Shown here piece by piece: positions 1-64,000 of a DNA stretch of 64,000 bases. The DNA is taken from assembly GCF_023277925.1 (NCBI RefSeq), contig NZ_CP063832.1:3463501-3527500 (forward strand). Direction: 5' to 3'. The position numbers and the translations under genes are program-made. Numbering within the stretch: position 1 is the stretch's first letter; each line of letters starts with the position of its first letter. This stretch comes from Pseudomonas entomophila (GTDB lineage Bacteria; Pseudomonadota; Gammaproteobacteria; Pseudomonadales; Pseudomonadaceae). The notes below the pieces were generated by a model. That model had not been told where the DNA came from and did no database searches. It worked only from the letters and a program-made list of their open reading frames with translations.

Positions 1-283
1 GCTTGTCCTGACCCGGCACCTTGAGCGGCATCCCAACCACCGTGGTCATGCCCGCTGCCTGGGCGAACTGGCGCAGGGGCGCCAGCAGCGGCGTATCCAG
101 GTTCTGCGCCAGGCCACTGGACACGGCGGGGGCGTAGCCCGTGAGGGACAGTTCGGGGAAGAGCAACAGGTCCACGCCTTGCTCATGGGCCTGGCGCATG
201 AACGCCAGGTGCAAGGCCAGGTTGGCGGGGATATCGCCATCACGAATGGCGCATTGGGCGGCGGCGAAAACGGCTGGTGGCAT
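1..283 (-). CDS. Carbon-nitrogen hydrolase (nitrilase family), N-terminal part
   Basis: Only the first 94 codons lie in the window; the gene runs off the left edge. The product starts MPPAVFAAAQCAI and contains FPELSLTGY around residues 42-50, where Glu44 fits the catalytic glutamate of the nitrilase/amidase fold (Glu-Lys-Cys triad; Lys and Cys would be off the window). The start at 281-283 is preceded by AGGAGA at good spacing. Members hydrolyse C-N bonds of amides or nitriles in the cytoplasm; the substrate cannot be told from this fragment. It is divergent from the DMT transporter that follows. Family call is firm, specific function unknown. Confidence 0.85.
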   Translation of the reverse strand, partial: MPPAVFAAAQCAIRDGDIPANLALHLAFMRQAHEQGVDLLLFPELSLTGYAPAVSSGLAQNLDTPLLAPLRQFAQAAGMTTVVGMPLKVPGQDK

Positions 284-518
284 GGGCGTCTCCTGACAAG
301 GTAGGCAGACTCTGCTTGACCGTTATCCAGAAGACAACATCGCCATCAACGATACGAGGGCCATGGAGGCCTTTGCATGGGAGCGGGCTTGCCCCGCGAT
401 TGGGCCACAGGGCGCCCCAGCATCCAGCCGGACGTGAGTCCACTCTTCACATAACGTATACCCAGGCAACGCTATGATGCTCTCCTGCACGCAATGAGCC
501 TGACAAGGCGGCCCCATC

Positions 519-1559
519 ATGAATCTGAGTGTTCTCTACGCGCTGGTTGCAGCGGCGCTATTCGGCGCAAGCACACCGCTCGCCAAACTGTTGGGTGTCG
601 ATACCCCGCCCATCCTGCTGGCCGGGCTGCTCTACCTGGGCAGTGGCATCGGCCTGACCCTCGTCCGTCTGGTACGCGATCGCGGCTGGCAGCGGCCTGG
701 GCTGCCTGCCGGAGAATGGCCCTGGTTGCTGGGTGCCATCTTCTTCGGCGGCGTGCTTGCCCCTGTGGCGCTGATGTTCGGGCTCACTCGCACAGCGGGG
801 GCCACTGCGTCGCTGATGCTCAACCTTGAGTCGGTCCTGACGGCAGTGCTGGCATGGGTGGTGTTCAAGGAAAACGCCGACCGCTGGATCGTGATCGGCA
901 TGGTCGCCATCGTCCTGGGCGGTATCGTGCTGTCATGGCCGCAGGAGACCGCGACCGCCCATGACTGGACCGGGCCGCTGGCGGTGGCGTTCGCCTGCCT
1001 TTGCTGGGCGATCGACAACAACCTGACCCGCAAGGTCTCCGCCTCGGATGCGCTGTTCATCGCTGGCAGCAAAGGCCTGGCGGCGGGCGTGGTCAATGGC
1101 GGCCTGGCCTTGGCCATCGGCTCGCAATTGCCGGCCCTGGGCACGTTGGGGTCGATCCTGCTGGTTGGGTTTCTTGGGTATGGCGTCAGCCTGGTGCTGT
1201 TCGTCCTGGCGCTTCGCGGGTTGGGGAGCGCGCGAACCGGGGCGTACTTTTCCACGGCACCGTTCCTGGGGGCTGCGGTCGCGATCCTGATGCTGGGTGA
1301 GTCGGTGTCCGTGATGTTCCTGCTCGCTGCGGCGTTGATGGCCTTGGGTGTGTGGATTCACCTGATGGAGAATCATGTTCACGAACATCAGCATGAGGCC
1401 CTTGATCACAGCCACCGGCATACGCACGATGAGCACCATCAGCATGAGCACGACTTCGAGTGGGACGGTACCGAGCCGCACAGCCACCCGCATATGCATG
1501 CGCCGCTTCGCCATAGCCATGCGCATTTTCCGGATGTTCATCATCGGCATAGGCACTGA
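519..1559 (+). CDS. EamA/DMT-superfamily transporter with histidine-rich C-terminal tail
   Basis: A 346-residue inner-membrane protein with two EamA repeats (about ten hydrophobic helices over residues 1-285). The N-terminus (VAAALFGASTPLAKLLG) and the second repeat (AFACLCWAIDNNLTRKV) are typical of drug/metabolite exporters. The last 60 or so residues are not membrane: they are dominated by His, Asp and Glu (HVHEHQHEALDHSHRH and further clusters to the end), which suggests divalent metal binding in the cytoplasm or periplasm. AAGG nine bases before the ATG supports the start. Most DMT exporters lack such a tail; metal-linked transport is inference, the substrate is unknown. Confidence 0.85.
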   Translation: MNLSVLYALVAAALFGASTPLAKLLGVDTPPILLAGLLYLGSGIGLTLVRLVRDRGWQRPGLPAGEWPWLLGAIFFGGVLAPVALMFGLTRTAGATASLMLNLESVLTAVLAWVVFKENADRWIVIGMVAIVLGGIVLSWPQETATAHDWTGPLAVAFACLCWAIDNNLTRKVSASDALFIAGSKGLAAGVVNGGLALAIGSQLPALGTLGSILLVGFLGYGVSLVLFVLALRGLGSARTGAYFSTAPFLGAAVAILMLGESVSVMFLLAAALMALGVWIHLMENHVHEHQHEALDHSHRHTHDEHHQHEHDFEWDGTEPHSHPHMHAPLRHSHAHFPDVHHRHRH

Positions 1560-1571
1560 GCCAGTCAGGGT

Positions 1572-1622
1572 AAGGGGACTGGTTTTTCTCATCCGTCAGC
1601 GGTAGAGAAATTCGTCCCCTTT
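1572..1622. repeat. Imperfect palindrome of the GGGGAC...GTCCCC type
   Basis: AAGGGGAC and TTTCTC on the left pair with GAGAAA and GTCCCCTT on the right around a 14-base loop, ending in a T run (CCCCTTTTTC). It lies 13 bases past the transporter stop and could serve as its terminator. A second element of the same type is at 5552-5620. Such ends are reminiscent of RAYT/REP-type mobile repeats, but that is inference. Confidence 0.45.
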
Positions 1623-1758
1623 TTCGTTCGACGAATCGCCACCTGTTAACCATTTTTTTGACTTGTTAACTGCTCAGGTTTACAGCACAAAAAATCACTT
1701 AACACCACACATCCTCGACATGGCCAAATCACACAAGGAAACCAAGCGTTACCTTGGG

Positions 1759-2841
1759 TCAGTCCTTGGTATGTCCACTCAGAGCAGCTACATCCAGTAA
1801 CTCCAGTTTGCGCGCCTGGTGGAACTGATAGACCGTCATGCCCAGCAGCTCCGCCGCCTTGGACTCGCCGACAATCCCCTCCCCCAGCGCGCGGTAGACC
1901 AGTTGCTGGAACAGCCGCGTGGTTTCCGGGCGGTACGCAGCCCCCGGCTCCTGCTTGCGCCAGCCCTGTTTGACGAACACCATGAACAGCCGCTCACGCA
2001 CGGCGTGCGGGATGATCTCCAGGTCGCCAGCGCGATACAGGCAACCCTGCATGCTGAGGCCAAATTCCGCCTTGAGCAGATACAACTCGCGCACCTCCAG
2101 CATGTGGCGTTTCACGCCCAGATGCTGCCGCATGGCACTGGCCGGCACCAGCAATGCCGAGGCAAAACGGATACAGGCCTTTTCCTCGTCCAGCCCTTCG
2201 GCCAACCGACCGTGCATCAGCAAGTGACCAAGTTCGTGGGCCAAGGTGAAGCGTTGTCGGTCACCCGGCCAGTCCGCCGACACCACGATGACCGGCTGCC
2301 CCGCCACACTGGCTTGCAAGCCATCGAACTTCGCCTGCGCATCGACCTGGGTGATGATCACCAGAATCCCGTGCGTCTCCAGCACGTCGATCAAATCGGG
2401 AATCGGGCTCGACCCCAGGCCCCACAGCTGCCGCACCTGATCCGCCAGGTTGTCGACCGCCTGCAGCGAGTCCAACTGTGCGGGCAGCCCTGCCGGCGCG
2501 CTGAATGCCTGTACTGGATAGTTCGGCCATAGATTGATCAGTTCCTGCCAACGCTCCGCCTGATCCAGCACATCGGCCTCGATGCGCTTGAGGATCGCCT
2601 TGGGCGTGCTGCAACGCTTGCGATACTCGACACCCGCCAGCTCAACCTTGGCAGGGCGGAAAAAGTACTCGGCGCGCACCGACAGTGCCTTGCACAGACG
2701 CACGAGCACGCCGGAACTGGGCATGCTCTGGTCATGCTCATACTTCTTGATCATGTTGGCGCTCACGCCCACCTGATCACCTAGCGCCTGCATCGACAGG
2801 CCAGCAGCAGCGCGGGCACGTTTGAGCCGCTCGCCGATCAT
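1759..2841 (-). CDS. XRE-family regulator with ImmA/IrrE metallopeptidase domain
   Basis: A 360-residue protein with an N-terminal helix-turn-helix of Cro/C1 type (residues about 3-60, MIGERLKRARAAAGLSMQAL start) followed by a zinc-peptidase domain with HELGH at 202-206 and a downstream acidic EEKACIRFA segment that may give the third ligand. In this family (ImmA, IrrE) the peptidase cleaves a repressor or the HTH part controls a mobile-element or toxin gene. I chose the ATG at 2841 because GGGAGA precedes it by about eight bases; an in-frame ATG at 2880 has no such site. No obvious repressor or toxin partner adjoins it. It sits at the left edge of the accessory region. Confidence 0.85.
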   Translation of the reverse strand: MIGERLKRARAAAGLSMQALGDQVGVSANMIKKYEHDQSMPSSGVLVRLCKALSVRAEYFFRPAKVELAGVEYRKRCSTPKAILKRIEADVLDQAERWQELINLWPNYPVQAFSAPAGLPAQLDSLQAVDNLADQVRQLWGLGSSPIPDLIDVLETHGILVIITQVDAQAKFDGLQASVAGQPVIVVSADWPGDRQRFTLAHELGHLLMHGRLAEGLDEEKACIRFASALLVPASAMRQHLGVKRHMLEVRELYLLKAEFGLSMQGCLYRAGDLEIIPHAVRERLFMVFVKQGWRKQEPGAAYRPETTRLFQQLVYRALGEGIVGESKAAELLGMTVYQFHQARKLELLDVAALSGHTKD

Positions 2842-3043
2842 CGGCTGTCTCCCTCGGTTTACGATTCCATAAAATTCCAAAGAAATATAAACCCGATACG
2901 CTTACCCGTCGAGACATGGGCGACGACCGTCCCACCGTGTCCAGCTCGCATCGCGCAACCGGCCGCTGATTCATATGCATCACCAAAGCCTGTATAAAGC
3001 GCCAGCAACCTGCGCCCCCGACGTCTGCCAAAGGAAACCCGCC

Positions 3044-3640
3044 ATGCTTCGGCCCTTGCTGCCAGCCCTGCTCCTGCTGCTTGCCGGCTGCGCCACCAAG
3101 CCCCCGGCCAACCCCGACAACCTCTGCGAGATCTTCCGCGAGAAGCCGAAATGGCACGAGGCGGCGTTGAAGGTGCAGGCGCGCTGGGGTGCGCCGGTGC
3201 AGGTGCCGATGGCGATGATGTACCAGGAGTCCTCGTTCAAGCACGACGCCCTGCCGCCGCGCTACTACTTCCTCGGCTTCATCCCCTGGGGCCGGGTGAG
3301 CAGCGCCTACGGCTACGCCCAGGCCAAGGACGAAACCTGGGCCGACTACAAGCGCGATGCCGGCGGCTGGGGCGCCGCCCGCGACGACTTCGCCGACGCG
3401 CTCGACTTCATGGGCTGGTACATGCAGAAGAGCCAGCAGGTGAATGGCGTGTCCAAGTGGGACGCCTATGGCCAGTACCTGAATTACCACGAAGGCTGGG
3501 GCGGCTACCGCAACCGCAGCTACGACGCCAAGCCGTGGCTGAAGAACGTGTCGCAGAAGGTTCAGGCGCGGGCTTCGGTGTTTGGGGCGCAGTACCGGAG
3601 TTGCGAGCAGGAACTGTCGCGGGGCGGGTGGTTCTGGTAG
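3044..3640 (+). CDS. Lysozyme-like/transglycosylase SLT-type lipoprotein
   Basis: A 198-residue predicted lipoprotein: the signal peptide MLRPLLPALLLLLAGC ends in a lipobox with the cysteine at residue 16. The mature part contains PMAMMYQESSFKHDA, matching the catalytic-glutamate motif of soluble lytic transglycosylases (Gln-Glu-Ser-Ser), then SSAYGYAQAKDETW, like the conserved Gly-Tyr-Ala-Gln segment of that fold. It is probably anchored in the outer membrane and acts on peptidoglycan. AAGGAAA nine bases before the ATG supports this start over an in-frame upstream one at 2975. Family membership is strong, but enzymatic activity is inferred. Confidence 0.8.
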   Translation: MLRPLLPALLLLLAGCATKPPANPDNLCEIFREKPKWHEAALKVQARWGAPVQVPMAMMYQESSFKHDALPPRYYFLGFIPWGRVSSAYGYAQAKDETWADYKRDAGGWGAARDDFADALDFMGWYMQKSQQVNGVSKWDAYGQYLNYHEGWGGYRNRSYDAKPWLKNVSQKVQARASVFGAQYRSCEQELSRGGWFW

Positions 3641-3728
3641 GGCCGTCTAGCGGCGCGTTGCCGGCCAGGCACGTTCTCGAAAGCCGCGACGGATCACGTG
3701 GTGCCTGATCAGGGCACGCCACACAATA

Positions 3729-3745
3729 GGGCCGCAAAGCGGCCC
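3729..3745. terminator. Perfect GC-rich hairpin between convergent genes
   Basis: GGGCCGC-AAA-GCGGCCC is a perfect 7-bp stem with a 3-base loop, placed between the end of the lipoprotein gene and the end of the oppositely oriented small ORF. There is no T run on either strand, so termination is possible but weak. Confidence 0.35.
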
Positions 3746-3760
3746 CGATGATGCGCGGCA

Positions 3761-3991
3761 TCAGTCGCTAGAAACACCCTCTTCTTTCATCGCCTCCAGC
3801 TTGCCGAACTGCTCGCTGGCCAAGCGGCTGATGATCCGGATCGCCTGGTGAATGCCCGCCGTGTTGCGAAAGCTCAGCTGCGGGTTGTGCTCGCACTCCA
3901 GCACCTCGTCATGCTGGACCAGCGCCTCGCCGAGCAGTTCGAGGGTCCAGACGTAGCTTTGGAGGGTAGACAGGCGTTCGTGGTCAGGCAT
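3761..3991 (-). CDS. Small protein of unknown function, second ORF of C4-like cassette A
   Basis: A 76-residue soluble, mainly helical-looking protein (starts MPDHERLSTLQSYVWTLEL, ends EEGVSSD). I do not recognise the family. The ATG at 3991 has GGGAGGTG seven bases upstream. It overlaps the end of the preceding 46-codon ORF by eight bases (ATGCCTGA), so translation is probably coupled. The second cassette carries an almost identical protein at 5641-5871, differing only in the first residues and the last one. By position it corresponds to ant in the c4-icd-ant operon of phage P1, but there is no visible sequence relation to Ant. Confidence 0.7.
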   Translation of the reverse strand: MPDHERLSTLQSYVWTLELLGEALVQHDEVLECEHNPQLSFRNTAGIHQAIRIISRLASEQFGKLEAMKEEGVSSD

Positions 3992-4124
3992 GGGACACCT
4001 CCCGATTGGCGCAGGTGGCAAGGGACTGGCTATCGATCGGGTAGAAGGTTGGGGATGGGGTAACCGCAAGGGTTGGGCGGCGGAGAGCGGATGCGAGGAT
4101 CCTGCTCAGAATGCGAATAAGCAT
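3984..4124 (-). CDS. 46-codon ORF under antisense control, first ORF of cassette A
   Basis: The peptide is MLIRILSRILASALRRP then a Thr/Pro-rich middle and YPIDSQSLAT, 46 residues; the N-terminus is basic and amphipathic. GGAG lies eight bases before the ATG at 4124, inside the sequence (4134-4142) that complements the loop of the C4-like RNA just upstream. The copy in cassette B (5864-6001) has the same C-terminal three quarters. Position, size and overlap with the next ORF resemble icd of phage P1; no homology is claimed. An in-frame ATG at 4259 exists but would translate through the structured RNA, so I reject it. Confidence 0.6.
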   Translation of the reverse strand: MLIRILSRILASALRRPTLAVTPSPTFYPIDSQSLATCANREVSHA

Positions 4125-4181
4125 GCATGAGACTCCAAGTTTGAGATTGGAGCTACCACGATCCTTCCTACGGGATTGGGT

Positions 4182-4257
4182 GGCAGCTGTGCGTGGGGTA
4201 GGAATACCGGGAAACTTGGAACCCGGCCAGGCCGAAGCCTGCCCACGCACAGCCGCC
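4182..4257 (-). ncRNA. C4-like antisense RNA, copy A
   Basis: Read on the minus strand, a 16-bp outer stem (GGCGGCTGTGCGTGGG with CCCACGCACAGCTGCC) encloses two hairpins: CAGGC-UUCG-GCCUG and CCGGG...CCCGG with a 10-base loop. The loop segment (4212-4220) is complementary over 9 bases to 4134-4142, which covers the ribosome binding site of the next ORF, and the unpaired junction (4198-4204) is complementary over 7 bases to 4165-4171. This is the architecture of the C4 antisense RNA of phages P1/P7, which blocks translation of the gene behind it. Stem and target co-vary with copy B, which is strong internal support. Confidence 0.75.
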
Positions 4258-4276
4258 ATGACATCGCAGCAGACGC

Positions 4277-4308
4277 AAAAAAGGCGCCAGCCGTTGTGAT
4301 GGGGCGCC
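4277..4308 (-). terminator. Hairpin plus T6 just upstream of C4-like RNA A
   Basis: On the minus strand GGCGCC...GGCGCC (14-base loop) is followed directly by TTTTTT, about 20 bases before the C4-like RNA starts. Cassette B has the same element at 6154-6184 with a different loop. A rho-independent terminator 5' of the RNA either insulates the cassette from upstream transcription or attenuates its own leader. Confidence 0.55.
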
Positions 4309-4480
4309 TAGTGCGTGCGCCAAGTTTACCAGCAGGTTCCTACACCTGGCCGCAGGTTTTACTGCGACTTGGAGAATCTATCTCTACGGCGGATCGGTTC
4401 GCAACGGTTACGACTGAAGGAAACTTCCGAAAACGTCGAGAGATAGTTCTTCTAGGAGGATCGCCTCCCATAGGAAAGGC

Positions 4481-4618
4481 ATGTCTATGCCCAAAGCCAA
4501 CGGCCAAGAGCCCTATGCGTGGCTGCGCCACGCACTGGAACGCCTGCCGCAGGTGTCCTCAGTTGAGGCTTACGACGCCCTTCTGCCGTTGAACTGCGTG
4601 CCCCACGTGCATCGCTGA
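4481..4618 (+). pseudogene. IS66 TnpC transposase, C-terminal remnant
   Basis: A 45-codon fragment whose translation (ANGQEPYAWLRHALERLP, then a degenerate ALLPLNCVP-type end) matches the extreme C-terminus of IS66-family TnpC; the intact element at 14446-16828 has the corresponding NGHDPYAYLKDVLTRLP. Everything upstream of this end is missing, so it is a relic of a different IS66-type insertion. The ATG at 4481 is fortuitous. Confidence 0.8.
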
Positions 4619-4660
4619 CGCACCACCCCGACTTTTAAAAGGTGGGGTTTATGGAGCGCT

Positions 4661-4748
4661 TGCGATCCATCTCGATCAGGAACAACTCCTTGCGGGTTTG
4701 CTTGCGCTTACCGGCGTACTCGACGTCGGTGAAGTTCATCTGCTTCAT
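4661..4748 (-). pseudogene. IS5-family transposase, N-terminal remnant
   Basis: Reading the minus strand from an ATG at 4748 gives MKQMNFTDVEYAGKRKQTRK then ELFLIEMDR, the start of a common Pseudomonas IS5-type transposase. Similarity stops abruptly at 4661, after about 29 codons, where the sequence abuts the IS66 remnant. The rest of the transposase is absent. The roughly 260 bases between here and the DUF1090 gene hold no gene I recognise. Confidence 0.7.
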
Positions 4749-5012
4749 CCGAAAACTCGGGCAACGGGGTCGGCGTATTTCACCAGATTTGGGAAGTCTT
4801 TTTCAGGATTTCCTTATGTCTAGGGAACTATGGGCGATTCATTCTAAGGTCATGATGATGAGCTGCTGGTGCTCCAGCAGTTGCCTCAAAGCCTCGCCGC
4901 TCCTGGCTGCGAAAGCTTGGGTGGAGTCGGATCTGCAGGCATACCTGAGCGCACCCAATAAACGGGAGGTGGGACAATTTCCCTATTTTTGAGTTTTCCA
5001 AGGACTTCAACT

Positions 5013-5447
5013 ATGAAAAAACTGACAAACTTTGTATTTCCGTTAGTACTCACCTTGGGGGCAGTAGTCTCTAGTCCGGCCTCTGCTGATTGCGCACATA
5101 AACGTGCTGCCATTGAATATCAGATCCTGCAAGCGGAGAAGTACGGAAATACCCACCGCGTGGCAGGACTGGAAAGGGCACTGAGTAGAACAAACGCCTA
5201 TTGTGTTGACCACAGCTATGTCAGTCAGATCACGAGCGTGGAGAAGAGAGTAGTGAAACTCGAAAGCAAACTGCACGATCAACAGGACGACGTACGAGAA
5301 GCCCAGACCAAACTGCGCGAAGCTCAAGCCACGGGCAACCCCAGAAAGATTGCCAAGGCTCGAAGGAAATTGCAGGAAAAACAGGATGACTTGAATGAAA
5401 TAGCGACCGTACTGCGAGAGGCACAAGCGATTCCGGGTGATAGTTGA
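5013..5447 (+). CDS. DUF1090 (YqjC-like) periplasmic protein
   Basis: A 144-residue exported protein: MKKLTNFVFPLVLTLGAVVS signal peptide cleaved near SSPASA, then CAHKRAAIEYQILQAEKYGN with a second Cys about 35 residues on (one probable disulfide), followed by a long, highly charged coiled coil (residues about 70-135). This is the layout of DUF1090 proteins, for which no activity is established. AAGGA lies eight bases before the ATG. It sits alone between the transposase remnants and the second C4-like cassette, and its base composition is lower in GC than the core genes, consistent with acquisition. Confidence 0.8.
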   Translation: MKKLTNFVFPLVLTLGAVVSSPASADCAHKRAAIEYQILQAEKYGNTHRVAGLERALSRTNAYCVDHSYVSQITSVEKRVVKLESKLHDQQDDVREAQTKLREAQATGNPRKIAKARRKLQEKQDDLNEIATVLREAQAIPGDS

Positions 5448-5551
5448 GGGGTTGGTATCTGAAGTCACACACTGAGTTTGTAAAACACTATCATCAGGAA
5501 GTCGTAACCGACGGGCTAGTGCACCTTAAGAACGATACATCGGAAGAAGTC

Positions 5552-5620
5552 AAAGGGGACAGATTTATTCTCTCGCGCTTTCACCTCTTGGCTTACCAGA
5601 GAAATAAATCCATTCCCTTT
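5552..5620. repeat. Imperfect palindrome AAAGGGGACAGATTTATT ... AATAAATC...CCCTTT
   Basis: The left arm AAAGGG and GATTTATT pairs with AATAAATC and CCCTTT, with flanking TCT/AGA also complementary, around a central 25-base loop. It is the second element of the type seen at 1572-1622. Sequences of this kind often mark ends of RAYT-type mobile repeats; no transposase is present. Confidence 0.5.
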
Positions 5621-5640
5621 TCCTTCCATGATGCGTGGCA

Positions 5641-5871
5641 TCATTCGCTAGAAACACCCTCTTCTTTCATCGCCTCCAGCTTGCCGAACTGCTCGCTGGC
5701 CAACCGGCTGATGATCCGGATCGCCTGATGAATGCCCGCCGTGTTGCGGAAGCTCAGCTGCGGGTTGTGCTCGCACTCCAGCACTTCGTCATGCTGGACC
5801 AGCGCCTCGCCGAGCAGTTCGAGGGTCCAGACGTAGCTTTGGAGGGTAGACAGGCGTTCGTGGTCAAGCAC
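5641..5871 (-). CDS. Small protein of unknown function, second ORF of C4-like cassette B
   Basis: A 76-residue protein identical to the cassette A product except near the start (VLDHERL versus MPDHERL) and in the last residue. The start is a GTG at 5871, with GGGAGGTG seven bases upstream as in copy A. It overlaps the preceding 45-codon ORF by eight bases, as in copy A. No recognisable domain. Near-identity of this ORF against clear divergence of the RNA region upstream shows either gene conversion of this part or diversification of the control part. Confidence 0.7.
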   Translation of the reverse strand: MLDHERLSTLQSYVWTLELLGEALVQHDEVLECEHNPQLSFRNTAGIHQAIRIISRLASEQFGKLEAMKEEGVSSE

Positions 5872-6001
5872 GGGGCACCTCCCGGTTGGCGTGGGTGGCG
5901 AGGGATTGGCTGTCAATTGGGTAGAAGGTTTGGGACGGGGTGGCCGCGGGGGTTGGGCGGCGGAGAGCGGATGCGAGGATCCTCAGGATCTTGGTGGTCA
6001 T
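5864..6001 (-). CDS. 45-codon ORF under antisense control, first ORF of cassette B
   Basis: The peptide begins MTTKILRILASALRRP and, after a few substitutions, shares TFYPIDSQSLAT and the REV ending with cassette A. Its ribosome binding site AAAGGA falls in the 8-base sequence (6011-6018) that is complementary to the loop of its own C4-like RNA. The start codon is ten bases from that site, the same geometry as cassette A although the sequence differs. Both copies share ATGCATG at the start region. Confidence 0.6.
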   Translation of the reverse strand: MTTKILRILASALRRPTPAATPSQTFYPIDSQSLATHANREVPRA

Positions 6002-6057
6002 GCATGAGTTCCTTTCGTTGTGGAACTGCCACCGCTCGCGGCCAAGCAAGTTTAGGT

Positions 6058-6132
6058 GGCAGCAGTACGCGGGTTGGCCGACCGGGACGAAAGGGGCCCG
6101 GCACACCCGAAGGTGTCCCGCGCACCACCGCC
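6058..6132 (-). ncRNA. C4-like antisense RNA, copy B
   Basis: On the minus strand a 16-pair outer stem (GGCGGTGGTGCGCGGG with CCCGCGTACTGCTGCC, several G-U pairs) encloses ACACC-UUCG-GGUGU and CCGGG...CCCGG. All stems are kept relative to copy A although many bases differ. The third-hairpin loop (6087-6094) complements 6011-6018 over 8 bases, at the ribosome binding site of the next ORF; the junction (6074-6080) complements 6039-6045 over 7 bases. Both target distances match copy A. Same assignment as copy A: C4-type antisense regulator. Confidence 0.75.
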
Positions 6133-6153
6133 ATGACGCAACATCGCGGGCAC

Positions 6154-6184
6154 AAAAAAGCGCCTGCGATGGAGACTGGGCGCT
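6154..6184 (-). terminator. Hairpin plus T run just upstream of C4-like RNA B
   Basis: Minus-strand AGCGCC...GGCGCT followed by a T run, about 20 bases before the RNA; counterpart of 4277-4308. Further upstream on the minus strand TTGCAT and TAAATT are separated by 17 bases (complement of about 6245-6275), a weak candidate promoter for the cassette. Confidence 0.5.
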
Positions 6185-6261
6185 GTTGCGCCTTTCGATT
6201 CCGACCGGCCAAGGTCGCGTCGCCGATGCTTCGGCGACGGGGGGAATTTATTCCTTAGGGC

Positions 6262-6741
6262 CTGCTTATGCAAGCTTAGGATGGTTAGGAAAAGGCGATG
6301 GATGATGCGGGAAACTGCCTACAACACAAGGGCGCTTAGATTAGCCTCCTCAGCAGGCCGGTCCGGCGCAGATGAACGAGGCTTGATCAAGGTCTACGAA
6401 GAACGGTGCGGAGACAGGAATCGAATATAGCACCAGAAGGCCACGGATTATAAGGAAATGGCGATTCGAAATCACTTAACGTATCCCTAAATAGAAATCT
6501 GCCTAGGCCGCCCCGAGGAAGACTGGGATGCACTAAAAAATCCGGGGCTGAGGCCTGTTTTGGGTGCTAGGGACACTCGGTAACGGTTGTTGGCTCCAGT
6601 TGCGGACTCTCTGCCAGGCGATTGCACGACTTGCTGGCGCTCGGTCGTAGCCGTTCTTTAGTGATGGGTTGCTCTGACTCTACTTTTGATTGCGGAGTTT
6701 AAGTGGGCTCTATACCAGATCATAGGGATGGAGCTTGCCCA
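6262..6741. other. Gap without recognisable gene
   Basis: About 480 bases of mixed composition between cassette B and the Ntn-hydrolase-like gene. I see no credible ORF, tRNA or strong hairpin on either strand. Probably debris of earlier insertions. Confidence 0.4.
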
Positions 6742-7599
6742 TTACCCTGCTGACTCCAACATGCCAGCTACCTTGTTGACTTGAATAGTTTGGTGGTCTT
6801 TGTCAAATGAGTCAGGATCCATGATCCAACTATCAATTTTTTCGCAATCAAAAATTGGTCTACCCCCAAGAAATACTTGACCACTTTCTTTATTGGGCCA
6901 ATAAATTGCGGTCTGCCTAGAGTTCATATGCTGCGCCACTGCAACTAGTTGCGGCGCCCCGCCAATACTATCAGCCAAGCCGGCCCCTCTAAGGCAATCC
7001 CTTAATACTTCAAATGGCTCCATGTGGAAGGCTTGCTTGAAAGTACTTTCTTTCGATACAGCTTCATGGCCATATCTTTGTTTAAGCAACTCTAAAAGTT
7101 TTTTGTAGGCTGTTCGATCCCAATCCCCGGAAAAAAGAACTTTCCCAAAATTGCCGATACCCTTGAAGCATGGACGATACAAAAATTTGTTTTCTCCCTT
7201 ACTGAAGGATATTTTGTCAATATAAAACTCTTTGTGAAACCAAGAGTATCCTCCCAGCAAAAAGCCTGTATCAGGTTTTTCAAAGCCTTTCACGTAAGCA
7301 CTAAATTGTGAATACATTCCATTCATTATATTTAGGATATGACTTCTTAGATGCACGTAATCTACAACACCGTCTGCTAGCGGGCGAAAAGAGCTAATTG
7401 ACTCACTTATCTGATGAAGTATGGGATAGGCAAAGTATGTATCTCCAGAGAAGGCCAGAATGCTATCACCCCTAGGAAGTTGAACTATTTTCGGGCAGCA
7501 ATCTAATGACCCTCCACCACTCAGCCTACTGTCAGAAGCAAAAACAAGTTCCTGAGCACCTTGTGCTGTTGTCCTTACCCACCCAACTACTAAAGTCAC
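6742..7599 (-). CDS. Orphan proteasome/HslV-like Ntn-hydrolase-fold protein
   Basis: A 285-residue protein starting, from a GTG at 7599 with AAGGAAGG upstream, M-T-L-V-V-G-W. After removal of Met the N-terminal residue would be Thr. The arrangement Thr2, Asp23 (FASDSRL) and Lys37 (CCPKIVQL), followed by ILAFSGDTYFAYPI, resembles the Thr1-Asp17-Lys33 catalytic set of proteasome beta and HslV subunits. The family is stand-alone here: no HslU-like ATPase or second subunit adjoins it. The remainder (residues 90-285) is not recognised. Codon use is visibly AT-richer than core genes. Fold assignment is inference from the motif spacing. Confidence 0.55.
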   Translation of the reverse strand: MTLVVGWVRTTAQGAQELVFASDSRLSGGGSLDCCPKIVQLPRGDSILAFSGDTYFAYPILHQISESISSFRPLADGVVDYVHLRSHILNIMNGMYSQFSAYVKGFEKPDTGFLLGGYSWFHKEFYIDKISFSKGENKFLYRPCFKGIGNFGKVLFSGDWDRTAYKKLLELLKQRYGHEAVSKESTFKQAFHMEPFEVLRDCLRGAGLADSIGGAPQLVAVAQHMNSRQTAIYWPNKESGQVFLGGRPIFDCEKIDSWIMDPDSFDKDHQTIQVNKVAGMLESAG

Positions 7600-7938
7600 A
7601 TTCCTTCCTTTTCTATAGACCCACTACAAATAAATTTCTTCTACGTACCACTTCCCGCCAAGGGCTTCCGAACTACCCTCCTGAGCAGCACAAAAACAAT
7701 ACTCCGCAGCGTAGCGTTGGCCAACACATTAGGTGTGATAGCAAATTTCTACACCAGGATGGCATGGTGCCTTTCCGATTGTACGTGAAGCGAATCGGAC
7801 TGCAGTGGGGGCTCCTCAGTAAATTTGACTCAAATGACGGCTACAGCTTCATGCCTAGAACCTTGAGAATGCTGGGGCCCCTGAGGAATACCTATGACAC
7901 GGGGTCGGAAACCCGCGCCGCCTTGCTAGCGGCTGGCC

Positions 7939-8004
7939 GGTTGACGAAGGTTGACGAAGGTTGACGAAGGTTGACGAAGGTTGACGAAGGTTGACAGTAG
8001 ACGA
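7939..8004. repeat. Tandem repeat, 10-bp unit GGTTGACGAA
   Basis: Five perfect head-to-tail copies of the 10-mer followed by a sixth ending in GGTTGACAGT and a degenerate seventh (GAGGTTGACG) to about 8010. No spacers, so it is not a CRISPR array. The period of 10 places each TTGAC on one helix face. Confidence 0.9.
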
Positions 8005-8055
8005 GGTTGACGGCCGCCCGAAGACAAGGGTCAGACGCCTGGGGCATGGTTGATT

Positions 8056-8101
8056 GTGTTCACCACCCAGATGGGTGTGTTCACCCGATTCACCTGTTCA
8101 C
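8056..8101. repeat. Three direct TGTTCAC repeats
   Basis: GTGTTCACC occurs at 8056-8064 and 8077-8085 (21-bp period) and TGTTCAC again at 8095-8101. Possible protein-binding sites left from an integrated element. Confidence 0.5.
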
Positions 8102-8275
8102 TAAGCTGGGCACCCTGCTGCTAAAAAAGTCCCGCGGGTTCCCAGCCCCGTATATAGCCGAATCTCTCAGGGTCCCCGGTGGCTCCCAGGATCAGGAAAT
8201 GGGGCATCGCTTCAGCCGCTGAAGGCACGATCAACTAGGGGCACGGGGTCACTAGATAGCTACAAATTTAAAACG

Positions 8276-8395
8276 GTGTAACAGGTGTACGGGTGTAACA
8301 ACAGAGCGCAACCCATTGTTTTTAAAGACTAAAACAGTGGTACACGCTCATCCACCCGCTTAGGTCTAACAGTGTAACAACAGTTCCCGTGTAAC
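8276..8395. repeat. Four GTGTAAC direct repeats upstream of STAND gene
   Basis: GTGTAAC at 8276, 8293, 8372 and 8389: two pairs, each pair spaced by 17 bp and the two pairs 96 bp apart. The 12-mer GTGTAACAACAG is repeated exactly at 8293 and 8372. They lie 110-230 bp before the STAND gene start and could be iteron- or operator-like sites. Confidence 0.6.
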
Positions 8396-8506
8396 CATGG
8401 TTGGCCGCTATCGACCCTAAACCCACAAATTGTTACCTTCAGCCGCATCCCCAGATTCACAGCGCGAGCCGATTCTGTGTTGGCAGTTTATGAAGGTGAG
8501 CCACCT

Positions 8507-11500
8507 ATGTCTGAAGATATCAAGAACACCGCGATTACCGCCGCAGGTTACATCTATCAGAACCGTCAAGGCCTCAGGGTCCTTTGCGATTGGCTTGACG
8601 CACCGGCGCGCTACACCCGTGTGAAGTTTGAGTGCGACGACGAGGCCGTCGCGCCGACGGGTCTGGATGACATCGTTGTCGAGCGTACAGATGGTCTGGT
8701 AGATCTTCAGCAGGTCAAGTTCACCCCGAACGCAAACGTGCATTTGCTTTGTTGGGATTGGATGCTCGAAAAGACCGGCAAGACTGCGCGCTCAAGGTCA
8801 ATGCTGCGAAAGTGGTTCGATGCCTTCAAGGCGCTGGACCCGGTGCGTACTGGCATTCTCTCGTTGTCGACCAACCGCCGGCCTGATGCCGATATTGAAG
8901 CTTGCCTGGACGGCGGCAAAATCTCCTTTGCCAAGATCCCCGAGCCCAGGCGTTCTGAGATCATCGCTGAGCTTGGTGGCGAGCACGACTGCGAGGCGTT
9001 CTTCAGCCAATTGCACATTTTTCACAGCGACAAGGGGTTCGACACGCTGGAACAAGAAGTCGATGCACGACTTCGCAAGCACGGCACTCTTGAGGGCATT
9101 GCCACCCTCAAGAACATCGCGTTGAACTGGGCGACGCAGATGAACTCCCCGCCTCCGAACGGTTGGATCACGCTGGAGCAGGTTCGCACCATCCTGCGCT
9201 CGACACCGCCGGCCCCTTTACCTGAGGACTTCGTTGTCCCTCTGGGTTACGAGGTGCCCGATGAGACATTCCACCGGGAGTTCGTCCGTGACGCCGTCGG
9301 AGCTACCGGGTGTGCGATCGTGCTCACGGGGCCGCCAGGCCGTGGAAAGAGCACTTACCTAAGCGCGCTGTGCGACACGCTCGCCGAGCGGGACATCCCC
9401 ACGGTCCGACACCACTACTTCCTCTCGACGACGGAGCGGGGGCGAGACCGGGTGAACAGTTACGTGGTCGAGCAATCTATTGAAGCCCAGATCAAACGGT
9501 TTCATCCCGATGTCCACGCCCCAGGGAGTGACCTGCGCTCGCTCCTTGAAGCGTGTGCTTCTCACTACAGCAAACTGGCCAAGCCATTCGTGCTTGTATT
9601 AGACGGCCTGGATCACGTCTGGCGCGTTAATTCTGAGGACAAGCGGCCGCTGGACGATGTGTTCTCCCAGGTGATTCCATGCCCGAAAAACATGGTGTTG
9701 CTCGTGGGTACCCAACCTGTGGACGACGCCCAGTTGCCAACGGACCTGCTTGCATTCGCGCCCAAGGCCGAGTGGCGCACGCTGCCCTCGATGTCTGAGA
9801 GCGCTGTATTGTCCTATTTGCGCAAGGCGTCTCAGGAGGGCAGGCTTACGACTGGCCTTGAGGGGGGGGATGGCGCGGAAAGACAACTGCAGGAAGCTGC
9901 AACCGCGCTTTGTACAAAGACCAATGGCCATCCTCTACACGTCATCTATGCTGCCGCGGAGCTTGAACATACCGGTCGCAACTTGACGAAATGGGATGTC
10001 GAGCAGTTGAGGGGGGATTTGAGCAAGAATGCAAAGTTCTACTACGCATCGCTTTGGGAAGGTCTTTCTCCAAGCCTCAAGGACACGCTGAGGCTCGTCT
10101 GTGCCTTCCCGTTCTTCTGGCCTAGGGCAGCATTCGGAGAGATCGCCGCGAGAGTCGGTGCGGCAGCGCCGAACGTCACGAACGTGGAGCATCTACTTCA
10201 CTCTTCGGCGGCTGGCCTGAAGGTTTTCCACGAGAGTCTGGCGGTCTTCGTGCGCGCAACCGCAAGCTACGCCGAACGCATCAACGAGCTGATGCCCGCA
10301 GTCGCAAGCTGGTTGGAGAGCGCTGCCCCTACCTCACTGCGCGTTAACTGGCTCTGGACGGTCCAGGCAAGGCTGGGTAACCCCAAGAACCTCATAACAG
10401 GCCTCACCCGCGATTGGATCATGCTCCGCTTGGAGGAGGGATATCCAGAGTCGCTCTTTGACACGCTGCTGTCCGATGCTCTAGTCGCAGCGCTGGAAAC
10501 CAACGAGTTTGCTGAAGCCTATAGACTGGAGCACCTCAAGGCACGGATGGTCGGTGGCAGTCAGTACCAGATACAGAACGACGACATGGCCAGGCTGATC
10601 TCATTCACATTGGTCCTTACCGCAGAGGAGGGCGTCGTGCGTGAGGCTGTGGCCTCCAGGCATGAGACGGACATCCTTCGTCTTGCCGCACTCGGGTTGG
10701 CCCTGCATGCTCGGGGCGACGAGGTTCTGGCCGAAACGTGCGGTGAAGAAGCTCTTCGTCGGTTCAGAGGCTTGAGCCGTTTTTCTAGCAGGTACTCGTC
10801 GAGCGCTGGCTCTGATGAGTTCCAGTTCCTGGTAGATGCATTTGCGCGGCTTGGGGCCATCGGCGCGACCCCGACAGCGCTGGTCCGGCTGGTTTCCGAA
10901 AACGAGCCTGTCGTTTGGCTGCCCAGAGTCCAGATGCTGGTTGATGAGGGCAATTTGGATGACTTGATGGCGGCCGTTGAGTTGCTCGCCCCAGGTAAGA
11001 GCAAGAACATGATCAGCGATGCATGCATTCGCGCTGCCGCGACCGCCGGAGTGAGCATCGCCGAGCGCGATGACTTCGGTGAGCTTGCCAGGACACCCTT
11101 AGTCGCTGCTGTAGAGGCGGCCTGCACCCAGGTGTCCAGGCCGTTGAACGAGCCTATCCCCATTGAATGGCTCAAGGGCAATTACTACGAGCGCAAGGAA
11201 GATTTGGCAACGCTCGCGCACCACTGGTTTTTCAGCGCTGTTCATCTGAGCCTGTGCATGGCAGCGGAATGTCAGACCTCGTTTGAGTTCGTGCGGGCCC
11301 CCGTCTTCGAAGAAAGGAGAAACATCACCGAATTCCTCAACGCACTCTCTATGGTCGCAGCGCAGGTTTCGCAGCATTGGTGGCGAGGAGAGTTCGTGGA
11401 CTTCCATGAGCTGTTCGAGTTGCTCAAACCGGTGGAGTTCAGGAGGTTCAGGCAAAGCTATGACGAGAGCTCTGCCGCTGAGGACTTTCAAAGTGCGCTG

Positions 11501-12928
11501 CATCGCATTGCCTGCGACATCCATCTGGGAAGTATTTTGCTGGGCCACTTCGACGACGTGGTTTTGTCCGAAGAAACCATGGAAGCGGCCGCGCAGTGCG
11601 CTTGGTTTGACAGTGCGTCCTTCCGCACCCATTACGCGATTGGATTGCTGACGAGGATGAGCGACGATGCGGCGGGGGCCTTCGTCCAGTACCAGCGTAA
11701 ACTTCTTGATGCAGAGATCCGCCGGGAAACCAGCGTGCATCTTCAGACACCACTTCAGCTCTGTGCCATTGCGCTAGCACACGGGTTGAGCAGTAGCGCT
11801 CGAGAGTTGTGCAAGCAGACGTGGGAACTTACAACCGGCTATGCGCATCGCAAGGACCCTACGCTTAACAACACGGTCGATGCTCTCGGCTATCTGGCCG
11901 ATGTCGCACCAGACGACGCTCGCCGGTTGCTCAGCCTTATCGCTTCGCAGATCCACCACGTCTTAGACTACACCGACGGGAAGGGCACGAGACATGTTCT
12001 AACGGCCACCGATCGGCTTCTTGCGAAGTTAAAGCCGTCAGTTTTGGTCGTCAAGTACGGGGAGCATACGCACGTAGGCGACTGGTCGCTGGCAGAAGAC
12101 AGTCTGCGTGCATATGTGGAGCAAGGTGTCAAAGAAGGTTGGCCCTTGGACGCGTTAATGCGAACCGGACTGCATTCTGAGGTTCATGACGCGCTAACGC
12201 AACTTACAAAGGAAGGCAGCTCAAGCGCTGCGGAGCGACTTCGCATCTTACAAGAGCACGTCGGTTGGGACATTGGCCTGCTGCAGCGTTCGGAGCACAC
12301 CGGCAGCGATAGAGAGAGCAAGCCTTTTACCGGCGATGTCGCAAACTTTGCGCCGGAACAATTCGGTGAATTGCTCGATAGCCTATCGACCAGCTACAAC
12401 GAGAAAGCGAGGCTTCTTCGTACTTGGTACCAGCATTGGGACAAGGCTGGTCAAGGAAAGCGACTGCTCGTCGCACTGGGCGACTTGCTTCTATCAGAAG
12501 AGGGGCGGCGTAAAGACGTCTTGGTGTTGTCCGACCTGGCCTTTCAGACAAGACGTAAGCTGAGTGGCGTAAAGGCGGCATGGAAGTATCTTGTCCAGGC
12601 GCACATCCATAACGGTGGCTGGATCGGGTTTACTGAGAACGTGGAGAAAACCTGCAGCAGGCTCGATTTGGTCGTCAAGCACTATCCGCAGCGCTGCGAC
12701 GAGTTTGTGGCTGCGACAACCTACGGTATGTTTAGTGACCCAGAACCGCCACGTGTAGCGCCCACAGAACTAATGGTCTACTTCTATGCGCGACAAGAGC
12801 GGATCGCTGATGCTGTGAGGTTCGCCGAGACGATGGTTAACTGCGTCATTGAAGACACTCGTACCCTGCCTTTGGAGCGGCCTCGCTGGGCGGCTGAGTT
12901 GGTATCTTCTACGGAGGCGGAGGCTTGA
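8507..12928 (+). CDS. Nuclease-STAND NTPase, probable antiphage (Avs/NLR-like) protein
   Basis: A 1473-residue protein. Residues 1-200: a Cap4/DUF4297-like nuclease domain, GYIYQNRQGL at 14-23, then LDDIVVER at 53-60 and QQVK at 68-71, a PD-(D/E)xK-type core. Residues 260-500: P-loop NTPase with Walker A GPPGRGKS (275-282), Walker B FVLVLDGLDHVW (361-372) and a helical/winged-helix segment ending in a HESLAVFVR motif typical of STAND proteins. Residues about 600-1473: alpha-solenoid-like, no recognised repeat. I start at 8507 (AAGGTGA eight bases upstream). The next gene overlaps by four bases. Related proteins (Avs, bacterial NLRs) sense phage proteins and cut DNA; this role is inferred. Confidence 0.75.
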   Translation: MSEDIKNTAITAAGYIYQNRQGLRVLCDWLDAPARYTRVKFECDDEAVAPTGLDDIVVERTDGLVDLQQVKFTPNANVHLLCWDWMLEKTGKTARSRSMLRKWFDAFKALDPVRTGILSLSTNRRPDADIEACLDGGKISFAKIPEPRRSEIIAELGGEHDCEAFFSQLHIFHSDKGFDTLEQEVDARLRKHGTLEGIATLKNIALNWATQMNSPPPNGWITLEQVRTILRSTPPAPLPEDFVVPLGYEVPDETFHREFVRDAVGATGCAIVLTGPPGRGKSTYLSALCDTLAERDIPTVRHHYFLSTTERGRDRVNSYVVEQSIEAQIKRFHPDVHAPGSDLRSLLEACASHYSKLAKPFVLVLDGLDHVWRVNSEDKRPLDDVFSQVIPCPKNMVLLVGTQPVDDAQLPTDLLAFAPKAEWRTLPSMSESAVLSYLRKASQEGRLTTGLEGGDGAERQLQEAATALCTKTNGHPLHVIYAAAELEHTGRNLTKWDVEQLRGDLSKNAKFYYASLWEGLSPSLKDTLRLVCAFPFFWPRAAFGEIAARVGAAAPNVTNVEHLLHSSAAGLKVFHESLAVFVRATASYAERINELMPAVASWLESAAPTSLRVNWLWTVQARLGNPKNLITGLTRDWIMLRLEEGYPESLFDTLLSDALVAALETNEFAEAYRLEHLKARMVGGSQYQIQNDDMARLISFTLVLTAEEGVVREAVASRHETDILRLAALGLALHARGDEVLAETCGEEALRRFRGLSRFSSRYSSSAGSDEFQFLVDAFARLGAIGATPTALVRLVSENEPVVWLPRVQMLVDEGNLDDLMAAVELLAPGKSKNMISDACIRAAATAGVSIAERDDFGELARTPLVAAVEAACTQVSRPLNEPIPIEWLKGNYYERKEDLATLAHHWFFSAVHLSLCMAAECQTSFEFVRAPVFEERRNITEFLNALSMVAAQVSQHWWRGEFVDFHELFELLKPVEFRRFRQSYDESSAAEDFQSALHRIACDIHLGSILLGHFDDVVLSEETMEAAAQCAWFDSASFRTHYAIGLLTRMSDDAAGAFVQYQRKLLDAEIRRETSVHLQTPLQLCAIALAHGLSSSARELCKQTWELTTGYAHRKDPTLNNTVDALGYLADVAPDDARRLLSLIASQIHHVLDYTDGKGTRHVLTATDRLLAKLKPSVLVVKYGEHTHVGDWSLAEDSLRAYVEQGVKEGWPLDALMRTGLHSEVHDALTQLTKEGSSSAAERLRILQEHVGWDIGLLQRSEHTGSDRESKPFTGDVANFAPEQFGELLDSLSTSYNEKARLLRTWYQHWDKAGQGKRLLVALGDLLLSEEGRRKDVLVLSDLAFQTRRKLSGVKAAWKYLVQAHIHNGGWIGFTENVEKTCSRLDLVVKHYPQRCDEFVAATTYGMFSDPEPPRVAPTELMVYFYARQERIADAVRFAETMVNCVIEDTRTLPLERPRWAAELVSSTEAEA

Positions 12929-14370
12929 TGAACGAGCTTCGCATCCTCGTTGCTCGGCTTGGCTGGCCGTCGACGTCTACAAGGTGGTGGGCCATGCAGG
13001 AGCTGGCAGCTAGGCTGGGGGAGCCAGCCTCGAAGGCTGAGACCGAATCCATACTTCTCCAAATGCTGAGCTCACGCAAGCTTGAGGCCGAAGTGGTCGA
13101 AATCCTGTGTATCTTCTGGATGGCGTTACAAGCATACGGCTCCTCACCCACCTCCAAGCTGGCTGAGAGCATCTCAAGGTCATCCATCCTTTCAGACCTC
13201 CTACTGGAAAGCTTTGGTCTGCTGGCAGAAGGCGACGATGAAGCGCCGGAGGAGGTCCCCGAGGAGTTTGAGATACCCCAGGACTTTGACGGCGTGCAGG
13301 GCTCAGATCTGCCCCGGATCTTCAGGACTTCCATGGGAAAGCTTGAGATTCATACGAGGCTGCCGTTCGTTCGGCAGATGGCCTTTGAGTGGGCGGCGAA
13401 CCGCGCCGCCTACCCAGACGCTCCGTTCCAAGGGGACCCCTGGTACTTCTTGCGGCCTATGGGCGAAGGTTTTGTTGGGCAGCTATCCTCGCGGACTGCT
13501 CTTCGCGCGATTTCCGCCTACCTTCGCACCCTGACGATCGCCGAAGATTTGTGGGGTATGCCAACGGATCTGGCAGTAGAAAGGGCCCTATTAGCTTTAC
13601 CTGTTCATCCAACCTTTGCCTTGCTCAGACCTCAGCGCCCAGTTTGGTTCCCTGCAACAACCGACTTCGACGGTGATGCCGAGGCGATCGAGGCGTCCTT
13701 GCGAGTTCTGATTAGTCGCGTGGAAGAAGCGCGGCCAGGTGACGAACTGATCGCATTTAACTCACCAATCGTGATGTCGATGGAGAGGTGCGTGGAGGTT
13801 TCGGTTGTCCGATGGTCGCAAGCCCAAGGCAGTATCATCACCGAGATAGACTTGGCCGCGCATTTGGCGAGCTTCTGGTCCGACGGCCACATGCTTCGCA
13901 GTGCGGCTCCAGAGCCACTGAGCACGACGACTCTCCTAGCGCCGCTCCATCTTGACGAACTAATAGATGAGAAATGCAAGGCCTGGCCACTTGCCAAGCC
14001 GCTCGACTTTGACCGCATAGGCTATCTTCAGCACGACCTATATCCAGGGAGGCTCTTTTTGCCAACGCTGCCAGGTTCCGACCAAGTCGAGCTCACACCT
14101 TATGGCAGACAGCTGGAGGTTAAGGTGGACAAACAGGTCATTGCAGACCTCTGTTATTGGAATGCGGGATGGGGAGCTGCGCGCCCGATGCATTTCGGAG
14201 GCAACTGCGGTACCGCGCTCACTTCACGAGGCACTGGCTATCGGGATATGGTTACCTCAACGGAAGGAACGGTGCGCTCGTTCTATCTCTGGCAGGTGAG
14301 AACACTGCATAGAGACAAAACCTTTGACAGGTTTAGCCAAGTGCTGACAGCAGGCGCTATTTTCGTTTAG
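12925..14370 (+). CDS. Partner of the nuclease-STAND protein, unknown function
   Basis: A 481-residue soluble protein; ATGA overlap with the STAND gene indicates translational coupling and equal production. The N-terminal 80 residues look helical (HEAT-like start MNELRILVARLGWPSTS), then an acidic linker (EGDDEAPEEVPEEFEIPQ), then a globular part with aromatic-rich segments such as GDPWYFLRPMGEGFVGQL and RPVWFPATTDF. No nuclease, protease or membrane motif is visible. I do not recognise the family. The likely roles are a co-sensor, effector or inhibitor for the upstream protein. The IS66 element lies 75 bases past its stop and leaves it intact. Confidence 0.65.
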   Translation: MMNELRILVARLGWPSTSTRWWAMQELAARLGEPASKAETESILLQMLSSRKLEAEVVEILCIFWMALQAYGSSPTSKLAESISRSSILSDLLLESFGLLAEGDDEAPEEVPEEFEIPQDFDGVQGSDLPRIFRTSMGKLEIHTRLPFVRQMAFEWAANRAAYPDAPFQGDPWYFLRPMGEGFVGQLSSRTALRAISAYLRTLTIAEDLWGMPTDLAVERALLALPVHPTFALLRPQRPVWFPATTDFDGDAEAIEASLRVLISRVEEARPGDELIAFNSPIVMSMERCVEVSVVRWSQAQGSIITEIDLAAHLASFWSDGHMLRSAAPEPLSTTTLLAPLHLDELIDEKCKAWPLAKPLDFDRIGYLQHDLYPGRLFLPTLPGSDQVELTPYGRQLEVKVDKQVIADLCYWNAGWGAARPMHFGGNCGTALTSRGTGYRDMVTSTEGTVRSFYLWQVRTLHRDKTFDRFSQVLTAGAIFV

Positions 14371-14476
14371 GGAGCCCCCCACTGTTGATAACTGCTATGG
14401 CCTATCGCAACTGGCTGATTTGGATCCGACGCATACAATCGCAAGGTATGCGTCCGGCGAACTCACCTTGCGTAAG

Positions 14477-16012
14477 TCATGCCGGCACCCACTGATGCGG
14501 CAGCAACTGTCCGATCTCACTGGCCCGTTGGGTCGGCAGCCGCGTCAGCACATCTTTGAGATAGGCATACGGATCATGCCCATTCATGCGCGCCGACTGG
14601 ATCAAACTCATGATTGCTGCGGCCCGCTTACCGCTGCGCGGGGATCCCGCAAATAACCAGTTCGAGCGCCCGAGTGCCCATGGCCGTATCTGGTTTTCGA
14701 CCTGGTTGTTGTCGATGGGCACAGCCCCATCATCCAGGTAGCGCGTCAGCGCTACCCAGCGTTTCAGGCTGTAATCGAGGGCTTTGGCCGTGGCTGATCC
14801 ATTGGGCACCAGGTCTCGCTGAGCCAACATCCAGTCATGAAGTTTTTTGAGGATCGGCACCGCCAATTCTTGTCGTATTCGCCAGCGCTCTTCATCACTC
14901 ATGTCCCGCGCCTGACGTTCGACCTCGTACAAGCCGCTGATCGAGTGCAGGGCCTGTTCAGCCAGCTGACTTTTGTTCGCCACGTGCAAATCAAAGAACT
15001 TGCGTCGGGCGTGGGCCATGCAGCCGATTTCAGTGATGCCTTGTTCGAAACCGGCTTTGTAGCCAGCGAAGTCGTCGCAGACCAGCTTGCCGTTCCAGTC
15101 ACCCAGGAAGTTGCGCGCATGTTCGCCAGCACGGCTTGGGCTGAAGTCGTAAACCACCGCTTTGAGCCCTGAAAACGGCGTCGTGCTGTACGCCCAGACA
15201 TAGGCCCGGTGGGTTTTCTTCTCGCCTGGCGCAAGCATTTGCACCGGTGTCTCATCAGCGTGGATCACGCCCTGGTTCAGCACGGCTTCACGCAGTGCAT
15301 CGACCAGTGGCTGAAGCCGCACGCCGGTTTGTCCGACCCACTGCGCCAGGGTCGAGCGAGCAATTGCCAGCCCGGCGCGGCCAAAGATTTTCTCCTGCCG
15401 GTACAGCGGCAAGTGATCGGCAAACTTGGCCACCATCACGTGGGCCAACAAACCTGCGGTCGGGATACCTTTGTCGATAACCTGGGCTGGCACCGGGGCC
15501 TGGATCAGGGGTTCGCACTGGCGACAGGCCCATTTGCCCCGCACATGTTGCTCGACGGTAAACACGCCCGGCGTGTAATCCAGCTTCTCGCTGACGTCTT
15601 CGCCGATGCGTTGAAGTTGGCAACCACAGACGCACTGGGTGTTTTCGGGTTCGTGACGAATCACCGTGCGTGGAAACTGCGGCGGCAAAGGCGCACGTTT
15701 CGGGGATTGCCGTGGTTCGGCCTGTGGCGCATCTGGGAGAAGCTGGTTTAGCTCGGCCTCGATAGCTTCAAGGTCTGTGTCGAGCAGGTCATCCAGCAAG
15801 CTGCTTTGCGCCGGGCTGATTTGCTCGCTGCGCTTGGCAAACTTGTGCCGTTTGAGCAGGGCGATTTCGAACTTGAACTGTTCGATGAGGATTTCATCGT
15901 TCTGAATCTTCCTGCTCATCGCCTCGACCTGGGATTGCAATTGCAACGCCTGTGCCGCCAAGGCACGAAGCTGTTCCGGGGTCATCTGGTCGAGGTTGGG
16001 CGAGAAAGTCAT
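14477..16012 (-). CDS. tnpC: IS66 transposase TnpC
   Basis: A 511-residue DDE transposase. N-terminal leucine-zipper-like helix (residues 1-60), zinc-binding domain with CVCGCQLQ and CRQCE, then catalytic core: VIHADETPVQML, VCDDFAGYKA and NNQVENQIRPWALGRSNWLF supply the two Asp and the Glu. The C-terminus NGHDPYAYLKDVL is typical. I use the ATG at 16012; an upstream TTG is possible. Third gene of the element, 63 bases after tnpB. Confidence 0.92.
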   Translation of the reverse strand: MTFSPNLDQMTPEQLRALAAQALQLQSQVEAMSRKIQNDEILIEQFKFEIALLKRHKFAKRSEQISPAQSSLLDDLLDTDLEAIEAELNQLLPDAPQAEPRQSPKRAPLPPQFPRTVIRHEPENTQCVCGCQLQRIGEDVSEKLDYTPGVFTVEQHVRGKWACRQCEPLIQAPVPAQVIDKGIPTAGLLAHVMVAKFADHLPLYRQEKIFGRAGLAIARSTLAQWVGQTGVRLQPLVDALREAVLNQGVIHADETPVQMLAPGEKKTHRAYVWAYSTTPFSGLKAVVYDFSPSRAGEHARNFLGDWNGKLVCDDFAGYKAGFEQGITEIGCMAHARRKFFDLHVANKSQLAEQALHSISGLYEVERQARDMSDEERWRIRQELAVPILKKLHDWMLAQRDLVPNGSATAKALDYSLKRWVALTRYLDDGAVPIDNNQVENQIRPWALGRSNWLFAGSPRSGKRAAAIMSLIQSARMNGHDPYAYLKDVLTRLPTQRASEIGQLLPHQWVPA

Positions 16013-16075
16013 GCCGCCGATTGTGCCAGAGCAGGCGCGGGGCGACGACAAGTAGACCGGCCAAATGGCCGGCGT

Positions 16076-16411
16076 TTACAGCATGCTAATCACACCGCCT
16101 GCACCGACGCGCTGCCACGGCAGGCCCAGCACCAACGCCTGGAGTTGTTCGCTGTCGAGTTCGACCTCGCAGCCGTGGCGAATGCCGGGCCAGTGGAACT
16201 TGCCTTGGTTCAGTCGACGCGCTGCCAGCCAGACACCGACGCCATCGTGCACCAGCACTTTCATCCGGTTAGCCCGGCGATTGGCGAACAGATAAGCGCA
16301 GTGCGGCTTCGCCGCACCGAACACCGCAATCACCCGGGCTAATGCCGTCTCGGTGCCAGCGCGCATGTCCATCGGCTCGGTGGCCAGCCAGATGGCATCG
16401 ATGCGGATCAT
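16076..16411 (-). CDS. tnpB: IS66 accessory protein TnpB
   Basis: A 111-residue IS66 Orf2 protein: starts MIRIDAIWLATEPMDMRAG, contains FANRRANRMKVLVHDGVGVW and a KFHWP-type end, the family signature. Required for IS66 transposition together with TnpA and TnpC; its biochemical role is unknown. The start overlaps the tnpA stop (ATGA). Confidence 0.92.
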   Translation of the reverse strand: MIRIDAIWLATEPMDMRAGTETALARVIAVFGAAKPHCAYLFANRRANRMKVLVHDGVGVWLAARRLNQGKFHWPGIRHGCEVELDSEQLQALVLGLPWQRVGAGGVISML

Positions 16412-16728
16412 TGAGCGAAAGCCCGAATAAATTGCGCACAACCCTCGGGATCCGAGGCTGGCCATTTCACCGTGATCACTTGCCCGGCCACGGGCAACTC
16501 GATGATCACTGACGCTTCGACTGGCCGTTTAGGTGCGGCTTTTAGCGGGACGAAAGCTGGTAGTGAAGCCGCTGCGGGCTGATCTCGATAGAGCGGCAGC
16601 CATTTGCGGATGACGTTGGCATTGATGCCGTGGTTGATGGCGACACTGGACACGGTTGCGCCAGGTTGCAGGCATTCCTGAACGACCTGAGCTTTGAATG
16701 GTTTCGGATAAGAGCTTCGTTGGCGCAT
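16408..16728 (-). CDS. tnpA: IS66 transposase subunit TnpA (HTH)
   Basis: A 106-residue protein with an N-terminal helix-turn-helix (MRQRSSYPKPFKAQVVQECL start, then INHGINANVIRKWL), the IS3/IS66 Orf1 type of DNA-binding domain. The C-terminal half carries a short beta-rich IELPVAGQVITVKWP segment typical of IS66 TnpA. First gene of the element's operon, about 100 bases inside the right inverted repeat. Confidence 0.9.
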   Translation of the reverse strand: MRQRSSYPKPFKAQVVQECLQPGATVSSVAINHGINANVIRKWLPLYRDQPAAASLPAFVPLKAAPKRPVEASVIIELPVAGQVITVKWPASDPEGCAQFIRAFAQ

Positions 16729-17065
16729 GGAAATCCTGGCGATAAGGGTGATCGCGTCCGCTTAAAAATACGCGGACACCATCGCCCTTAATGCTGGAGT
16801 TCGGAAGGTGAGTTCGCCGGACGCTTACGCCCAATGCAACCTCAGTTTGCAAAAACTGGCGGCCACGATGTGTAACCCACTACTCATCGCTTCGCGATTG
16901 TGGGCCTCGCTTCGCAAGGGAAATCAAGAACAAGCCTCCGCGTGATCGCGAAGAGATGGCTGCAGCCACATCGAACACAGCTACCTGGTGTTCGCCTCGA
17001 GGCCGAGCGGCTATGTGGAAATGCTCAGACGGTGTCGAACCGGGCTTTCCCGGGTAGGGAATGCT

Positions 17066-17971
17066 CTAAACCCGCACCAGGATTGAGTCGACATTCCAAC
17101 GCTTACGAGCCCCTTCTACGTTCATCCCATCTAGTACCGCACGGCCTGCACCGTCCGCTGTAGGATAAATCTGCGCACCACTGAAACCACCTCGCCGGCA
17201 GAGGCCGAGCAGACGAGCCGACTCGAATACCGGTAGCGTCAACTTAAGCATGCAAGGCGGAACATCGGCGAAATCCTCTTCAAGCCCAGACACCTCAAAT
17301 TTGCCTGAGCGATACCCGGAATGAGGATGGACAGTAAACAGCCCGCCTTGAGCCGCAAGGTGCTTACTGATCGCACCAGGTGAGCTGTGCAGCACGATTC
17401 TGTCGTGTAGCCCCAGCTGGTTGCGATTGATCGCCCAGATTGCCAATCGCTTGTTGAGCGTGGATTCCCAGCTCGCGAAATCCGCCAAGGCAGAACTTGC
17501 TGCGAAGTAAAGCGCCGCATAGGGCTTAATCGTCCAATCCAGCAGACGGGTGGGCACGCCGTGATGTTGAGCCATAGCCATAAGATCGAGCAACGCAGGA
17601 TTGGGCCACAGCGATGGGTCTTTGTAGTACCGGTCTGCGGTCTGAGTGCTGAGCTCGTTTTTCCTGAACTCCTGCGAGTCATTAGGGATCGCGATCCCGA
17701 TAGCATCACAGTGCTCAACGAATGCACCAAGCATTAGCAGCTCATAAAACACCATCTCTGAAGCGTCCACCATCTTGTCGTAAGACTCAATTGGTGGTTG
17801 TCCGCGTGGACGTAGAACTGAAGGCACAAGAGGCCACTGGGCATCCGCTTGACCGCGAAAAATGAACAGCTCAGGCCCATCCGTAAGCTGAGAGGTTGGG
17901 GAAACCGCGAGCCAAAGCTCTTCTGCAGTTTCAAAGTGACGCTCGATGAACGGTGGGTGCCTTCGAGCCAT
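17066..17971 (-). CDS. FRG-domain protein
   Basis: A 301-residue soluble protein carrying the FRG domain: the name-giving FIFRGQADAQWPLVPSVLR lies at residues about 38-56, and the second block MAQHHGVPTRLLDWT followed by ALYFAAS at about 130-160. The domain has no established activity; its genes are frequent in phage-defence islands and mobile elements. I choose the ATG at 17971, seven bases after AAGGAC; an upstream in-frame ATG at 18067 would read through the terminator. It stands alone between the IS66 element and tRNA-Thr, as a cargo gene at a tRNA-adjacent integration site. Confidence 0.8.
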   Translation of the reverse strand: MARRHPPFIERHFETAEELWLAVSPTSQLTDGPELFIFRGQADAQWPLVPSVLRPRGQPPIESYDKMVDASEMVFYELLMLGAFVEHCDAIGIAIPNDSQEFRKNELSTQTADRYYKDPSLWPNPALLDLMAMAQHHGVPTRLLDWTIKPYAALYFAASSALADFASWESTLNKRLAIWAINRNQLGLHDRIVLHSSPGAISKHLAAQGGLFTVHPHSGYRSGKFEVSGLEEDFADVPPCMLKLTLPVFESARLLGLCRRGGFSGAQIYPTADGAGRAVLDGMNVEGARKRWNVDSILVRV

Positions 17972-17993
17972 TGCCAGTCCTTTGTCGAGCTGA

Positions 17994-18032
17994 AGAAAAA
18001 GCCCCGCTGACGGAGGTCTAAGCGAGGCTTTT
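17994..18032 (-). terminator. Hairpin terminator behind tRNA-Thr
   Basis: AAAAGCCTCGCTTAG...CAGCGGGGCTTTTTC on the minus strand: an AGCC-CGCT/AGCG-GGCT stem followed by TTTTT. It lies 67 bases past the tRNA-Thr 3' end and just upstream of the FRG gene. Another inverted pair (CAGCGTTTT/AAAACGCTG) is at 18051-18082, and TGCTGTCAC is repeated at about 18032-18051. Confidence 0.6.
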
Positions 18033-18098
18033 GCTGTCACACTGCTGTCACAGCGTTTTTTTGCCACTGACGGAAAACGCTGGAAAGCTTGATTTTAC

Positions 18099-18174
18099 TG
18101 GTGCCGGGGATAGGAATCGAACCTACGACCTTCGCGTTACGAGTGCGCTGCTCTACCGACTGAGCTACACCGGC
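18099..18174 (-). tRNA. tRNA-Thr (CGT anticodon)
   Basis: 76 nt including encoded CCA. Acceptor arm GCCGGTG/TATCCCCGGC-type pairing, D-loop with GTAGCTCAGTCGGTAGAGC, anticodon loop CTCGTAA with CGT, T-loop GGTTCGATTCC. Its 3' end faces the accessory region; no duplicated 3' end (att site) was found in the window. Confidence 0.95.
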
Positions 18175-18232
18175 GTGTTGCGCAACGTACCACTGCCGTG
18201 TCGGTTACGCAAACCCCTGTTTCACCTCACTT

Positions 18233-18643
18233 TCATTGCACCGTGCAGCCGTTGGGCGCGAGGTCTTCCTCTACCGTGGTCACGCAGGTCCAGCCTGCCT
18301 GGGTACGCGCCAGGGTCACGGTCTTGCCCAGCACATTGGCCGGTGCGTCGGCCAGGGTGCAGGCGATGCTGGCGGTGCCGTCGGCGGCCTTGCCGCTGGC
18401 GGTGGTCGCGCAATGGGCGGTGGTGGGCTGGCCGCCGAGGCTGGCGACGTCGGGCACGTCCTTGCCTTCGTTCAGGCGGATATCCATCGGCGTTTTCAGC
18501 GCGGAGATCTCCAGCAGCGCCGCCGCGGCTTTGGCGCGGGCCTGGTGGTTGGTGTACAGGGGGATGGCGATGGTCGCCAGGATGCCAATGATCGCGACGA
18601 CGATCATCAGTTCGATCAGGGTGATACCTCGTTGCCCTTTCAT
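18233..18643 (-). CDS. pilA: Type IV major pilin PilA
   Basis: A 136-residue type IVa prepilin: leader MKGQRG then [20 protein letters not shown], with cleavage after Gly6, Glu at mature position 5 and a long hydrophobic helix. Cysteines at the C-terminal part (HCATT, ACTLA, WTCVTT, NGCTVQ) can form the D-region disulfides. GAAGGAAG precedes the ATG at 18643. It is divergent from pilC-pilD, which export and process it; the assembly ATPase gene pilB is not next to them here. Confidence 0.92.
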
Positions 18644-18870
18644 GAACGGTCTTCCTTCGTAATACATGGAGGCGCGGTGGGCGCTGTTTCAGCTTTGCGG
18701 GCGCCCCGCCCGGCAGGCGCGCAGTAGGCCTGAACCGACACCTTTTGTCACCCCTGCACGGCAGGGCGTCATCTTCGCTGAACTACTCTAGTGAGCGTCA
18801 TGGAAACGCGCCCGGCCTCAGGCCCGGCAAGCTGTTACGGGGCTTGTCGCCGCACTGCAAAGGACCTCAC

Positions 18871-20079
18871 ATGCAACCGTCTACCCGCCTCTACGCCTGG
18901 GAGGGCATCGATGCCTCCGGCGCTCGTCAACACGGCCAGCAACCGGGGCGCAGCCCGGCATTCGTGCAGGCTTGGCTGCAACGCCAGGGCATCCGGGCCA
19001 CGCGGGTGAGCTTGGCGGGTGGGTTGCGCTGGCGCTGGCCACAACGGGCGGCCAAGGCGGATGCAGCGGGGTTCAGCCGGCAGCTGGCAACGTTGCTGAC
19101 GGCGGGGGTGCCGTTGTTGCAGGCGTTCGAGGTGATGGCGCGCAGCACGGTGGACAGCGGCATGGCGGCGTTGCTGGCGCGGTTGAAACAGGATGTGGCG
19201 GCGGGGTTGGGGCTGGCGGATGCGCTGCAACGCCACCCGGCGTGGTTCGATGCGCTGTACTGCAACCTGGTGCGGGTGGGCGAGCAGTCGGGCACGCTGG
19301 ACCGGCAACTGGAGCAGATGGCGGGCATGCTGGAGAAGCGCCAGGCACTGCGGCAGAAGGTGCGCAAGGCGATGCTGTACCCGGCGCTGTTGCTGCTGAC
19401 CGGGCTCGGGGTGGCGGCGTTGTTGCTGCTGGAGGTGGTGCCGCGCTTTCAGGGGCTGTTCGCCAGTTTCGACAAGGCGCTGCCGGCGTTCACCCAGTGG
19501 GTGATCGATTTATCCACAGGGCTGGGCAATCACGTGGGGTGGCTGGTGCTGTTGATAACCGTGTTGGGGGTTGGCGGGCGGGCGGTTTATCGGCGGCATC
19601 TGCCGGCGCGGCTGTGGATGGTGCGCTGGGGGCTGCGGGTGCCGGTGCTCGGCACCTTGCTCGGGCAGGCGGCGTTGGCGCGGTTTGCGCGCAGCCTGGC
19701 TACTTCTTATACAGCGGGTGTGGCGTTGCTGGATGCGCTGGCAACGGTGGCGCCGGTCAGTGGCAACTGCCTGCATGAGCGGGCGATCCTGGCGTTGCGC
19801 CAGGGCGTGGCCAATGGCGCGAGCCTGCAACAGGCGATGGAGGCGGACGGGCTGTTCCCGCCGCTGCTGCGCCAGCTGGTGGCGGTCGGCGAGGCCAGCG
19901 GCACCCTCGACACGATGCTGGACAAGGCCGCGCTACATTACGAAGAGCAGGTGAGCCAGGCGCTGGAGCAGTTGACCACACTGCTGGAGCCGGCCATCGT
20001 GCTGATCCTCGGGCTGCTGGTGGGGGGCCTTGTCGTGGCGATGTACTTGCCGATCTTCCAGTTGGGTAGCCTGCTCTGA
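18871..20079 (+). CDS. pilC: Type IV pilus inner-membrane platform protein PilC
   Basis: A 402-residue GspF/PilC-type platform protein with two repeats of the T2SSF domain: FSRQLATLLTAGVPLLQAFE at about residues 68-87 and FARSLATSYTAGVALLDAL at about 271-289, each ending in membrane helices; the C-terminus IVLILGLLVGGLVVAMYLPI is typical. It couples the cytoplasmic ATPase to pilin assembly. AAAGGA precedes the ATG at 18871. pilD starts two bases after its stop. Confidence 0.93.
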   Translation: MQPSTRLYAWEGIDASGARQHGQQPGRSPAFVQAWLQRQGIRATRVSLAGGLRWRWPQRAAKADAAGFSRQLATLLTAGVPLLQAFEVMARSTVDSGMAALLARLKQDVAAGLGLADALQRHPAWFDALYCNLVRVGEQSGTLDRQLEQMAGMLEKRQALRQKVRKAMLYPALLLLTGLGVAALLLLEVVPRFQGLFASFDKALPAFTQWVIDLSTGLGNHVGWLVLLITVLGVGGRAVYRRHLPARLWMVRWGLRVPVLGTLLGQAALARFARSLATSYTAGVALLDALATVAPVSGNCLHERAILALRQGVANGASLQQAMEADGLFPPLLRQLVAVGEASGTLDTMLDKAALHYEEQVSQALEQLTTLLEPAIVLILGLLVGGLVVAMYLPIFQLGSLL

Positions 20080-20081
20080 AC

Positions 20082-20948
20082 ATGAATGCCTGGGCCGTAA
20101 TCGTCGATCATCCCCTGTTCTTTTATGCCCTGGCCGCGGTGCTGGGGTTGCTGGTGGGCAGTTTTCTCAATGTGCTGGCGTACCGGCTGCCGGTGATGCT
20201 CGAGCGCCAGTGGCAGCGGGAGGCACAGGAGGTGCTGGGGCTGCCGCAGGCCGAGCACGAGCGCTTCGACCTGTGTTTGCCGGCCTCGCGTTGCCCTCAC
20301 TGCCAGCGCCCGATCCGGGCGTGGGAGAACATTCCGGTGTTGAGTTACCTGGCCTTGCGCGGGCGTTGCTCGGGGTGCAAGGCGCGGATCAGTGCGCGTT
20401 ATCCACTGGTGGAGCTGGCCACCGCCCTGCTGTCGCTGCTGGTGGCCTGGCATTTCGGGCCGGGCGTGGAAGCGCTGGCGGTGATGCTGCTGACTTGGGG
20501 CCTGATTGCGTTGAGCCTGATCGATGCCGAACACCAGTTGCTGCCGGATGTGCTGGTGCTGCCGCTGTTGTGGCTGGGATTGATCGTTAATGCCTTCGGG
20601 CTGCTGGTGCCGCTGGCCGATGCAATGTGGGGCGCGGTGGCGGGTTATCTGAGCCTGTGGTTGGTGTACTGGGTCTTCAAGCTGATCACTGGCAAGGAGG
20701 GCATCGGTTTTGGCGACTTCAAGCTGCTGGCCATGCTGGGTGCCTGGGGCGGCTGGCAGATTCTGCCGCTGACCTTGATGCTGGCCTCCCTGGTGGGGGC
20801 GCTGATCGGGCTGGCGCTGGTGCGGCTTAAACGCACGCAGATGGGCGCTGCGCTGCCTTTTGGGCCTTATCTGGCCATTGCGGGGTGGATCGCATTGCTC
20901 TGGGGTGATGAAATAGTCGCTTCTTACCTGCAACTGCTTGGAACCTGA
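20082..20948 (+). CDS. pilD: Prepilin leader peptidase/N-methyltransferase PilD
   Basis: A 288-residue inner-membrane aspartic protease that cleaves and methylates type IV prepilins and type II secretion pseudopilins. The N-terminal domain [17 protein letters not shown] is followed by the two zinc-binding CPHCQRP and CSGCKAR pairs; the catalytic aspartates are in [12 protein letters not shown] and GFGDFKLLA. About seven or eight membrane helices. Two bases separate it from pilC, and its stop overlaps the coaE start (TGATG). Confidence 0.95.
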
Positions 20949-21571
20949 TGAGCACAGCGCCCTTCACCCCTTGGATTCTCGGCCTGACCGGCGGCATCGG
21001 CAGCGGCAAGAGCGCCGCCGCCGAGCGTTTTGTCGAGCTGGGCGTGCACCTGGTCGATGCCGACCAGGCGGCGCGCTGGGTTGTCGAGCCGGGGCGCCCT
21101 GCCCTGGCCCGTATCGTCGAGCGCTTCGGCCCCGGCGTGTTGCTGGAGGATGGCCAGCTCGACCGTGGCGCCCTGCGCCAGCAGATCTTCGCCGACCCGG
21201 CGCAGCGGCAATGGCTGGAACAGCTGCTGCACCCGCTGATCGGCCAGGAGATCTTCAGCTACCTGGCCAAGGCCGAGACGCCCTATGCGGTGTATGTCTC
21301 GCCGCTGTTGATCGAGTCGGGGCAGTTCGACAAGACCCAGCGCATCCTGGTGATCGATGCCCCTGCCGAGCTGCAGGTGCAGCGCACTTTGGCCCGTGAC
21401 AACACCAGCCCGGAACAGGTGCAGGCGATTCTCAAGGCCCAGCTGGCCCGGGAAGAGCGCCTGCGCCATGCCGATGACGTGGTGGTCAACGATCGTGACC
21501 TGCAATCGCTGCACGATGAGATCGACCGCCTGCACCACTTTTACCTGACTTTGCGAGGAGGCCAGCCATGA
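20948..21571 (+). CDS. coaE: Dephospho-CoA kinase
   Basis: A 207-residue cytoplasmic kinase that phosphorylates the 3'-OH of dephospho-CoA, the last step of CoA synthesis. P-loop [17 protein letters not shown] at residues 11-27, the [13 protein letters not shown] segment of the substrate site, and the lid region with [14 protein letters not shown]. It is part of the common pilD-coaE-yacG arrangement of pseudomonads and overlaps yacG by four bases. Confidence 0.95.
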
Positions 21572-21768
21572 GCCAGCCGATGACCGTTGATTGCCCCACC
21601 TGTGGGGCGCCCGTGGAATGGGGGGAGAAGAGCCCGTTCCGGCCGTTCTGCTCGGACCGCTGCAAGTTGATCGACCTGGGGGCCTGGGCGGCCGAGGAGC
21701 ATAAGATCGCGGGGGCGGAAGAGTCGGAGGATGAGTTGTATTCGGGGGATCTGGAGCCGCGGCACTAA
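21568..21768 (+). CDS. yacG: DNA gyrase inhibitor YacG
   Basis: A 66-residue zinc-ribbon protein: [10 protein letters not shown] and [12 protein letters not shown] provide four cysteines, and an acidic tail follows. In E. coli YacG binds GyrB and blocks gyrase activity. ATGA overlap with coaE suggests coupling. Confidence 0.93.
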
Positions 21769-21793
21769 GCTGGGTTCGCTGGTAAGTCATTTG

Positions 21794-21876
21794 GTAGGAG
21801 CGGCTTCAGCCGCGATGCGGGCACCTCGGGGCCGGGCACCCGCTTTGCGGGTGATCGCGGCTGAAGCCGCTCCTAC
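21794..21876. repeat. REP palindrome pair (P. putida type)
   Basis: GTAGGAGCGGCTTCAGCCGC and its inverse GCGGCTGAAGCCGCTCCTAC flank a 40-base middle with an inner ACCCGC/GCGGGT hairpin. Same family as 26013-26095, 47676-47760 and 59346-59426. Confidence 0.9.
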
Positions 21877-21909
21877 ACAGAGGTTGTGCCTGATCAATGG
21901 GGTATGTAT

Positions 21910-22593
21910 TCACTGCTCTTCGTCCTTCCAGGGCGCCTGCAAATAGCGGCTGCGGTTGAAGGTCTCCAGCCACTCCGGGCAAAACACCACCAACGCACTG
22001 ATCACCGTGCCGTTGATGAACGCCTCGGGAAACATCATCAGCCATAGATAGCCAACGAAGTCGCTGAGCCATTCCGGCATGGCGAAACGCTCGTCCATCC
22101 ATAACACCCCCAGCCCGGCCGCCAGGCACACCAGCACGGTCAGCGCGGCGGGGAAGAACCCGGAACAGAAGATATACACAAACAGGTTACGCGGCTGGGC
22201 GCGCTCGACCAGGATCGCGCACACCTCGGTGACCAACACCGGCAAGCCAACGATCAGCAGGCCGTTGACGCCGATGGCGGCGAGGTCCTGGCGGCCCAGC
22301 AGCAACAGCCCGAGCTGGGCCAGGAAGCCGCCCAGCACCGCCAGCGGCCAGTCCAGCAGCAGGGTCACGGCGGTCATGCCGATGAAGTGATACGACACCC
22401 CGGTGTCGAAATCGCGCCGCACCAGCCACAACACGAACAGGCAGAACACCGTACCGAACAGCAGGTGCTGGCGGCGGGTGTCGGTGAACAGCTCCACCCA
22501 GCGGGTGCGGCTGGCGGCCCAGATCAGCAGGGGCACGTAACCGAGCCAGCCAAGGGTGAGGCTGGTGCTGGACAAGACCTGTGCGCTGATCAT
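21910..22593 (-). CDS. CbiM-like energy-coupling-factor transporter permease
   Basis: A 227-residue integral membrane protein with about seven helices. GVSYHFIGMTAVTLLL in residues 66-81 resembles the CbiM/NikM core histidine motif, although the N-terminal Met-His metal site of true CbiM is not obvious. No CbiN, CbiQ or CbiO genes adjoin, so the protein may act alone or have a diverged role. Transport of a metal or vitamin is inferred from family only. Confidence 0.7.
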   Translation of the reverse strand: MISAQVLSSTSLTLGWLGYVPLLIWAASRTRWVELFTDTRRQHLLFGTVFCLFVLWLVRRDFDTGVSYHFIGMTAVTLLLDWPLAVLGGFLAQLGLLLLGRQDLAAIGVNGLLIVGLPVLVTEVCAILVERAQPRNLFVYIFCSGFFPAALTVLVCLAAGLGVLWMDERFAMPEWLSDFVGYLWLMMFPEAFINGTVISALVVFCPEWLETFNRSRYLQAPWKDEEQ

Positions 22594-22702
22594 TCGACGT
22601 CCTTCTAAAATGGGTGCCGACCAGCCCTATGTCCTGCAGCTAATCCTCACGCACCTGACCAAAAAGGTTTCCCAAGCTACGCTCAGATCAAAGGGAAGCC
22701 GT

Positions 22703-22798
22703 ATGACTGTAAATCCTTGGAGCCCTACTCTAGCGGTAAAGTGTGCTGACTATCAAAGAGTGGGGTTAAGCATCTACTTTTCATTGGGACAAGAGTGA
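22703..22798 (+). CDS. Possible 31-codon leader ORF
   Basis: MTVNPWSPTLAVKCADYQRV and 11 more residues, with AAAGGGAAG seven bases upstream of the ATG, ending in TGATG where the next gene begins. Could be a real micropeptide coupled to the next gene; too short to be sure. Confidence 0.3.
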   Translation: MTVNPWSPTLAVKCADYQRVGLSIYFSLGQE

Positions 22799-23190
22799 TG
22801 GTGGATCTGCCCCTCATACTAAAGGATGTACTGGAAAGCTCTACGGTGCTTACGGGCTGGGCGGTTGCTATCGGCGGAGGGACTGTCGCCATAATTATCG
22901 GAACTTCACATAATCGACCCGAAAACCTGCACTTAAGGCTAATATATCTTCTGTTTTTACCCGGATGGACTTCAATAGCCCACTCTATTTATTTAGGAAA
23001 TCAATTAGTCGGTAGTTACCTCGCCTCTCGATTCACGCCAAACGCGGTTCTGGCCATCGCTGACAACATCAATAACCTTTACGCATCCCAGCGTCTCTCC
23101 CTACTGATAGCACTAGCGTTCTTTGGTACATGGCTTACCTGCTATACGCTAGCCTGGATCTTCACGAAACAATTAAAGGAACCTGACTAA
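22798..23190 (+). CDS. Small membrane protein of unknown function
   Basis: About 130 residues with three hydrophobic segments (WAVAIGGGTVAIIIGTS; LIYLLFLPGWTSIAHSIY; SLLIALAFFGTWLTCYTLAW), the last near the C-terminus. I do not recognise the family. The start may be ATG 22798 or the GTG three bases either side; the ribosome binding site is weak and translation may be coupled to the preceding ORF. It is followed after one base by the exported protein below, and both are AT-richer than their neighbours, which points to recent gain. Confidence 0.6.
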   Translation: MVDLPLILKDVLESSTVLTGWAVAIGGGTVAIIIGTSHNRPENLHLRLIYLLFLPGWTSIAHSIYLGNQLVGSYLASRFTPNAVLAIADNINNLYASQRLSLLIALAFFGTWLTCYTLAWIFTKQLKEPD

Positions 23191-23191
23191 G

Positions 23192-23626
23192 ATGAACGCA
23201 TTCTGGTGGATACTACCAGCACTCAGTGCATTCAACATGCCTGTCAACGCCAGCGAATGCACGTGCATGTCATACCCTTTCGACCCGAACCCTCCTTGCT
23301 TTAAGTTCTGCGTGAACGAATCTATTGAAAGCGACGGGAAAAATCTTAGCAAAATTAAAAACCTACCTGATTCAGTCCGAGCAAATCTGGAAATCCTTGT
23401 TGAGCGCAAAAAAAACAACCAACTCTCTGACTACAACAACATACAGAGTACAGAAGCTCTTAAAAAGGCAGCCTCTAGTCCCACTGGAAGTAAATATGAG
23501 ACTTTCAAACGCCCAGGGGATGCTCGCCTTGAAAAGTTCAAAGATGATGGTCTCATAGGCCCTTCGAAAGGTAGTGGCCTCGGTGCGCCAAGTGGATCTA
23601 GCGGCCTCTCCGCTCCCGCACACTGA
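23192..23626 (+). CDS. Exported Cys-rich protein of unknown function
   Basis: A 144-residue protein: signal peptide MNAFWWILPALSAFNMPVNA, then ECTCMSYPF and PCFKFCVNE giving four cysteines in 24 residues, a charged middle, and a Gly/Ser-rich tail (PSKGSGLGAPSGSSGL). The ATG is one base after the stop of the membrane protein, so the two are expressed together. Family unknown; may interact with the preceding membrane protein in the periplasm. Confidence 0.65.
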   Translation: MNAFWWILPALSAFNMPVNASECTCMSYPFDPNPPCFKFCVNESIESDGKNLSKIKNLPDSVRANLEILVERKKNNQLSDYNNIQSTEALKKAASSPTGSKYETFKRPGDARLEKFKDDGLIGPSKGSGLGAPSGSSGLSAPAH

Positions 23627-23671
23627 ACAACTGTAACCCTTTGTTCGCTGGAGAGCGCTAAGCTTGTCCCC

Positions 23672-24301
23672 ATGGATGACTCAGACTACCTGCGCCTGCT
23701 TACCATCCAGGCCGAACAAGCCAATGCGTTCCTGTCCAATGCCCGCAAATGGGAACGCGAGCGTTGGGTCTGCCAGCGTCTGCTGCAAGGGCTGAACATT
23801 GCCTACCGCAGCGAGGACTTCACCCCGGCCGGGCAAGAGCCGCCAGATGTGCTGTTCCGCGACGCGGCGTTCGAGGTGTTCTTCGTGCTAGACGAGGGCC
23901 GCCGCCTCAACGACGAGTGGCGCGAGGAGCTGCAACGGCGGCGCAGCGCGTTTTCCCTGGCTCAGCTGGTGCGCCGCGAGCAGCGGCCCCGCAGGATCAG
24001 CGCCCAGGAACTGCTGGCGCGCCTGGCGCCCACGCTGCGCAAGAAATCGCACAACTACCGTGAACGCGGGCTGGACTTGGGCGAGCTGGACATCATCGCC
24101 TTCGCCAGCCTCAAACGCGAGGTGCTGGACCTCAACAGCCATTTCCCGCCGCCCACCGAGTACCTGCGCCAGGGCTGGCGGTCGCTGTCGCTGGTGGGGC
24201 CGACCTTCGCCCGGGTGCTGTTCGCCCACCCGGACGCGCCGGATTTTTTGCGCGGCAACCTGGGGCGCAGCATCGTCTTCGACGTTGGGATCAGTCTTTG
24301 A
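23672..24301 (+). CDS. DUF1780 protein, putative endonuclease-like
   Basis: A 209-residue soluble protein common in Pseudomonas. RSEDFTPAGQEPPDVLFRDA then AFEVFFVLDEGRRL looks like a degenerate restriction-endonuclease-type core (D...E), which is why the family is sometimes called a putative endonuclease; no activity is known. It lies directly upstream of DUF3094 and ndh, the usual pseudomonad order. Confidence 0.8.
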   Translation: MDDSDYLRLLTIQAEQANAFLSNARKWERERWVCQRLLQGLNIAYRSEDFTPAGQEPPDVLFRDAAFEVFFVLDEGRRLNDEWREELQRRRSAFSLAQLVRREQRPRRISAQELLARLAPTLRKKSHNYRERGLDLGELDIIAFASLKREVLDLNSHFPPPTEYLRQGWRSLSLVGPTFARVLFAHPDAPDFLRGNLGRSIVFDVGISL

Positions 24302-24433
24302 TCCAGTGCCGGGTGTGTTTGCGATCACGTACACTCGGCGCCAGGGATAGAAAGCATTATCATTCGACCCATGCGTTTGCGTGGGCGCTGTAGCGTTTAC
24401 GCATCCACCAACGTCTATCTGACGAGGCCCACC

Positions 24434-24607
24434 ATGACCAGCCGCCTGAATCCTGAAGATCAGCGTCGCGTCGATGAGTACTTGAGTGCCCCCCAGCATC
24501 GTGTCGAGCGCAGGCCTTTCCGGCCGTTGTTGCTGCTGTTGCTGGTGGTGGCCGTGACCATCGGTCTGGGCCTGTTGAGCCGCCTGCTGAGTGGACTGGT
24601 GCTATGA
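24434..24607 (+). CDS. DUF3094 small membrane protein
   Basis: 57 residues: MTSRLNPEDQRRVDEYLSAP, a basic segment HRVERRPF, then one transmembrane helix LLLLLLVVAVTIGLGLLS. Matches the DUF3094 family of gammaproteobacteria; function unknown. I choose the internal ATG at 24434 because family members begin at this point. Confidence 0.8.
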   Translation: MTSRLNPEDQRRVDEYLSAPQHRVERRPFRPLLLLLLVVAVTIGLGLLSRLLSGLVL

Positions 24608-24691
24608 GCTGCCTTGCGCTCGCCCTCCCCTCGTGCCGGACGCGGCCGGGCCTTGTGCCCACGAATTCCGTAAAACTTGTGAGATATCCCC

Positions 24692-25987
24692 ATGACTCAT
24701 CGCATCGTGATTGTCGGCGGCGGCGCCGGCGGCCTGGAACTGGCGACCCGCCTGGGTAAAACCCTGGGCAAGCGCAAACAGGCCGAGATCACCCTGGTTG
24801 ATGCCAACCTGACGCACATCTGGAAGCCACTGCTGCACGAAGTGGCGGCCGGCTCGCTGAACTCCTCGGAAGACGAACTGAACTACGTGGCCCAGGCCAA
24901 GTGGAACCACTTCAACTTCCAGATGGGGCGCATGAGCGGCCTGGACCGCGAGAGCAAACTGATCCAGCTGGCCGCGACCCTCGACGACGAGGGCCGCGAG
25001 CTGCTGCCTGCGCGCACCCTCGGCTACGACAGCTTGGTGATCGCCGTGGGCAGCAACACCAACGACTTCGGCACCCTGGGCGCGGCGCAGCACTGCCTGT
25101 TCCTCGACAGCCGCAAGCAGGCCGAGCGCTTCCACCAGCAGTTGCTCAACCACTACCTGCGCGCCCACGCGGGCGACGTGGCCAGCGAGAAGATCAGCGT
25201 GGCCATCGTCGGTGCCGGTGCCACTGGCGTGGAGCTGGCGGCCGAGCTGCACAACGCCGCCCACGAGCTGGCGGCCTATGGCCTGGACAAGATCCAGCCG
25301 AAAGATATGCACATCACCCTCATCGAGGCCGGCCCACGGGTGCTGCCAGCGCTGCCCGAGCGCATCAGCGTGCCGGTGCACAAGACCCTGGAAAAACTCG
25401 GCGTGACGGTGATGACCAATGCCGCGGTCAGCGAAGTGACCGAGGATGGCCTGAAGACAGCGGCCGGCGAAGTGATCCAGGCCAGCCTGAAGGTGTGGGC
25501 GGCGGGCATTCGCGCGCCGGGCTTCCTCAAGGACATCGACGGTTTGGAGACCAACCGCATCAACCAGCTGGTGGTGCGTCCAACCCTGCAGACCACCCGC
25601 GACGACAATATCTTCGCCTTCGGCGATTGCGCCGCCTGCCCGCAGCCGGGCAGCGACCGCAACGTGCCGCCACGGGCCCAGGCCGCGCACCAGCAGGCTT
25701 CGCTGCTGGCCAAGAGCCTGAAGGCGCGCCTGGAGAACAAGCCATTGCCAACCTACGCGTACAAGGACTACGGCTCGCTGGTGTCGCTGTCGCGCTTCTC
25801 GGCGGTGGGCAACTTGATGGGTAACCTGATGGGCAGCGTGAAGCTGGAGGGTTGGTTGGCGCGGATGTTCTATGTGTCGCTGTACCGGATGCACCAGATG
25901 GCGCTGTACGGGACCTTCCGTACCTTGATGCTGATGCTGGGCAGCAAGATTGGCCGGGGCACCGAGCCGCGCCTGAAGCTGCACTGA
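24692..25987 (+). CDS. ndh: Type II NADH dehydrogenase
   Basis: A 431-residue membrane-associated flavoprotein that oxidises NADH and reduces quinone without pumping protons. FAD site RIVIVGGGAGGLELATRLG at residues 3-21, NADH site VAIVGAGATGVELAAELHNA at about 170-189, the second FAD motif NIFAFGDCAACPQ at about 308-320, and a C-terminal amphipathic helix for membrane binding. All signatures are intact. Confidence 0.95.
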   Translation: MTHRIVIVGGGAGGLELATRLGKTLGKRKQAEITLVDANLTHIWKPLLHEVAAGSLNSSEDELNYVAQAKWNHFNFQMGRMSGLDRESKLIQLAATLDDEGRELLPARTLGYDSLVIAVGSNTNDFGTLGAAQHCLFLDSRKQAERFHQQLLNHYLRAHAGDVASEKISVAIVGAGATGVELAAELHNAAHELAAYGLDKIQPKDMHITLIEAGPRVLPALPERISVPVHKTLEKLGVTVMTNAAVSEVTEDGLKTAAGEVIQASLKVWAAGIRAPGFLKDIDGLETNRINQLVVRPTLQTTRDDNIFAFGDCAACPQPGSDRNVPPRAQAAHQQASLLAKSLKARLENKPLPTYAYKDYGSLVSLSRFSAVGNLMGNLMGSVKLEGWLARMFYVSLYRMHQMALYGTFRTLMLMLGSKIGRGTEPRLKLH

Positions 25988-26012
25988 GGCTTCTAGCCCT
26001 TGAGGCTGCTCT

Positions 26013-26095
26013 GTACGAGCGGCTTCAGCCGCGATGCAGGCACTGCGGTGCCTGGCCCCCGCCATGCGGGTGATCGCGGCTGAAGCCGCACCTAC
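26013..26095. repeat. REP palindrome pair
   Basis: Arms GTACGAGCGGCTTCAGCCGC and GCGGCTGAAGCCGCACCTAC around an inner hairpin, after ndh. Confidence 0.85.
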
Positions 26096-26129
26096 AGAGA
26101 TCGAGCCGAATCAACGCGGCCGCTACTGT

Positions 26130-26666
26130 TTACTTGACCACGCGATACGTGCTCTGCACGAACCCACTTTCGTAGCTGGTCGTCCTCATGTGCTGCAACA
26201 GCACATCCTTCGCCAACCCGCCAAACAACGGTATCCCCTGCCCCAGCAGCACGGGAATGTGGGTGATGGTCAGTTCATCCACCAACCCTTCGCGTAAGAA
26301 CCCCTGGATCAGCTTGCCGCCATCCAGGTACAGGCTCTTCGCGCCCGTGGCCCGCAAATGCTCGAGCAAGGCCGGGATCGGCCCAGGGTGCAGCTCGACC
26401 CGCTCGGGCGAATGTTGAGGCAACGCGGGTAGTGTGCTGCTGACCACCACGACGCGCACATCTGGATAAGGCCATTGGCCGAAGGTCATGACCTTGTCGA
26501 ACGTCCCCCGCCCCATCACCAACGTATCGACCCCCGCCATGAACCCGGCATAGCCATGGTCATCGCTGGACTGGGTGGCGCCCATCAGCCAATCGAGGCC
26601 GCCATCTTCACGGGCGATGTAGCCATCCAGGCTGGTGGCGATGAACACACGGGCTTTGAGGGACAT
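26130..26666 (-). CDS. Dihydrofolate reductase/RibD C-terminal family reductase
   Basis: A 178-residue protein of the RibD_C/DHFR-like fold: VFIATSLDGYIAREDGGLDW at residues 6-25, DTLVMGRGTFDKVMTFGQW, and SLYLDGGKLIQGFLREGLVD, the family's NADPH- and substrate-site blocks. Likely an NADPH-dependent oxidoreductase; substrate unknown (not the folate enzyme FolA). AGGAG nine bases before the ATG at 26666 supports the start. Confidence 0.88.
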   Translation of the reverse strand: MSLKARVFIATSLDGYIAREDGGLDWLMGATQSSDDHGYAGFMAGVDTLVMGRGTFDKVMTFGQWPYPDVRVVVVSSTLPALPQHSPERVELHPGPIPALLEHLRATGAKSLYLDGGKLIQGFLREGLVDELTITHIPVLLGQGIPLFGGLAKDVLLQHMRTTSYESGFVQSTYRVVK

Positions 26667-26877
26667 GAAACGGCGCTCCTGCGAGTGAAGCCCGAATGCT
26701 AGCAAGAAAACCACGGCGCCCGCGCGACATGCACAGTCTTCCATTTCCTGCGCGCCGACAAACGGACATCCCTCCGCCTGCCTTCGGCGCGGCGAGCTTC
26801 AGGGCTTCCCAGCGCCGCCTCGATACGTCAGGCTCACCGGGCGCGCAACAGGACGCGGTATCTCAAGGAAGTGCTTC

Positions 26878-28125
26878 ATGCAGATCAATCAAGGGCAACG
26901 CCTGCCATTGTCCAACCTCATCCAGGGCCAAGCCCTGTCGTTCTCCCTCAGTATCGCCTCGCCACACACGGTGGACTGTGCCTGCTTCGGCCTCGATGCC
27001 CAGGGCAAACTATCGGACGATCGCTACATGGTGTTCTTCAATCAGCCGGCCAGCCCCTGCGCCAGCGTGCGCCAGGTCACACCCGGGGAGTTTTCCCTCA
27101 ACCTCGCCGGCTTGCCTGCCACCATTGATCGCCTGGTGTTCACTGCCACCATCGACGGCCATGGTGCCATGCGTGACCTGCGTTCCAGTGCCTTCACGGT
27201 CAAGGATGCTGACGGCCGCACCGTGGCCACCTGCTCGTTCTCGGGTACGACGTTTTCTGGCGAGAAGGCCGTCATGCTGGCCGATATCTATCGAAAAGAT
27301 GGCCAGTGGCGCCTGATGTCGAACCTGCAGGGTTTCAACGAGGGCCTGGCGGCGCTGGTCCGGCATTTCGGTGCTGAAGTCGCCGACGAGCCGGCTCCGG
27401 CGCCGATTCAGGTGACGACCCTGTCGCTGGAGAAGAAAGTGGCGGCCAGTGCCCCGCACCTGGTCAGCCTGGCGAAGAAAGCCCAGGTCAGCCTGGAAAA
27501 GGCCAGGCTGGACAAAGTGCAGGCACGGGTCGCGCTGATTCTCGATGCATCGGGCTCGATGAACGGCCAGTACTCCCGAGGCCGTGTGCAGGAGGTGGTC
27601 AACCGCCTGCTGCCACTGGCCGTGCACTTCGACGACGACGGCGCCATCGACTGCTGGGCCTTTGCCGCCAAGCCACAGAAACTGTCCAGCATCACGCTCG
27701 CCAACCACACAGCGTTCATCGACACCGACCATGACGGCTGGCGCGACTGGGACGTCGGCCGCCGTATCAACGACGAGCCCAGGGTGATGGAGCAGGTTAT
27801 CGAACACTATCTCGCCTCGGGCGACCGTTCCCCGGTGTTCGTGCTGTTCATTTCCGATGGCGGTGTCTCGGAGAACCGCAAGATCTCTCGGTTGATGACC
27901 GAGGCGGCGAAGCTGCCGCTGTACTGGCAGTTCGTGGGCCTCGGTGGCAGGGGCTACGGCATTCTTGAAAAGCTCGATGACATGCCGGGGCGGATCGTCG
28001 ACAACTGTGGGTTCTTCGCCCTGGACGACTTGCATCAGATCAGCGAGGAGCAACTCTACGACCAGTTGATGGCTGAGTTCCCCGCCTGGCTGAAGGACGC
28101 CGCGGCCAAAGGTATCGTCGCCTGA
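26878..28125 (+). CDS. TerD-domain/VWA protein (TerF-like)
   Basis: A 415-residue protein: residues 1-165 form a TerD-like domain (MQINQGQRLPLSNLIQGQAL start), a second short Ser/Lys segment, then a von Willebrand A domain from about 215 with the MIDAS motif LILDASGSMNGQYSRG and further metal residues near IDCWAF and FISDGG. Ter proteins are proposed to form Ca2+-dependent membrane-associated stress complexes, with VWA proteins as metal-ion-dependent partners. CAAGGAAG precedes the ATG. It is convergent with the lipoprotein gene and is the only Ter-locus gene on the plus strand. Confidence 0.88.
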   Translation: MQINQGQRLPLSNLIQGQALSFSLSIASPHTVDCACFGLDAQGKLSDDRYMVFFNQPASPCASVRQVTPGEFSLNLAGLPATIDRLVFTATIDGHGAMRDLRSSAFTVKDADGRTVATCSFSGTTFSGEKAVMLADIYRKDGQWRLMSNLQGFNEGLAALVRHFGAEVADEPAPAPIQVTTLSLEKKVAASAPHLVSLAKKAQVSLEKARLDKVQARVALILDASGSMNGQYSRGRVQEVVNRLLPLAVHFDDDGAIDCWAFAAKPQKLSSITLANHTAFIDTDHDGWRDWDVGRRINDEPRVMEQVIEHYLASGDRSPVFVLFISDGGVSENRKISRLMTEAAKLPLYWQFVGLGGRGYGILEKLDDMPGRIVDNCGFFALDDLHQISEEQLYDQLMAEFPAWLKDAAAKGIVA

Positions 28126-28135
28126 ACCCTGCTTG

Positions 28136-29143
28136 TCAGCCGGCGTTCTGGCTCGGCGCGGGCTGCTCGGCGAAGGTCGAGCCGGTCCAGCGGTACTTCA
28201 CCTCGGTCTCCAGGCTTGGGCAGCAGCGTGGGTCATCATCGGCATGGGACAGTACTTTCACGGTGATCGTCTCGGGGCCGGCGCGCTGCAGTTGCGTGGC
28301 GCCACCGACGACCAAGGTCTGCTGCAACTGCCAGCCATCGCTGCCGTGATAGTAGGCGGCCAGCGCCTGGTAGGCGCTGTTGCCGCCGCCCTGCCCTTCA
28401 ATGGTGTAGAGCACGACTGCGTCCTCCACGCCATCGCCGTTGAGGTCGAGCTGGACCTGCTGGCGAGCTTCCGGGTATTCGCTGCCACCGTCGCTCGCGG
28501 TTTCCTGCGCGATCAACGCCTGCATGGCTGCGTCGAGAGTGACGAATGCGCGATTGCCGGCAACGGCAGGCGTGTTTACCGGTTCGGCAGCCACCACGGG
28601 GGAGGCTGCGGGTTCAGGTGCAACCGGGGTCGAGGCCTGACTCTGCGCCTCGCCGTACTTGGCGGCAGCGGCCTTGTCCGGTTGCAGGCCAGCGGCCTTG
28701 ACCTTGGCGATGTAGATACGCTCGACCTGGGCCTTGATCTCTTGCAGGTCGCTCGGGGCGAACTCGATGACACCTTTGCCATCGAACGGCTGGGCATCTC
28801 CGAGCACCCAACGCGAAAAGATGCCCGGGCGTTTCTTCTCCAGGACCTCGATCACCTCGTCCTTGACCTCTTCTTCGGCCTCCTGGTAAAGCGCCCAGCC
28901 TTTGTCGCCAAACATGGCGATCAGCCCTTCCTTGTCTTTCGGCCCGGCGAGCGGCACGGCCTCCAGTACCTGGATGTTGTAGTCGATCGTCTTGCTCACG
29001 CAGCTGTTGGTGAAGTTGCCGAAACACTCCTCACGCAGGGCCTGCCTGGCCATGGAGAGCTTGTAGTCGGTCATGGCATCGCAGCCGGCCAGCGCCAGCA
29101 CCCCGCCCAACGCCAAACCCCATCTGATGCTATTGCTGATCAT
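28136..29143 (-). CDS. Predicted lipoprotein in the Ter locus
   Basis: A 335-residue lipoprotein: MISNSIRWGLALGGVLALAGC with the lipobox cysteine at 21. The middle is helical and charged, then a Pro/Ala-rich linker (PVAPEPAASPVV), and a C-terminal domain with DLNGDGVEDAVVLYTIEGQG, an FG-GAP/EF-hand-like calcium loop. Function unknown; its calcium loop and its place between two TerD-type genes suggest a role at the envelope in the Ca2+-linked Ter response. Upstream there is a strong terminator for the terD gene. Confidence 0.7.
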   Translation of the reverse strand: MISNSIRWGLALGGVLALAGCDAMTDYKLSMARQALREECFGNFTNSCVSKTIDYNIQVLEAVPLAGPKDKEGLIAMFGDKGWALYQEAEEEVKDEVIEVLEKKRPGIFSRWVLGDAQPFDGKGVIEFAPSDLQEIKAQVERIYIAKVKAAGLQPDKAAAAKYGEAQSQASTPVAPEPAASPVVAAEPVNTPAVAGNRAFVTLDAAMQALIAQETASDGGSEYPEARQQVQLDLNGDGVEDAVVLYTIEGQGGGNSAYQALAAYYHGSDGWQLQQTLVVGGATQLQRAGPETITVKVLSHADDDPRCCPSLETEVKYRWTGSTFAEQPAPSQNAG

Positions 29144-29212
29144 GTCCTTCGTTTCCTGTTGATAGCTTATCGATCCGGCCCGTGGCTGAACCCTTTCCCT
29201 GACTGTCGATGC

Positions 29213-29241
29213 AAAAAAGCCCCGGCCAGGCCGGGGCTTTC
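29213..29241 (-). terminator. Rho-independent terminator after terD
   Basis: Minus strand AAAGCCCCGGCC-TGG-CCGGGGCTTTTTT: 9-bp GC-rich stem with T6. Ends the Ter operon transcript that runs from about 40700 down to terD. Confidence 0.85.
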
Positions 29242-29258
29242 CTTTACCCGAAGGTCAA

Positions 29259-29837
29259 TCAGCCAATGTTCACACCATGGGCTTCGGCCAGCGGCTTGAG
29301 GCCACCAGCAAAGCCTTGGCCAATGGCCTTGAACTTGAACTCGTCGTTGTGGCGATACAGCTCACCGAAGATCATCGCGGTTTCGGTGGAGGCATCTTCA
29401 GACAGGTCATAACGGGCAATTTCCTTGCCGTCAGCCTTGTTCAGCACGCGGATGTAGGCGTTCGATACCTGGCCGAACGACTGCTTGCGGCCTTCGGCAT
29501 CGTGAATGGTCACGGCGAACACCAACTTCTTCACCTCGGCTGCCAGGCCATTGAGCTTGACGAACACCTGCTCGTCATCGCCTTCGCCTTGGCCCGAGCG
29601 GTTGTCGCCCAGGTGCTCGATGGAGCCATCGGCGGACTTCTTGTTGTTGTAGAAGATGAAGCCGGCGTCGCTCAGCACCTTGCCGCTCTCACCGGTGACG
29701 AACACAGAGGCGTCGAGGTCGAACTCGGTGCCATCGGTAACGCGTGGGTCCCAGCCCAGGCCGACGATGACTTCGCTCAGGCCTGGAGCTTCTTTGGACA
29801 GGGAGACGTTACCGCCTTTGGACAGACTTACAGCCAT
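29259..29837 (-). CDS. terD: Tellurium resistance protein TerD
   Basis: A 192-residue TerD-domain protein. Starts [38 protein letters not shown] and [17 protein letters not shown] are the family's calcium-binding acidic blocks, and [17 protein letters not shown] is the typical C-terminus. TerD binds Ca2+ and acts in tellurite, phage and colicin resistance; the mechanism is unsettled. Last gene of the minus-strand Ter operon. Confidence 0.93.
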
Positions 29838-29870
29838 GGTGTGATTTCCTTGCTGGATAGGGATGGGCGA

Positions 29871-30446
29871 TCAGAAGTTCATGCCGTAGCCATTGGCCAG
29901 GGCACGCAGGCCGCCGGCATAGCCTTGGCCAACAGCGCGGAACTTCCACTCGCCGTTGTTGCGATAGAGTTCGGCGAAGATCATCGCGGTCTCGATCGAG
30001 GCGTCCTCGGCCAGGTCATAACGTACGATCTCGACACCGGTCACTTCATTGACGATGCGGATGAACGAGTTGCCGACCTGGCCGAAGTTCTGGCGGCGCG
30101 CCTCAGCGTCGTGGATGGTCACGGTGAAGGCGATCTTGTCGATATCCGCAGGCACGCGGCTGAGGTCGACCTTGACCACTTCGTCGTCACCGTCGCCGGC
30201 ACCGGTACGGTTGTCGCCGGTGTGCTCGACCGAGCCATCCTGGCTGCGCAGCTGGTTGTAGAAGATGAAGTCGGCTTCGCTGCGGACCTTGCCGGTGCCG
30301 TTCAGCAGGAAGGCGCTGGCGTCCAGGTCGAACTCGGTACCATCAGTGGCGCGTGGGTCCCAGCCCAGGCCGACCAGGATCTTGGTCAGGCTAGGGTCGG
30401 TTTTCGACAGGGACAGGTTGCCGCCCTTTTGAAGAGTCAGTGCCAT
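29871..30446 (-). CDS. TerD/TerE-family protein
   Basis: A 191-residue paralogue of TerD ([20 protein letters not shown] start; [38 protein letters not shown] end), about two thirds identical to it. By order (terZ-A-B-C-D-E is usual in enterics) it plays the TerD/TerE role. 33 bases separate it from terD, with GGAGTT before its ATG. Confidence 0.9.
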
Positions 30447-30475
30447 GAGAACAACTCCTTGTGATTGCTACTGAG

Positions 30476-31507
30476 TTAAGGGTTTGCGGCCGGTGTTTCT
30501 TCCTTTTCCGGGAAGAGCACACTGGCCAGGATGCCGATGGCAAGTACCGCCAACACGATGATCAGGCTGGTGTTCGGGTCGATGCTGATACCGTGGTGGA
30601 AGAGGTGGTCGGTGGCATTGAGGCCAAGCTTGGCGGCAATGAAGAACAGCAGCACGATGACTGCCTTCTCGAGATGCACCAGGTAGCGCTTGAGGGCCTC
30701 GAGCACGAAGTACAGGGTACGCAGGCCCAGAATCGCGAAGAGCATCGCCGAGTACACGATCAGCGGCTCACGGCTTACCGCGATGACCGCCGGGACCGAG
30801 TCGAAGGCGAACAGCACATCGGACACCTCGACCACCACCAGGCAGAGGAACAACGGCGTGGCAAACAGGCCGCCCTTGGCTGCGAGGCTCATGCCCTGGT
30901 TCTCCGGCTTGCGCACTTCAGCTTCGAGCTTCTTGCGGCTGACGAAGAAGTTGTGGCCATACAGCTTGGGCCAGACCGGGAACAGCTTCTTGGCGAAGCG
31001 ATAGGCGATGTGCTGGGAATAGTCTTCCTCTTCTTCATCGTCACCGCCGCTTCTGAGCATCATCACCGCCGTCCAGGCCACGATCAGGGCAAAGACGATT
31101 TCGACCCACGGGCCGAACGCCAACAGGCCGGTGCCGATGGCCACGAACACGCCACGGAACACGATGGCACCGATGATGCCCCAGTAGAGAATGCGGTGGC
31201 GCAGACCATCCGGCACCTTGAACCAGGCGAAAATCGCCATGAACACGAACAGGTTGTCGACCGACAGGACTTTCTCCAGGGCATAGCCGGTGACGAACAG
31301 GCTGGCCACCTGCGGCCCGTGCTGGACGTAAAGGAACGCGGCAAACGCCAGGGAAATCGCTACCCAGAAGAGCGACCAGATCGACGCCCCGGCAAGGGTG
31401 ATGGGCTTGTCATCGCGGTGGGTGACCATGTCCAGCAGCAGCGCGCCAAGCGCGATGCCAACGAATACCGCCATGGTCAGCGGTGGGAAGCCAATTGTCG
31501 TTTCCAA
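30476..31507 (-). CDS. terC: TerC integral membrane protein
   Basis: A 343-residue protein with nine or so membrane helices. The TerC signatures are present: GYALEKVLSVDNLFVFMAI at residues about 78-96 and EVSDVLFAFDSVPAVIAVS at about 214-232, both with membrane-buried acidic residues. TerC proteins are metal-linked membrane partners of TerB and TerD and are needed for tellurite resistance. It is 12 bases downstream of terB. Confidence 0.95.
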   Translation of the reverse strand: METTIGFPPLTMAVFVGIALGALLLDMVTHRDDKPITLAGASIWSLFWVAISLAFAAFLYVQHGPQVASLFVTGYALEKVLSVDNLFVFMAIFAWFKVPDGLRHRILYWGIIGAIVFRGVFVAIGTGLLAFGPWVEIVFALIVAWTAVMMLRSGGDDEEEEDYSQHIAYRFAKKLFPVWPKLYGHNFFVSRKKLEAEVRKPENQGMSLAAKGGLFATPLFLCLVVVEVSDVLFAFDSVPAVIAVSREPLIVYSAMLFAILGLRTLYFVLEALKRYLVHLEKAVIVLLFFIAAKLGLNATDHLFHHGISIDPNTSLIIVLAVLAIGILASVLFPEKEETPAANP

Positions 31508-31518
31508 AGTGGAAGTCC

Positions 31519-31968
31519 TTAAAGTTCGAAATCAGCTGGATTGAGGCCCAGCTCCAGGCAAATCAGGCGCCCGATCGCCTTTTCCTTGTCATCAAAATCG
31601 CCATCGGAGGCCCCGACGGCGCAAACCACACGGACCAGCAGGCGCGCTTCCCCGTCCTTGCCCTTGACCTTGCTGATGGTTTTCAAGGCTTCGGCCTGCC
31701 CTATCTGGAAGTCGAATTCGAACTTCGCGCAGGCGTCGCTGAACACCTTGATCACATCGGCCAGGTTGAACACCTTCAACTCTGCAGAGTTGTTGATGAA
31801 GCCGGTCATCTTCATCTTTTCTTCGGACTTGATCTCGCCGTCAGCCGCCGACATCAGCGCGCAACCGTTGGCGATCGCCTCCATGAAAGCTCGGTTCTTG
31901 TACTTGGCGACTTCCGTCGTCAACGTTTCCCGGGCTTTGGTCGCATTGGTTTTCAGCCATTCGAGCAT
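31519..31968 (-). CDS. terB: TerB tellurite-resistance protein
   Basis: 149 residues, all-helical TerB fold: MEAIANGCALMSAADGEIKS and DGEARLLVRVVCAVGASDGD, with the acidic metal-binding motifs AADGEI and GASDGDF in the two helical repeats. Cytoplasmic, associates with TerC at the membrane. Between terC and the TerA-like gene as in known ter operons. Confidence 0.93.
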   Translation of the reverse strand: MLEWLKTNATKARETLTTEVAKYKNRAFMEAIANGCALMSAADGEIKSEEKMKMTGFINNSAELKVFNLADVIKVFSDACAKFEFDFQIGQAEALKTISKVKGKDGEARLLVRVVCAVGASDGDFDDKEKAIGRLICLELGLNPADFEL

Positions 31969-32014
31969 GCTGTTTCCCTCGTTGCGGGCGCTGTGGCCCG
32001 CCTTGATCGGATGG

Positions 32015-33190
32015 TTACTTGGAGCCGGCTTTCCAATTCATGCCCCAGCCGTAGGCTCGGTCCATATCCTGATGGCCCGGGTGGAAATCGACACGGCGCG
32101 AAACCTTCACGGCACCGTTGACGTTTTCCAGCAGGGCGATCGCGCACATGCCGTGGCGGCCCCCCTCCTCGTTCATACGGACTTCGATCTCGGGCTGGCC
32201 TGGCACGAAAATGGTCACCACGCCGTCGGTAGCCCGCCAGTTGGGAGCACCGTCGTAGATGAACGCGAAGATCAGGATGCGTTTGACCTCGCCCCAGAAC
32301 TGGCCGTTGATGTGCAGCCATTCACCGCCCGCCACCGCGCCGGTGCGGTCGTCCCCCATCAGCTGGATGTAAGGCTCTTCGCGCAGGTCGCCAAAGCGCC
32401 TGCCGAGTGCCTGGATCGCGCCTTTGTAACCGTCCTGCATTTCAAACAGGCAACCCAGGTCCAGGTCGATCGCATTGCGTTTGCCCAGCAGGCCACCGAG
32501 CAGGCCGCCACTACCCTGGCCTTGGTTCCAGTTCAGGTTGACCTTGATCTCGCCAAACCCGGCAGCGGTTTTTTCCAGGCTGATGCTCGAACGGGTCTTG
32601 TCGAGGGTGACCTTGCTCAGGCTGACCGAAGGCTTGGGCGCGGGCGGCGGCGCAACGACCGGGGCAGGAGCCGGAGTCGGGCTGGGGGCGGCAATTTCGA
32701 CCCCGAAGTGCCGGGCCAGCGGCTCCAGGCCACCGGCAAAGCCCTGCCCCACACAACGGAACTTCCAGGCGCCCTGACGCAGATAGAACTCGCCCAGGAT
32801 CAGTGCCGTTTCGCTCATGCCGCGGGTTGGAATCTGGGCTTCGATACCGCCGGAGACGGACAATGCGAGGGTGCTGACCCGGTCGAACGCCGCCTTGTTC
32901 TCATAGATGGTCGCGGTGAGCGCGACCTTTTCCACGGCAGGGTCGACCCGCCCCAGGTCGAGCGTGAACTCGACCCGGCCACTGGCGGACGAGACCAGTT
33001 GAACAGCGCCACCGAGGATGCTGGTCTGCCCGTAGAAACACATGTCGCCATCGCCACGCACCTTGCCGGATGGCGTGAGCGCGAACGCCGAAACATCGAT
33101 ATCCGCGCCAGCGATCGGCGAATAGCTGATATCGACACGTAACTGGCCGGTGGCTACCGGCGCATTTCCGCCCGGGGCCAAGGTCGTCAT
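32015..33190 (-). CDS. TerA-like protein with two TerD-type domains
   Basis: A 391-residue protein. N-terminal TerD-like domain (residues about 15-175, ending GFAGGLEPLARHFGVEI), a Pro/Ala-rich linker, then a second domain (about 195-390) with LDLGCLFEMQDGYKGAIQAL and MGDDRTG, the TerA-type half, ending GYGMNWKAGSK-like. TerA is a partner in the Ter complex. Overlaps the next gene by four bases (ATGA). Confidence 0.85.
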   Translation of the reverse strand: MTTLAPGGNAPVATGQLRVDISYSPIAGADIDVSAFALTPSGKVRGDGDMCFYGQTSILGGAVQLVSSASGRVEFTLDLGRVDPAVEKVALTATIYENKAAFDRVSTLALSVSGGIEAQIPTRGMSETALILGEFYLRQGAWKFRCVGQGFAGGLEPLARHFGVEIAAPSPTPAPAPVVAPPPAPKPSVSLSKVTLDKTRSSISLEKTAAGFGEIKVNLNWNQGQGSGGLLGGLLGKRNAIDLDLGCLFEMQDGYKGAIQALGRRFGDLREEPYIQLMGDDRTGAVAGGEWLHINGQFWGEVKRILIFAFIYDGAPNWRATDGVVTIFVPGQPEIEVRMNEEGGRHGMCAIALLENVNGAVKVSRRVDFHPGHQDMDRAYGWGMNWKAGSK

Positions 33191-33786
33191 GAGCGCACCG
33201 CGTCAATGGCCAGGTTTACCAGATCCTCGGCAGTGCGGCCGTTGGTGGAACGACCGATCGCCTTGAACTCCCAGCCATTGCCGCCGCGGCTCAGGCTCGC
33301 CATCACCACGCCGGTGTGACTGCCTTTTTCTGCCAGGTTGAAACGCGCCAGTTCGCGCTTGCCCGATTCGTTGACAATCCGGCAATAGGCATTCTCGACC
33401 TGGTCGAAGGTTTGCCCTCGGAAACTGTTGACGGTGAAGACCAGGTGTTTCACATCGGCTGGCAGGCGCTGCAGGTCGACGTAGATGGTTTCGTCATCGC
33501 CGTCACCTTCGCCGGTGAGGTTGTCGCCGGAGTGCTTGATCGAGCCATCCCGCGAAGCCAGCTGGCGGAACCAGACCACGTCGACAGGCTGGAAATCGCC
33601 ATCGAGCACGATGCACGAAGCATCGAGGTCGATCGAGTCATTGCTGCCACCGGACAACAGCTTGCTGAAGAAGCCGCCAGTCGCTTTCACCGGGTCCCAA
33701 CCCAGGCCCAGGCTGACGGAGGTCAGGCCAGTTCCTGCGGTCTTTTCCAGCGAGATGCTCTGATTCTTGCTCAGGGTGAGTGCCAT
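33187..33786 (-). CDS. TerZ-like TerD-domain protein
   Basis: A 199-residue TerD-family protein: MALTLSKNQSISLEKTAGTG start, SIDLDASCIVLD and HSGDNLTGEGDGDDETIYV calcium-site blocks, and a 10-residue insertion (TGGFFSKLLSGGSND) after GLGWDPV typical of TerZ. First of the core ter genes; two bases past the end of the HAD gene. Confidence 0.85.
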   Translation of the reverse strand: MALTLSKNQSISLEKTAGTGLTSVSLGLGWDPVKATGGFFSKLLSGGSNDSIDLDASCIVLDGDFQPVDVVWFRQLASRDGSIKHSGDNLTGEGDGDDETIYVDLQRLPADVKHLVFTVNSFRGQTFDQVENAYCRIVNESGKRELARFNLAEKGSHTGVVMASLSRGGNGWEFKAIGRSTNGRTAEDLVNLAIDAVRS

Positions 33787-33788
33787 GA

Positions 33789-34517
33789 TTACGCTCCTTG
33801 TTGATCTTCAGTGTTCAAACGGGAGTCCGCGGTCCTTACCGGTCCCTGGCTCCCTGCCGTGTTAAAGCGCGGGCGAGTACGCCGCCACGCCGGATGAAAA
33901 TGTCGCCAGTGCGGGTCTTGCGCGGCGGCGAGCAGCTCGTGATCGCCCCGGGTGTCCCCCCAGGCACGCAAGCGATACTCGGTGAGCGGGCCATACTCGG
34001 CGGTCAGGCGCAGCACCTTGTTCTCGCACCGGCAATTGTTGCCGTGGATGCGCCCGGTCAGCCTGCCCTCTACCACTTCCAGCTCAGTGCCGATCAACCG
34101 GATCCCCAGCCGCTCGGCGAATGGTTGCAGCACCAATGCCGGCGACGCCGAGCACAGCGTCACCTGAGCGCCAGATGCAAGTTCGGCGGCCACCGCGTGA
34201 AGGCCGCTGGGGCGCATCAGCCGGGGCCAGGCGCGCTGACAGAACAGTTCGGCCTTGTGCGTCACCCACTGGGCCTGCACGCCGGTCAGGAAGGTACGGA
34301 TCAACTGCGCCTTGAGGTCGTCACGGCTCATGCCGCGTGCCACATACCTGAGACTGGGCAGCGCCATCCTGAGCAGGCGTCGCGAGAACTCGCGCTTGCC
34401 GAAGGCGAATTGCAGGAACGGCACGAAGCTGTCGTGACGGGTCAGCGTCCCATCGAAGTCGAAGACCGACAGCACCTTTGCCTCTTTCGGGCCTGCTTCA
34501 AGCACACTCAGGCTCAT
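33789..34517 (-). CDS. HAD-superfamily phosphatase (HAD-IB), Ter biosynthetic module
   Basis: A 242-residue HAD hydrolase: motif I FDFDGTLTRHDSFVPF near residue 20, motif II LCSASPALVLQP (about 117), and motif III/IV GDTRGDHELLA. SerB-like class IB phosphatase. In Ter loci such HAD enzymes are thought to dephosphorylate a nucleoside-like metabolite. I start at ATG 34517, whose first base is shared with the stop of the lyase gene (TGATG). Confidence 0.85.
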   Translation of the reverse strand: MSLSVLEAGPKEAKVLSVFDFDGTLTRHDSFVPFLQFAFGKREFSRRLLRMALPSLRYVARGMSRDDLKAQLIRTFLTGVQAQWVTHKAELFCQRAWPRLMRPSGLHAVAAELASGAQVTLCSASPALVLQPFAERLGIRLIGTELEVVEGRLTGRIHGNNCRCENKVLRLTAEYGPLTEYRLRAWGDTRGDHELLAAAQDPHWRHFHPAWRRTRPRFNTAGSQGPVRTADSRLNTEDQQGA

Positions 34518-35464
34518 CAATGGGCCTCCGCCAGGCGCATGGCGGTCTCATGCACGTGGGGTTCAGCAGGCTTGACACCGTGCCAGCGCGCACGCTCGAG
34601 AATGTTCTGCGCCCATTTGAAATGGGTCGCCGGCTCGCACATCGCGTCGTTGTGCCTGAAAACCGCCGGCGCGACATCGTTGACGATCAACCGGGCGCAA
34701 TTCAGGTCCTCCAGGCTGACCCGCAGAGTGTCCTGGATCAGGCTGATCTGATTGGGGTGAATGGCGGTCTTGCCCACCAGGCCATGGGCGATGTCCAGTT
34801 CGAGCTCTTCCTGTAGAAGGTGCGGTGAAGCCAGTTGCTCGAACACCGGCGCGGTGAGCGCGAAGCCCTGGGCCCCCATGACACCGGCCAACATGGGAAT
34901 GACATAGCTCATGGGAGTAGCGTACAGCGTGGTTGCCGGATTGCGGCGCAAACCTAGGCAGCCCATGAGGTCGTTGCCACCGATTCGCAAGGCGATGATG
35001 CGTTGATCCAGGCTGGCCTTGAGTGCCAGGCCCAGTTCGGTCATGGCTCCAGGATTGTAGACGTCGGCGGTTTCCAGGGTCGGCATGAGCAGCAGCTCTG
35101 GGTTGCTGACCGCCTGCTCCCAGGTAGGGAGGCTTTGCATGGTCAGCTTCGGCACCACGAACCCATCGATATGCTTCATCAGCGGCCAGTCGTTGAGAAC
35201 CGCCGCCATCTGGGCGTCACGAGGCCGCACGAACAACAATGGCCCGCCTTCGCCACGCCCGCCCCGAACATCGATCTCCAGCAGCAAGGTACGCAGATTC
35301 GCCAGCGCACTGTCCACGTCGATCTGTGCCACGGCGTCTTCGAGGCAAACCACAAACGAGCGCAGCTCGGGGAACCGAATACCGAACACCACCTCGAGAA
35401 TATCGGAGCGCGTGGCGGGCATGTACAACGTGGCGCCCAGCGCAAACGGCGAAATCGCTTTCAT
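34517..35464 (-). CDS. HpcH/HpaI aldolase/citrate lyase-family protein, Ter module
   Basis: A 315-residue TIM-barrel protein of the citrate-lyase beta type: GATLYMPATRSDI (residues 8-20), VVCLEDAVAQID (37-48), LFVRPRDAQMA, and LRIGGNDLMGCLGLRRNP with the metal/CoA-site acidic residues. In Ter loci it is proposed to make or break a C-C bond in the module's metabolite. Four-base overlap with the StiP gene. Confidence 0.85.
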   Translation of the reverse strand: MKAISPFALGATLYMPATRSDILEVVFGIRFPELRSFVVCLEDAVAQIDVDSALANLRTLLLEIDVRGGRGEGGPLLFVRPRDAQMAAVLNDWPLMKHIDGFVVPKLTMQSLPTWEQAVSNPELLLMPTLETADVYNPGAMTELGLALKASLDQRIIALRIGGNDLMGCLGLRRNPATTLYATPMSYVIPMLAGVMGAQGFALTAPVFEQLASPHLLQEELELDIAHGLVGKTAIHPNQISLIQDTLRVSLEDLNCARLIVNDVAPAVFRHNDAMCEPATHFKWAQNILERARWHGVKPAEPHVHETAMRLAEAH

Positions 35465-36558
35465 CGGTTGACGCTCCGAATGATGGTGACCGCACGGTAA
35501 GGGCCGAGTTGCTCACCGCACGCCTCGACAGTGACCCCTGCACGCTCTGTAAGGTGCAGCAGCAACTGCACGTCGCTGTCATTACGGTCGCGTACCAGAA
35601 CATGGTCGGGGACGCGGCGCAGGACAGCGCGCGTTGCTTCTGCAATACCCGGTTTTACCCGGTTCAGGTTACCGATCTGAAAACGCGCCGCGAGATCACG
35701 CACCACCGTGCTCGCTTGCGCCTGCAAACGCTGGCGCGCGTCAAACGACCAAGGGGCGACCGGTGCCACCTCGCTTAAGCCGCCGCGTTCGCATTCAATC
35801 TGCTCGATGAAGCTGCGTGTGACGTCATGCACGGCAAGGTGGTCGTAGACCACGCAACCATGCAGGCCACCATCGGCGGGCCAGATCGAGCGTGATACCA
35901 GGCCAGAGACCGTGGCCCCCAGAATGCCGGAGGGGATGATCCAGTCCTCCGCCGAGGCGGCCATCCAGGCCTGGCCGCAAGGGTCGGCCAGGACAACCAG
36001 GCGAGGTTCGCCCTGGAACCGGGCATCGGTGGCCAAGGTGCGGCGAAGCTCGCCGGCGATCGCCCCTTTGCCGGTCCAGCCATCGACGAAGACAATGTTC
36101 TGCGCGCCGTGGCGCTGGATGATCATCTCCAATGCCACATGATCGATGCCGCGATCACGGACGATACTGACGCCGTAGTGATGAGTTTCACGCCCCAACC
36201 CGACCAGTGCGCGGCGCAGGAGGACCCCCAAGGGCAAGCCGGCACGCACGAACGAAACCAGCGCGATATCAGGGCCGGTGCATGCGACATCCAGTGCCTT
36301 CGCCAGCGATTGCACCTCCGCCGCCATGCGCCGGCCATTTTGCGCCAGGGCCTTGGCATAAAGCCCCATGTGGACCTCACCTGGGGCATGCTCTCGGCTG
36401 ATCATTTCGGAGTAATGCTTCTGATTGGATTGAATCAGCCGCTCCTTCTCCGCCACGTCGGTCTCCCGGATCTGCATCGGGCGAAGCAGAAAATGCACAT
36501 CCGCAGGCGCATAGCTGCCGCTGCCGACGGTGTCCAGCATGGCCAGCGCATCAGTCAT
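35461..36558 (-). CDS. StiP-family PRTase-like protein with PELOTA domain
   Basis: A 365-residue protein. N-terminal half is the StiP-type phosphoribosyltransferase-like domain (SFVRAGLPLGVLLRRAL; IVFVDGWTGKGAI as PRPP-type loop); the last 85 residues (from about GNLNRVKPGIAEATRAVLRR) are the RNA-binding-like PELOTA domain found with it. Annotated in other genomes as cysteine protease StiP, but the visible features fit a nucleotide-related enzyme. ATG at 36558 overlaps the next HAD gene by eight bases. Confidence 0.8.
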   Translation of the reverse strand: MTDALAMLDTVGSGSYAPADVHFLLRPMQIRETDVAEKERLIQSNQKHYSEMISREHAPGEVHMGLYAKALAQNGRRMAAEVQSLAKALDVACTGPDIALVSFVRAGLPLGVLLRRALVGLGRETHHYGVSIVRDRGIDHVALEMIIQRHGAQNIVFVDGWTGKGAIAGELRRTLATDARFQGEPRLVVLADPCGQAWMAASAEDWIIPSGILGATVSGLVSRSIWPADGGLHGCVVYDHLAVHDVTRSFIEQIECERGGLSEVAPVAPWSFDARQRLQAQASTVVRDLAARFQIGNLNRVKPGIAEATRAVLRRVPDHVLVRDRNDSDVQLLLHLTERAGVTVEACGEQLGPYRAVTIIRSVNR

Positions 36559-37309
36559 GGAGCAACCCCTCGACCGCATTGGCCAACTGGCTGCGGGCCG
36601 GTGTGGCCCACAGATGGCAGAGGTTCATAAAGCCCAGGTCGGTAATGCTGTCACCGAACCCCAGCACCGGGCGCTCGCCGTGCCGGGCGCGATCACGGCG
36701 CAGCCATTCCTCGACCGCCAGGCGCTTGCTCAGGCCTTGCGGCAGGAACGCCAGATTGTTGCCATTAGCGTGTACGTGCATGCCTTCCAACAGCCCGCGT
36801 CGGCGAACTTCAGCCAGGACCGTGACCAGCACCGTGTCATCGACACCGTTATGCTTGGTCACCACGTAATGGCGCAGGTCGTTCTCCTCCACCACCCAGC
36901 CCCGCAGGGAGAAACCAAGCGCCTCACCGATCCGCAGGGTGGTCTCGCTCAGTAGGTTCAGGCGCTCCTGGAATGGGGCCAGTGCGTCGACCATGACTTC
37001 ATGCCAGTCGCTGTCCAACTGCCCTTGGCCACCCAGCAAGGTACCGCCGTGAGAGCAGATCGCCCCAAGGCTGAACGGCAGGCGCACCCGGCCATAGGCC
37101 TCAACGCTGCGCGCGGTTACCGGTACGACATCGGCTGAACTGAGCAGCCAGTCGACGAACGCCTGCTGTACAGGGTTCATGTAGCCATTGGGCTGACCGT
37201 TCACATCCAATGTCGCCACCGCCCTGGGAATGCCTTCGGGCATCTTGCGGGCGGTCTGGAACAGGGTGTCGTCGAGATCGACGAATACCAGTGGGCGCTT
37301 AGTGCTCAT
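36551..37309 (-). CDS. HAD hydrolase of sucrose-phosphatase type, Ter module
   Basis: A 252-residue HAD protein: motif I LVFVDLDDTLFQTARKMP at residues 7-24, cap domain in the middle, and LGFGDSITDLGFMNLC as motif IV near the C-terminus. Likely a second phosphatase of the module. It overlaps the PRTase-TRSP gene by 11 bases. Confidence 0.85.
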   Translation of the reverse strand: MSTKRPLVFVDLDDTLFQTARKMPEGIPRAVATLDVNGQPNGYMNPVQQAFVDWLLSSADVVPVTARSVEAYGRVRLPFSLGAICSHGGTLLGGQGQLDSDWHEVMVDALAPFQERLNLLSETTLRIGEALGFSLRGWVVEENDLRHYVVTKHNGVDDTVLVTVLAEVRRRGLLEGMHVHANGNNLAFLPQGLSKRLAVEEWLRRDRARHGERPVLGFGDSITDLGFMNLCHLWATPARSQLANAVEGLLHD

Positions 37310-38426
37310 CGACGATGACCTCCGCGCCCAGTGCCTCGATCAGTTGCGCGCAGACCGCCGGAGCCGGCGTTTCCGAGCAGACGAGCACCCGGTCGAACTG
37401 ACCGGGGCGCACGTTGTAGAGGAAGTTGGGGATCCCCAGGCCGTAGTTGTCCGAGAACGACAAGGCGTGGCCAATGGCATGGCCGAGGGCGATCGGCGAT
37501 CGGCTGGTCGAGCTGAAATGCACATCCGCGCCCACACGCTCCAGGCGCTCGGCCAGAAGAAACGGCCGCCAGACGAACTCGCTGGTGCCGATCACGATGA
37601 CTTTCTCGCCAGGACGAACCTGCAGCCCGGGAGCCAGGGTATCCTCGACGTGGCGAACCCCAAGCCGCCCCCAGTCGCCTTTGGGCGACAGCGGCCACGC
37701 GCCGATGGAAACGGCGGCGACATCCGGCATATCCGGCAGCGGGGCTGTCGGGTCTTCGTGGAACGCGTAGCTGCCCTCGAGCAGCGAGACCGAACGGGCC
37801 CGGCTGCCGATTGCCCGGCCGACCGCTCCGGCCGACCAGTCGGTCAGCACGCAGGTGACCACGCGCTCCAGCTGTTGCAGACCGGCGTCCAGCAATGCCT
37901 GGTAGAGATTGATGAACGTCTTGCCGGTCGAAGCTTCGTCGTCCACCAGGATCAACGAACGTGCCTGCAGCATCAGCTGGCGGGTCTCGGGGTCAGTCGG
38001 CAAATGAATCAGGTGTGCGCTGGCGTGACTGTGCTCCTCCTCGAACTTTGCGAACAGTTCGGTACCGAGGGGATGACGCGTACTGGTGATATAGATGCAG
38101 TCGCTGCGTTTGGCACTGTAGGCCCGATGCACACCGGCGCCCAGACCGACAGCGGTTTCAGCCATGCCGATAACCAGCACCGGGCCAGGCAGATCATCGG
38201 GAATCTCTGCTGCCAGACTGTCGAAGCTGGCTGCCATCACGGCGGGACGCACCGGTATATGACGCCCCAGGACCTTGGAAACGAACAGGAATGCCCGTTT
38301 GGGGTTGCGGCGCTCGGCGAAGCCGAACAGCTCGGCCGCAGGCAGGACGGTGTCCTCGATCTTGACCTCAAGCACACCGCGCTTGAGTTGTACGCACAGG
38401 GAGGTGGGTACTACGTTGCTTTCCAT
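37299..38426 (-). CDS. Phosphoribosyltransferase with C-terminal TRSP domain
   Basis: A 375-residue protein: an orotate-PRTase-like domain with SLILVDDEASTGKTFIN as the PRPP loop (about residues 161-177), and a C-terminal TRSP domain (GEKVIVIGTSEFVWRPFLLA; HFSSTSRSPIALGHAIG) known only with this PRTase in Ter loci. The start at ATG 38426, eight bases after AGGAAG, is preferred over an in-frame upstream start at 38645 lying inside the fusion gene above. Confidence 0.85.
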   Translation of the reverse strand: MESNVVPTSLCVQLKRGVLEVKIEDTVLPAAELFGFAERRNPKRAFLFVSKVLGRHIPVRPAVMAASFDSLAAEIPDDLPGPVLVIGMAETAVGLGAGVHRAYSAKRSDCIYITSTRHPLGTELFAKFEEEHSHASAHLIHLPTDPETRQLMLQARSLILVDDEASTGKTFINLYQALLDAGLQQLERVVTCVLTDWSAGAVGRAIGSRARSVSLLEGSYAFHEDPTAPLPDMPDVAAVSIGAWPLSPKGDWGRLGVRHVEDTLAPGLQVRPGEKVIVIGTSEFVWRPFLLAERLERVGADVHFSSTSRSPIALGHAIGHALSFSDNYGLGIPNFLYNVRPGQFDRVLVCSETPAPAVCAQLIEALGAEVIVDEH

Positions 38427-38496
38427 CAATGGCTTCCTAGTCCGATGCCGAGCCGAGGCCCCGCACCTAATCCTGATGTTTCTATTTAATGGGGTG

Positions 38497-39636
38497 CTAT
38501 GGGTTGCGCGCCTCGATCTTCCACAACGACTGCTGGCCCTCCCTGGCCAGCTGTGCGGTTGTGTAGGACTGCCCTGTCGGGTTGCGGGCAACCGTGATGC
38601 CACAGGCATCGAGAAATGCCAGGGCCAGCCCGGCCTTGACGGCAAAATTCATGTTCTGTGCATCAGGGACGGTGGAGGTCACCATCCCCACCACCGTGCC
38701 GGAACTGTCGAACAGCGGGCTGCCGCTCGAGCCCGGCTGGATCGGGGCGGTGAACTGCAGAAGGCTGGCATCGTTATGCAGCCCGAACAGTGCCGAAACA
38801 CCACCTTGGGTCACATGCATGCCACCACCGGCAAACCCCGCCATGGGGAAACCGAGCGTGACCACGGTTTCACCCAGATCGCAGCCTTGCCCGTCACGGA
38901 AACTCACCGGTTTGAACGGCGGCGCGCCTTGGATGCGCAACAGCGCCAGGTCATTGCGCGAGTCGACGACCACAGGGTCGGCCTTGTGACGGCCTTCAAA
39001 GGAGGCGATGTGGATTTCCTGCATGCCCTCTATGACATGGGCGCAGGTAAGGATGTGCGTGCCGGTCACGGCGAAACCCGTGCCGGTGGCACTGCTGCAA
39101 GCGCGATTAGAGCCGCCGTTACCGGGGCCTCGGAGGGGGTGGCTATCGTCGATGGACAGCCCGATCCTGCGGCCTAGGGCCGAGAGTCCATAGGCGGAAC
39201 CTTCGGCCAGCGCGCGGAATTTCCACTGCTGATTGCGACAGTAGAATTCGCCGATGATAAGCGCTGACTCACCGTGATCGGCAAGCTCTGGTGTGAATTC
39301 GATCTGGTTGTCGACCTGAAGCCGAAGTGATCTCAGCTCACTGACCGGCCCGGCCGCAGAGAAGGTATAGACCACCAGCAGCACGCGGTCGGCACCTGCC
39401 GGCAGTTTGCCAAGGTCAAGCTTGCAGCCAATCCGTTCCTGGGTGCCGCTCCACTCCATCCACGGCTGGTCGACCTGGAAAAGGGCGGCATCACCCTTGG
39501 GCAGGCGCTTGTCATCCACGGGCAGCAACGCGCACGCCGCATACTCGCCAAACGCCGTGGTGTTGCCACATTCCAGTGACCAGGAGCACTGAACGGCCCC
39601 CAATGTAGTGTTCGCGCCAGGCGCCAGCACCATCAT
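38497..39636 (-). CDS. TerD-trypsin fusion protein
   Basis: A 379-residue protein: residues 1-170 form a TerD-type domain (MMVLAPGANTTLGAVQCSWS; HGESALIIGEFYCR; GSAYGLSALGRRIGLSI) fused to a trypsin-like protease. The catalytic triad is visible: TCAHVIEG (His), SRNDLALLRI (Asp) and IQPGSSGSPLFD (Ser). It may be a sensor that cuts a partner upon calcium or stress signal. Start chosen at 39636 (AAGGAG ten bases upstream). Not a membrane protein: no signal peptide, so the protease is intracellular. Confidence 0.85.
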   Translation of the reverse strand: MMVLAPGANTTLGAVQCSWSLECGNTTAFGEYAACALLPVDDKRLPKGDAALFQVDQPWMEWSGTQERIGCKLDLGKLPAGADRVLLVVYTFSAAGPVSELRSLRLQVDNQIEFTPELADHGESALIIGEFYCRNQQWKFRALAEGSAYGLSALGRRIGLSIDDSHPLRGPGNGGSNRACSSATGTGFAVTGTHILTCAHVIEGMQEIHIASFEGRHKADPVVVDSRNDLALLRIQGAPPFKPVSFRDGQGCDLGETVVTLGFPMAGFAGGGMHVTQGGVSALFGLHNDASLLQFTAPIQPGSSGSPLFDSSGTVVGMVTSTVPDAQNMNFAVKAGLALAFLDACGITVARNPTGQSYTTAQLAREGQQSLWKIEARNP

Positions 39637-39709
39637 CCCTGCTTCGCTCCTTGAATCTCTATCCATGCCACTGAGGCAAAATTGTAACAACTTGGCCGGC
39701 GTTTTAATA

Positions 39710-40708
39710 TCAGCTTGCCATATCCACCGCAATCGTCACCGGTTTTACCCTGACATTCGGTCGCCATTCACTCACTGGCTCTGCCAAACCCAAACGCCGG
39801 GTAGCGAAAATACCTGGCAGGTTGACGCCCGCCAGGCGGGTGTAACCGATCCCCCCCGAGTAACGCGGATTGATCTCGAGCAAATGGGGAATGCCACGGG
39901 CATCATCCCGGGTCTGGACATTGATCAGCCCATCGCAGCGGAAATGCCGAGCCGCTTGCAACGCAAGCTCGACTGCGGCGCCATCACGCTCGAAGCACTG
40001 ATAAAGGCCCTGTTTGCGGCGGCCGACATAAGCCACGGGGCGCCCGGACTCGCACACCATGTCGATGGAACACTCACTGCCCGGCATATAGGGCATCACC
40101 AGCATCGGCGGCCGCTCGGCACCTGTTCGGTAGGCGCGCAGGTAGGTCTGGAAGTCCACTTCACGGGCATCTGGATTGGCAAAACAACGGAACGGATCAG
40201 CGCCTTCCCTGAAGCGCCAGAACCCTTGCCCATAAATACCCACGGCAGGCTTCACACAGACCTCGCCACTGGCACGTAAGCGTTCATAGGCCTCGCTCAG
40301 CGCCTCACCATCCAGCACGGTGACAGCCGGAACGCAGGCCAGCCCAGCACGCTCGGCTTCGGCGGTGAATCGGCTTTTGTCATCGACCAGGTCAAAGGTT
40401 TGCAGCGACAGGCCGCCAGTGACCAGATCCAGGCCCCGGGCCTCGAATCGTTGTCGCTGGGCTTCGAAGACACGGCCTTCGCGGCCGGCAACGACAACCT
40501 TGATGCCCTGACTGACCGCTGTCTCGATTATCCAGTCGAGCCGCGCTCCGGCATCCGCGGGCTCCATGAGGCTGACATCCGCACCGCCGGTGACTTCTGG
40601 CCGGCTCTGCCTGTGGGAGGCAAAGACCCGCACCTCGGATGCAAGCGCTTGCTTTGCCCCAGCGACTACATCACGTTGACTCGACTGCCCTTCCAGAAAC
40701 CAGATCAC
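39710..40708 (-). CDS. ATP-grasp enzyme of the Ter biosynthetic module
   Basis: A 332-residue carboxylate-amine/thiol ligase of the ATP-grasp fold. VIWFLEGQSSQRDVV start (GTG at 40708 with AGGGA seven bases upstream; the other start at 40843 would need an odd N-terminus), GEVCVKPAVGIYGQGFWRF as the first ATP-binding loop, and HLLEINPRYSGGIGYTRLAG as the metal-binding segment. First gene of the operon; forms a bond in the metabolite that the HAD, PRTase and lyase genes handle. Confidence 0.88.
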   Translation of the reverse strand: MIWFLEGQSSQRDVVAGAKQALASEVRVFASHRQSRPEVTGGADVSLMEPADAGARLDWIIETAVSQGIKVVVAGREGRVFEAQRQRFEARGLDLVTGGLSLQTFDLVDDKSRFTAEAERAGLACVPAVTVLDGEALSEAYERLRASGEVCVKPAVGIYGQGFWRFREGADPFRCFANPDAREVDFQTYLRAYRTGAERPPMLVMPYMPGSECSIDMVCESGRPVAYVGRRKQGLYQCFERDGAAVELALQAARHFRCDGLINVQTRDDARGIPHLLEINPRYSGGIGYTRLAGVNLPGIFATRRLGLAEPVSEWRPNVRVKPVTIAVDMAS

Positions 40709-41006
40709 CCATTCATCCCTAAACTCAGTTGACGAGCTCCAGCAACGACTGGGTTGCGGAGGTCCATTCCATGCAAAGACTAAACGCGGCGAGATGGTCG
40801 CCCCCAGCTTTTCCACCACCATTCCGGGGAAAGGCCGGCGCATGATAGCCGCCCTTCGAAGTCGGAGAGGTTACCAAGCCAATTCAGCGTGTTTCAAAAA
40901 GACAATTACCAGTGGTTCGACGCGTGCACGCAGCAGGTCTAGCGCAACGCCCGCGGGTCACTCGGCCCCGTTAAAACCTAATGGCAACTTTTCAACCGAC
41001 AAAAGA
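40709..41006. other. Promoter-bearing gap before the Ter operon
   Basis: About 300 bases without a gene between the ATP-grasp start and the tRNA terminator; it must hold the Ter promoter. On the minus strand TTGAAA and TAACCT are separated by 18 bases (complement of about 40868-40897), a weak candidate. No other clear site. Confidence 0.3.
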
Positions 41007-41037
41007 AAAAGGGCATCTCATTCGAGATGCCCTTTTT
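41007..41037 (-). terminator. Rho-independent terminator of the tRNA operon
   Basis: GGGCATCTC-ATTC-GAGATGCCC flanked by A5 on one side and T5 on the other: a symmetrical, bidirectional terminator. Ends the tRNA Asn-Pro-Lys transcript and may also shield the Ter operon. Confidence 0.9.
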
Positions 41038-41040
41038 ACA

Positions 41041-41116
41041 TGGTGGGTCGTGTAGGATTCGAACCTACGACCAATTGGTTAAAAGCCAACTGCTCTACCA
41101 ACTGAGCTAACGACCC
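41041..41116 (-). tRNA. tRNA-Lys (TTT anticodon)
   Basis: 76 nt with CCA: GGGTCGT/ACGACCC acceptor, CTTTTAA anticodon loop, GGTTCGAATCC T-loop. Last tRNA of a three-tRNA transcript. Confidence 0.96.
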
Positions 41117-41122
41117 GGAAAA

Positions 41123-41199
41123 TGGTCGGGGTGAGGGGATTCGAACTCCTGACATCCTGCTCCCAAAGCAGGCGCGCTACCGGACTGCGCTACACCCCG
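41123..41199 (-). tRNA. tRNA-Pro (TGG anticodon)
   Basis: 77 nt with CCA: CGGGGTG/CACCCCG acceptor, TTTGGGA anticodon loop, AGTTCGAATCC T-loop. Six bases upstream of tRNA-Lys. Confidence 0.96.
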
Positions 41200-41203
41200 A
41201 GAT

Positions 41204-41279
41204 TGGCTCCGCGACCTGGACTCGAACCAGGGACCCAATGATTAACAGTCATTTGCTCTACCGACTGAGCTATCGCGGA
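41204..41279 (-). tRNA. tRNA-Asn (GTT anticodon)
   Basis: 76 nt with CCA: TCCGCGA/TCGCGGA acceptor, CTGTTAA anticodon loop, GGTTCGAGTCC T-loop. First tRNA of the transcript. Confidence 0.96.
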
Positions 41280-41366
41280 ACTGAACTTCGGTACAACTCC
41301 GAAGGCTGTGTTAGCTTCGAACTCTTTAGCTGCTTCGCTTTCGCGTTGTCGCTGCTGAGGCCGGCT

Positions 41367-41394
41367 ATTCTACATTCTTCGTTTTGCTTGTCAA
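41367..41394 (-). promoter_or_regulatory. Sigma-70 promoter of the tRNA operon
   Basis: TTGACA, 16 bases, TAGAAT on the minus strand, followed by a GC-rich AGCCGGCC discriminator typical of stringently controlled stable-RNA promoters. About 88 bases upstream of tRNA-Asn. The remaining gap to the clpB terminator (41395-41632) holds A/T-rich sequence and a REP-like CGCCGGCAAAGCTGGCTCC near 41573. Confidence 0.8.
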
Positions 41395-41632
41395 CCACTT
41401 TTTTTCATTCAACTTACTGATTTGTAAGTTGTTTTGCGATCTCCGATGTTGCTGGTGATTCGCTCAGTGCCTGACAGCGGGGCGAATATTAGGGGCACTC
41501 TGAGTTTTGTGCAAGCTTTTTTTCAAAATTTTCAGCAAGTTATCTAACACCTTGAGTAAACGGGGCATTCTTCGCCGGCAAAGCTGGCTCCTACAGGGGT
41601 TATCGCCTGCTGTCGGAGGCCTGCCGCACATG

Positions 41633-41656
41633 AAAAAGCCCCGCTTGCGCGGGGCT
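41633..41656 (-). terminator. Rho-independent terminator after clpB
   Basis: Minus strand AGCCCCGC-GCAA-GCGGGGCT followed by TTTT, 17 bases past the clpB stop. Confidence 0.9.
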
Positions 41657-41673
41657 CTTCGTGATGGCGGTGA

Positions 41674-44238
41674 TCAGGCAAAGACGATCTCGTCGCCCTC
41701 CACCTTCGCGGTGATCGCCGCCCCCGGCAGGAACTCGCCCCCGAGGATCAACTGCGCCAGCGGGTTCTCGATCCAGCGCTGGATAGCACGCTTGAGCGGC
41801 CGCGCGCCATACACCGGGTCGTAACCCACGGCGATCAGCTTGTCCAACGCCTCCGGGCTCAGGCTCAGCGACAGCTCGCGCTCGGCCAGGCGGCCACGCA
41901 GGCGGCCGAGCTGGATCTCGGTGATGCCGGCGATCTGTTCGCGTCCCAGTGGCTCGAACACCACCACCTCGTCGATCCGGTTGATGAACTCCGGACGGAA
42001 GTGCGAACCCACCGCATCCATCACCGCCGCGCGCTGCGCCTCGCGATCACCGACCAGCTCCTGGATCTGCGCCGAGCCAAGGTTGGAGGTCATCACGATC
42101 ACCGTGTTGCGGAAGTCCACGGTACGGCCGTGGCTGTCGGTCAGGCGACCGTCTTCCAGCACCTGCAGCAGCACGTTGAACACATCCGGGTGGGCCTTTT
42201 CCACCTCATCGAGCAGCACCACCGAATACGGCTTGCGGCGCACGGCCTCGGTCAGGTAACCGCCCTCTTCATAACCCACGTAGCCTGGCGGGGCGCCGAT
42301 CAGGCGAGCCACGGAGTGCTTCTCCATGAACTCGGACATGTCGATGCGCACCATGGCCTCTTCGGTGTCGAACAGGAACTCGGCCAGCGCCTTGCACAGT
42401 TCGGTCTTGCCCACACCAGTGGGCCCGAGGAACAGGAACGAGCCGCTGGGACGGTTCGGGTCGGACAACCCCGCACGGGAACGGCGCACGGCATTGGCCA
42501 CGGCGGTCACCGCCTCGTCCTGGCCAATCACCCGCTCATGCAGCAGCGCCTCCATCTTCAGCAGCTTCTCGCGCTCGCCTTCGAGCATCTTGGCTACCGG
42601 GATGCCGGTCCACTTGGAGACCACTTCGGCGATCTCTTCCTCGGTCACCTTGTTGCGCAGCAACTGGTTTTCGGTCTTGCCGTGCTGGTCGACCATCTGC
42701 AGGCTGCGCTCCAGGTCCGGGATCACCCCGTACTGCAGCTCGGCCATGCGGCTGAGGTCGCCCTTGCGACGGGCGGCTTCCAGCTCCTGGCGGGCCTGCT
42801 CGATCTTCTGCTGGATCTGCGCCGAGCCCTGCACCTCGGCTTTTTCCGAGGCCCAGATCTCTTCGAGGTCGGCGTACTCGCGTTCCAGGCGATCGATTTC
42901 CTCGGTCAGCTTCTCCAGACGCTTCTTCGCCGCTTCGTCCTCTTCTTTCTTCAGCGCCTGGGATTCCACCTTCAGTTGGATCAGGCGACGGTCGAGGCGG
43001 TCGAGCACTTCGGGCTTGGAGTCGATCTCCATGCGGATGCGGCTGGCGGCTTCGTCGATCAGGTCGATGGCCTTGTCCGGCAGCTGGCGGTCGGTGATGT
43101 AACGGTGGCTGAGCTTGGCTGCGGCAATGATCGCACCGTCGGTGATGGCCACCTTGTGGTGTACTTCATAGCGCTCTTTCAGGCCACGCAGGATGGCGAT
43201 GGTGTCTTCCTCGCTTGGCTCTTCGACCAGCACCTTCTGGAAGCGGCGCTCGAGGGCGGCGTCCTTCTCGATGAACTGGCGGTACTCGTTGAGCGTGGTG
43301 GCGCCGACGCAGTGCAGCTCGCCACGGGCCAGGGCCGGCTTGAGCATGTTGCCGGCGTCCATGGCACCTTCGCCCTTGCCGGCGCCGACCATGGTGTGCA
43401 GTTCGTCGATGAACAGGATGATCTGGCCTTCCTGCTTGCTCAGTTCGTTGAGCAGCGCCTTTAGGCGCTCTTCGAACTCGCCGCGGTACTTGGCGCCAGC
43501 GATCAGCGCGCCCATGTCCAGGGCCAGCAGGCGCTTGCCTTTGAGACCATCCGGCACTTCGCCGTTGATGATGCGCTGGGCCAGGCCTTCGGCGATGGCG
43601 GTCTTGCCCACGCCGGGCTCGCCGATCAGCACCGGGTTGTTCTTGGTACGGCGTTGCAGCACCTGGATGGTGCGGCGGATCTCGTCGTCACGGCCGATCA
43701 CCGGATCCAGCTTGCCCTCTTCGGCGCGCTTGGTGAGGTCGACGGTGTACTTGTCCAGGGCCTGGCGCGACTCTTCGGCGTTGGCGTCGTTCACCGCCGC
43801 GCCGCCGCGCAGGTTGTTGATGGCGTTCTCCAGGGCCTTCTTGCTCACGCCCTGGCCAAGCAGCAGCTTGCCGACCTTGCTGTTCTCGTCCATGGCGGCG
43901 AGCAGCACCAGCTCGCTGGAGATGAACTGGTCGCCCTTCTGCTGGGCCAGGCGGTCGGCCTGGTTGAGCAGGCGTGCCAGGTCCTGGGACATGTTCACAT
44001 CGCCAGTGGGGTTCTGGATTTTCGGCAGTTGGTCGAGCTCCTTGGTCAACGCCTTGCGCAGGCTGTTGATGTCGAAGCCGACCTGCATCAGCAGCGGCTT
44101 GATGGAGCCGCCCTGCTGGTCGATCAGCGCCTGCAGCAGGTGCAGGGGCTCGATGGCCGGGTGGTCCATGCCCACGGCCAGGGATTGGGAATCGGATAAT
44201 GCCAGTTGCAGCTTGCTGGTCAGTCGGTCTATTCGCAT
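41674..44238 (-). CDS. clpB: ATP-dependent disaggregase ClpB
   Basis: An 854-residue Hsp100 chaperone that, with DnaK, dissolves protein aggregates. N-domain ([20 protein letters not shown] start), first AAA+ domain with [16 protein letters not shown] (about 205-220), coiled-coil middle domain (about 410-520, [16 protein letters not shown]), second AAA+ domain with [15 protein letters not shown] (about 605-619), and typical C-terminus. Length matches the family (about 850-860). Preceded by a possible heat-shock promoter; downstream of pgeF in the same direction. Confidence 0.97.
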
Positions 44239-44316
44239 GGGGGATACCTTCCTTTTAAAGGGCAGGCGGAGCGATGGACAGCACCTTTAATGATGAACCT
44301 GCCTGAGATGACCAAT

Positions 44317-44344
44317 AGATAAGGCTGATTCTGGAAGATTCAAG
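44317..44344 (-). promoter_or_regulatory. clpB: Candidate heat-shock (sigma-32) promoter of clpB
   Basis: CTTGAAT, 13 bases, CCTTATCT on the minus strand against the sigma-32 consensus CTTGAAA-N11-15-CCCCATNT; two mismatches in the -10 box, one in the -35. Distance to clpB ATG is about 80 bases. Confidence 0.5.
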
Positions 44345-44397
44345 CGTAGCGGGATTGACAAAGGTCAGGCGGTTGGTGATCGCCTGTCAGGCCCCTT

Positions 44398-44452
44398 TCG
44401 CCGGCAAGCCGGCTCCTACGGGGTTAGTGCGCGCAGGCTTGCCGGCGAACCC
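44398..44452. repeat. REP-like element (CGCCGGCAAGCCGGCTCC type)
   Basis: TTCGCCGGCAAGCC and GGCTTGCCGGCGAA as inverted arms, between pgeF and clpB. A single related copy is at about 41573. Confidence 0.7.
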
Positions 44453-44456
44453 AGGC

Positions 44457-45197
44457 TCAGCGTGGCTGCAACCAGACCAGCGAAGCGAAACGCCCACCTT
44501 GCGGGGTGCGGCGATACGAGAAGAAGCGCGGGTCGCTGACGGTGCAGAACCCACCGCCATAAACAGCGGTGACGCCCCGCGCCGCCAGGCGAATCCGCGC
44601 CAGCATGTAGATGTCGGCCATCAGCTTGCCTGGGCGCTCGCCCGCCACGAAGGCATCGGCCGCTTCAGGGTGCACGGCCGTGAAAGCGTCGCGCACCTCC
44701 AAACCAACTTCGAACGCTTGTGGCCCGATCGCCGGCCCCAACCACACCAGCATGTCTTCAGGCGGCAGTGCCAAGCGATCCAGCGTGGCCTCCAGCACAC
44801 CGCCCGCCAAACCGCGCCAGCCGGCATGGGCGGCGGCCACGCGGGTGCCGGCGCGGTCGCAGAACAACACTGGCAGGCAATCGGCGGTCATCACGGTGCA
44901 GGCGACGCTGGGCTGGTCGGTCCAGCTGGCGTCGGCCTCGGCGACCACGGCGGGGTCGGCATCCGCCACCACCAGGCCGTGCACCTGCTTGAGCCAGGCG
45001 GGCTGGATTGTGAACTCATCACTGAGGCGGCGACGGTTCTCGGCGACCGCCAGCGGGTCATCGCCCACATGGTCGCCAAGATTGAAGGAGGCGTAGGGCG
45101 GCTGGCTGACGCCGCCCTCGCGGGTGGTGACGCAGGCGCGAACCGAGGCCGGGGCCGGCCAGTCGGGGAAGATCAGCGACTGCGTCAGGCCACTCAT
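44457..45197 (-). CDS. pgeF: Peptidoglycan editing factor PgeF (YfiH/laccase-like)
   Basis: A 246-residue cytoplasmic protein of the multicopper polyphenol oxidase-like family. MTADCLPVLF at about 100-109 and VAAAHAGWRGLAGGVLE at about 118-134 hold the metal/catalytic His and Cys; GPAIGPQAFEVG follows. In E. coli PgeF removes L-Ser misincorporated into the muropeptide UDP-MurNAc. ATGA overlap with rluD. Confidence 0.93.
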   Translation of the reverse strand: MSGLTQSLIFPDWPAPASVRACVTTREGGVSQPPYASFNLGDHVGDDPLAVAENRRRLSDEFTIQPAWLKQVHGLVVADADPAVVAEADASWTDQPSVACTVMTADCLPVLFCDRAGTRVAAAHAGWRGLAGGVLEATLDRLALPPEDMLVWLGPAIGPQAFEVGLEVRDAFTAVHPEAADAFVAGERPGKLMADIYMLARIRLAARGVTAVYGGGFCTVSDPRFFSYRRTPQGGRFASLVWLQPR

Positions 45198-46156
45198 CCG
45201 ATAAAGCTCTCGCGGTCGTCATTGAGCAGCGACAGCAGCCAGAGGAAATCGTCCGGCAGCGGCGAGGCCCATTCCATGCGTTCGCCGGTGGTCGGGTGGT
45301 CCAATGCCAGGAAGCGCGCATGCAGCGCTTGGCGCGGGAAGTTCTTCACCGCCTCGACCATGGCCACGCTGGCGGCCGGTGGAATGCGGAAGCGCACGCC
45401 ATACGTCTGGTCGCCGACCAGCGGATAACCGACATGCGCCATGTGCACGCGGATCTGGTGGGTGCGGCCGGTTTCCAGCTTGACCCGCACATGGGTGTGC
45501 GACCGGAAACGCTTGAGCACGCGGTAGTGGCTGACGGCCGGCTTGCCGCCGTCAGTGACCGCCATGCGCTGGCGCTCGCCACCATGGCGGCCGATCGGGG
45601 CGTCGATCTTGCCACCGGCGATCACCACGCCCACCACGATGCATTCATAGATACGGCTGACCGAACGCTTCTGCAGCTGGTCGACCAGGTTCGTTTGCGC
45701 CTGCAGGGTCTTGGCCACCACCATCAGGCCGGTGGTGTCCTTGTCCAGACGGTGCACGATACCGGCACGCGGCACGTTGACGATGTCCGGTACATGGTGC
45801 AGCAGGGCATTGAGCAGGGTGCCGTCGGGGTGACCGGCCGCCGGGTGGACCACCAGCCCGGCGGGCTTGTTGATCACCAGGATCTGGTCGTCCTCGTAGA
45901 CGATGTCCAGCTCGATGTCCTGAGCCACCCATTCGCCCTGGGCTTCCTGCTCGGCCTCGAGGGCCAGGATGGAGCCACTGTGGACGGTGTCGCGCGGCCG
46001 CAGCACCGCGCCATCGACGGTCAGGCGGCCATCTTTGATCCACGAGGACAGGCGCGAGCGCGAGTACTCGGAGAACAATTGGGCGGCGACCTGGTCGAGG
46101 CGTTGGCCGCCCAGTTCGGACGGGACCTCTGCGCTAAGTTGAATGATCTCGGACAT
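45194..46156 (-). CDS. rluD: 23S rRNA pseudouridine synthase RluD
   Basis: A 320-residue enzyme that makes pseudouridines 1911/1915/1917 in helix 69 of 23S rRNA. N-terminal S4 domain (DQVAAQLFSEYSRSRLSSWI), catalytic domain with GIVHRLDKDTTGLMVVAKT (the Asp nucleophile at about residue 138), and RTHQIRVHMAHVGYPLVGD. Divergent from bamD with a short shared promoter region. Confidence 0.96.
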   Translation of the reverse strand: MSEIIQLSAEVPSELGGQRLDQVAAQLFSEYSRSRLSSWIKDGRLTVDGAVLRPRDTVHSGSILALEAEQEAQGEWVAQDIELDIVYEDDQILVINKPAGLVVHPAAGHPDGTLLNALLHHVPDIVNVPRAGIVHRLDKDTTGLMVVAKTLQAQTNLVDQLQKRSVSRIYECIVVGVVIAGGKIDAPIGRHGGERQRMAVTDGGKPAVSHYRVLKRFRSHTHVRVKLETGRTHQIRVHMAHVGYPLVGDQTYGVRFRIPPAASVAMVEAVKNFPRQALHARFLALDHPTTGERMEWASPLPDDFLWLLSLLNDDRESFIG

Positions 46157-46305
46157 GCTCGAATCGACGGGCGTTCAGCCTTTGGTTTCGGCTGCGCGCT
46201 TGTGGTTAAATACGGCTTCTTTTGCCCCGGGGTTTGGCCGGGGGCGCTCATCATAACAGGACGGCACCGCCCAAGACAGCGGCCGTCAAAGGGACGCAAG
46301 CCGCC

Positions 46306-47325
46306 ATGCAAGTGAAACACCTGCTGCTGATCGCCATCCTCGGGCTCACCGCTGCCTGTTCCTCGAACAAGGAAGTCATTGACGAGAACCTCAGCGAGGC
46401 CGAGCTGTACCAGCAGGCGCAGGCCGACCTGGACAACTCCAGCTACACCAGCGCCGTGAACAAGCTCAAGGCCCTGGAGTCGCGCTACCCGTTCGGCCGT
46501 TACGCCGACCAGGCCCAGCTCGAGCTGATCTACGCCAACTACAAGAATTCCGAGCCCGAGGCCGCCAAGTCCGCCGCCGAGCGCTTCATCCGCCTGCACC
46601 CGCAGCACCCGAACGTCGACTACGCCTACTATCTCAAAGGCCTGACCTCGTTCGACCAGGACCGCGGCCTGCTGGCGCGCTTCCTGCCGCTGGACATGAC
46701 CAAGCGCGACCCGGGCGCGGCCCGCGACTCGTACAACGAGTTCGCCCAGCTCACCAGCCGCTTCCCCAACAGCCGTTACTCGCCGGACGCCAAGCAGCGC
46801 ATGATCTACCTGCGCAACCTGCTGGCCTCCTACGAAATCCACGTGGCCAACTACTACCTCAGCCGTGAGGCTTATGTAGCCGCCGCCAACCGTGGCCGCT
46901 ACGTGGTCGAGAACTTCCAGGAAACCCCGTCGGTGGGCGACGGCCTGGCGGTGATGGTCGAGTCGTACCAGCACATGCACCTGGACGAGCTGGCCGCCAC
47001 CAGCCTCGAGACCCTCAAGCTCAACTACCCGGACCACCCGAGCCTGGTCGATGGCCAGTTCGTCGTCAAACAGGACGAGAACGGCAACCGCTCCTGGCTG
47101 TCGAAAGCCACTCTAGGCCTGATCGATACCAAGACCCCGCTGCCGCCGGGCGAGACCCGCGCCAACCAGGATGTGGTCAAGCAGTTCCAGGACGCCCGCT
47201 CCGAGATGCCGGAAGAGCTGCTGCCCAAAGACGAAAACGGCGACCCGATCCTGCCGGCAGGTCCGAAGGAAGCTGAGCAGGACCGTTCGTGGTTCAGCTA
47301 CATGACCTTCGGTCTGTTCGACTGA
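46306..47325 (+). CDS. bamD: Outer-membrane assembly lipoprotein BamD
   Basis: A 339-residue essential lipoprotein of the BAM complex. Signal peptide [18 protein letters not shown] with Cys at 18; TPR repeats follow ([60 protein letters not shown]). The C-terminal 80 residues after the TPRs are longer than in E. coli, as in Pseudomonas. AAAGGG is 12 bases before the ATG. Confidence 0.96.
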
Positions 47326-47345
47326 TCACCAGCGCAAAAAAGAAA

Positions 47346-47369
47346 GGGAGGCCTGAGGCCTCCCTTTTT
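47346..47369 (+). terminator. Rho-independent terminator after bamD
   Basis: GGGAGGCC-TGA-GGCCTCCC followed by TTTTTT, 21 bases past the stop. Confidence 0.92.
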
Positions 47370-47420
47370 TATTGCCCGCATCCTAGACTGTCGGCTTCTT
47401 TTCTCGACAAGCTGGACACC

Positions 47421-47651
47421 ATGGTTCGCCTACTTTTCTGGATCGCCCTGATCGCCGCCGCGTTCTGGCTGTGGCGCAAGTTCAAGACCAGCCAGCAGTC
47501 CCCCGCCGAACCACGGCTGGAGGACCCACTGAAGATGGTGCGTTGCGCCCACTGCGGCGTGCACCTGCCCAATGACCGGGCGTTGCAGCAGGGCAAGGAA
47601 TGGTATTGCAGCCAGCAGCATTTGCAGCAAGGGCCGGGCCAGCAACGCTGA
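47421..47651 (+). CDS. PP0621-family small protein
   Basis: A 76-residue protein: one membrane helix (MVRLLFWIALIAAAFWLWRK), a short linker, then a zinc-ribbon-like MVRCAHCGVHLPNDRALQ with a second CSQQH. The family is conserved in pseudomonads downstream of bamD; function unknown. I start at ATG 47421 although no strong ribosome binding site precedes it. Confidence 0.8.
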   Translation: MVRLLFWIALIAAAFWLWRKFKTSQQSPAEPRLEDPLKMVRCAHCGVHLPNDRALQQGKEWYCSQQHLQQGPGQQR

Positions 47652-47675
47652 CCCCATGAAACCCGCCCAGGCCCT

Positions 47676-47760
47676 GTAGAAGCGGGTTTACCCGCGATCA
47701 CCAGCAAAGCTGGCGCCAGGTACCGCGGTGCCTGCTTCGCGGCTGAAGCCGCTCCTGCAG
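47676..47760. repeat. REP palindrome pair, diverged
   Basis: TGTAGAAGCGGGTTTACCCGCGA at the left and GCGGCTGAAGCCGCTCCTGC at the right; the left arm belongs to a different REP subtype than the right one. Confidence 0.65.
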
Positions 47761-47786
47761 AGCGCGCGCAGTATCGTCCGAAGGCC

Positions 47787-48884
47787 TCAGCCCAGACGAC
47801 CTTCAGGCGCATAAGGCGCAGGGTCGATGATCGGCTCACGCCCCAGCAACAGGTCGCTGAACAGCTGGCACGACGCCGGCGCCAGCACCAGGCCATTGCG
47901 GTAATGGCCGCAGTTCAGCCACAGGCCTTCCTGCCCCGGCACAGCGCCGATGTACGGGATACCTTCAGGCGATCCCGGACGCAGACCGGCCCAATGCCCC
48001 ACCACCTCGGCATCCGCCAACGCAGGCAACAGCTCGATGGCCGACGCCTTGAGGCTCTCCAGTGCATCTTCGGTTGGGGTCTTGTCATAACCGGCGTGTT
48101 CCAGGGTGCTGCCCACCAGGATATGCCCATCACGGCGCGGGATGGCGTAGCGCCCCTTGGCCAGGACCATGCTGGGGAGGAAGTCCTCGGCGCACTTGAA
48201 CAGGATCATCTGGCCCTTCACCGGCTCCACCGGCAGTTCCAGCCCCAGCGTTTTCAGCAGATCGCCGCTCCAGGCACCCGCACTGAGCACCACCTCATCG
48301 GCGGCCAGCACGCCATCACCGGTCCGTACGCCCGTGACACGCCCGCCATTCTGCTCGAAACCGGTGACCTGGCAGTGCTCGCGCAGGGTGACGTTGGGTA
48401 GCGCCTGCAACGCGGCCTTGAGCGACTTGACCAGGCGCGGGTTACGCACATTGGCCACTCCGGCCATGTAGATCGCGTGCTGGTAGCCCGCCCCGAGCAC
48501 CGGTACCGCATCGTAGGCCGCCGAAATATCCACCGCGCTCAGCGGGCGCTGCTCCCGCGCGGCCCAGGCCAGCGCCTCGGCCTCATCGTCCAGGTCCAGC
48601 CAGTAGAGCCCGGTGGTGTGTACTTCGGGGTCGACCCCGGTGCTGGCGAACAGGCACTCGCCCAGCTGTGGATAAAAGTCCTGCGACCAATGCGCAAGCG
48701 CGGTCACCGCCGGGCTGTAGCGCCACGGATAAAGGGGCGAGACAATGCCACCACCCGCCCACGAAGATTCCCGGCCCACCTCACCCTGGTCACACACCAC
48801 CACCCGGTCGACCTCAGCCGCCAGGTTGAACGCCGTCAGCAGGCCGATGACACCCCCGCCGACAATCACTACTTGCTTGCTCAT
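47787..48884 (-). CDS. thiO: Glycine oxidase ThiO
   Basis: A 365-residue FAD enzyme that oxidises glycine to dehydroglycine for the thiazole of thiamine. FAD motif VVIVGGGVIGLLTAFNLAAE at residues 5-24, the GRESSWAGGGIVSPLYPW segment of the DAAO family, and GLRPGSPEGIPYIG near the C-terminus. ATG 48884 preferred over the one at 48914. Located next to the minor pilin genes as in other Pseudomonas. Confidence 0.92.
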   Translation of the reverse strand: MSKQVVIVGGGVIGLLTAFNLAAEVDRVVVCDQGEVGRESSWAGGGIVSPLYPWRYSPAVTALAHWSQDFYPQLGECLFASTGVDPEVHTTGLYWLDLDDEAEALAWAAREQRPLSAVDISAAYDAVPVLGAGYQHAIYMAGVANVRNPRLVKSLKAALQALPNVTLREHCQVTGFEQNGGRVTGVRTGDGVLAADEVVLSAGAWSGDLLKTLGLELPVEPVKGQMILFKCAEDFLPSMVLAKGRYAIPRRDGHILVGSTLEHAGYDKTPTEDALESLKASAIELLPALADAEVVGHWAGLRPGSPEGIPYIGAVPGQEGLWLNCGHYRNGLVLAPASCQLFSDLLLGREPIIDPAPYAPEGRLG

Positions 48885-48937
48885 CGTTCGATCCAACACC
48901 TGAAGTAAATCCACGGTGCACGGGCACCTTCTGATCT

Positions 48938-49336
48938 TCAGCTTCCCCAGCAGGCCACGGTGTCTTCACCACCGCCTGGATTGCCGCGCATGCCCGTATG
49001 CTCGAGCTGGAAATCGCCACAGCGATCGTGTGCCATAAGCGAATCCGGCAGGCGAATTGCTAGCAACGTGAACGTCTCGCTGTCGCGCCGGGCCTGCAGG
49101 CGGTAATAGCGATTGCCGGCTGGCAGTGGCGTGGTCAACTGCTCGTTGTCCACGTACTCACCGACGCGCGCACGGTGCTGCTCCAGACGCAAGGCAACAT
49201 CCTGCAGCAGGCCGGCCACCTCAATGCGCGCGGCGCGCCGAAGCTGGTCGCTGTAACTGGGGTAGGCAATGGCTGCCAGCATGCCGGTCAGCGCCACGAC
49301 AATCAATAACTCGATCAGACCAAGGCCACGCTGCAT
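48938..49336 (-). CDS. pilE: Minor pilin PilE-like
   Basis: A 132-residue prepilin: MQRGLG then LIELLIVVALTGMLAAIAYP, with Glu at mature +5. Two C-terminal Cys (DRCGDF, TVACWGS) as in minor pilins. Last gene of the pilV-W-X-E cluster; a single base separates it from pilX. Confidence 0.85.
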   Translation of the reverse strand: MQRGLGLIELLIVVALTGMLAAIAYPSYSDQLRRAARIEVAGLLQDVALRLEQHRARVGEYVDNEQLTTPLPAGNRYYRLQARRDSETFTLLAIRLPDSLMAHDRCGDFQLEHTGMRGNPGGGEDTVACWGS

Positions 49337-49337
49337 C

Positions 49338-49808
49338 TCAATGCTCCGCGAGGCGTTGGCGCCAGCTGACCCGTCCCGAGAGCAGCCGGCCGTCCACGGC
49401 ATATACAGCCTCGAGGAATTGCCGGCCCCGTGATTGTCGGCTGAAGGCCGTTACCCGGAACAGGGTGACCCCCTCCGCCTGGGGCCTCCCGGCTGCGCGC
49501 GTACTCTCCCCCAGCGCCTGCAGCAGCACGAACCCGCTCGCTGTAGGCAACCAAGGCAGGCCAGGCTCGCCCTCGGGCAAATCCGGTGGCAGACAGGCCT
49601 GGCATAAGGCCGGTGGTACATCGAGCAGCAACCAGCTCCCTTCGACCAGGCTCGCTTCTGCCTGCTCGAAGGCCCGCGCCGCGCTCCGCTGTTCGCCCGC
49701 CAGGCGCTGCTGCAATAGCGCCTCCTGCAACGCCATGGCACTGAGCAGGCCAAGCAACAGGCTCAGGGTCAGCGCCGTCAACAGGACCACGCCTCGCTGC
49801 CCGCTCAT
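49338..49808 (-). CDS. pilX: Minor pilin-associated protein PilX
   Basis: A 156-residue protein starting MSGQRGVVLLTALTLSLLLG, the PilX-type N-terminus (Gly-Val-Val-Leu-Leu) without the +5 Glu, then GEQRSAARAFEQAEASLVE. Overlaps pilW by four bases (ATGA). Confidence 0.85.
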   Translation of the reverse strand: MSGQRGVVLLTALTLSLLLGLLSAMALQEALLQQRLAGEQRSAARAFEQAEASLVEGSWLLLDVPPALCQACLPPDLPEGEPGLPWLPTASGFVLLQALGESTRAAGRPQAEGVTLFRVTAFSRQSRGRQFLEAVYAVDGRLLSGRVSWRQRLAEH

Positions 49809-50452
49809 GCGCCGCCCCACGGATTGCGCACGGCCACACTCATTTCATGGCGCTGTTCCAGCCCGTACCGCCTATCGTGCAGGATCAGCCGGATATCCAC
49901 ACGCAGCCCCTCCCCGGTTTCGACTTCACTCACCTCAAACGCCCGCACGTTGTCGATCAGGCTGACATGCTGGGCGTTGGTGGTGAACATGAGGCTGCCA
50001 TTTCGCAGGCGATAACCTATTCGACGGACGGGTATCGCAAGGACCTGCGGGCCTGCGAAATGAGGCCCGGCCTCGACCCTCGCCCAGGTGCGGCAATCGG
50101 TCAGCACGGTCCAGTCCGCAACCCCGAGCACACCGGGCAGCTCGGCCCCCACCAGCGTCAGGCTGTCGCTGGTGATCTCGATGGGCCTGGCAAAAGCCCT
50201 GGCGGCAAGCGGGTCGGCAAAGTCCTCGGGGTCCAGGCGCAAGCAGCCGAACATGCCCGCCATGCGGACATCCTCCGACAGGCGCTGCAAGACAAGCCGG
50301 GCATCATCCTGCAGACGTGCCTTCACACCTTGCAGCTGCCAAGCCTGGTGGGCGGATCCGAACAGCTGGCCTGCCACTGTCAGCAAAAGCAGCCCCAGTG
50401 CAAGGGCCAGCAAGACCTCGATCAGGCCAAGCCCGTTCTGGCGCCTTCTCAC
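49805..50452 (-). CDS. pilW: Minor pilin PilW
   Basis: A 215-residue prepilin with the leader VRRRQNG then LGLIEVLLALALGLLLLTVA. GTG start at 50452, overlapping the pilV stop (GTGA), with AAGG seven bases upstream; an earlier GTG at 50458 has poor spacing. The C-terminal half is a globular pseudopilin domain with several Cys (CRTWA, FGCLRL). Confidence 0.85.
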   Translation of the reverse strand: MRRRQNGLGLIEVLLALALGLLLLTVAGQLFGSAHQAWQLQGVKARLQDDARLVLQRLSEDVRMAGMFGCLRLDPEDFADPLAARAFARPIEITSDSLTLVGAELPGVLGVADWTVLTDCRTWARVEAGPHFAGPQVLAIPVRRIGYRLRNGSLMFTTNAQHVSLIDNVRAFEVSEVETGEGLRVDIRLILHDRRYGLEQRHEMSVAVRNPWGGA

Positions 50453-50811
50453 GGCCACACCTTGCCCTGCAGGCTCAGCGAGGGGCGCTGCGCGTCACCG
50501 GGTGCCGACCAGTCAAGCTCCAGCGTCAGTTCGCCCGCCGCCCGCTTCACCCGCCCTTCGGCCGACGGGCCCAACACGTCCACCACCTGGGACCGCCAGG
50601 CGGCTTCTTCACCCGCCGTCAGCGAACCGACAGCCCTCGCCCGCTCCAGTATGTTCTGGGCAATCTGCACAGCCTGGCCATCGAGGTGCGCGCTATCGCT
50701 TACCTGCAGGCTGCGCAGTTGCAGGGCCGCCGATGCAAATACCCCTAGCGCCAGCACGGCCATCGCCAGCAACACCTCCAGCAGTGTCATGCCCGCTTCC
50801 CTCACCTGCAT
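50449..50811 (-). CDS. pilV: Minor pilin PilV
   Basis: A 120-residue prepilin: MQVREAG then MTLLEVLLAMAVLALGVFAS, with Glu at +5. Shorter than the usual PilV. First gene of the minus-strand minor-pilin operon. Confidence 0.85.
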   Translation of the reverse strand: MQVREAGMTLLEVLLAMAVLALGVFASAALQLRSLQVSDSAHLDGQAVQIAQNILERARAVGSLTAGEEAAWRSQVVDVLGPSAEGRVKRAAGELTLELDWSAPGDAQRPSLSLQGKVWP

Positions 50812-50920
50812 TCCCTGCCCTCCCGGGAGCTTTCCTCGCCATTTGCCTGAACCGGCTGACTGGCGTCCTTGGCCATGTAGCCGGAAGCTTCAGCGAAGCA
50901 GGTCCAGAGAGGAATGCACG

Positions 50921-51400
50921 GTGAGGCAACAGGGAGTAACACTGATACAAATGATGTGCGCACTGGCGGTGGCAAGCCTTCTGACGCATCTCGGTACGTC
51001 GGCCTACAGGGCTTTCAGCGAAACACTTCATCAAGCGGCCACGGCCCGGGAGTTGGCACAAGCACTACGTTCCGCTCGCAACCAAGCCACGTTGCGGCAA
51101 CAGGCGGTGCGGGTCAGACCATTGGAAGGCGACTGGAGCAAGGGGTGGCGTGTGTCGCTGGAGCACAACGGGCAACTGCTGCGCGAGCATCGGCTGGCAC
51201 GGTCACTGAGGATATCCGCGAGTTCAGCCAGGGAGGTGAGATTCAGCAGGCGCGGCGCACCGCTAGGGGAAGGGTTCGGTGGTACCACGCTGGACATCTG
51301 CCAGCGTGCCACCCTGCTCAGCCGCCACCAGGTGGTGCTGAGCCCCAGTGGCAGAGTCAGCCTGCGCAGCGACGAGGGCCGCCGCTGCACAGGCCCCTGA
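50921..51400 (+). CDS. FimU/FimT-type pseudopilin (GspH family)
   Basis: A 159-residue GspH/FimT protein from GTG 50921 (AGAGAGGA nine bases upstream): VRQQGVTLIQMMCALAVASL, then ATARELAQALRSARNQATLR, the GspH signature. The residue at mature +5 is Gln instead of the nearly invariant Glu, unusual for a type IV prepilin. It is on the opposite strand from pilV-W-X-E, unlike the single fimU-pilV-W-X-Y1-E operon of P. aeruginosa. Confidence 0.8.
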   Translation: MRQQGVTLIQMMCALAVASLLTHLGTSAYRAFSETLHQAATARELAQALRSARNQATLRQQAVRVRPLEGDWSKGWRVSLEHNGQLLREHRLARSLRISASSAREVRFSRRGAPLGEGFGGTTLDICQRATLLSRHQVVLSPSGRVSLRSDEGRRCTGP

Positions 51401-51401
51401 G

Positions 51402-52349
51402 TCAGATCAGCGAGCGCACCCGCAGCTCCTTGGGCATGGAGAAGGTGATGTTCTCCTCGCGCCCATCGAGCTCTTCGGCGCCGGTCGCGCCCCAGGCCTT
51501 GAGCTGGTCGATCACGCCGCGCACCAGCACCTCGGGGGCGGAGGCCCCAGCGGTGATGCCGATCCGCTGGACGCCATCGAACCAACTGCGTTGCAGGTCC
51601 TCGGCGCCGTCGATCAGGTAGGCCGGCGTGCTCATGCGCTCGGCCAGCTCGCGCAGGCGGTTGGAGTTGGAGCTGTTGGGGCTGCCGACCACCAGTACCA
51701 CGTCGCACTCGTCGGCCAGTTGCTTGACGGCGTCCTGGCGGTTTTGCGTGGCGTAGCAGATATCATCCTTGCGCGGGCCACCGATGTTCGGGAAGCGTTC
51801 GCGCAGGGCGTCGATCACCCGGCTGGTGTCATCCATCGACAGGGTGGTCTGGGTGACGAAGGCCAAGTGGTCCGGGTTACGCACCTGCAAGGCGGCGACG
51901 TCCTTCTCGTCCTCGACGAGGTAAATGGCGCCGCCGTTGCTAGCGTCGTACTGGCCCATGGTGCCTTCGACTTCCGGGTGCCCTTCGTGGCCGATGAGAA
52001 TGGTCTCACGGCCGTCGCGGCTGTACTTGGCCACCTCGATATGCACCTTGGTCACCAGCGGGCAGGTGGCGTCGAACACCTTCAGGCCGCGGCCGGCGGC
52101 TTCCTGGCGCACGGCTTGCGAAACGCCATGGGCGCTGAAGATGACGATGACGTCGTCCGGCACCTGGTCCAGCTCTTCGACGAACACCGCGCCACGGTTG
52201 CGCAGGTCTTCGACCACGAACTTGTTGTGCACCACTTCGTGGCGCACATAGATCGGCGGGCCGAAGACTTCCAGGGCGCGGTTGACGATCTCGATCGCCC
52301 GGTCGACCCCCGCGCAGAAGCCGCGCGGGTTGGCGAGTTTGATTTGCAT
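51402..52349 (-). CDS. ispH: 4-hydroxy-3-methylbut-2-enyl diphosphate reductase IspH
   Basis: A 315-residue iron-sulfur enzyme making IPP and DMAPP, last step of the MEP pathway. The three cluster cysteines are in [24 protein letters not shown] and [26 protein letters not shown] is the substrate site. One base from the fimU-like stop on the other strand. Confidence 0.97.
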
Positions 52350-52363
52350 GCTCGGCTCCCGCC

Positions 52364-52801
52364 TCACAAGGCCTTCACGTCGAGGATCTGCACCTCGAAG
52401 TTCAGGGTCTTGCCGGCCAGTGGATGGTTGAAGTCGATGGTCACCTGGTTGTCGTCGAACACCTTCACCACGCCTGGCAGCTCGGTGTTGGCGGCGTCGT
52501 TGAAGATCACCAGCAGCCCTTCGGACAGCTCCATGCCTTCGAACTGCGAGCGCGGCATCACCTGCACGTTCTGCGGGTTGTGCTGGCCGAAGGCGTTCTC
52601 CGGGGCGATGGTCAGCTTGCGCTGGTCACCGGCCTTGAAGCCGAACAGGGCGCTCTCGAAGCCCGGCAGCAAGTTGCCGTCGCCGACCTTGAACGTGGCC
52701 GGGGCCTTGTCGAAGGTGCTGTCGACGGTATCGCCGTTTTCCAGGTGCAGCGCGAAGTGCAAGGTGACTTCGGTGTTCTGGCCGATACGGGTCTCAGTCA
52801 T
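52364..52801 (-). CDS. fkpB: FKBP-type peptidyl-prolyl isomerase (FkpB/SlpA)
   Basis: A 145-residue [24 protein letters not shown] start, [22 protein letters not shown], a metal-loop-type insertion and [20 protein letters not shown] end. No signal peptide, so cytoplasmic. Between ispH and lspA, overlapping lspA by eight bases. Confidence 0.93.
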
Positions 52802-53309
52802 GGACGGCTTCCTCGGACTTCTTGCTTTTGAACATGTCCAGCGCCAGCATCACCGCACCCACGGTAATGGCGCTGTCGGCCAGGTTGAAGGCCGGGAAGT
52901 AGTGACGGTTCTGCCAGTGCACCAGAATGAAGTCGACCACGTGGCCCAGCACGACGCGGTCATACAGGTTGCCCAGCGCGCCACCCAGCACCAGTGCCAG
53001 GGCCACGGCCAGCCAGGTCTCGTTGCGCCCCAGGCGCTTGAGCCAGACCACCAGCACGGCGCTGACCACGATGGCGATCAGCGCGAACAGCCAGCGCTGC
53101 CAGCCGGAGCTGTCAGCGAGGAAGCTGAACGCCGCGCCGGTGTTGTAGGCCAGGGTCCAGCTGAAGTAGTCGGGGATGACCACGATCTGCTGGTACAGGC
53201 TCAGCGCGCCCTCGAAGTAGACCTTGGTGGCCTGGTCGAGGACCAGGACCACCAGGCTCAGCCAGAGCCAGGCAAGGCGCCCGAAGCGCCCCGCGGAAGC
53301 ATTAGGCAT
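52794..53309 (-). CDS. lspA: Lipoprotein signal peptidase LspA
   Basis: A 171-residue inner-membrane aspartic protease that cleaves prolipoproteins. Four membrane helices; catalytic Asp in [17 protein letters not shown] and [15 protein letters not shown] at 53309 overlaps the ileS stop. Confidence 0.95.
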
Positions 53310-56133
53310 AGTGGCGCACCTCACCGGAGCCATTCAGGTTGTCGACGCAACGCGCGCAGATTTCCGGGTGCTCCGGGTGGCTGCCGACGTCGGCGCGGAA
53401 GTGCCAGCAACGGCCGCACTTGGCGTGGCCGGACTTGACGACTTTCAGCTTGAGGCCTTCGACTTCGGTTGTCACGGCGTCGGCTGGTGCCTGGACGAAC
53501 GGCACGACGCTGGCGGCCGAGGTGATCAGCACGAAGCGCAGTTCGTCACCCAGCTTGCCCAGGTCGGCGGTGAGGCCTTCCTCAGCGAACAGGGTGACTT
53601 CGGCCTGCAGGTTGCCACCGATGACCTTGGCGGTGCGCTGGTTCTCCAGCTCCTTGTTGACCGCCGCCTTGACCGCCATCACGCGGTCCCAGTAGGCGCG
53701 GTCCAGCTCGGAATCGGCTGGCAGTTCGCTCAGGCCTTGGTACCAGGTGTTGAGCATCACCGATTCGTTGCGCTCGCCCGGCAGGTACTGCCAGATCTCG
53801 TCGGCGGTGAACGCCAGGATCGGCGCGATCCAACGCACCAGGGCCTCGCTGATATGGTACAGCGCGGTCTGGCAGGAACGGCGAGCGACACTGTTGGCGC
53901 CGGTGGTGTACTGGCGGTCCTTGATGATGTCGAGGTAGAAGCCGCCCAGCTCCTGCACGCAGAAGTTGTGGATCTTCGAGTAGACGTTCCAGAAACGGTA
54001 CTCGCTGTAGTGCTCTTCCAGCTCGCGCTGCAGCAGCAAGGTGCGGTCGACCGCCCAGCGGTCCAGGGCCAGCATGTCCTCTGCCGGCAGCAGGTCGCGG
54101 GCCGGGTCGAAGCCGGACAGGTTGGAGAGCAGGAAGCGCGCGGTGTTGCGGATGCGGCGGTAGGCGTCGGCGCTGCGTTGCAGGATCTGCTCGGAAACGG
54201 CCATTTCGCCGGAGTAGTCGGTGGCCGAGACCCACAGGCGCAGGATGTCGGCGCCCAACGTGTCGTTGACTTTCTGAGGTTCGATGGTGTTGCCCAGCGA
54301 CTTGGACATCTTGCGGCCGTTCTCGTCCACAGTGAAGCCGTGGGTCAGCAGCTCGCGGTACGGCGCGTGGCCGTCGATGGCGCAGCCGGTCAGCAGCGAG
54401 GAGTGGAACCAGCCGCGGTGCTGGTCGGAGCCTTCCAGGTACAGGTCGGCGCGCGGGCCAGTGGCGTGGCCGATGTCGTGGGAGCCACGCAGCACGTGCC
54501 AATGAGTAGTACCAGAGTCGAACCACACGTCCAGGGTGTCGGTGATCTTGTCGTACTGGCCGGCTTCGTCACCGAGCAGTTCCTGGGCGTCCAGCTTGAA
54601 CCAGGCTTCGATACCTTCCTGCTCGACGCGCTTGGCGACTTCTTCCATCAGCTCGACGGTACGTGGGTGCAGCTCGCCGGTCTGCTTGTCGAGGAAGAAC
54701 GGGATCGGCACGCCCCAGTTACGCTGACGCGAGATGCACCAGTCCGGGCGGTTGGCGATCATCGAGTGCAGGCGCGCCTGGCCCCAGGCCGGGACGAACT
54801 TGGTCTCTTCGATGGCCTTGAGCGCACGCTCACGCAGAGGCTCGCCGGTGCTGGGTTGCTTGTCCATACCGACGAACCACTGCGCGGTGGCGCGGTAGAT
54901 CAGCGGGGTCTTGTGGCGCCAGCAGTGCATGTAGCTATGGCTGATGGTTTCGGTGTGCATCAGCGCGCCGACTTCGCTGAGCTTGTCGACGATAGCCGGG
55001 TTGGCCTTCCAGATGAACTGGCCGCCGAAGAACGGCAGCGACTCGACGTACACGCCGTTGCTCTGCACCGGGGTGAGGATGTCGTCGTTGACCATGCCGT
55101 AGCGCTTGCAGGTAACGAAGTCGTCTTCACCGTAGGCCGGCGAGGAGTGAACCACGCCGGTACCGGCGCCCAGCTCGACGTATTCGGCCAGGTAGATCGG
55201 CGACAGGCGGTCGTAGAACGGGTGGCGGAAGTTGATCAGTTCCAACGCCGAACCCGGAGCGGTGGCGATGACCGAGCCTTCCAGCGAGTAACGCTTCAGG
55301 CACGACTCGACCAGCTCTTCGGCCAGCACCAGCAGGCGCTCGCCGGTGTCGACCAGGGCGTACTTGAAGTCCGGGTGGATGTTCAGCGCCTGGTTGGCCG
55401 GGATGGTCCACGGGGTGGTGGTCCAGATCACGATGGCGGCGGGCTTGGCCAGCGCGGCCAGGCCAAAGGCCGATGCCAGCTTGTCGGCATCGGCGACCGG
55501 GAAGGCGACGTCGATGGTCTGGGATTTCTTGTCGGCGTACTCGACCTCGGCTTCGGCCAGCGCGGAACCGCAATCGAAGCACCAGTTCACCGGCTTGAGG
55601 CCCTTGAACACGAAGCCTTGCTTGACCATTTCAGCCAGGGCGCGAATCTCGCCAGCCTCGTTGGCGAAGTTCATGGTCTTGTACGGGTTGTCCCAGTCAC
55701 CCAGCACACCCAGGCGAATGAACTCGGTCTTCTGCCCTTCGATCTGCTCGGCGGCGTATTCGCGGCACAGCTCGCGGGTACGGTCGGCGGTGAGGTGCTT
55801 GCCGTGGGTGACCTCGACCTTGTGTTCGATTGGTAGACCGTGGCAGTCCCAGCCCGGTACATACGGCGCGTCGAAGCCGGACAGGGTCTTGGAGCGGACG
55901 ATCATGTCCTTGAGAATCTTGTTCAGCGCATGACCGATGTGGATCTTGCCGTTGGCATAGGGCGGGCCGTCGTGCAGGACGAACTTCGGACGATCCTTGC
56001 CAATCTCGCGCAGCTTCCGGTACAGGCCAATGCTGTCCCAGCGCTGCAGGATCTGCGGTTCGCGCTGAGGCAGGCCGGCCTTCATGGGGAAGGCGGTGTC
56101 CGGAAGGTTAAGCGTGGCTTTGTAGTCGGTCAT
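53302..56133 (-). CDS. ileS: Isoleucyl-tRNA synthetase
   Basis: A 943-residue class I synthetase. HIGH motif as [16 protein letters not shown] at about 59, the editing (CP1) domain, KMSKS as [10 protein letters not shown] at about 603, and the C-terminal zinc site CGRCWHF...CARCVDN. Length fits the family. Four-base overlap with ribF. Confidence 0.97.
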
Positions 56134-57080
56134 TTCAGGCTCTTCGTTAGCGGTTGAGCGTGCCAGTGGGCACGTGCGGCGGCGATGTCCGCGTCGATCG
56201 CCGACTTCAGCGCCTCCAGGGAGGCGAAACGCTGCTCTTCACGCAGCTTGTGGTGGAATTCCACCGTCAGGCGCCGGCCGTACAGGTCGCCGGCGAAGTC
56301 CAGGAGATGAATCTCCAGGTGAGGCCGCCCGTCACCGCTGACGGTGGGGCGCACTCCGATATTGCCGACACCCGGCCAGGCCTTGCCGTCGATCTCGATG
56401 CTAGCCAGGTAGACCCCGGCCAGCGGCACACGACGGCGCTTGAGCTGGATGTTGGCAGTGGGTGTTCCAAGCTGGCGGGCCAGCTTCTGGCCGTGCAATA
56501 CCCGGCCGGTGATGCGATAGGGGCGACCCAGCAGGTGCTCGGCCAGTTCGAAGTCGCCATCGGCCAGGGCTTTGCGCACTTCGGTGCTGCTGACCCGCAG
56601 GCCGTCCTGGATCACGGTGTTGGCGGCCTCGACGGTGAAGCCGTGTTGCTTGCCGGATTCGACCAAGAAGCCAAAGTCGCCGGCGCGATCACAGCCGAAG
56701 CGAAAATCGTCACCCACCTCGAGATGGCGCACGCCCAGGCCGTCGGCCAGGATCTGCTCGACGAACTCGCAGGCGCTGAGCTTGCTCAGGCGCTGGTTGA
56801 AGGCCAGGCACAGCACCCGGTCGATACCTTCGCCGGCCAGCAGCTCGACCTTGTCGCGCAGGCGCGCCAGGCGGGCCGGTGCGGTGTCGGGGGCGAAATA
56901 CTCACGCGGCTGGGGCTCGAAGATCACCACGCAGGTGGGCAGGCCCAGCGCCTGGCCGCGTTCGCGCAGGCGCGCGAGGATCGCCTGGTGGCCCCGGTGG
57001 ACCCCGTCGAAGTTGCCAATGGTGGCGACACAGCCCCGGTGCTCGGGGCGCAGGTTGTGAAGACCTCGAACCAGCTGCAT
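56130..57080 (-). CDS. ribF: Bifunctional riboflavin kinase/FAD synthetase
   Basis: A 316-residue protein making FMN and FAD. N-terminal adenylyltransferase ([35 protein letters not shown]), C-terminal riboflavin kinase ([20 protein letters not shown]). The ATG at 57080 matches the usual start; an in-frame ATG at 57098 also exists. Confidence 0.96.
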
Positions 57081-57199
57081 AACGCGCTTCTTGCTCATAA
57101 AGTGGCCGATTATAACCACACCCGGGCGCTGGCGACAGGCGGCAGCGCCACCACGGGGCATGGAATGCGAAAAACCGACGCCTGACCCTTTTTACCGCC

Positions 57200-58738
57200 T
57201 CAGTGCATCGCCTTGCGGGCGAAATGCCGTGGGCGGAAACCACATAGGAACAAGCAGCCGAAATAGGTCAGCACGCCCGCCGCGATCAGGCCGCCCAGGC
57301 GCAGGAAACGGGCCAGCATGTCGCCCTGCGCCCAGGCTGGCAGGTAATGCATGCCCAACAGCAGCACACCGGACATCAACGTGACCGCCAGCACCAGCTT
57401 GAGCAGGAACAGCGTCCAGCCCGGCTGCGGCTGATACAGCCGCTGGCTGCGCAGTTTCCAGAACAGCAAGCCGGCATTGAGGCAGGCACCCAGGCTGATC
57501 GCCAAGGCCAGGCCGGCGTGGGCCAGCGGGCCGACCAGGGCCAGGTTGAACAGTTGAGTGCAGACCAGGGTGAAGATCGCGATCCTCACCGGCGTGCGGA
57601 TATTCTGCTGCGCATAGAAGCCAGGTGCCAGTACCTTGACCAGGATGATCGCCAGCAGGCCCACCGAGTAGGCGATCAGGGCACGCTGGGTCATGGCGGC
57701 GTCGAAGGCGGTGAACTTGCCGTACTGGAACAACGCCACGGTCAGCGGCTCGGCGAGGATCGCCAGGGCCAGTGTGCAGGGCAGCACCAGCAGGAAGCAC
57801 AGGCGCAGGCCCCAGTCGAGGATGCGCGAGTACTCCTCGCGGTCCTTGTTGGCGTAGGTCTTGGCCAAGGTGGGCAGCAAGATGGTGCCCAGGGCCACGC
57901 CGAGCACGCCGGAGGGCAGCTCCATCAGGCGGTCGGCGTAGTACATCCATGACACCGAACCCGCCACCAGGAAGGAGGCGAAGATGGTGTTGATGATCAG
58001 CGAGATCTGGCTCACCGAAACCCCGAGGATGGCTGGCAGCATCTGCTTGAGTACCCGCCATACACCGGCATCGCGCAGGTTCAGGCGCGGCAACACGAGC
58101 ATGCCGATCTTCTTCAGTGCCGGCAGCTGGTACAGCAGCTGCGCCAGGCCACCGGCCAGCACGCCCCAGCCCAGGGCCATGATGGGTGGGTCGAAGTAGG
58201 GGGTGAGGAACACGGCGAAGGCGATCATCGCCACGTTGAGCAGGGTCGGGGTGAAGGCCGGCACGCTGAAGCGGTTCCAGGTGTTGAGGATGGCCCCGGC
58301 CAGCGACGACAGCGAGATCAGCAATATATAAGGAAAGGTCACCCGCAGCAGCGAGGTGGTCAGCTCGTACTTTTCGGTGCTGTCGACAAAGCCGGGCGCG
58401 GTAGCCCAGACCACCCAGGGGGCGGCGAGGATGCCGATCACGGTGACCAAGGCCAGGGCCAGGGTCAGCAAGCCGCTCACGTAGGCGATGAAGGTGCGGG
58501 TGGCCTCCTCGCCCTGTTGGGTCTTGTACTCGGCCAGGATGGGCACGAACGCCTGGGAGAACGCCCCCTCGGCGAAGATGCGCCGCAGCAGGTTGGGTAG
58601 CTTGAAGGCGATGAAGAAGGCGTCGGTGGCGACGCCGGCACCGAAAATCCGTGCCAGGATGGTGTCGCGCACGAAGCCGAGCACCCGGGAAATCATGGTA
58701 ATCGAGCTGACTGCGGCCAGGGATTTGAGCAGGTTCAT
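57200..58738 (-). CDS. murJ: Lipid II flippase MurJ
   Basis: A 512-residue polytopic protein (about 14 helices) that flips lipid [23 protein letters not shown] at 23-43, [20 protein letters not shown] at 52-71 and [15 protein letters not shown] carry the conserved charged residues. First gene of the murJ-ribF-ileS-lspA-fkpB-ispH block, divergent from rpsT. Confidence 0.96.
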
Positions 58739-58987
58739 CGAAAAGTTTCACGCCAAGGGCAGAGGGCGCTGCCAGACAGCGTCCGAATGTGCGATACTCC
58801 CGCGCCTTCGCAGGGGAGCCAAAAATTCCCGAGTTTACAGGTCGCGCCGCAGAAAGGAATCTTTCCGCTCATCGACCCACCACTCGGCGGAACCTTGCAG
58901 GTGGCCTTGACATCCGTTCGACTCGTCGGCATGATTCGCGGCCTATTTTGTTTGCTATTTACCTAAAGTCTTTCGAGGAGCTCGACG

Positions 58988-59266
58988 GTGGCCAACACAC
59001 CTTCCGCCAAGAAACGTGCAAAACAGGCTGAGAAGCGTCGCAGCCACAACGCCAGCCTGCGTTCCATGGTCCGCACCTACATCAAGAATGTAGTCAAAGC
59101 CATCGACGCAAAAGACGCCGAAAAAGCGCAAGCCGCTTACGTTCTGGCTGTGCCTGTAATCGACCGTATGGCCGACAAGGGCATCATCCACAAGAACAAA
59201 GCTGCTCGCCACAAAGGCCGTCTGAATGGCCACATCAAGGCGCTGAAAGAAGCTGCAGCTGCCTAA
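58988..59266 (+). CDS. rpsT: 30S ribosomal protein S20
   Basis: 92 residues, GTG start at 58988 with GAGGAG eight bases upstream: [20 protein letters not shown], and a helical, Lys/Arg/Ala-rich body ending [12 protein letters not shown]. Binds 16S rRNA. A GTG start is common for this gene, whose translation is autoregulated in E. coli. Confidence 0.97.
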
Positions 59267-59284
59267 GCGACGTTCTTGTCGAAA

Positions 59285-59312
59285 AAACCGACCCTAGGGT
59301 CGGTTTTTTTAT
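59285..59312 (+). terminator. Rho-independent terminator after rpsT
   Basis: AACCGACCC-TA-GGGTCGGTT followed by TTTTT, 18 bases after the stop. Confidence 0.93.
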
Positions 59313-59345
59313 GCCTGTGATTTATCTCCCTCGACGCCAAATTCC

Positions 59346-59426
59346 GTAGCGGCTTTAGCCGCGATCACCCGCAAAGCGGGTGCCACAGACCGCAGTGCCT
59401 GTTTCGCGGCTGAAGCCGCTCCTACA
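59346..59426. repeat. REP palindrome pair
   Basis: CGTAGCGGCTTTAGCCGCGA and GCGGCTGAAGCCGCTCCTAC around a CCCGC/GCGGG hairpin. Confidence 0.85.
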
Positions 59427-59467
59427 GATGCCAGGAAGAAGGCCGCTCTAGGCGGCCTTTTCTCGAA

Positions 59468-61768
59468 TCACTTACCGATCTGAATCTTCGGCGCCCACTC
59501 CAACCATGCATCCTCGGGCTTGTCGAACAAGGCAAAGGTCTGCTGCGGCCGCGCCGGGTTGCCCATCTGTTCGCCGTCCGGGGTAGCGAAAGCAATGCCA
59601 CCCGCGATCAGCGTTTCGACGGACTCGGTACGCACCGTGGCGCCCTTGAACAGGCCCCAGTCGAAGCCAAACCCGCTACTGTTCCAGAACCGGCTGCCAC
59701 CGCGCACCAGGCCCGCATAACGCGGCTCGATAAGGATGTGGATAAGTACCCGGTCGGCAGTCTGCCCCAGCTCGAAGCCAACGACCTTGCCCACGGTGAC
59801 CTCGCGATACGTCACCGGCACGCCCGGCTTGATCGAGCCACGCCGTGGCGCACTCAGGGTCAGCGGCAGGCCGACTTCTTCGCCTTTCACTTCGGGTGCA
59901 TCGGCAAGTGCAATGAAATCGCGCTGCGGCCCCTTGTCCTTGAGTGCCGGAAGCACTTCCAGGTACTGGCCACCAACCAATGTGTCGAGGTTCTCGGTGC
60001 GTACCAGGCCCAACGCAGGCTTGACCACCCAGAATTGCGTCCCGGCACGGGCGATACGCTCCGCCGACTGTGTAATGCGCGCCCTGAGCAATACGGCCTG
60101 TAGGTCGCTCGTCAGGTCGACACTTTCGACACTGCCCACATCGAGGCCGCGGAAGCGAATCGGCGTACCGGGCTTGAGCCCATCTGCGCGCTCGACGCGG
60201 ATGGTAACCAGAGTACCAGCACGGTTGGCCGCATCCTGGCTTTCATGCAGACGGAAGCGCGGGATACGGCGCTTGAGCGGCACATCGGGCTTGGGGGTGT
60301 CGAAGGCGATACCGCCCGCCATGAGGGTCTGCAGCGACTCGCTCTTGACCTGGATGCCCGAAAGCCCGCCGGTCAGGGTAATGCCACTGGCATTCCAGAA
60401 GCGCGTGGAGCCATTGACCAGGTTGGCGTACTCCTTCTCGATGTGCACACCGATCAGGATTCGCTTGCTGTTGCGAGCAAATTGATAGCTCTGGACGCTA
60501 CCGACTCGCACCTGGCGATACATCACTGGGCTACCCACCTCCAGCGAACCCAGGGTGTCAGCGAACAACACCATGTGCAGGCCCGGGGCCTTCAGGTCCA
60601 GGGGTGGCGCCTTGGCACGCGCTTCGAACTCGCGCAGAGGCTTGGCCCCTGGCTCGCCGGGACGAACGGCGATGTAATTGCCCTTTACCAACGCTTCGAG
60701 GCCGGTGATACCGGCAAGCGAGATGGACGGCTTGACCACCCAGAACTGCGTTCCTTCTACCAGATAGTCTTCCGCCAACGGATCCAGGGTCAGCTCGGCC
60801 GTGGCGCTGGAGAGGTCACCTTCGATCTTCAGGTCCTTCAGCGTGCCTACCTGGATGCCTTTATAAAGGACCGGTGTACGGCCCTTCTGCAGGCCCTCGA
60901 AATCACTCAGCTTCACTTTCACACGGATGCCCGCCTGAGCGGCGTCGAAGTCCTCGTACAAGCGGAACGGCAGGCTTGAGTCAGTGGGTGGGCTGTCCTT
61001 GCGGTTCTCGGGTGTGGCGAATGCGATCCCGCCGGCAACGATGCTCGACAGCGACTCGGTGCGCACTTTCACACCGGACAGGTCGGCGTCGATACTGACC
61101 CCGCTGGCATTCCAGAAACGCGTGTGCTTGCGCACCAGGCTCGCATAGGCCGGCGCGATGAACACCTTGATCTCCACCGTGCCCTGGTCCTCGGACAGGC
61201 GATAGCTCTTCACCCGCCCGACCTGGATCTGCTTGTAGAACACTGGACTGTCGCGGTTGAGCGAACCCAGCCGGTCGGCCTTGAGAGTCAGGTGCAGGCC
61301 TGGCTCCTCATCAGACAGGGGCGGCGCCTCTTTCAGCGCGGTATAGCGCTTGGTCAGCTCTCCCTCTCCTGGGTCCACGGCAATGTAGTTGCCGGAGACC
61401 AGCGTCTCCAGACCTGAGATGCCAGCCAGGCTGACGCTCGGCTTCACCAACCAGAAGCGCGTACCGGTGGTCAGGTGCGGCCCGGCCTCCTTTCTCATCT
61501 CGATGGTGGCGATGACGCCTCGGTTGTCACCTTTGTTGTCCAGCACCAGGGCGGTGACCTTGCCCACCGACATGCCCTTGTAGATAACCTCGGTCTTGTT
61601 GGCGACAATGCCCTCACCGGTCTCGAAGCGCACCTGGATCTCGATGCCGGCGTCGCGATAGGCCTGCCAGGCCAGCCAGCCACCAATGGCCAGGGCAATC
61701 AGCGGCAGGATCCAGATGGCCGACCAGTTTGAAGCGGGGCGGGTTTTAGCCGTAGGCAAGTCACTCAT
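59468..61768 (-). CDS. pqiB: Multi-MCE lipid transport protein, PqiB/YebT type
   Basis: A 766-residue protein with one N-terminal membrane helix (WSAIWILPLIALAIGGWLAW) and six MCE domains, starting near residues 40, 155, 270, 390, 510 and 620 (for example IQVRFETGEGIVANKTEVIY; VSPVFYKQIQVGRV-like blocks). Stacked MCE rings form a tunnel between inner and outer membrane for lipids. E. coli PqiB has three domains and YebT seven; six is in between. Follows two pqiA genes with overlaps, so the operon is pqiA-pqiA-pqiB. Start 61768 or 61777. Confidence 0.88.
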   Translation of the reverse strand: MSDLPTAKTRPASNWSAIWILPLIALAIGGWLAWQAYRDAGIEIQVRFETGEGIVANKTEVIYKGMSVGKVTALVLDNKGDNRGVIATIEMRKEAGPHLTTGTRFWLVKPSVSLAGISGLETLVSGNYIAVDPGEGELTKRYTALKEAPPLSDEEPGLHLTLKADRLGSLNRDSPVFYKQIQVGRVKSYRLSEDQGTVEIKVFIAPAYASLVRKHTRFWNASGVSIDADLSGVKVRTESLSSIVAGGIAFATPENRKDSPPTDSSLPFRLYEDFDAAQAGIRVKVKLSDFEGLQKGRTPVLYKGIQVGTLKDLKIEGDLSSATAELTLDPLAEDYLVEGTQFWVVKPSISLAGITGLEALVKGNYIAVRPGEPGAKPLREFEARAKAPPLDLKAPGLHMVLFADTLGSLEVGSPVMYRQVRVGSVQSYQFARNSKRILIGVHIEKEYANLVNGSTRFWNASGITLTGGLSGIQVKSESLQTLMAGGIAFDTPKPDVPLKRRIPRFRLHESQDAANRAGTLVTIRVERADGLKPGTPIRFRGLDVGSVESVDLTSDLQAVLLRARITQSAERIARAGTQFWVVKPALGLVRTENLDTLVGGQYLEVLPALKDKGPQRDFIALADAPEVKGEEVGLPLTLSAPRRGSIKPGVPVTYREVTVGKVVGFELGQTADRVLIHILIEPRYAGLVRGGSRFWNSSGFGFDWGLFKGATVRTESVETLIAGGIAFATPDGEQMGNPARPQQTFALFDKPEDAWLEWAPKIQIGK

Positions 61769-62384
61769 GGTCGTCATCCGACTCCGTGTTGTCCCAGATC
61801 AGTCGGGGATCGAAAGTTAAGGCGGCGAGCATCGTCAGGATCACCACGGTGGCGAAGGCGACGGCGCCCAGGTTGGCTTCGACACTGGCAATGCGACCGA
61901 AATTCACCACGGCCACGAGGATGGCGATGACGAAGATGTCGAGCATGGACCAGCGGCCGATGAATTCGATGAAGCGGTACATCAGGATGCGCTGACGCGC
62001 CGAGAGCGGCTGGTGACGCTGCACCGAGTACAGCAGAAGGGCGATGCCCACCAGCTTGAAAGTCGGCACCAGGATGCTGGCGATGAACACCACCGCGGCG
62101 ATCGGCAGCATGCCGTGCTTGAGCAGGGTGATGACGCCGGACATGATCGTGTCGGGGCTGCCCTGGCCCAAGGCGCTGACGGTCATGATCGGTAGCACGT
62201 TGGCCGGGATGTAGAGCACCATCGCCGTGATCAGCAGCGCCCAGGTACGCACGATGCTGTTGGGCCTGCGCGCATGCACGACGGCACCGCAGCGGGTACA
62301 CGACTGCGACGTGCTGTCGGGCTCGTGCCGGTTGAGTTCGTGGCACTCGTTGCAAACCAGGATTCCCGCATCAATCGCCCGCAT
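61761..62384 (-). CDS. pqiA: Paraquat-inducible protein A-like membrane protein, second copy
   Basis: A 207-residue protein: zinc-ribbon-like CNECHELNRH and CTRCGAVVHARRP, then four membrane helices (WALLITAMVLYIPANVLPIM etc.). Half-size PqiA: E. coli PqiA is a fusion of two such units, here split in two genes. ATG 62384 preferred (GGAGG six bases upstream). Overlaps the MCE gene and the first pqiA. Confidence 0.88.
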   Translation of the reverse strand: MRAIDAGILVCNECHELNRHEPDSTSQSCTRCGAVVHARRPNSIVRTWALLITAMVLYIPANVLPIMTVSALGQGSPDTIMSGVITLLKHGMLPIAAVVFIASILVPTFKLVGIALLLYSVQRHQPLSARQRILMYRFIEFIGRWSMLDIFVIAILVAVVNFGRIASVEANLGAVAFATVVILTMLAALTFDPRLIWDNTESDDDHE

Positions 62385-63030
62385 GGGCATCCTCCCCGGA
62401 CAACGCTACCCAGATCTGGTGGGGTGACATCACCACCTCCAGCCATACCTGGACCAGCAACAGGCTGATGAAGCAGAACAGGCCAAGGCCGATACTCAGC
62501 TCGGCCAGGTCGACCAGCTTGACGATGGCCACCAGCACGCCCATGAAATAGACCTCGAGCATCCCCCACTCACGCAAGTGGTGGTAGATACGATAGATCA
62601 GCAGGCCATAACTGCGGCCAATGTTCAGGCGAATGCTCAACAGCACAAACAGTTGGCACAACAGCTTGAGCAGTGGGATTGCCATGCTGCAGAGGAACAC
62701 GACAACGGCAATGCCGCGCATCTGCGAGTTGTACAGCCCGAGCACGCCACTCCAGACCGTATCGTCGGAGGTCTGGCCCAGCAGATGCAGTTGCATGATA
62801 GGTAGGAAGTTGGCTGGCACATACAGCAGCAAGGCTGTCAGTACCAAGGCGAGGCTGCGATTGATCACATTGTGCCGATGAGCATAAAGCTCGTAGCCAC
62901 AACGCGGGCAATGGGCCTTCTCGTCATTCTGTAGCGTCGCCTTGCGCATCAGCAGGTCGCACTCGTGGCAGGCCACGAGCTCGTCCAGCGGCAATTGTGC
63001 GAGCGCTTCGGGATCGGCAGGGTTGGGCAT
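62371..63030 (-). CDS. pqiA: Paraquat-inducible protein A-like membrane protein, first copy
   Basis: A 219-residue protein, same layout as the next gene: CHECDLLMRK and CPRCGYELYAHRHN cysteine pairs, then helices LALVLTALLLYVPANFLPIM, FLCSMAIPLLKLLCQLFV and others. Together with the second copy it equals one full PqiA and is the membrane partner of the MCE protein. First gene of the operon. Confidence 0.88.
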   Translation of the reverse strand: MPNPADPEALAQLPLDELVACHECDLLMRKATLQNDEKAHCPRCGYELYAHRHNVINRSLALVLTALLLYVPANFLPIMQLHLLGQTSDDTVWSGVLGLYNSQMRGIAVVVFLCSMAIPLLKLLCQLFVLLSIRLNIGRSYGLLIYRIYHHLREWGMLEVYFMGVLVAIVKLVDLAELSIGLGLFCFISLLLVQVWLEVVMSPHQIWVALSGEDAHAGD

Positions 63031-63134
63031 ATGGAAGTTCTGAATGGATGCGTCGGCTCTATTCTAGTGTTCTGACTCGAATTATGGGAGACGACCATTG
63101 TGAGGATCTGTGCCGGCATTCGAGTCACAACGTC

Positions 63135-63171
63135 TGTAGGCGCCGGCCTTGCCGACAAGCCGGCGCCTACA
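63135..63171. repeat. Perfect palindrome TGTAGGCGCCGGC ... GCCGGCGCCTACA
   Basis: A 13-bp perfect inverted repeat with an 11-base loop, upstream of pqiA and near the rRNA terminator; REP subtype. Confidence 0.75.
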
Positions 63172-63198
63172 GGGGGCTGCGTTTCGATCGCGCAAAGA

Positions 63199-63234
63199 CA
63201 AAACCCCTACCTGCTCGCGCAGATAGGGGTTTTG
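63199..63234 (-). terminator. Rho-independent terminator of the rRNA operon
   Basis: Minus strand AAAACCCCTA...TAGGGGTTTTG: stem CAAAACCCCTA/TAGGGGTTTTG after 5S rRNA. Ends the rRNA transcript. Confidence 0.88.
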
Positions 63235-63243
63235 CGAAATGAA

Positions 63244-63359
63244 TCTTGACGATGACCTACTCTCACATGGGGAAACCCCACACTACCATCGGCGATGCAT
63301 CGTTTCACTGCTGAGTTCGGGATGGGATCAGGTGGTTCCAATGCTCTATGGTCGTCAAG
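63244..63359 (-). rRNA. rrf: 5S ribosomal RNA
   Basis: About 116 nt on the minus strand: TTGACGACCATAGAGC start, CATCCCGAACTCAG loop, CGATGGTAGTGTGG and GAGAGTAGGTCATCGTCAA end; the two ends pair. Exact ends are approximate by one or two bases. Confidence 0.95.
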
Positions 63360-63495
63360 AAATTCTGTTGCCAGAAGATCCAGATGGATACTCCAGCCAA
63401 TTCGGATATGTGATCTTGTGGTTCGTCGCGAACTTTCGGTTCGTTTCGTCTTCACCACCGCAATTCGCACGAGCAAATTGCTTGGGTGTTATATG

Positions 63496-64000
<505 letters not shown>

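Follow-up and report, generated by a model that had tools for sequence, protein, structure and literature searches.

The locus described here raises the question of what an antisense RNA of a kind known from phage immunity may be doing in a bacterial chromosome. It lies in a 64,000-nt stretch of the Pseudomonas entomophila chromosome (NZ_CP063832.1, positions 3,463,501 to 3,527,500; hereafter, the window), in which the original prediction, made from the sequence alone, had described a three-way-junction RNA with complementarity to two sites in its own downstream transcript, followed by two overlapping ORFs. The closest known counterpart is the C4 RNA (RF01695) of the phages P1 and P7, encoded in the immI operon c4-icd-ant, which likewise folds into a three-way junction and carries two pairing segments, one of them directed at a ribosome binding site. 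In P1 and P7, the genes icd and ant overlap. Differing C4 codes are described as the cause of the heteroimmunity of the two phages (PMC5320573, PMC12197685).

Organization of the C4 units in the window

The covariance search for C4 RNA that the original prediction had called for was positive: both C4 RNAs found in the window, with 83.2 and 77.2 bits, exceed the RF01695 gathering score of 45 bits (Table 1). On re-reading, the proposed pairing of the loop (nine of nine) and of the junction (seven of seven) was exact in all coordinates, the loop target did cover the ribosome binding site of ORF1, and the eight-base overlap of ORF1 (4124-3984) with ORF2 (3991-3761) was also exact, an arrangement as if the two were translationally coupled. 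ORF1 of this unit (unit A) begins with two overlapping start codons (ATGCATG). We label the sites by their place, a being the upstream target and b the target at the ribosome site.

Table 1. Features of the two C4 units, with positions numbered from the first nucleotide of the window.
Feature	Position	Strand	Basis
C4 antisense RNA, unit A, code alpha	4176..4263	-	Rfam RF01695, 83.2 bits, E 7.4e-15
Hairpin loop segment b' TCCAAGTTT, unit A	4212..4220	-	9/9 complementary to 4134-4142 (AAACTTGGA)
Junction segment a' TTCCTAC, unit A	4198..4204	-	7/7 complementary to 4165-4171 (GTAGGAA)
Target a2, unit A, GTAGGAA	4165..4171	-	Read from sequence
Target b2, unit A, AAACTTGGA, covering GGAG ribosome binding site (4136-4133)	4134..4142	-	Sequence
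Predicted promoter, unit A: -35 TTGCGA (4404-4399), 17 nt, -10 ATAGAT (4381-4376)	4376..4404	-	Sequence
Leader, unit A: c4-a1b1-like (4329-4381) and isrK-like (4277-4368), with terminator	4277..4381	-	RF03163, RF01394
a1, unit A: second copy of junction target (GTAGGAA)	4337..4343	-	Sequence
b1, unit A: second copy of loop target (AAACTTGG), overlapping 5' arm of leader hairpin	4320..4327	-	Sequence
Alternative hairpins, unit A: arm a GGCGC 4321-4317, arm b GGCGCC 4308-4303, arm c GGCGCC 4288-4283, U-run 4282-4277	4277..4321	-	Sequence
ORF1, unit A, 46 codons, from second ATG of ATGCATG; probable leader ORF	3984..4124	-	Stop position, weak protein conservation
ORF2, unit A, 76 codons; conserved small protein, predicted helical hairpin	3761..3991	-	48/398 species, pN/pS, AlphaFold2
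C4 antisense RNA, unit B, code delta; b' 6087-6094, a' 6074-6080	6052..6138	-	RF01695, 77.2 bits
Targets, unit B: a2 6039-6045 (TTGGCCG), b2 6011-6018 (ACGAAAGG)	6011..6045	-	Sequence
Predicted promoter, unit B: TTGCAT (6273-6268), 17 nt, TAAATT (6250-6245)	6245..6273	-	Sequence
Leader, unit B: c4-a1b1-like (6198-6251), a1 6206-6212, b1 6191-6198, U-run 6154-6159	6154..6251	-	RF03163, sequence
ORF1, unit B, 45 codons	5864..6001	-	Sequence
ORF2, unit B, 76 codons, GTG start (own reading); 8 nt overlap with ORF1	5641..5871	-	Sequence

A second whole unit (unit B, 5641-6273) has the same layout with another code. Its loop CCUUUCGU matches ACGAAAGG, and its junction CGGCCAA matches TTGGCCG. The ORF2 genes of the two units are 92% identical over 195 nt, whereas their C4 RNAs are only 62-67% identical.

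Both RNAs are preceded by a leader that carries a further copy of each target, so that complementary sites lie upstream as well as downstream of C4. The leader of unit A resembles two other Rfam families, c4-a1b1 (RF03163; 39.2 bits, E 9e-8, below the cutoff of 46.7) and isrK (RF01394; 47.0 bits, E 2e-8, below the cutoff of 50), and a close relative, L086, passes both cutoffs (55.2 and 54.9 bits, respectively); in addition, the relative L093 lies above the RF03163 cutoff and L003 above that of RF01394 (50.5 bits). The leader of unit B scored 30.6 bits with RF03163 (E 3.5e-5, below the same cutoff), and RF01394 was absent from its matches at E 5. The leader consensus, for each of the four code types defined below, runs in the order b1, GGCGC, loop, GCGCC, spacer, GGCGC(C) and U-run; folding was conducted for one example per code type. 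The arms of the terminator hardly vary among the units, and covariation support for a hairpin switch is therefore absent. At the place of the promoters predicted for units A and B, the consensus of all four types has TTG and an A/T-rich stretch resembling a -10 element, and a loose TTGNNN-N16-18-TA pattern precedes 15 of the 28 C4 RNAs of the window genome, against 0.9 expected from shuffles.

Three further features of the window may be mentioned. The C-terminal remnant of an IS66 transposase (PF13817; 4481-4618, plus strand) lies between the two C4 units. A regulator with an HTH domain and an IrrE-type peptidase domain (PF01381, PF06114; NCBIfam spr1629-like below cutoff) is encoded at 1759-2880 on the minus strand, and a 1483-aa protein with a NACHT ATPase domain (PF05729, E 4e-12), possibly a defence gene, at 8477-12928 on the plus strand.

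Distribution of C4 units

The locus had been taken for a single chromosomal circuit. It is, instead, one of 28 C4 units above the Rfam cutoff in the window genome (5.76 Mb, one contig; G000), and belongs to a genus-wide family; none was found above the cutoff in 14 control genomes. At E 0.001, C4 was detected in 367 of 398 sampled Pseudomonas species (the window's own included), at most 10 candidates being scored per genome. Deeper scoring of 40 species gave between 0 and 42 copies, with a median of 14 and at least 10 copies in 26 species; these counts include matches below the cutoff, as with 3 of the 42 in the genome G005. An order-level sample contained C4 in 44 of 293 genomes, 38 of these outside the genus Pseudomonas; 37 of the 38 had 1 to 6 copies and one had 13, with at most 14 scored per genome. 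This classic phage antisense RNA would accordingly form a large chromosomal regulatory family, present in most sampled species of the genus, for which cis targets can be named. One C4 unit is situated ~1.1 kb from the tmRNA gene (L006:1-376), a common integration site.

Fit of the RNAs to their own targets

In the window genome, the junction segment forms a longest Watson-Crick run of 7-8 with its own downstream site in all 28 units, compared with a mean of 4.7 for the sites of other units; for the loop, which fits unevenly, the mean is 7.7 (4 to 12) with the own site and 4.7 with others. When the 28 units were randomly re-paired 20,000 times, the observed mean was not attained once in any of eight measures. 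Duplex energies, which are a crude measure, amounted to -25.8 kcal/mol for own and -15.3 kcal/mol for other targets in the window genome, and to -22.6 and -14.0 kcal/mol in G005 (42 units); in neither genome was any of 20,000 re-pairings as good. Judged by these values, the insulation of the codes is imperfect, as only 21 of 28 RNAs and 29 of 42 RNAs, respectively, had their own target as the best one, and 49 of 756 and 139 of 1722 non-cognate pairs lay within 2 kcal/mol of the cognate one.

Matches at both sites were also common in the genus. Among 56 C4 loci (one top-scoring hit per listed species, hence not a random set, with two loci too short to parse counted as misses), a match of at least 7 nt was present at a2 in 52, at b2 in 46 and at both in 45, while letter-shuffled targets reached 7 nt at a rate of 0.5% (a2) and 2.9% (b2). 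Twenty loci of other genera, chosen by hand from the listing, kept a2 in 18 cases and b2 in 16, and from these sequences the two-site logic looks general for C4.

Neighbouring genes that are nearly identical can have rewritten codes: C4 identity is 0.67 for L002/L005, 0.84 for L001/L003 and 0.72 for L015/L028, against gene-region identities of 0.91, 0.98 and 0.95. L003, the tandem neighbour of L001, has the same loop and another junction with a fitting target, and its gene contains an in-frame stop.

These observations bear on the possibility that C4 RNAs have their main targets in trans, among other mRNAs, the local match being a by-product of ancestry. Some cross-pairs are indeed strong, some C4 RNAs persist without a gene (see below), and bacterial targets have been proposed for the C4-like RNAs of Acinetobacter baumannii (PMC5320573). 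However, in each of the code types the local target has changed along with the RNA, and a principal role in trans seems to us very improbable.

Code types and their exchange

For the typing of units related to unit A, 72 of 74 ORF2 matches were entered (two short fragments were left out); one had no coverage by fetched DNA, eight were without C4 according to the script (mostly fragments, although that of G089 does have a C4 of another code) and one had another code. Units were counted by position, so that identical copies stay separate. The first version of the C4 finder recovered 25 of the 28 known units, and the later versions were looser. The remaining 62 units could be assigned by loop and junction to four types, namely delta (21), gamma (18), alpha (14) and beta (9), each of them with fitting targets; beta and gamma have a common junction segment.

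The RNA and the gene show opposite patterns of similarity. C4 identity is 0.968 within a type across species and 0.716 between copies of one genome, while ORF2 identity is 0.904 within a genome and 0.812 within a type across genomes. Quartets grouped C4 by type in 37 cases against 0, and ORF2 by genome in 28 against 8 with one tie; the stretch between them was mixed, with 14 by genome versus 23 by type. This suggests that the coding gene is homogenised within each genome while the code is kept apart.

At the locus of a lipoprotein gene (window 2975-3640), which is convergent with the unit and ~80-246 nt away, 10 species carry a unit, of type alpha in 2, beta in 5, gamma in 1 and delta in 2. 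According to this comparison of sequences, the codes are not tied to a locus, and discrete types have been exchanged at one site. An origin of the types as ancient paralogues, with one code per locus, is ruled out by this exchange.

Small proteins encoded by the C4 units

In the window genome, a small ORF follows each of the 28 C4 RNAs at 44-59 nt (starts by our own reading), and its product opens with the motif (V/L)PDPP in 26 units and with KIVPDPP in 21. Nine such products were scanned against Pfam, of which two pass the DUF3077 cutoff and one is near DUF3077 and DUF6124. Nine products scanned from G005 included Bro-N in three (E 3e-10, 1e-10 and 8e-9), DUF6124 in two and DUF3077 in one; for some of the 42 units of that genome an evident ORF is missing. 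Bro-N is a phage antirepressor-type domain, and DUF3077 and DUF6124 are families without an assigned function. The occurrence of Bro-N products among the C4 units suggests that the cassette derives from phage antirepressor modules in which the gene has since been swapped out. Another recurrent small ORF driven by C4, of ~52 aa and the type MHALNPSKIRAAAHRAMALAALHANSSL, was observed at several loci among L029-L084; similar ORFs exist in other genera, and it may be an icd-like leader.

ORF1 and ORF2 of the window matched no Pfam family, DUF3077 and DUF6124 included, and no antirepressor family in Pfam, NCBIfam or PHROGs. ORF2 had a single match below the cutoff in NCBIfam and two weak matches of unassigned function in PHROGs (E 6e-4 and 0.02). 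The expected lack of relationship to icd and ant thus holds at the level of families, through which alone the two were compared: no described icd or ant family was matched in the three collections. By its sequence, the unit is a C4 RNA, but not the P1 immI operon. As for DUF3077/DUF6124 proteins, which are products of other C4 units in the genus, a product of the MLKIVPDPP type is also predicted to form two helices; homology of ORF2 with these products was nevertheless rejected, as a profile comparison with hhalign gave 0.7%.

Relatives of ORF2 occur in 48 of the 398 sampled species, and the named entries among 120 listed homologues are from Pseudomonas only. The AlphaFold2 model (pLDDT 81) consists of two helices, 3-34 and 42-74, for which a fold search in the PDB returned only generic helical pairs (best E 0.54). 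The suspected toxin or host-takeover gene found no backing here, since no toxin family and no phage or plasmid record was matched and the fold predicted for ORF2 is a plain helical hairpin. Our guess from the model is that its product might be a protein-binding adaptor that replaced a phage antirepressor.

With codons that read as stops skipped, pN/pS was 0.37 for ORF2, against 0.94 for ORF1 in the second-ATG frame and 0.76 in the first-ATG frame. This ratio indicates that ORF2 is under purifying selection, and the values for its two frames rule out ORF1 as a conserved protein. Its start ATGCATG is present in 61 of the 62 typed units, and in 52 of 61 units of the family the second-ATG frame stops 8 nt inside ORF2. 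A comparable case is orf45 of the Salmonella prophage Gifsy-1, which is conserved in nucleotides and not in protein and is coupled to the next gene; coupling within IsrK/orf45/anrP was demonstrated by mutation (PMC4825925). Because its stop position is kept, its protein is near neutral and orf45 is alike, ORF1 is best read, from these sequence features, as a leader by which ORF2 is tied to the silenced ribosome site. Some typed units (L096, L097, L104) have an in-frame stop in ORF2, and some of the counted copies are therefore not live genes.

The units could also be ordinary remnants of prophage immunity, that is, modules of the c4-icd-ant type left by decayed phages and without a role in the host. 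The C4, c4-a1b1 and isrK families were described from phages, Bro-N proteins are the products of three C4 units in G005, Bro-N-like genes often follow the C4 units of other genera (as judged by eye), and the weak PHROG matches of ORF2 point in the same direction. Against this, ORF2 and one DUF3077-like product had no match in 50,697 phage and 72,556 plasmid records, a set that may omit records very near the window's genome. The scan of 54 of the 75 ORFs flanking the 28 units yielded nine PHROG families at E 1e-10, each represented by a single member; five of them have no function assigned, two are toxin-antitoxin proteins, and the others are a transposase and a zinc alcohol dehydrogenase. None was named as structural or as an integrase, and the Pfam matches of the flanking ORFs include host enzymes. 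The spread over 367 of 398 sampled species and the selection on ORF2 also speak against mere remnants, and we consider this explanation highly unlikely.

Proposed silencing mechanism

On the basis of these comparisons, we consider it likely that the units are silencing cassettes of the P1-C4/IsrK type which have been domesticated and multiplied with their codes kept distinct, and in which C4 is predicted to silence its own gene pair. Such a cassette would consist of a leader (a1/b1 sites and terminator), the C4 RNA, a2 and b2, the short ORF1 and the overlapping ORF2. Transcription would start at the predicted promoter, and a fraction of the transcripts would end at the isrK-like terminator, the leader thereby setting the amount of transcript; the read-through RNA would be cut by RNase P to give C4. 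With C4 on a2 and b2, the ribosome site of ORF1 would be covered, and ORF2 would also be stopped via the coupling.

In the leader, b1 overlaps the first hairpin arm, and C4 bound there should therefore favour the terminator: with a1/b1 occupied, arm b would be freed to pair with arm c as the terminator hairpin, resulting in less C4 transcription, as with the CI RNA of phage P4. Surplus leader RNA, in turn, could soak up C4. This C4-driven switch is a prediction from the layout, from the folding of one example per type and from the analogy with P4, whose CI RNA, with seqA/seqC, is a processed antisense RNA that pairs with sites on both its sides and brings about early termination (PMC4825925). 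As far as that description goes, the likeness lies in the sites flanking C4 on both sides, while an effect on termination is here predicted only.

The sign of leader control could be the reverse, given that the leader RNA of Gifsy-1 activates. The isrK-orf45-anrP operon shares with our units an isrK-like terminated leader and a short ORF with two starts coupled to the next gene (PMC4825925); unlike in our units, for which no phage neighbours were found, its product is described as antirepressor-like. If the Gifsy-1 logic applied in full, the short leader RNA would be the active regulator that turns translation on, and C4 would be the partner strand in an inactive mRNA fold. IsrK supplied in trans raises orf45-anrP translation >100-fold (PMC4825925), and the leader of unit A resembles isrK, although below the Rfam cutoff. 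However, an intrinsic terminator before C4 was seen by eye in only 4 of the 28 units of the window genome (L001, L002, L003, L005), whereas all 28 keep the complementarity to a2, which suggests that the pairing is independent of a terminated leader RNA; an activating leader seems an unlikely explanation, and silencing by C4 is preferred.

The proposed cassettes differ from P1/P7 in being chromosomal, in numbering up to 42 per genome, with four main codes exchanged between loci and species, and in encoding small proteins for which no antirepressor role is known. A. baumannii likewise has C4-like RNAs in many copies per genome; its multi-copy C4-like sRNAs of Group 1 (21 sequences) are expressed and apparently processed by RNase P in RNA-seq, and the passages of that account considered here name no cis targets (PMC5320573), unlike the present units, for which cis targets and a code were identified. 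Among open-licence papers, without supplements such as that of Weinberg 2010 on c4/c4-a1b1, we found none linking C4 RNA to these Pseudomonas genes. As far as these searches show, neither the multiplication on chromosomes of the genus nor the cis targets nor the private and exchangeable codes had been described before. The regulated proteins of the DUF3077, DUF6124 and ORF2 types constitute an unexplained gene family.

Code sharing and orphan RNAs

Copies of the ORF2 family that reside in one genome did not share a code in our sample. The 16 genomes that contain two or more typed copies provide 22 co-resident pairs, of which none had a common code, compared with 5.7 on average after shuffling (P 0.001), with 0 of 13 among near pairs (within 20 kb; P 0.017) and 0 of 9 among far pairs (P 0.067), all these P values being optimistic, since species were treated as independent with relatedness uncorrected. 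A few of the typed copies have an in-frame stop in ORF2. Over all C4 units, there were 28 distinct codes in the 28 units of the window genome and 41 in the 42 units of G005. The sole identical pair in G005 is the tandem L197/L198, 850 bp apart, in which one gene lacks b2, the ribosome site and the start codon, and the other is intact.

A shared code would let one copy silence another, and only copies with a private code would therefore stay expressible; selection would then act against shared codes. The codes might instead differ because identical neighbouring copies recombine and collapse, and not because sharing is harmful. Tandem repeats are prone to loss, and 13 of the 22 co-resident pairs are separated by no more than 20 kb, as this explanation would have it. 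On the other hand, ORF2 is 90% identical within genomes, so that recombination seems to be active, yet the codes stay apart; distant pairs do not share codes either (0 of 9, P 0.067), code types have been exchanged at one locus, and G005 retains an identical-code tandem pair with one gene inactivated. We regard collapse by recombination as the doubtful one of the two explanations, with a real but minor chance of being correct.

Taking selection against shared codes further, we tentatively envisage an antisense "incompatibility" system, for which we would claim somewhat less than an even chance: dozens of privately locked genes with swappable codes, in which a gene could stay alive only where its code has no co-resident, and orphan C4 RNAs would provide immunity against returning genes. 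Such a system would be self-orthogonalising and would have arisen from phage heteroimmunity. Dozens of distinct natural RNA/target pairs in one cell would offer a direct test bed for the evolution and insulation of antisense specificity, and the rule of one code and one live gene per genome is testable by genome surveys and cassette swaps.

C4 RNAs of the delta type without ORF2 were found in five genomes (G104, G110, G174, G200 and G257), and no delta unit was present among the typed units of these five; in the first four, the orphan occupies a locus that had been fetched because of its beta unit. G102, G104 and G200 contain an orphan whose code is gamma-like, with a slightly changed loop. 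A gamma unit complete with its gene is also present in G200, and this case may mean either that a small change insulates the two or that exclusion is not strict. The gene-less delta-type and gamma-like RNAs (L086, L089, L090, L091, L118 and L131) keep the stem, with 15-17 of 17 P1 positions paired. L131 is the site of a gamma unit and the other five are loci of beta units; at L086, three C4 RNAs lie within 500 nt.
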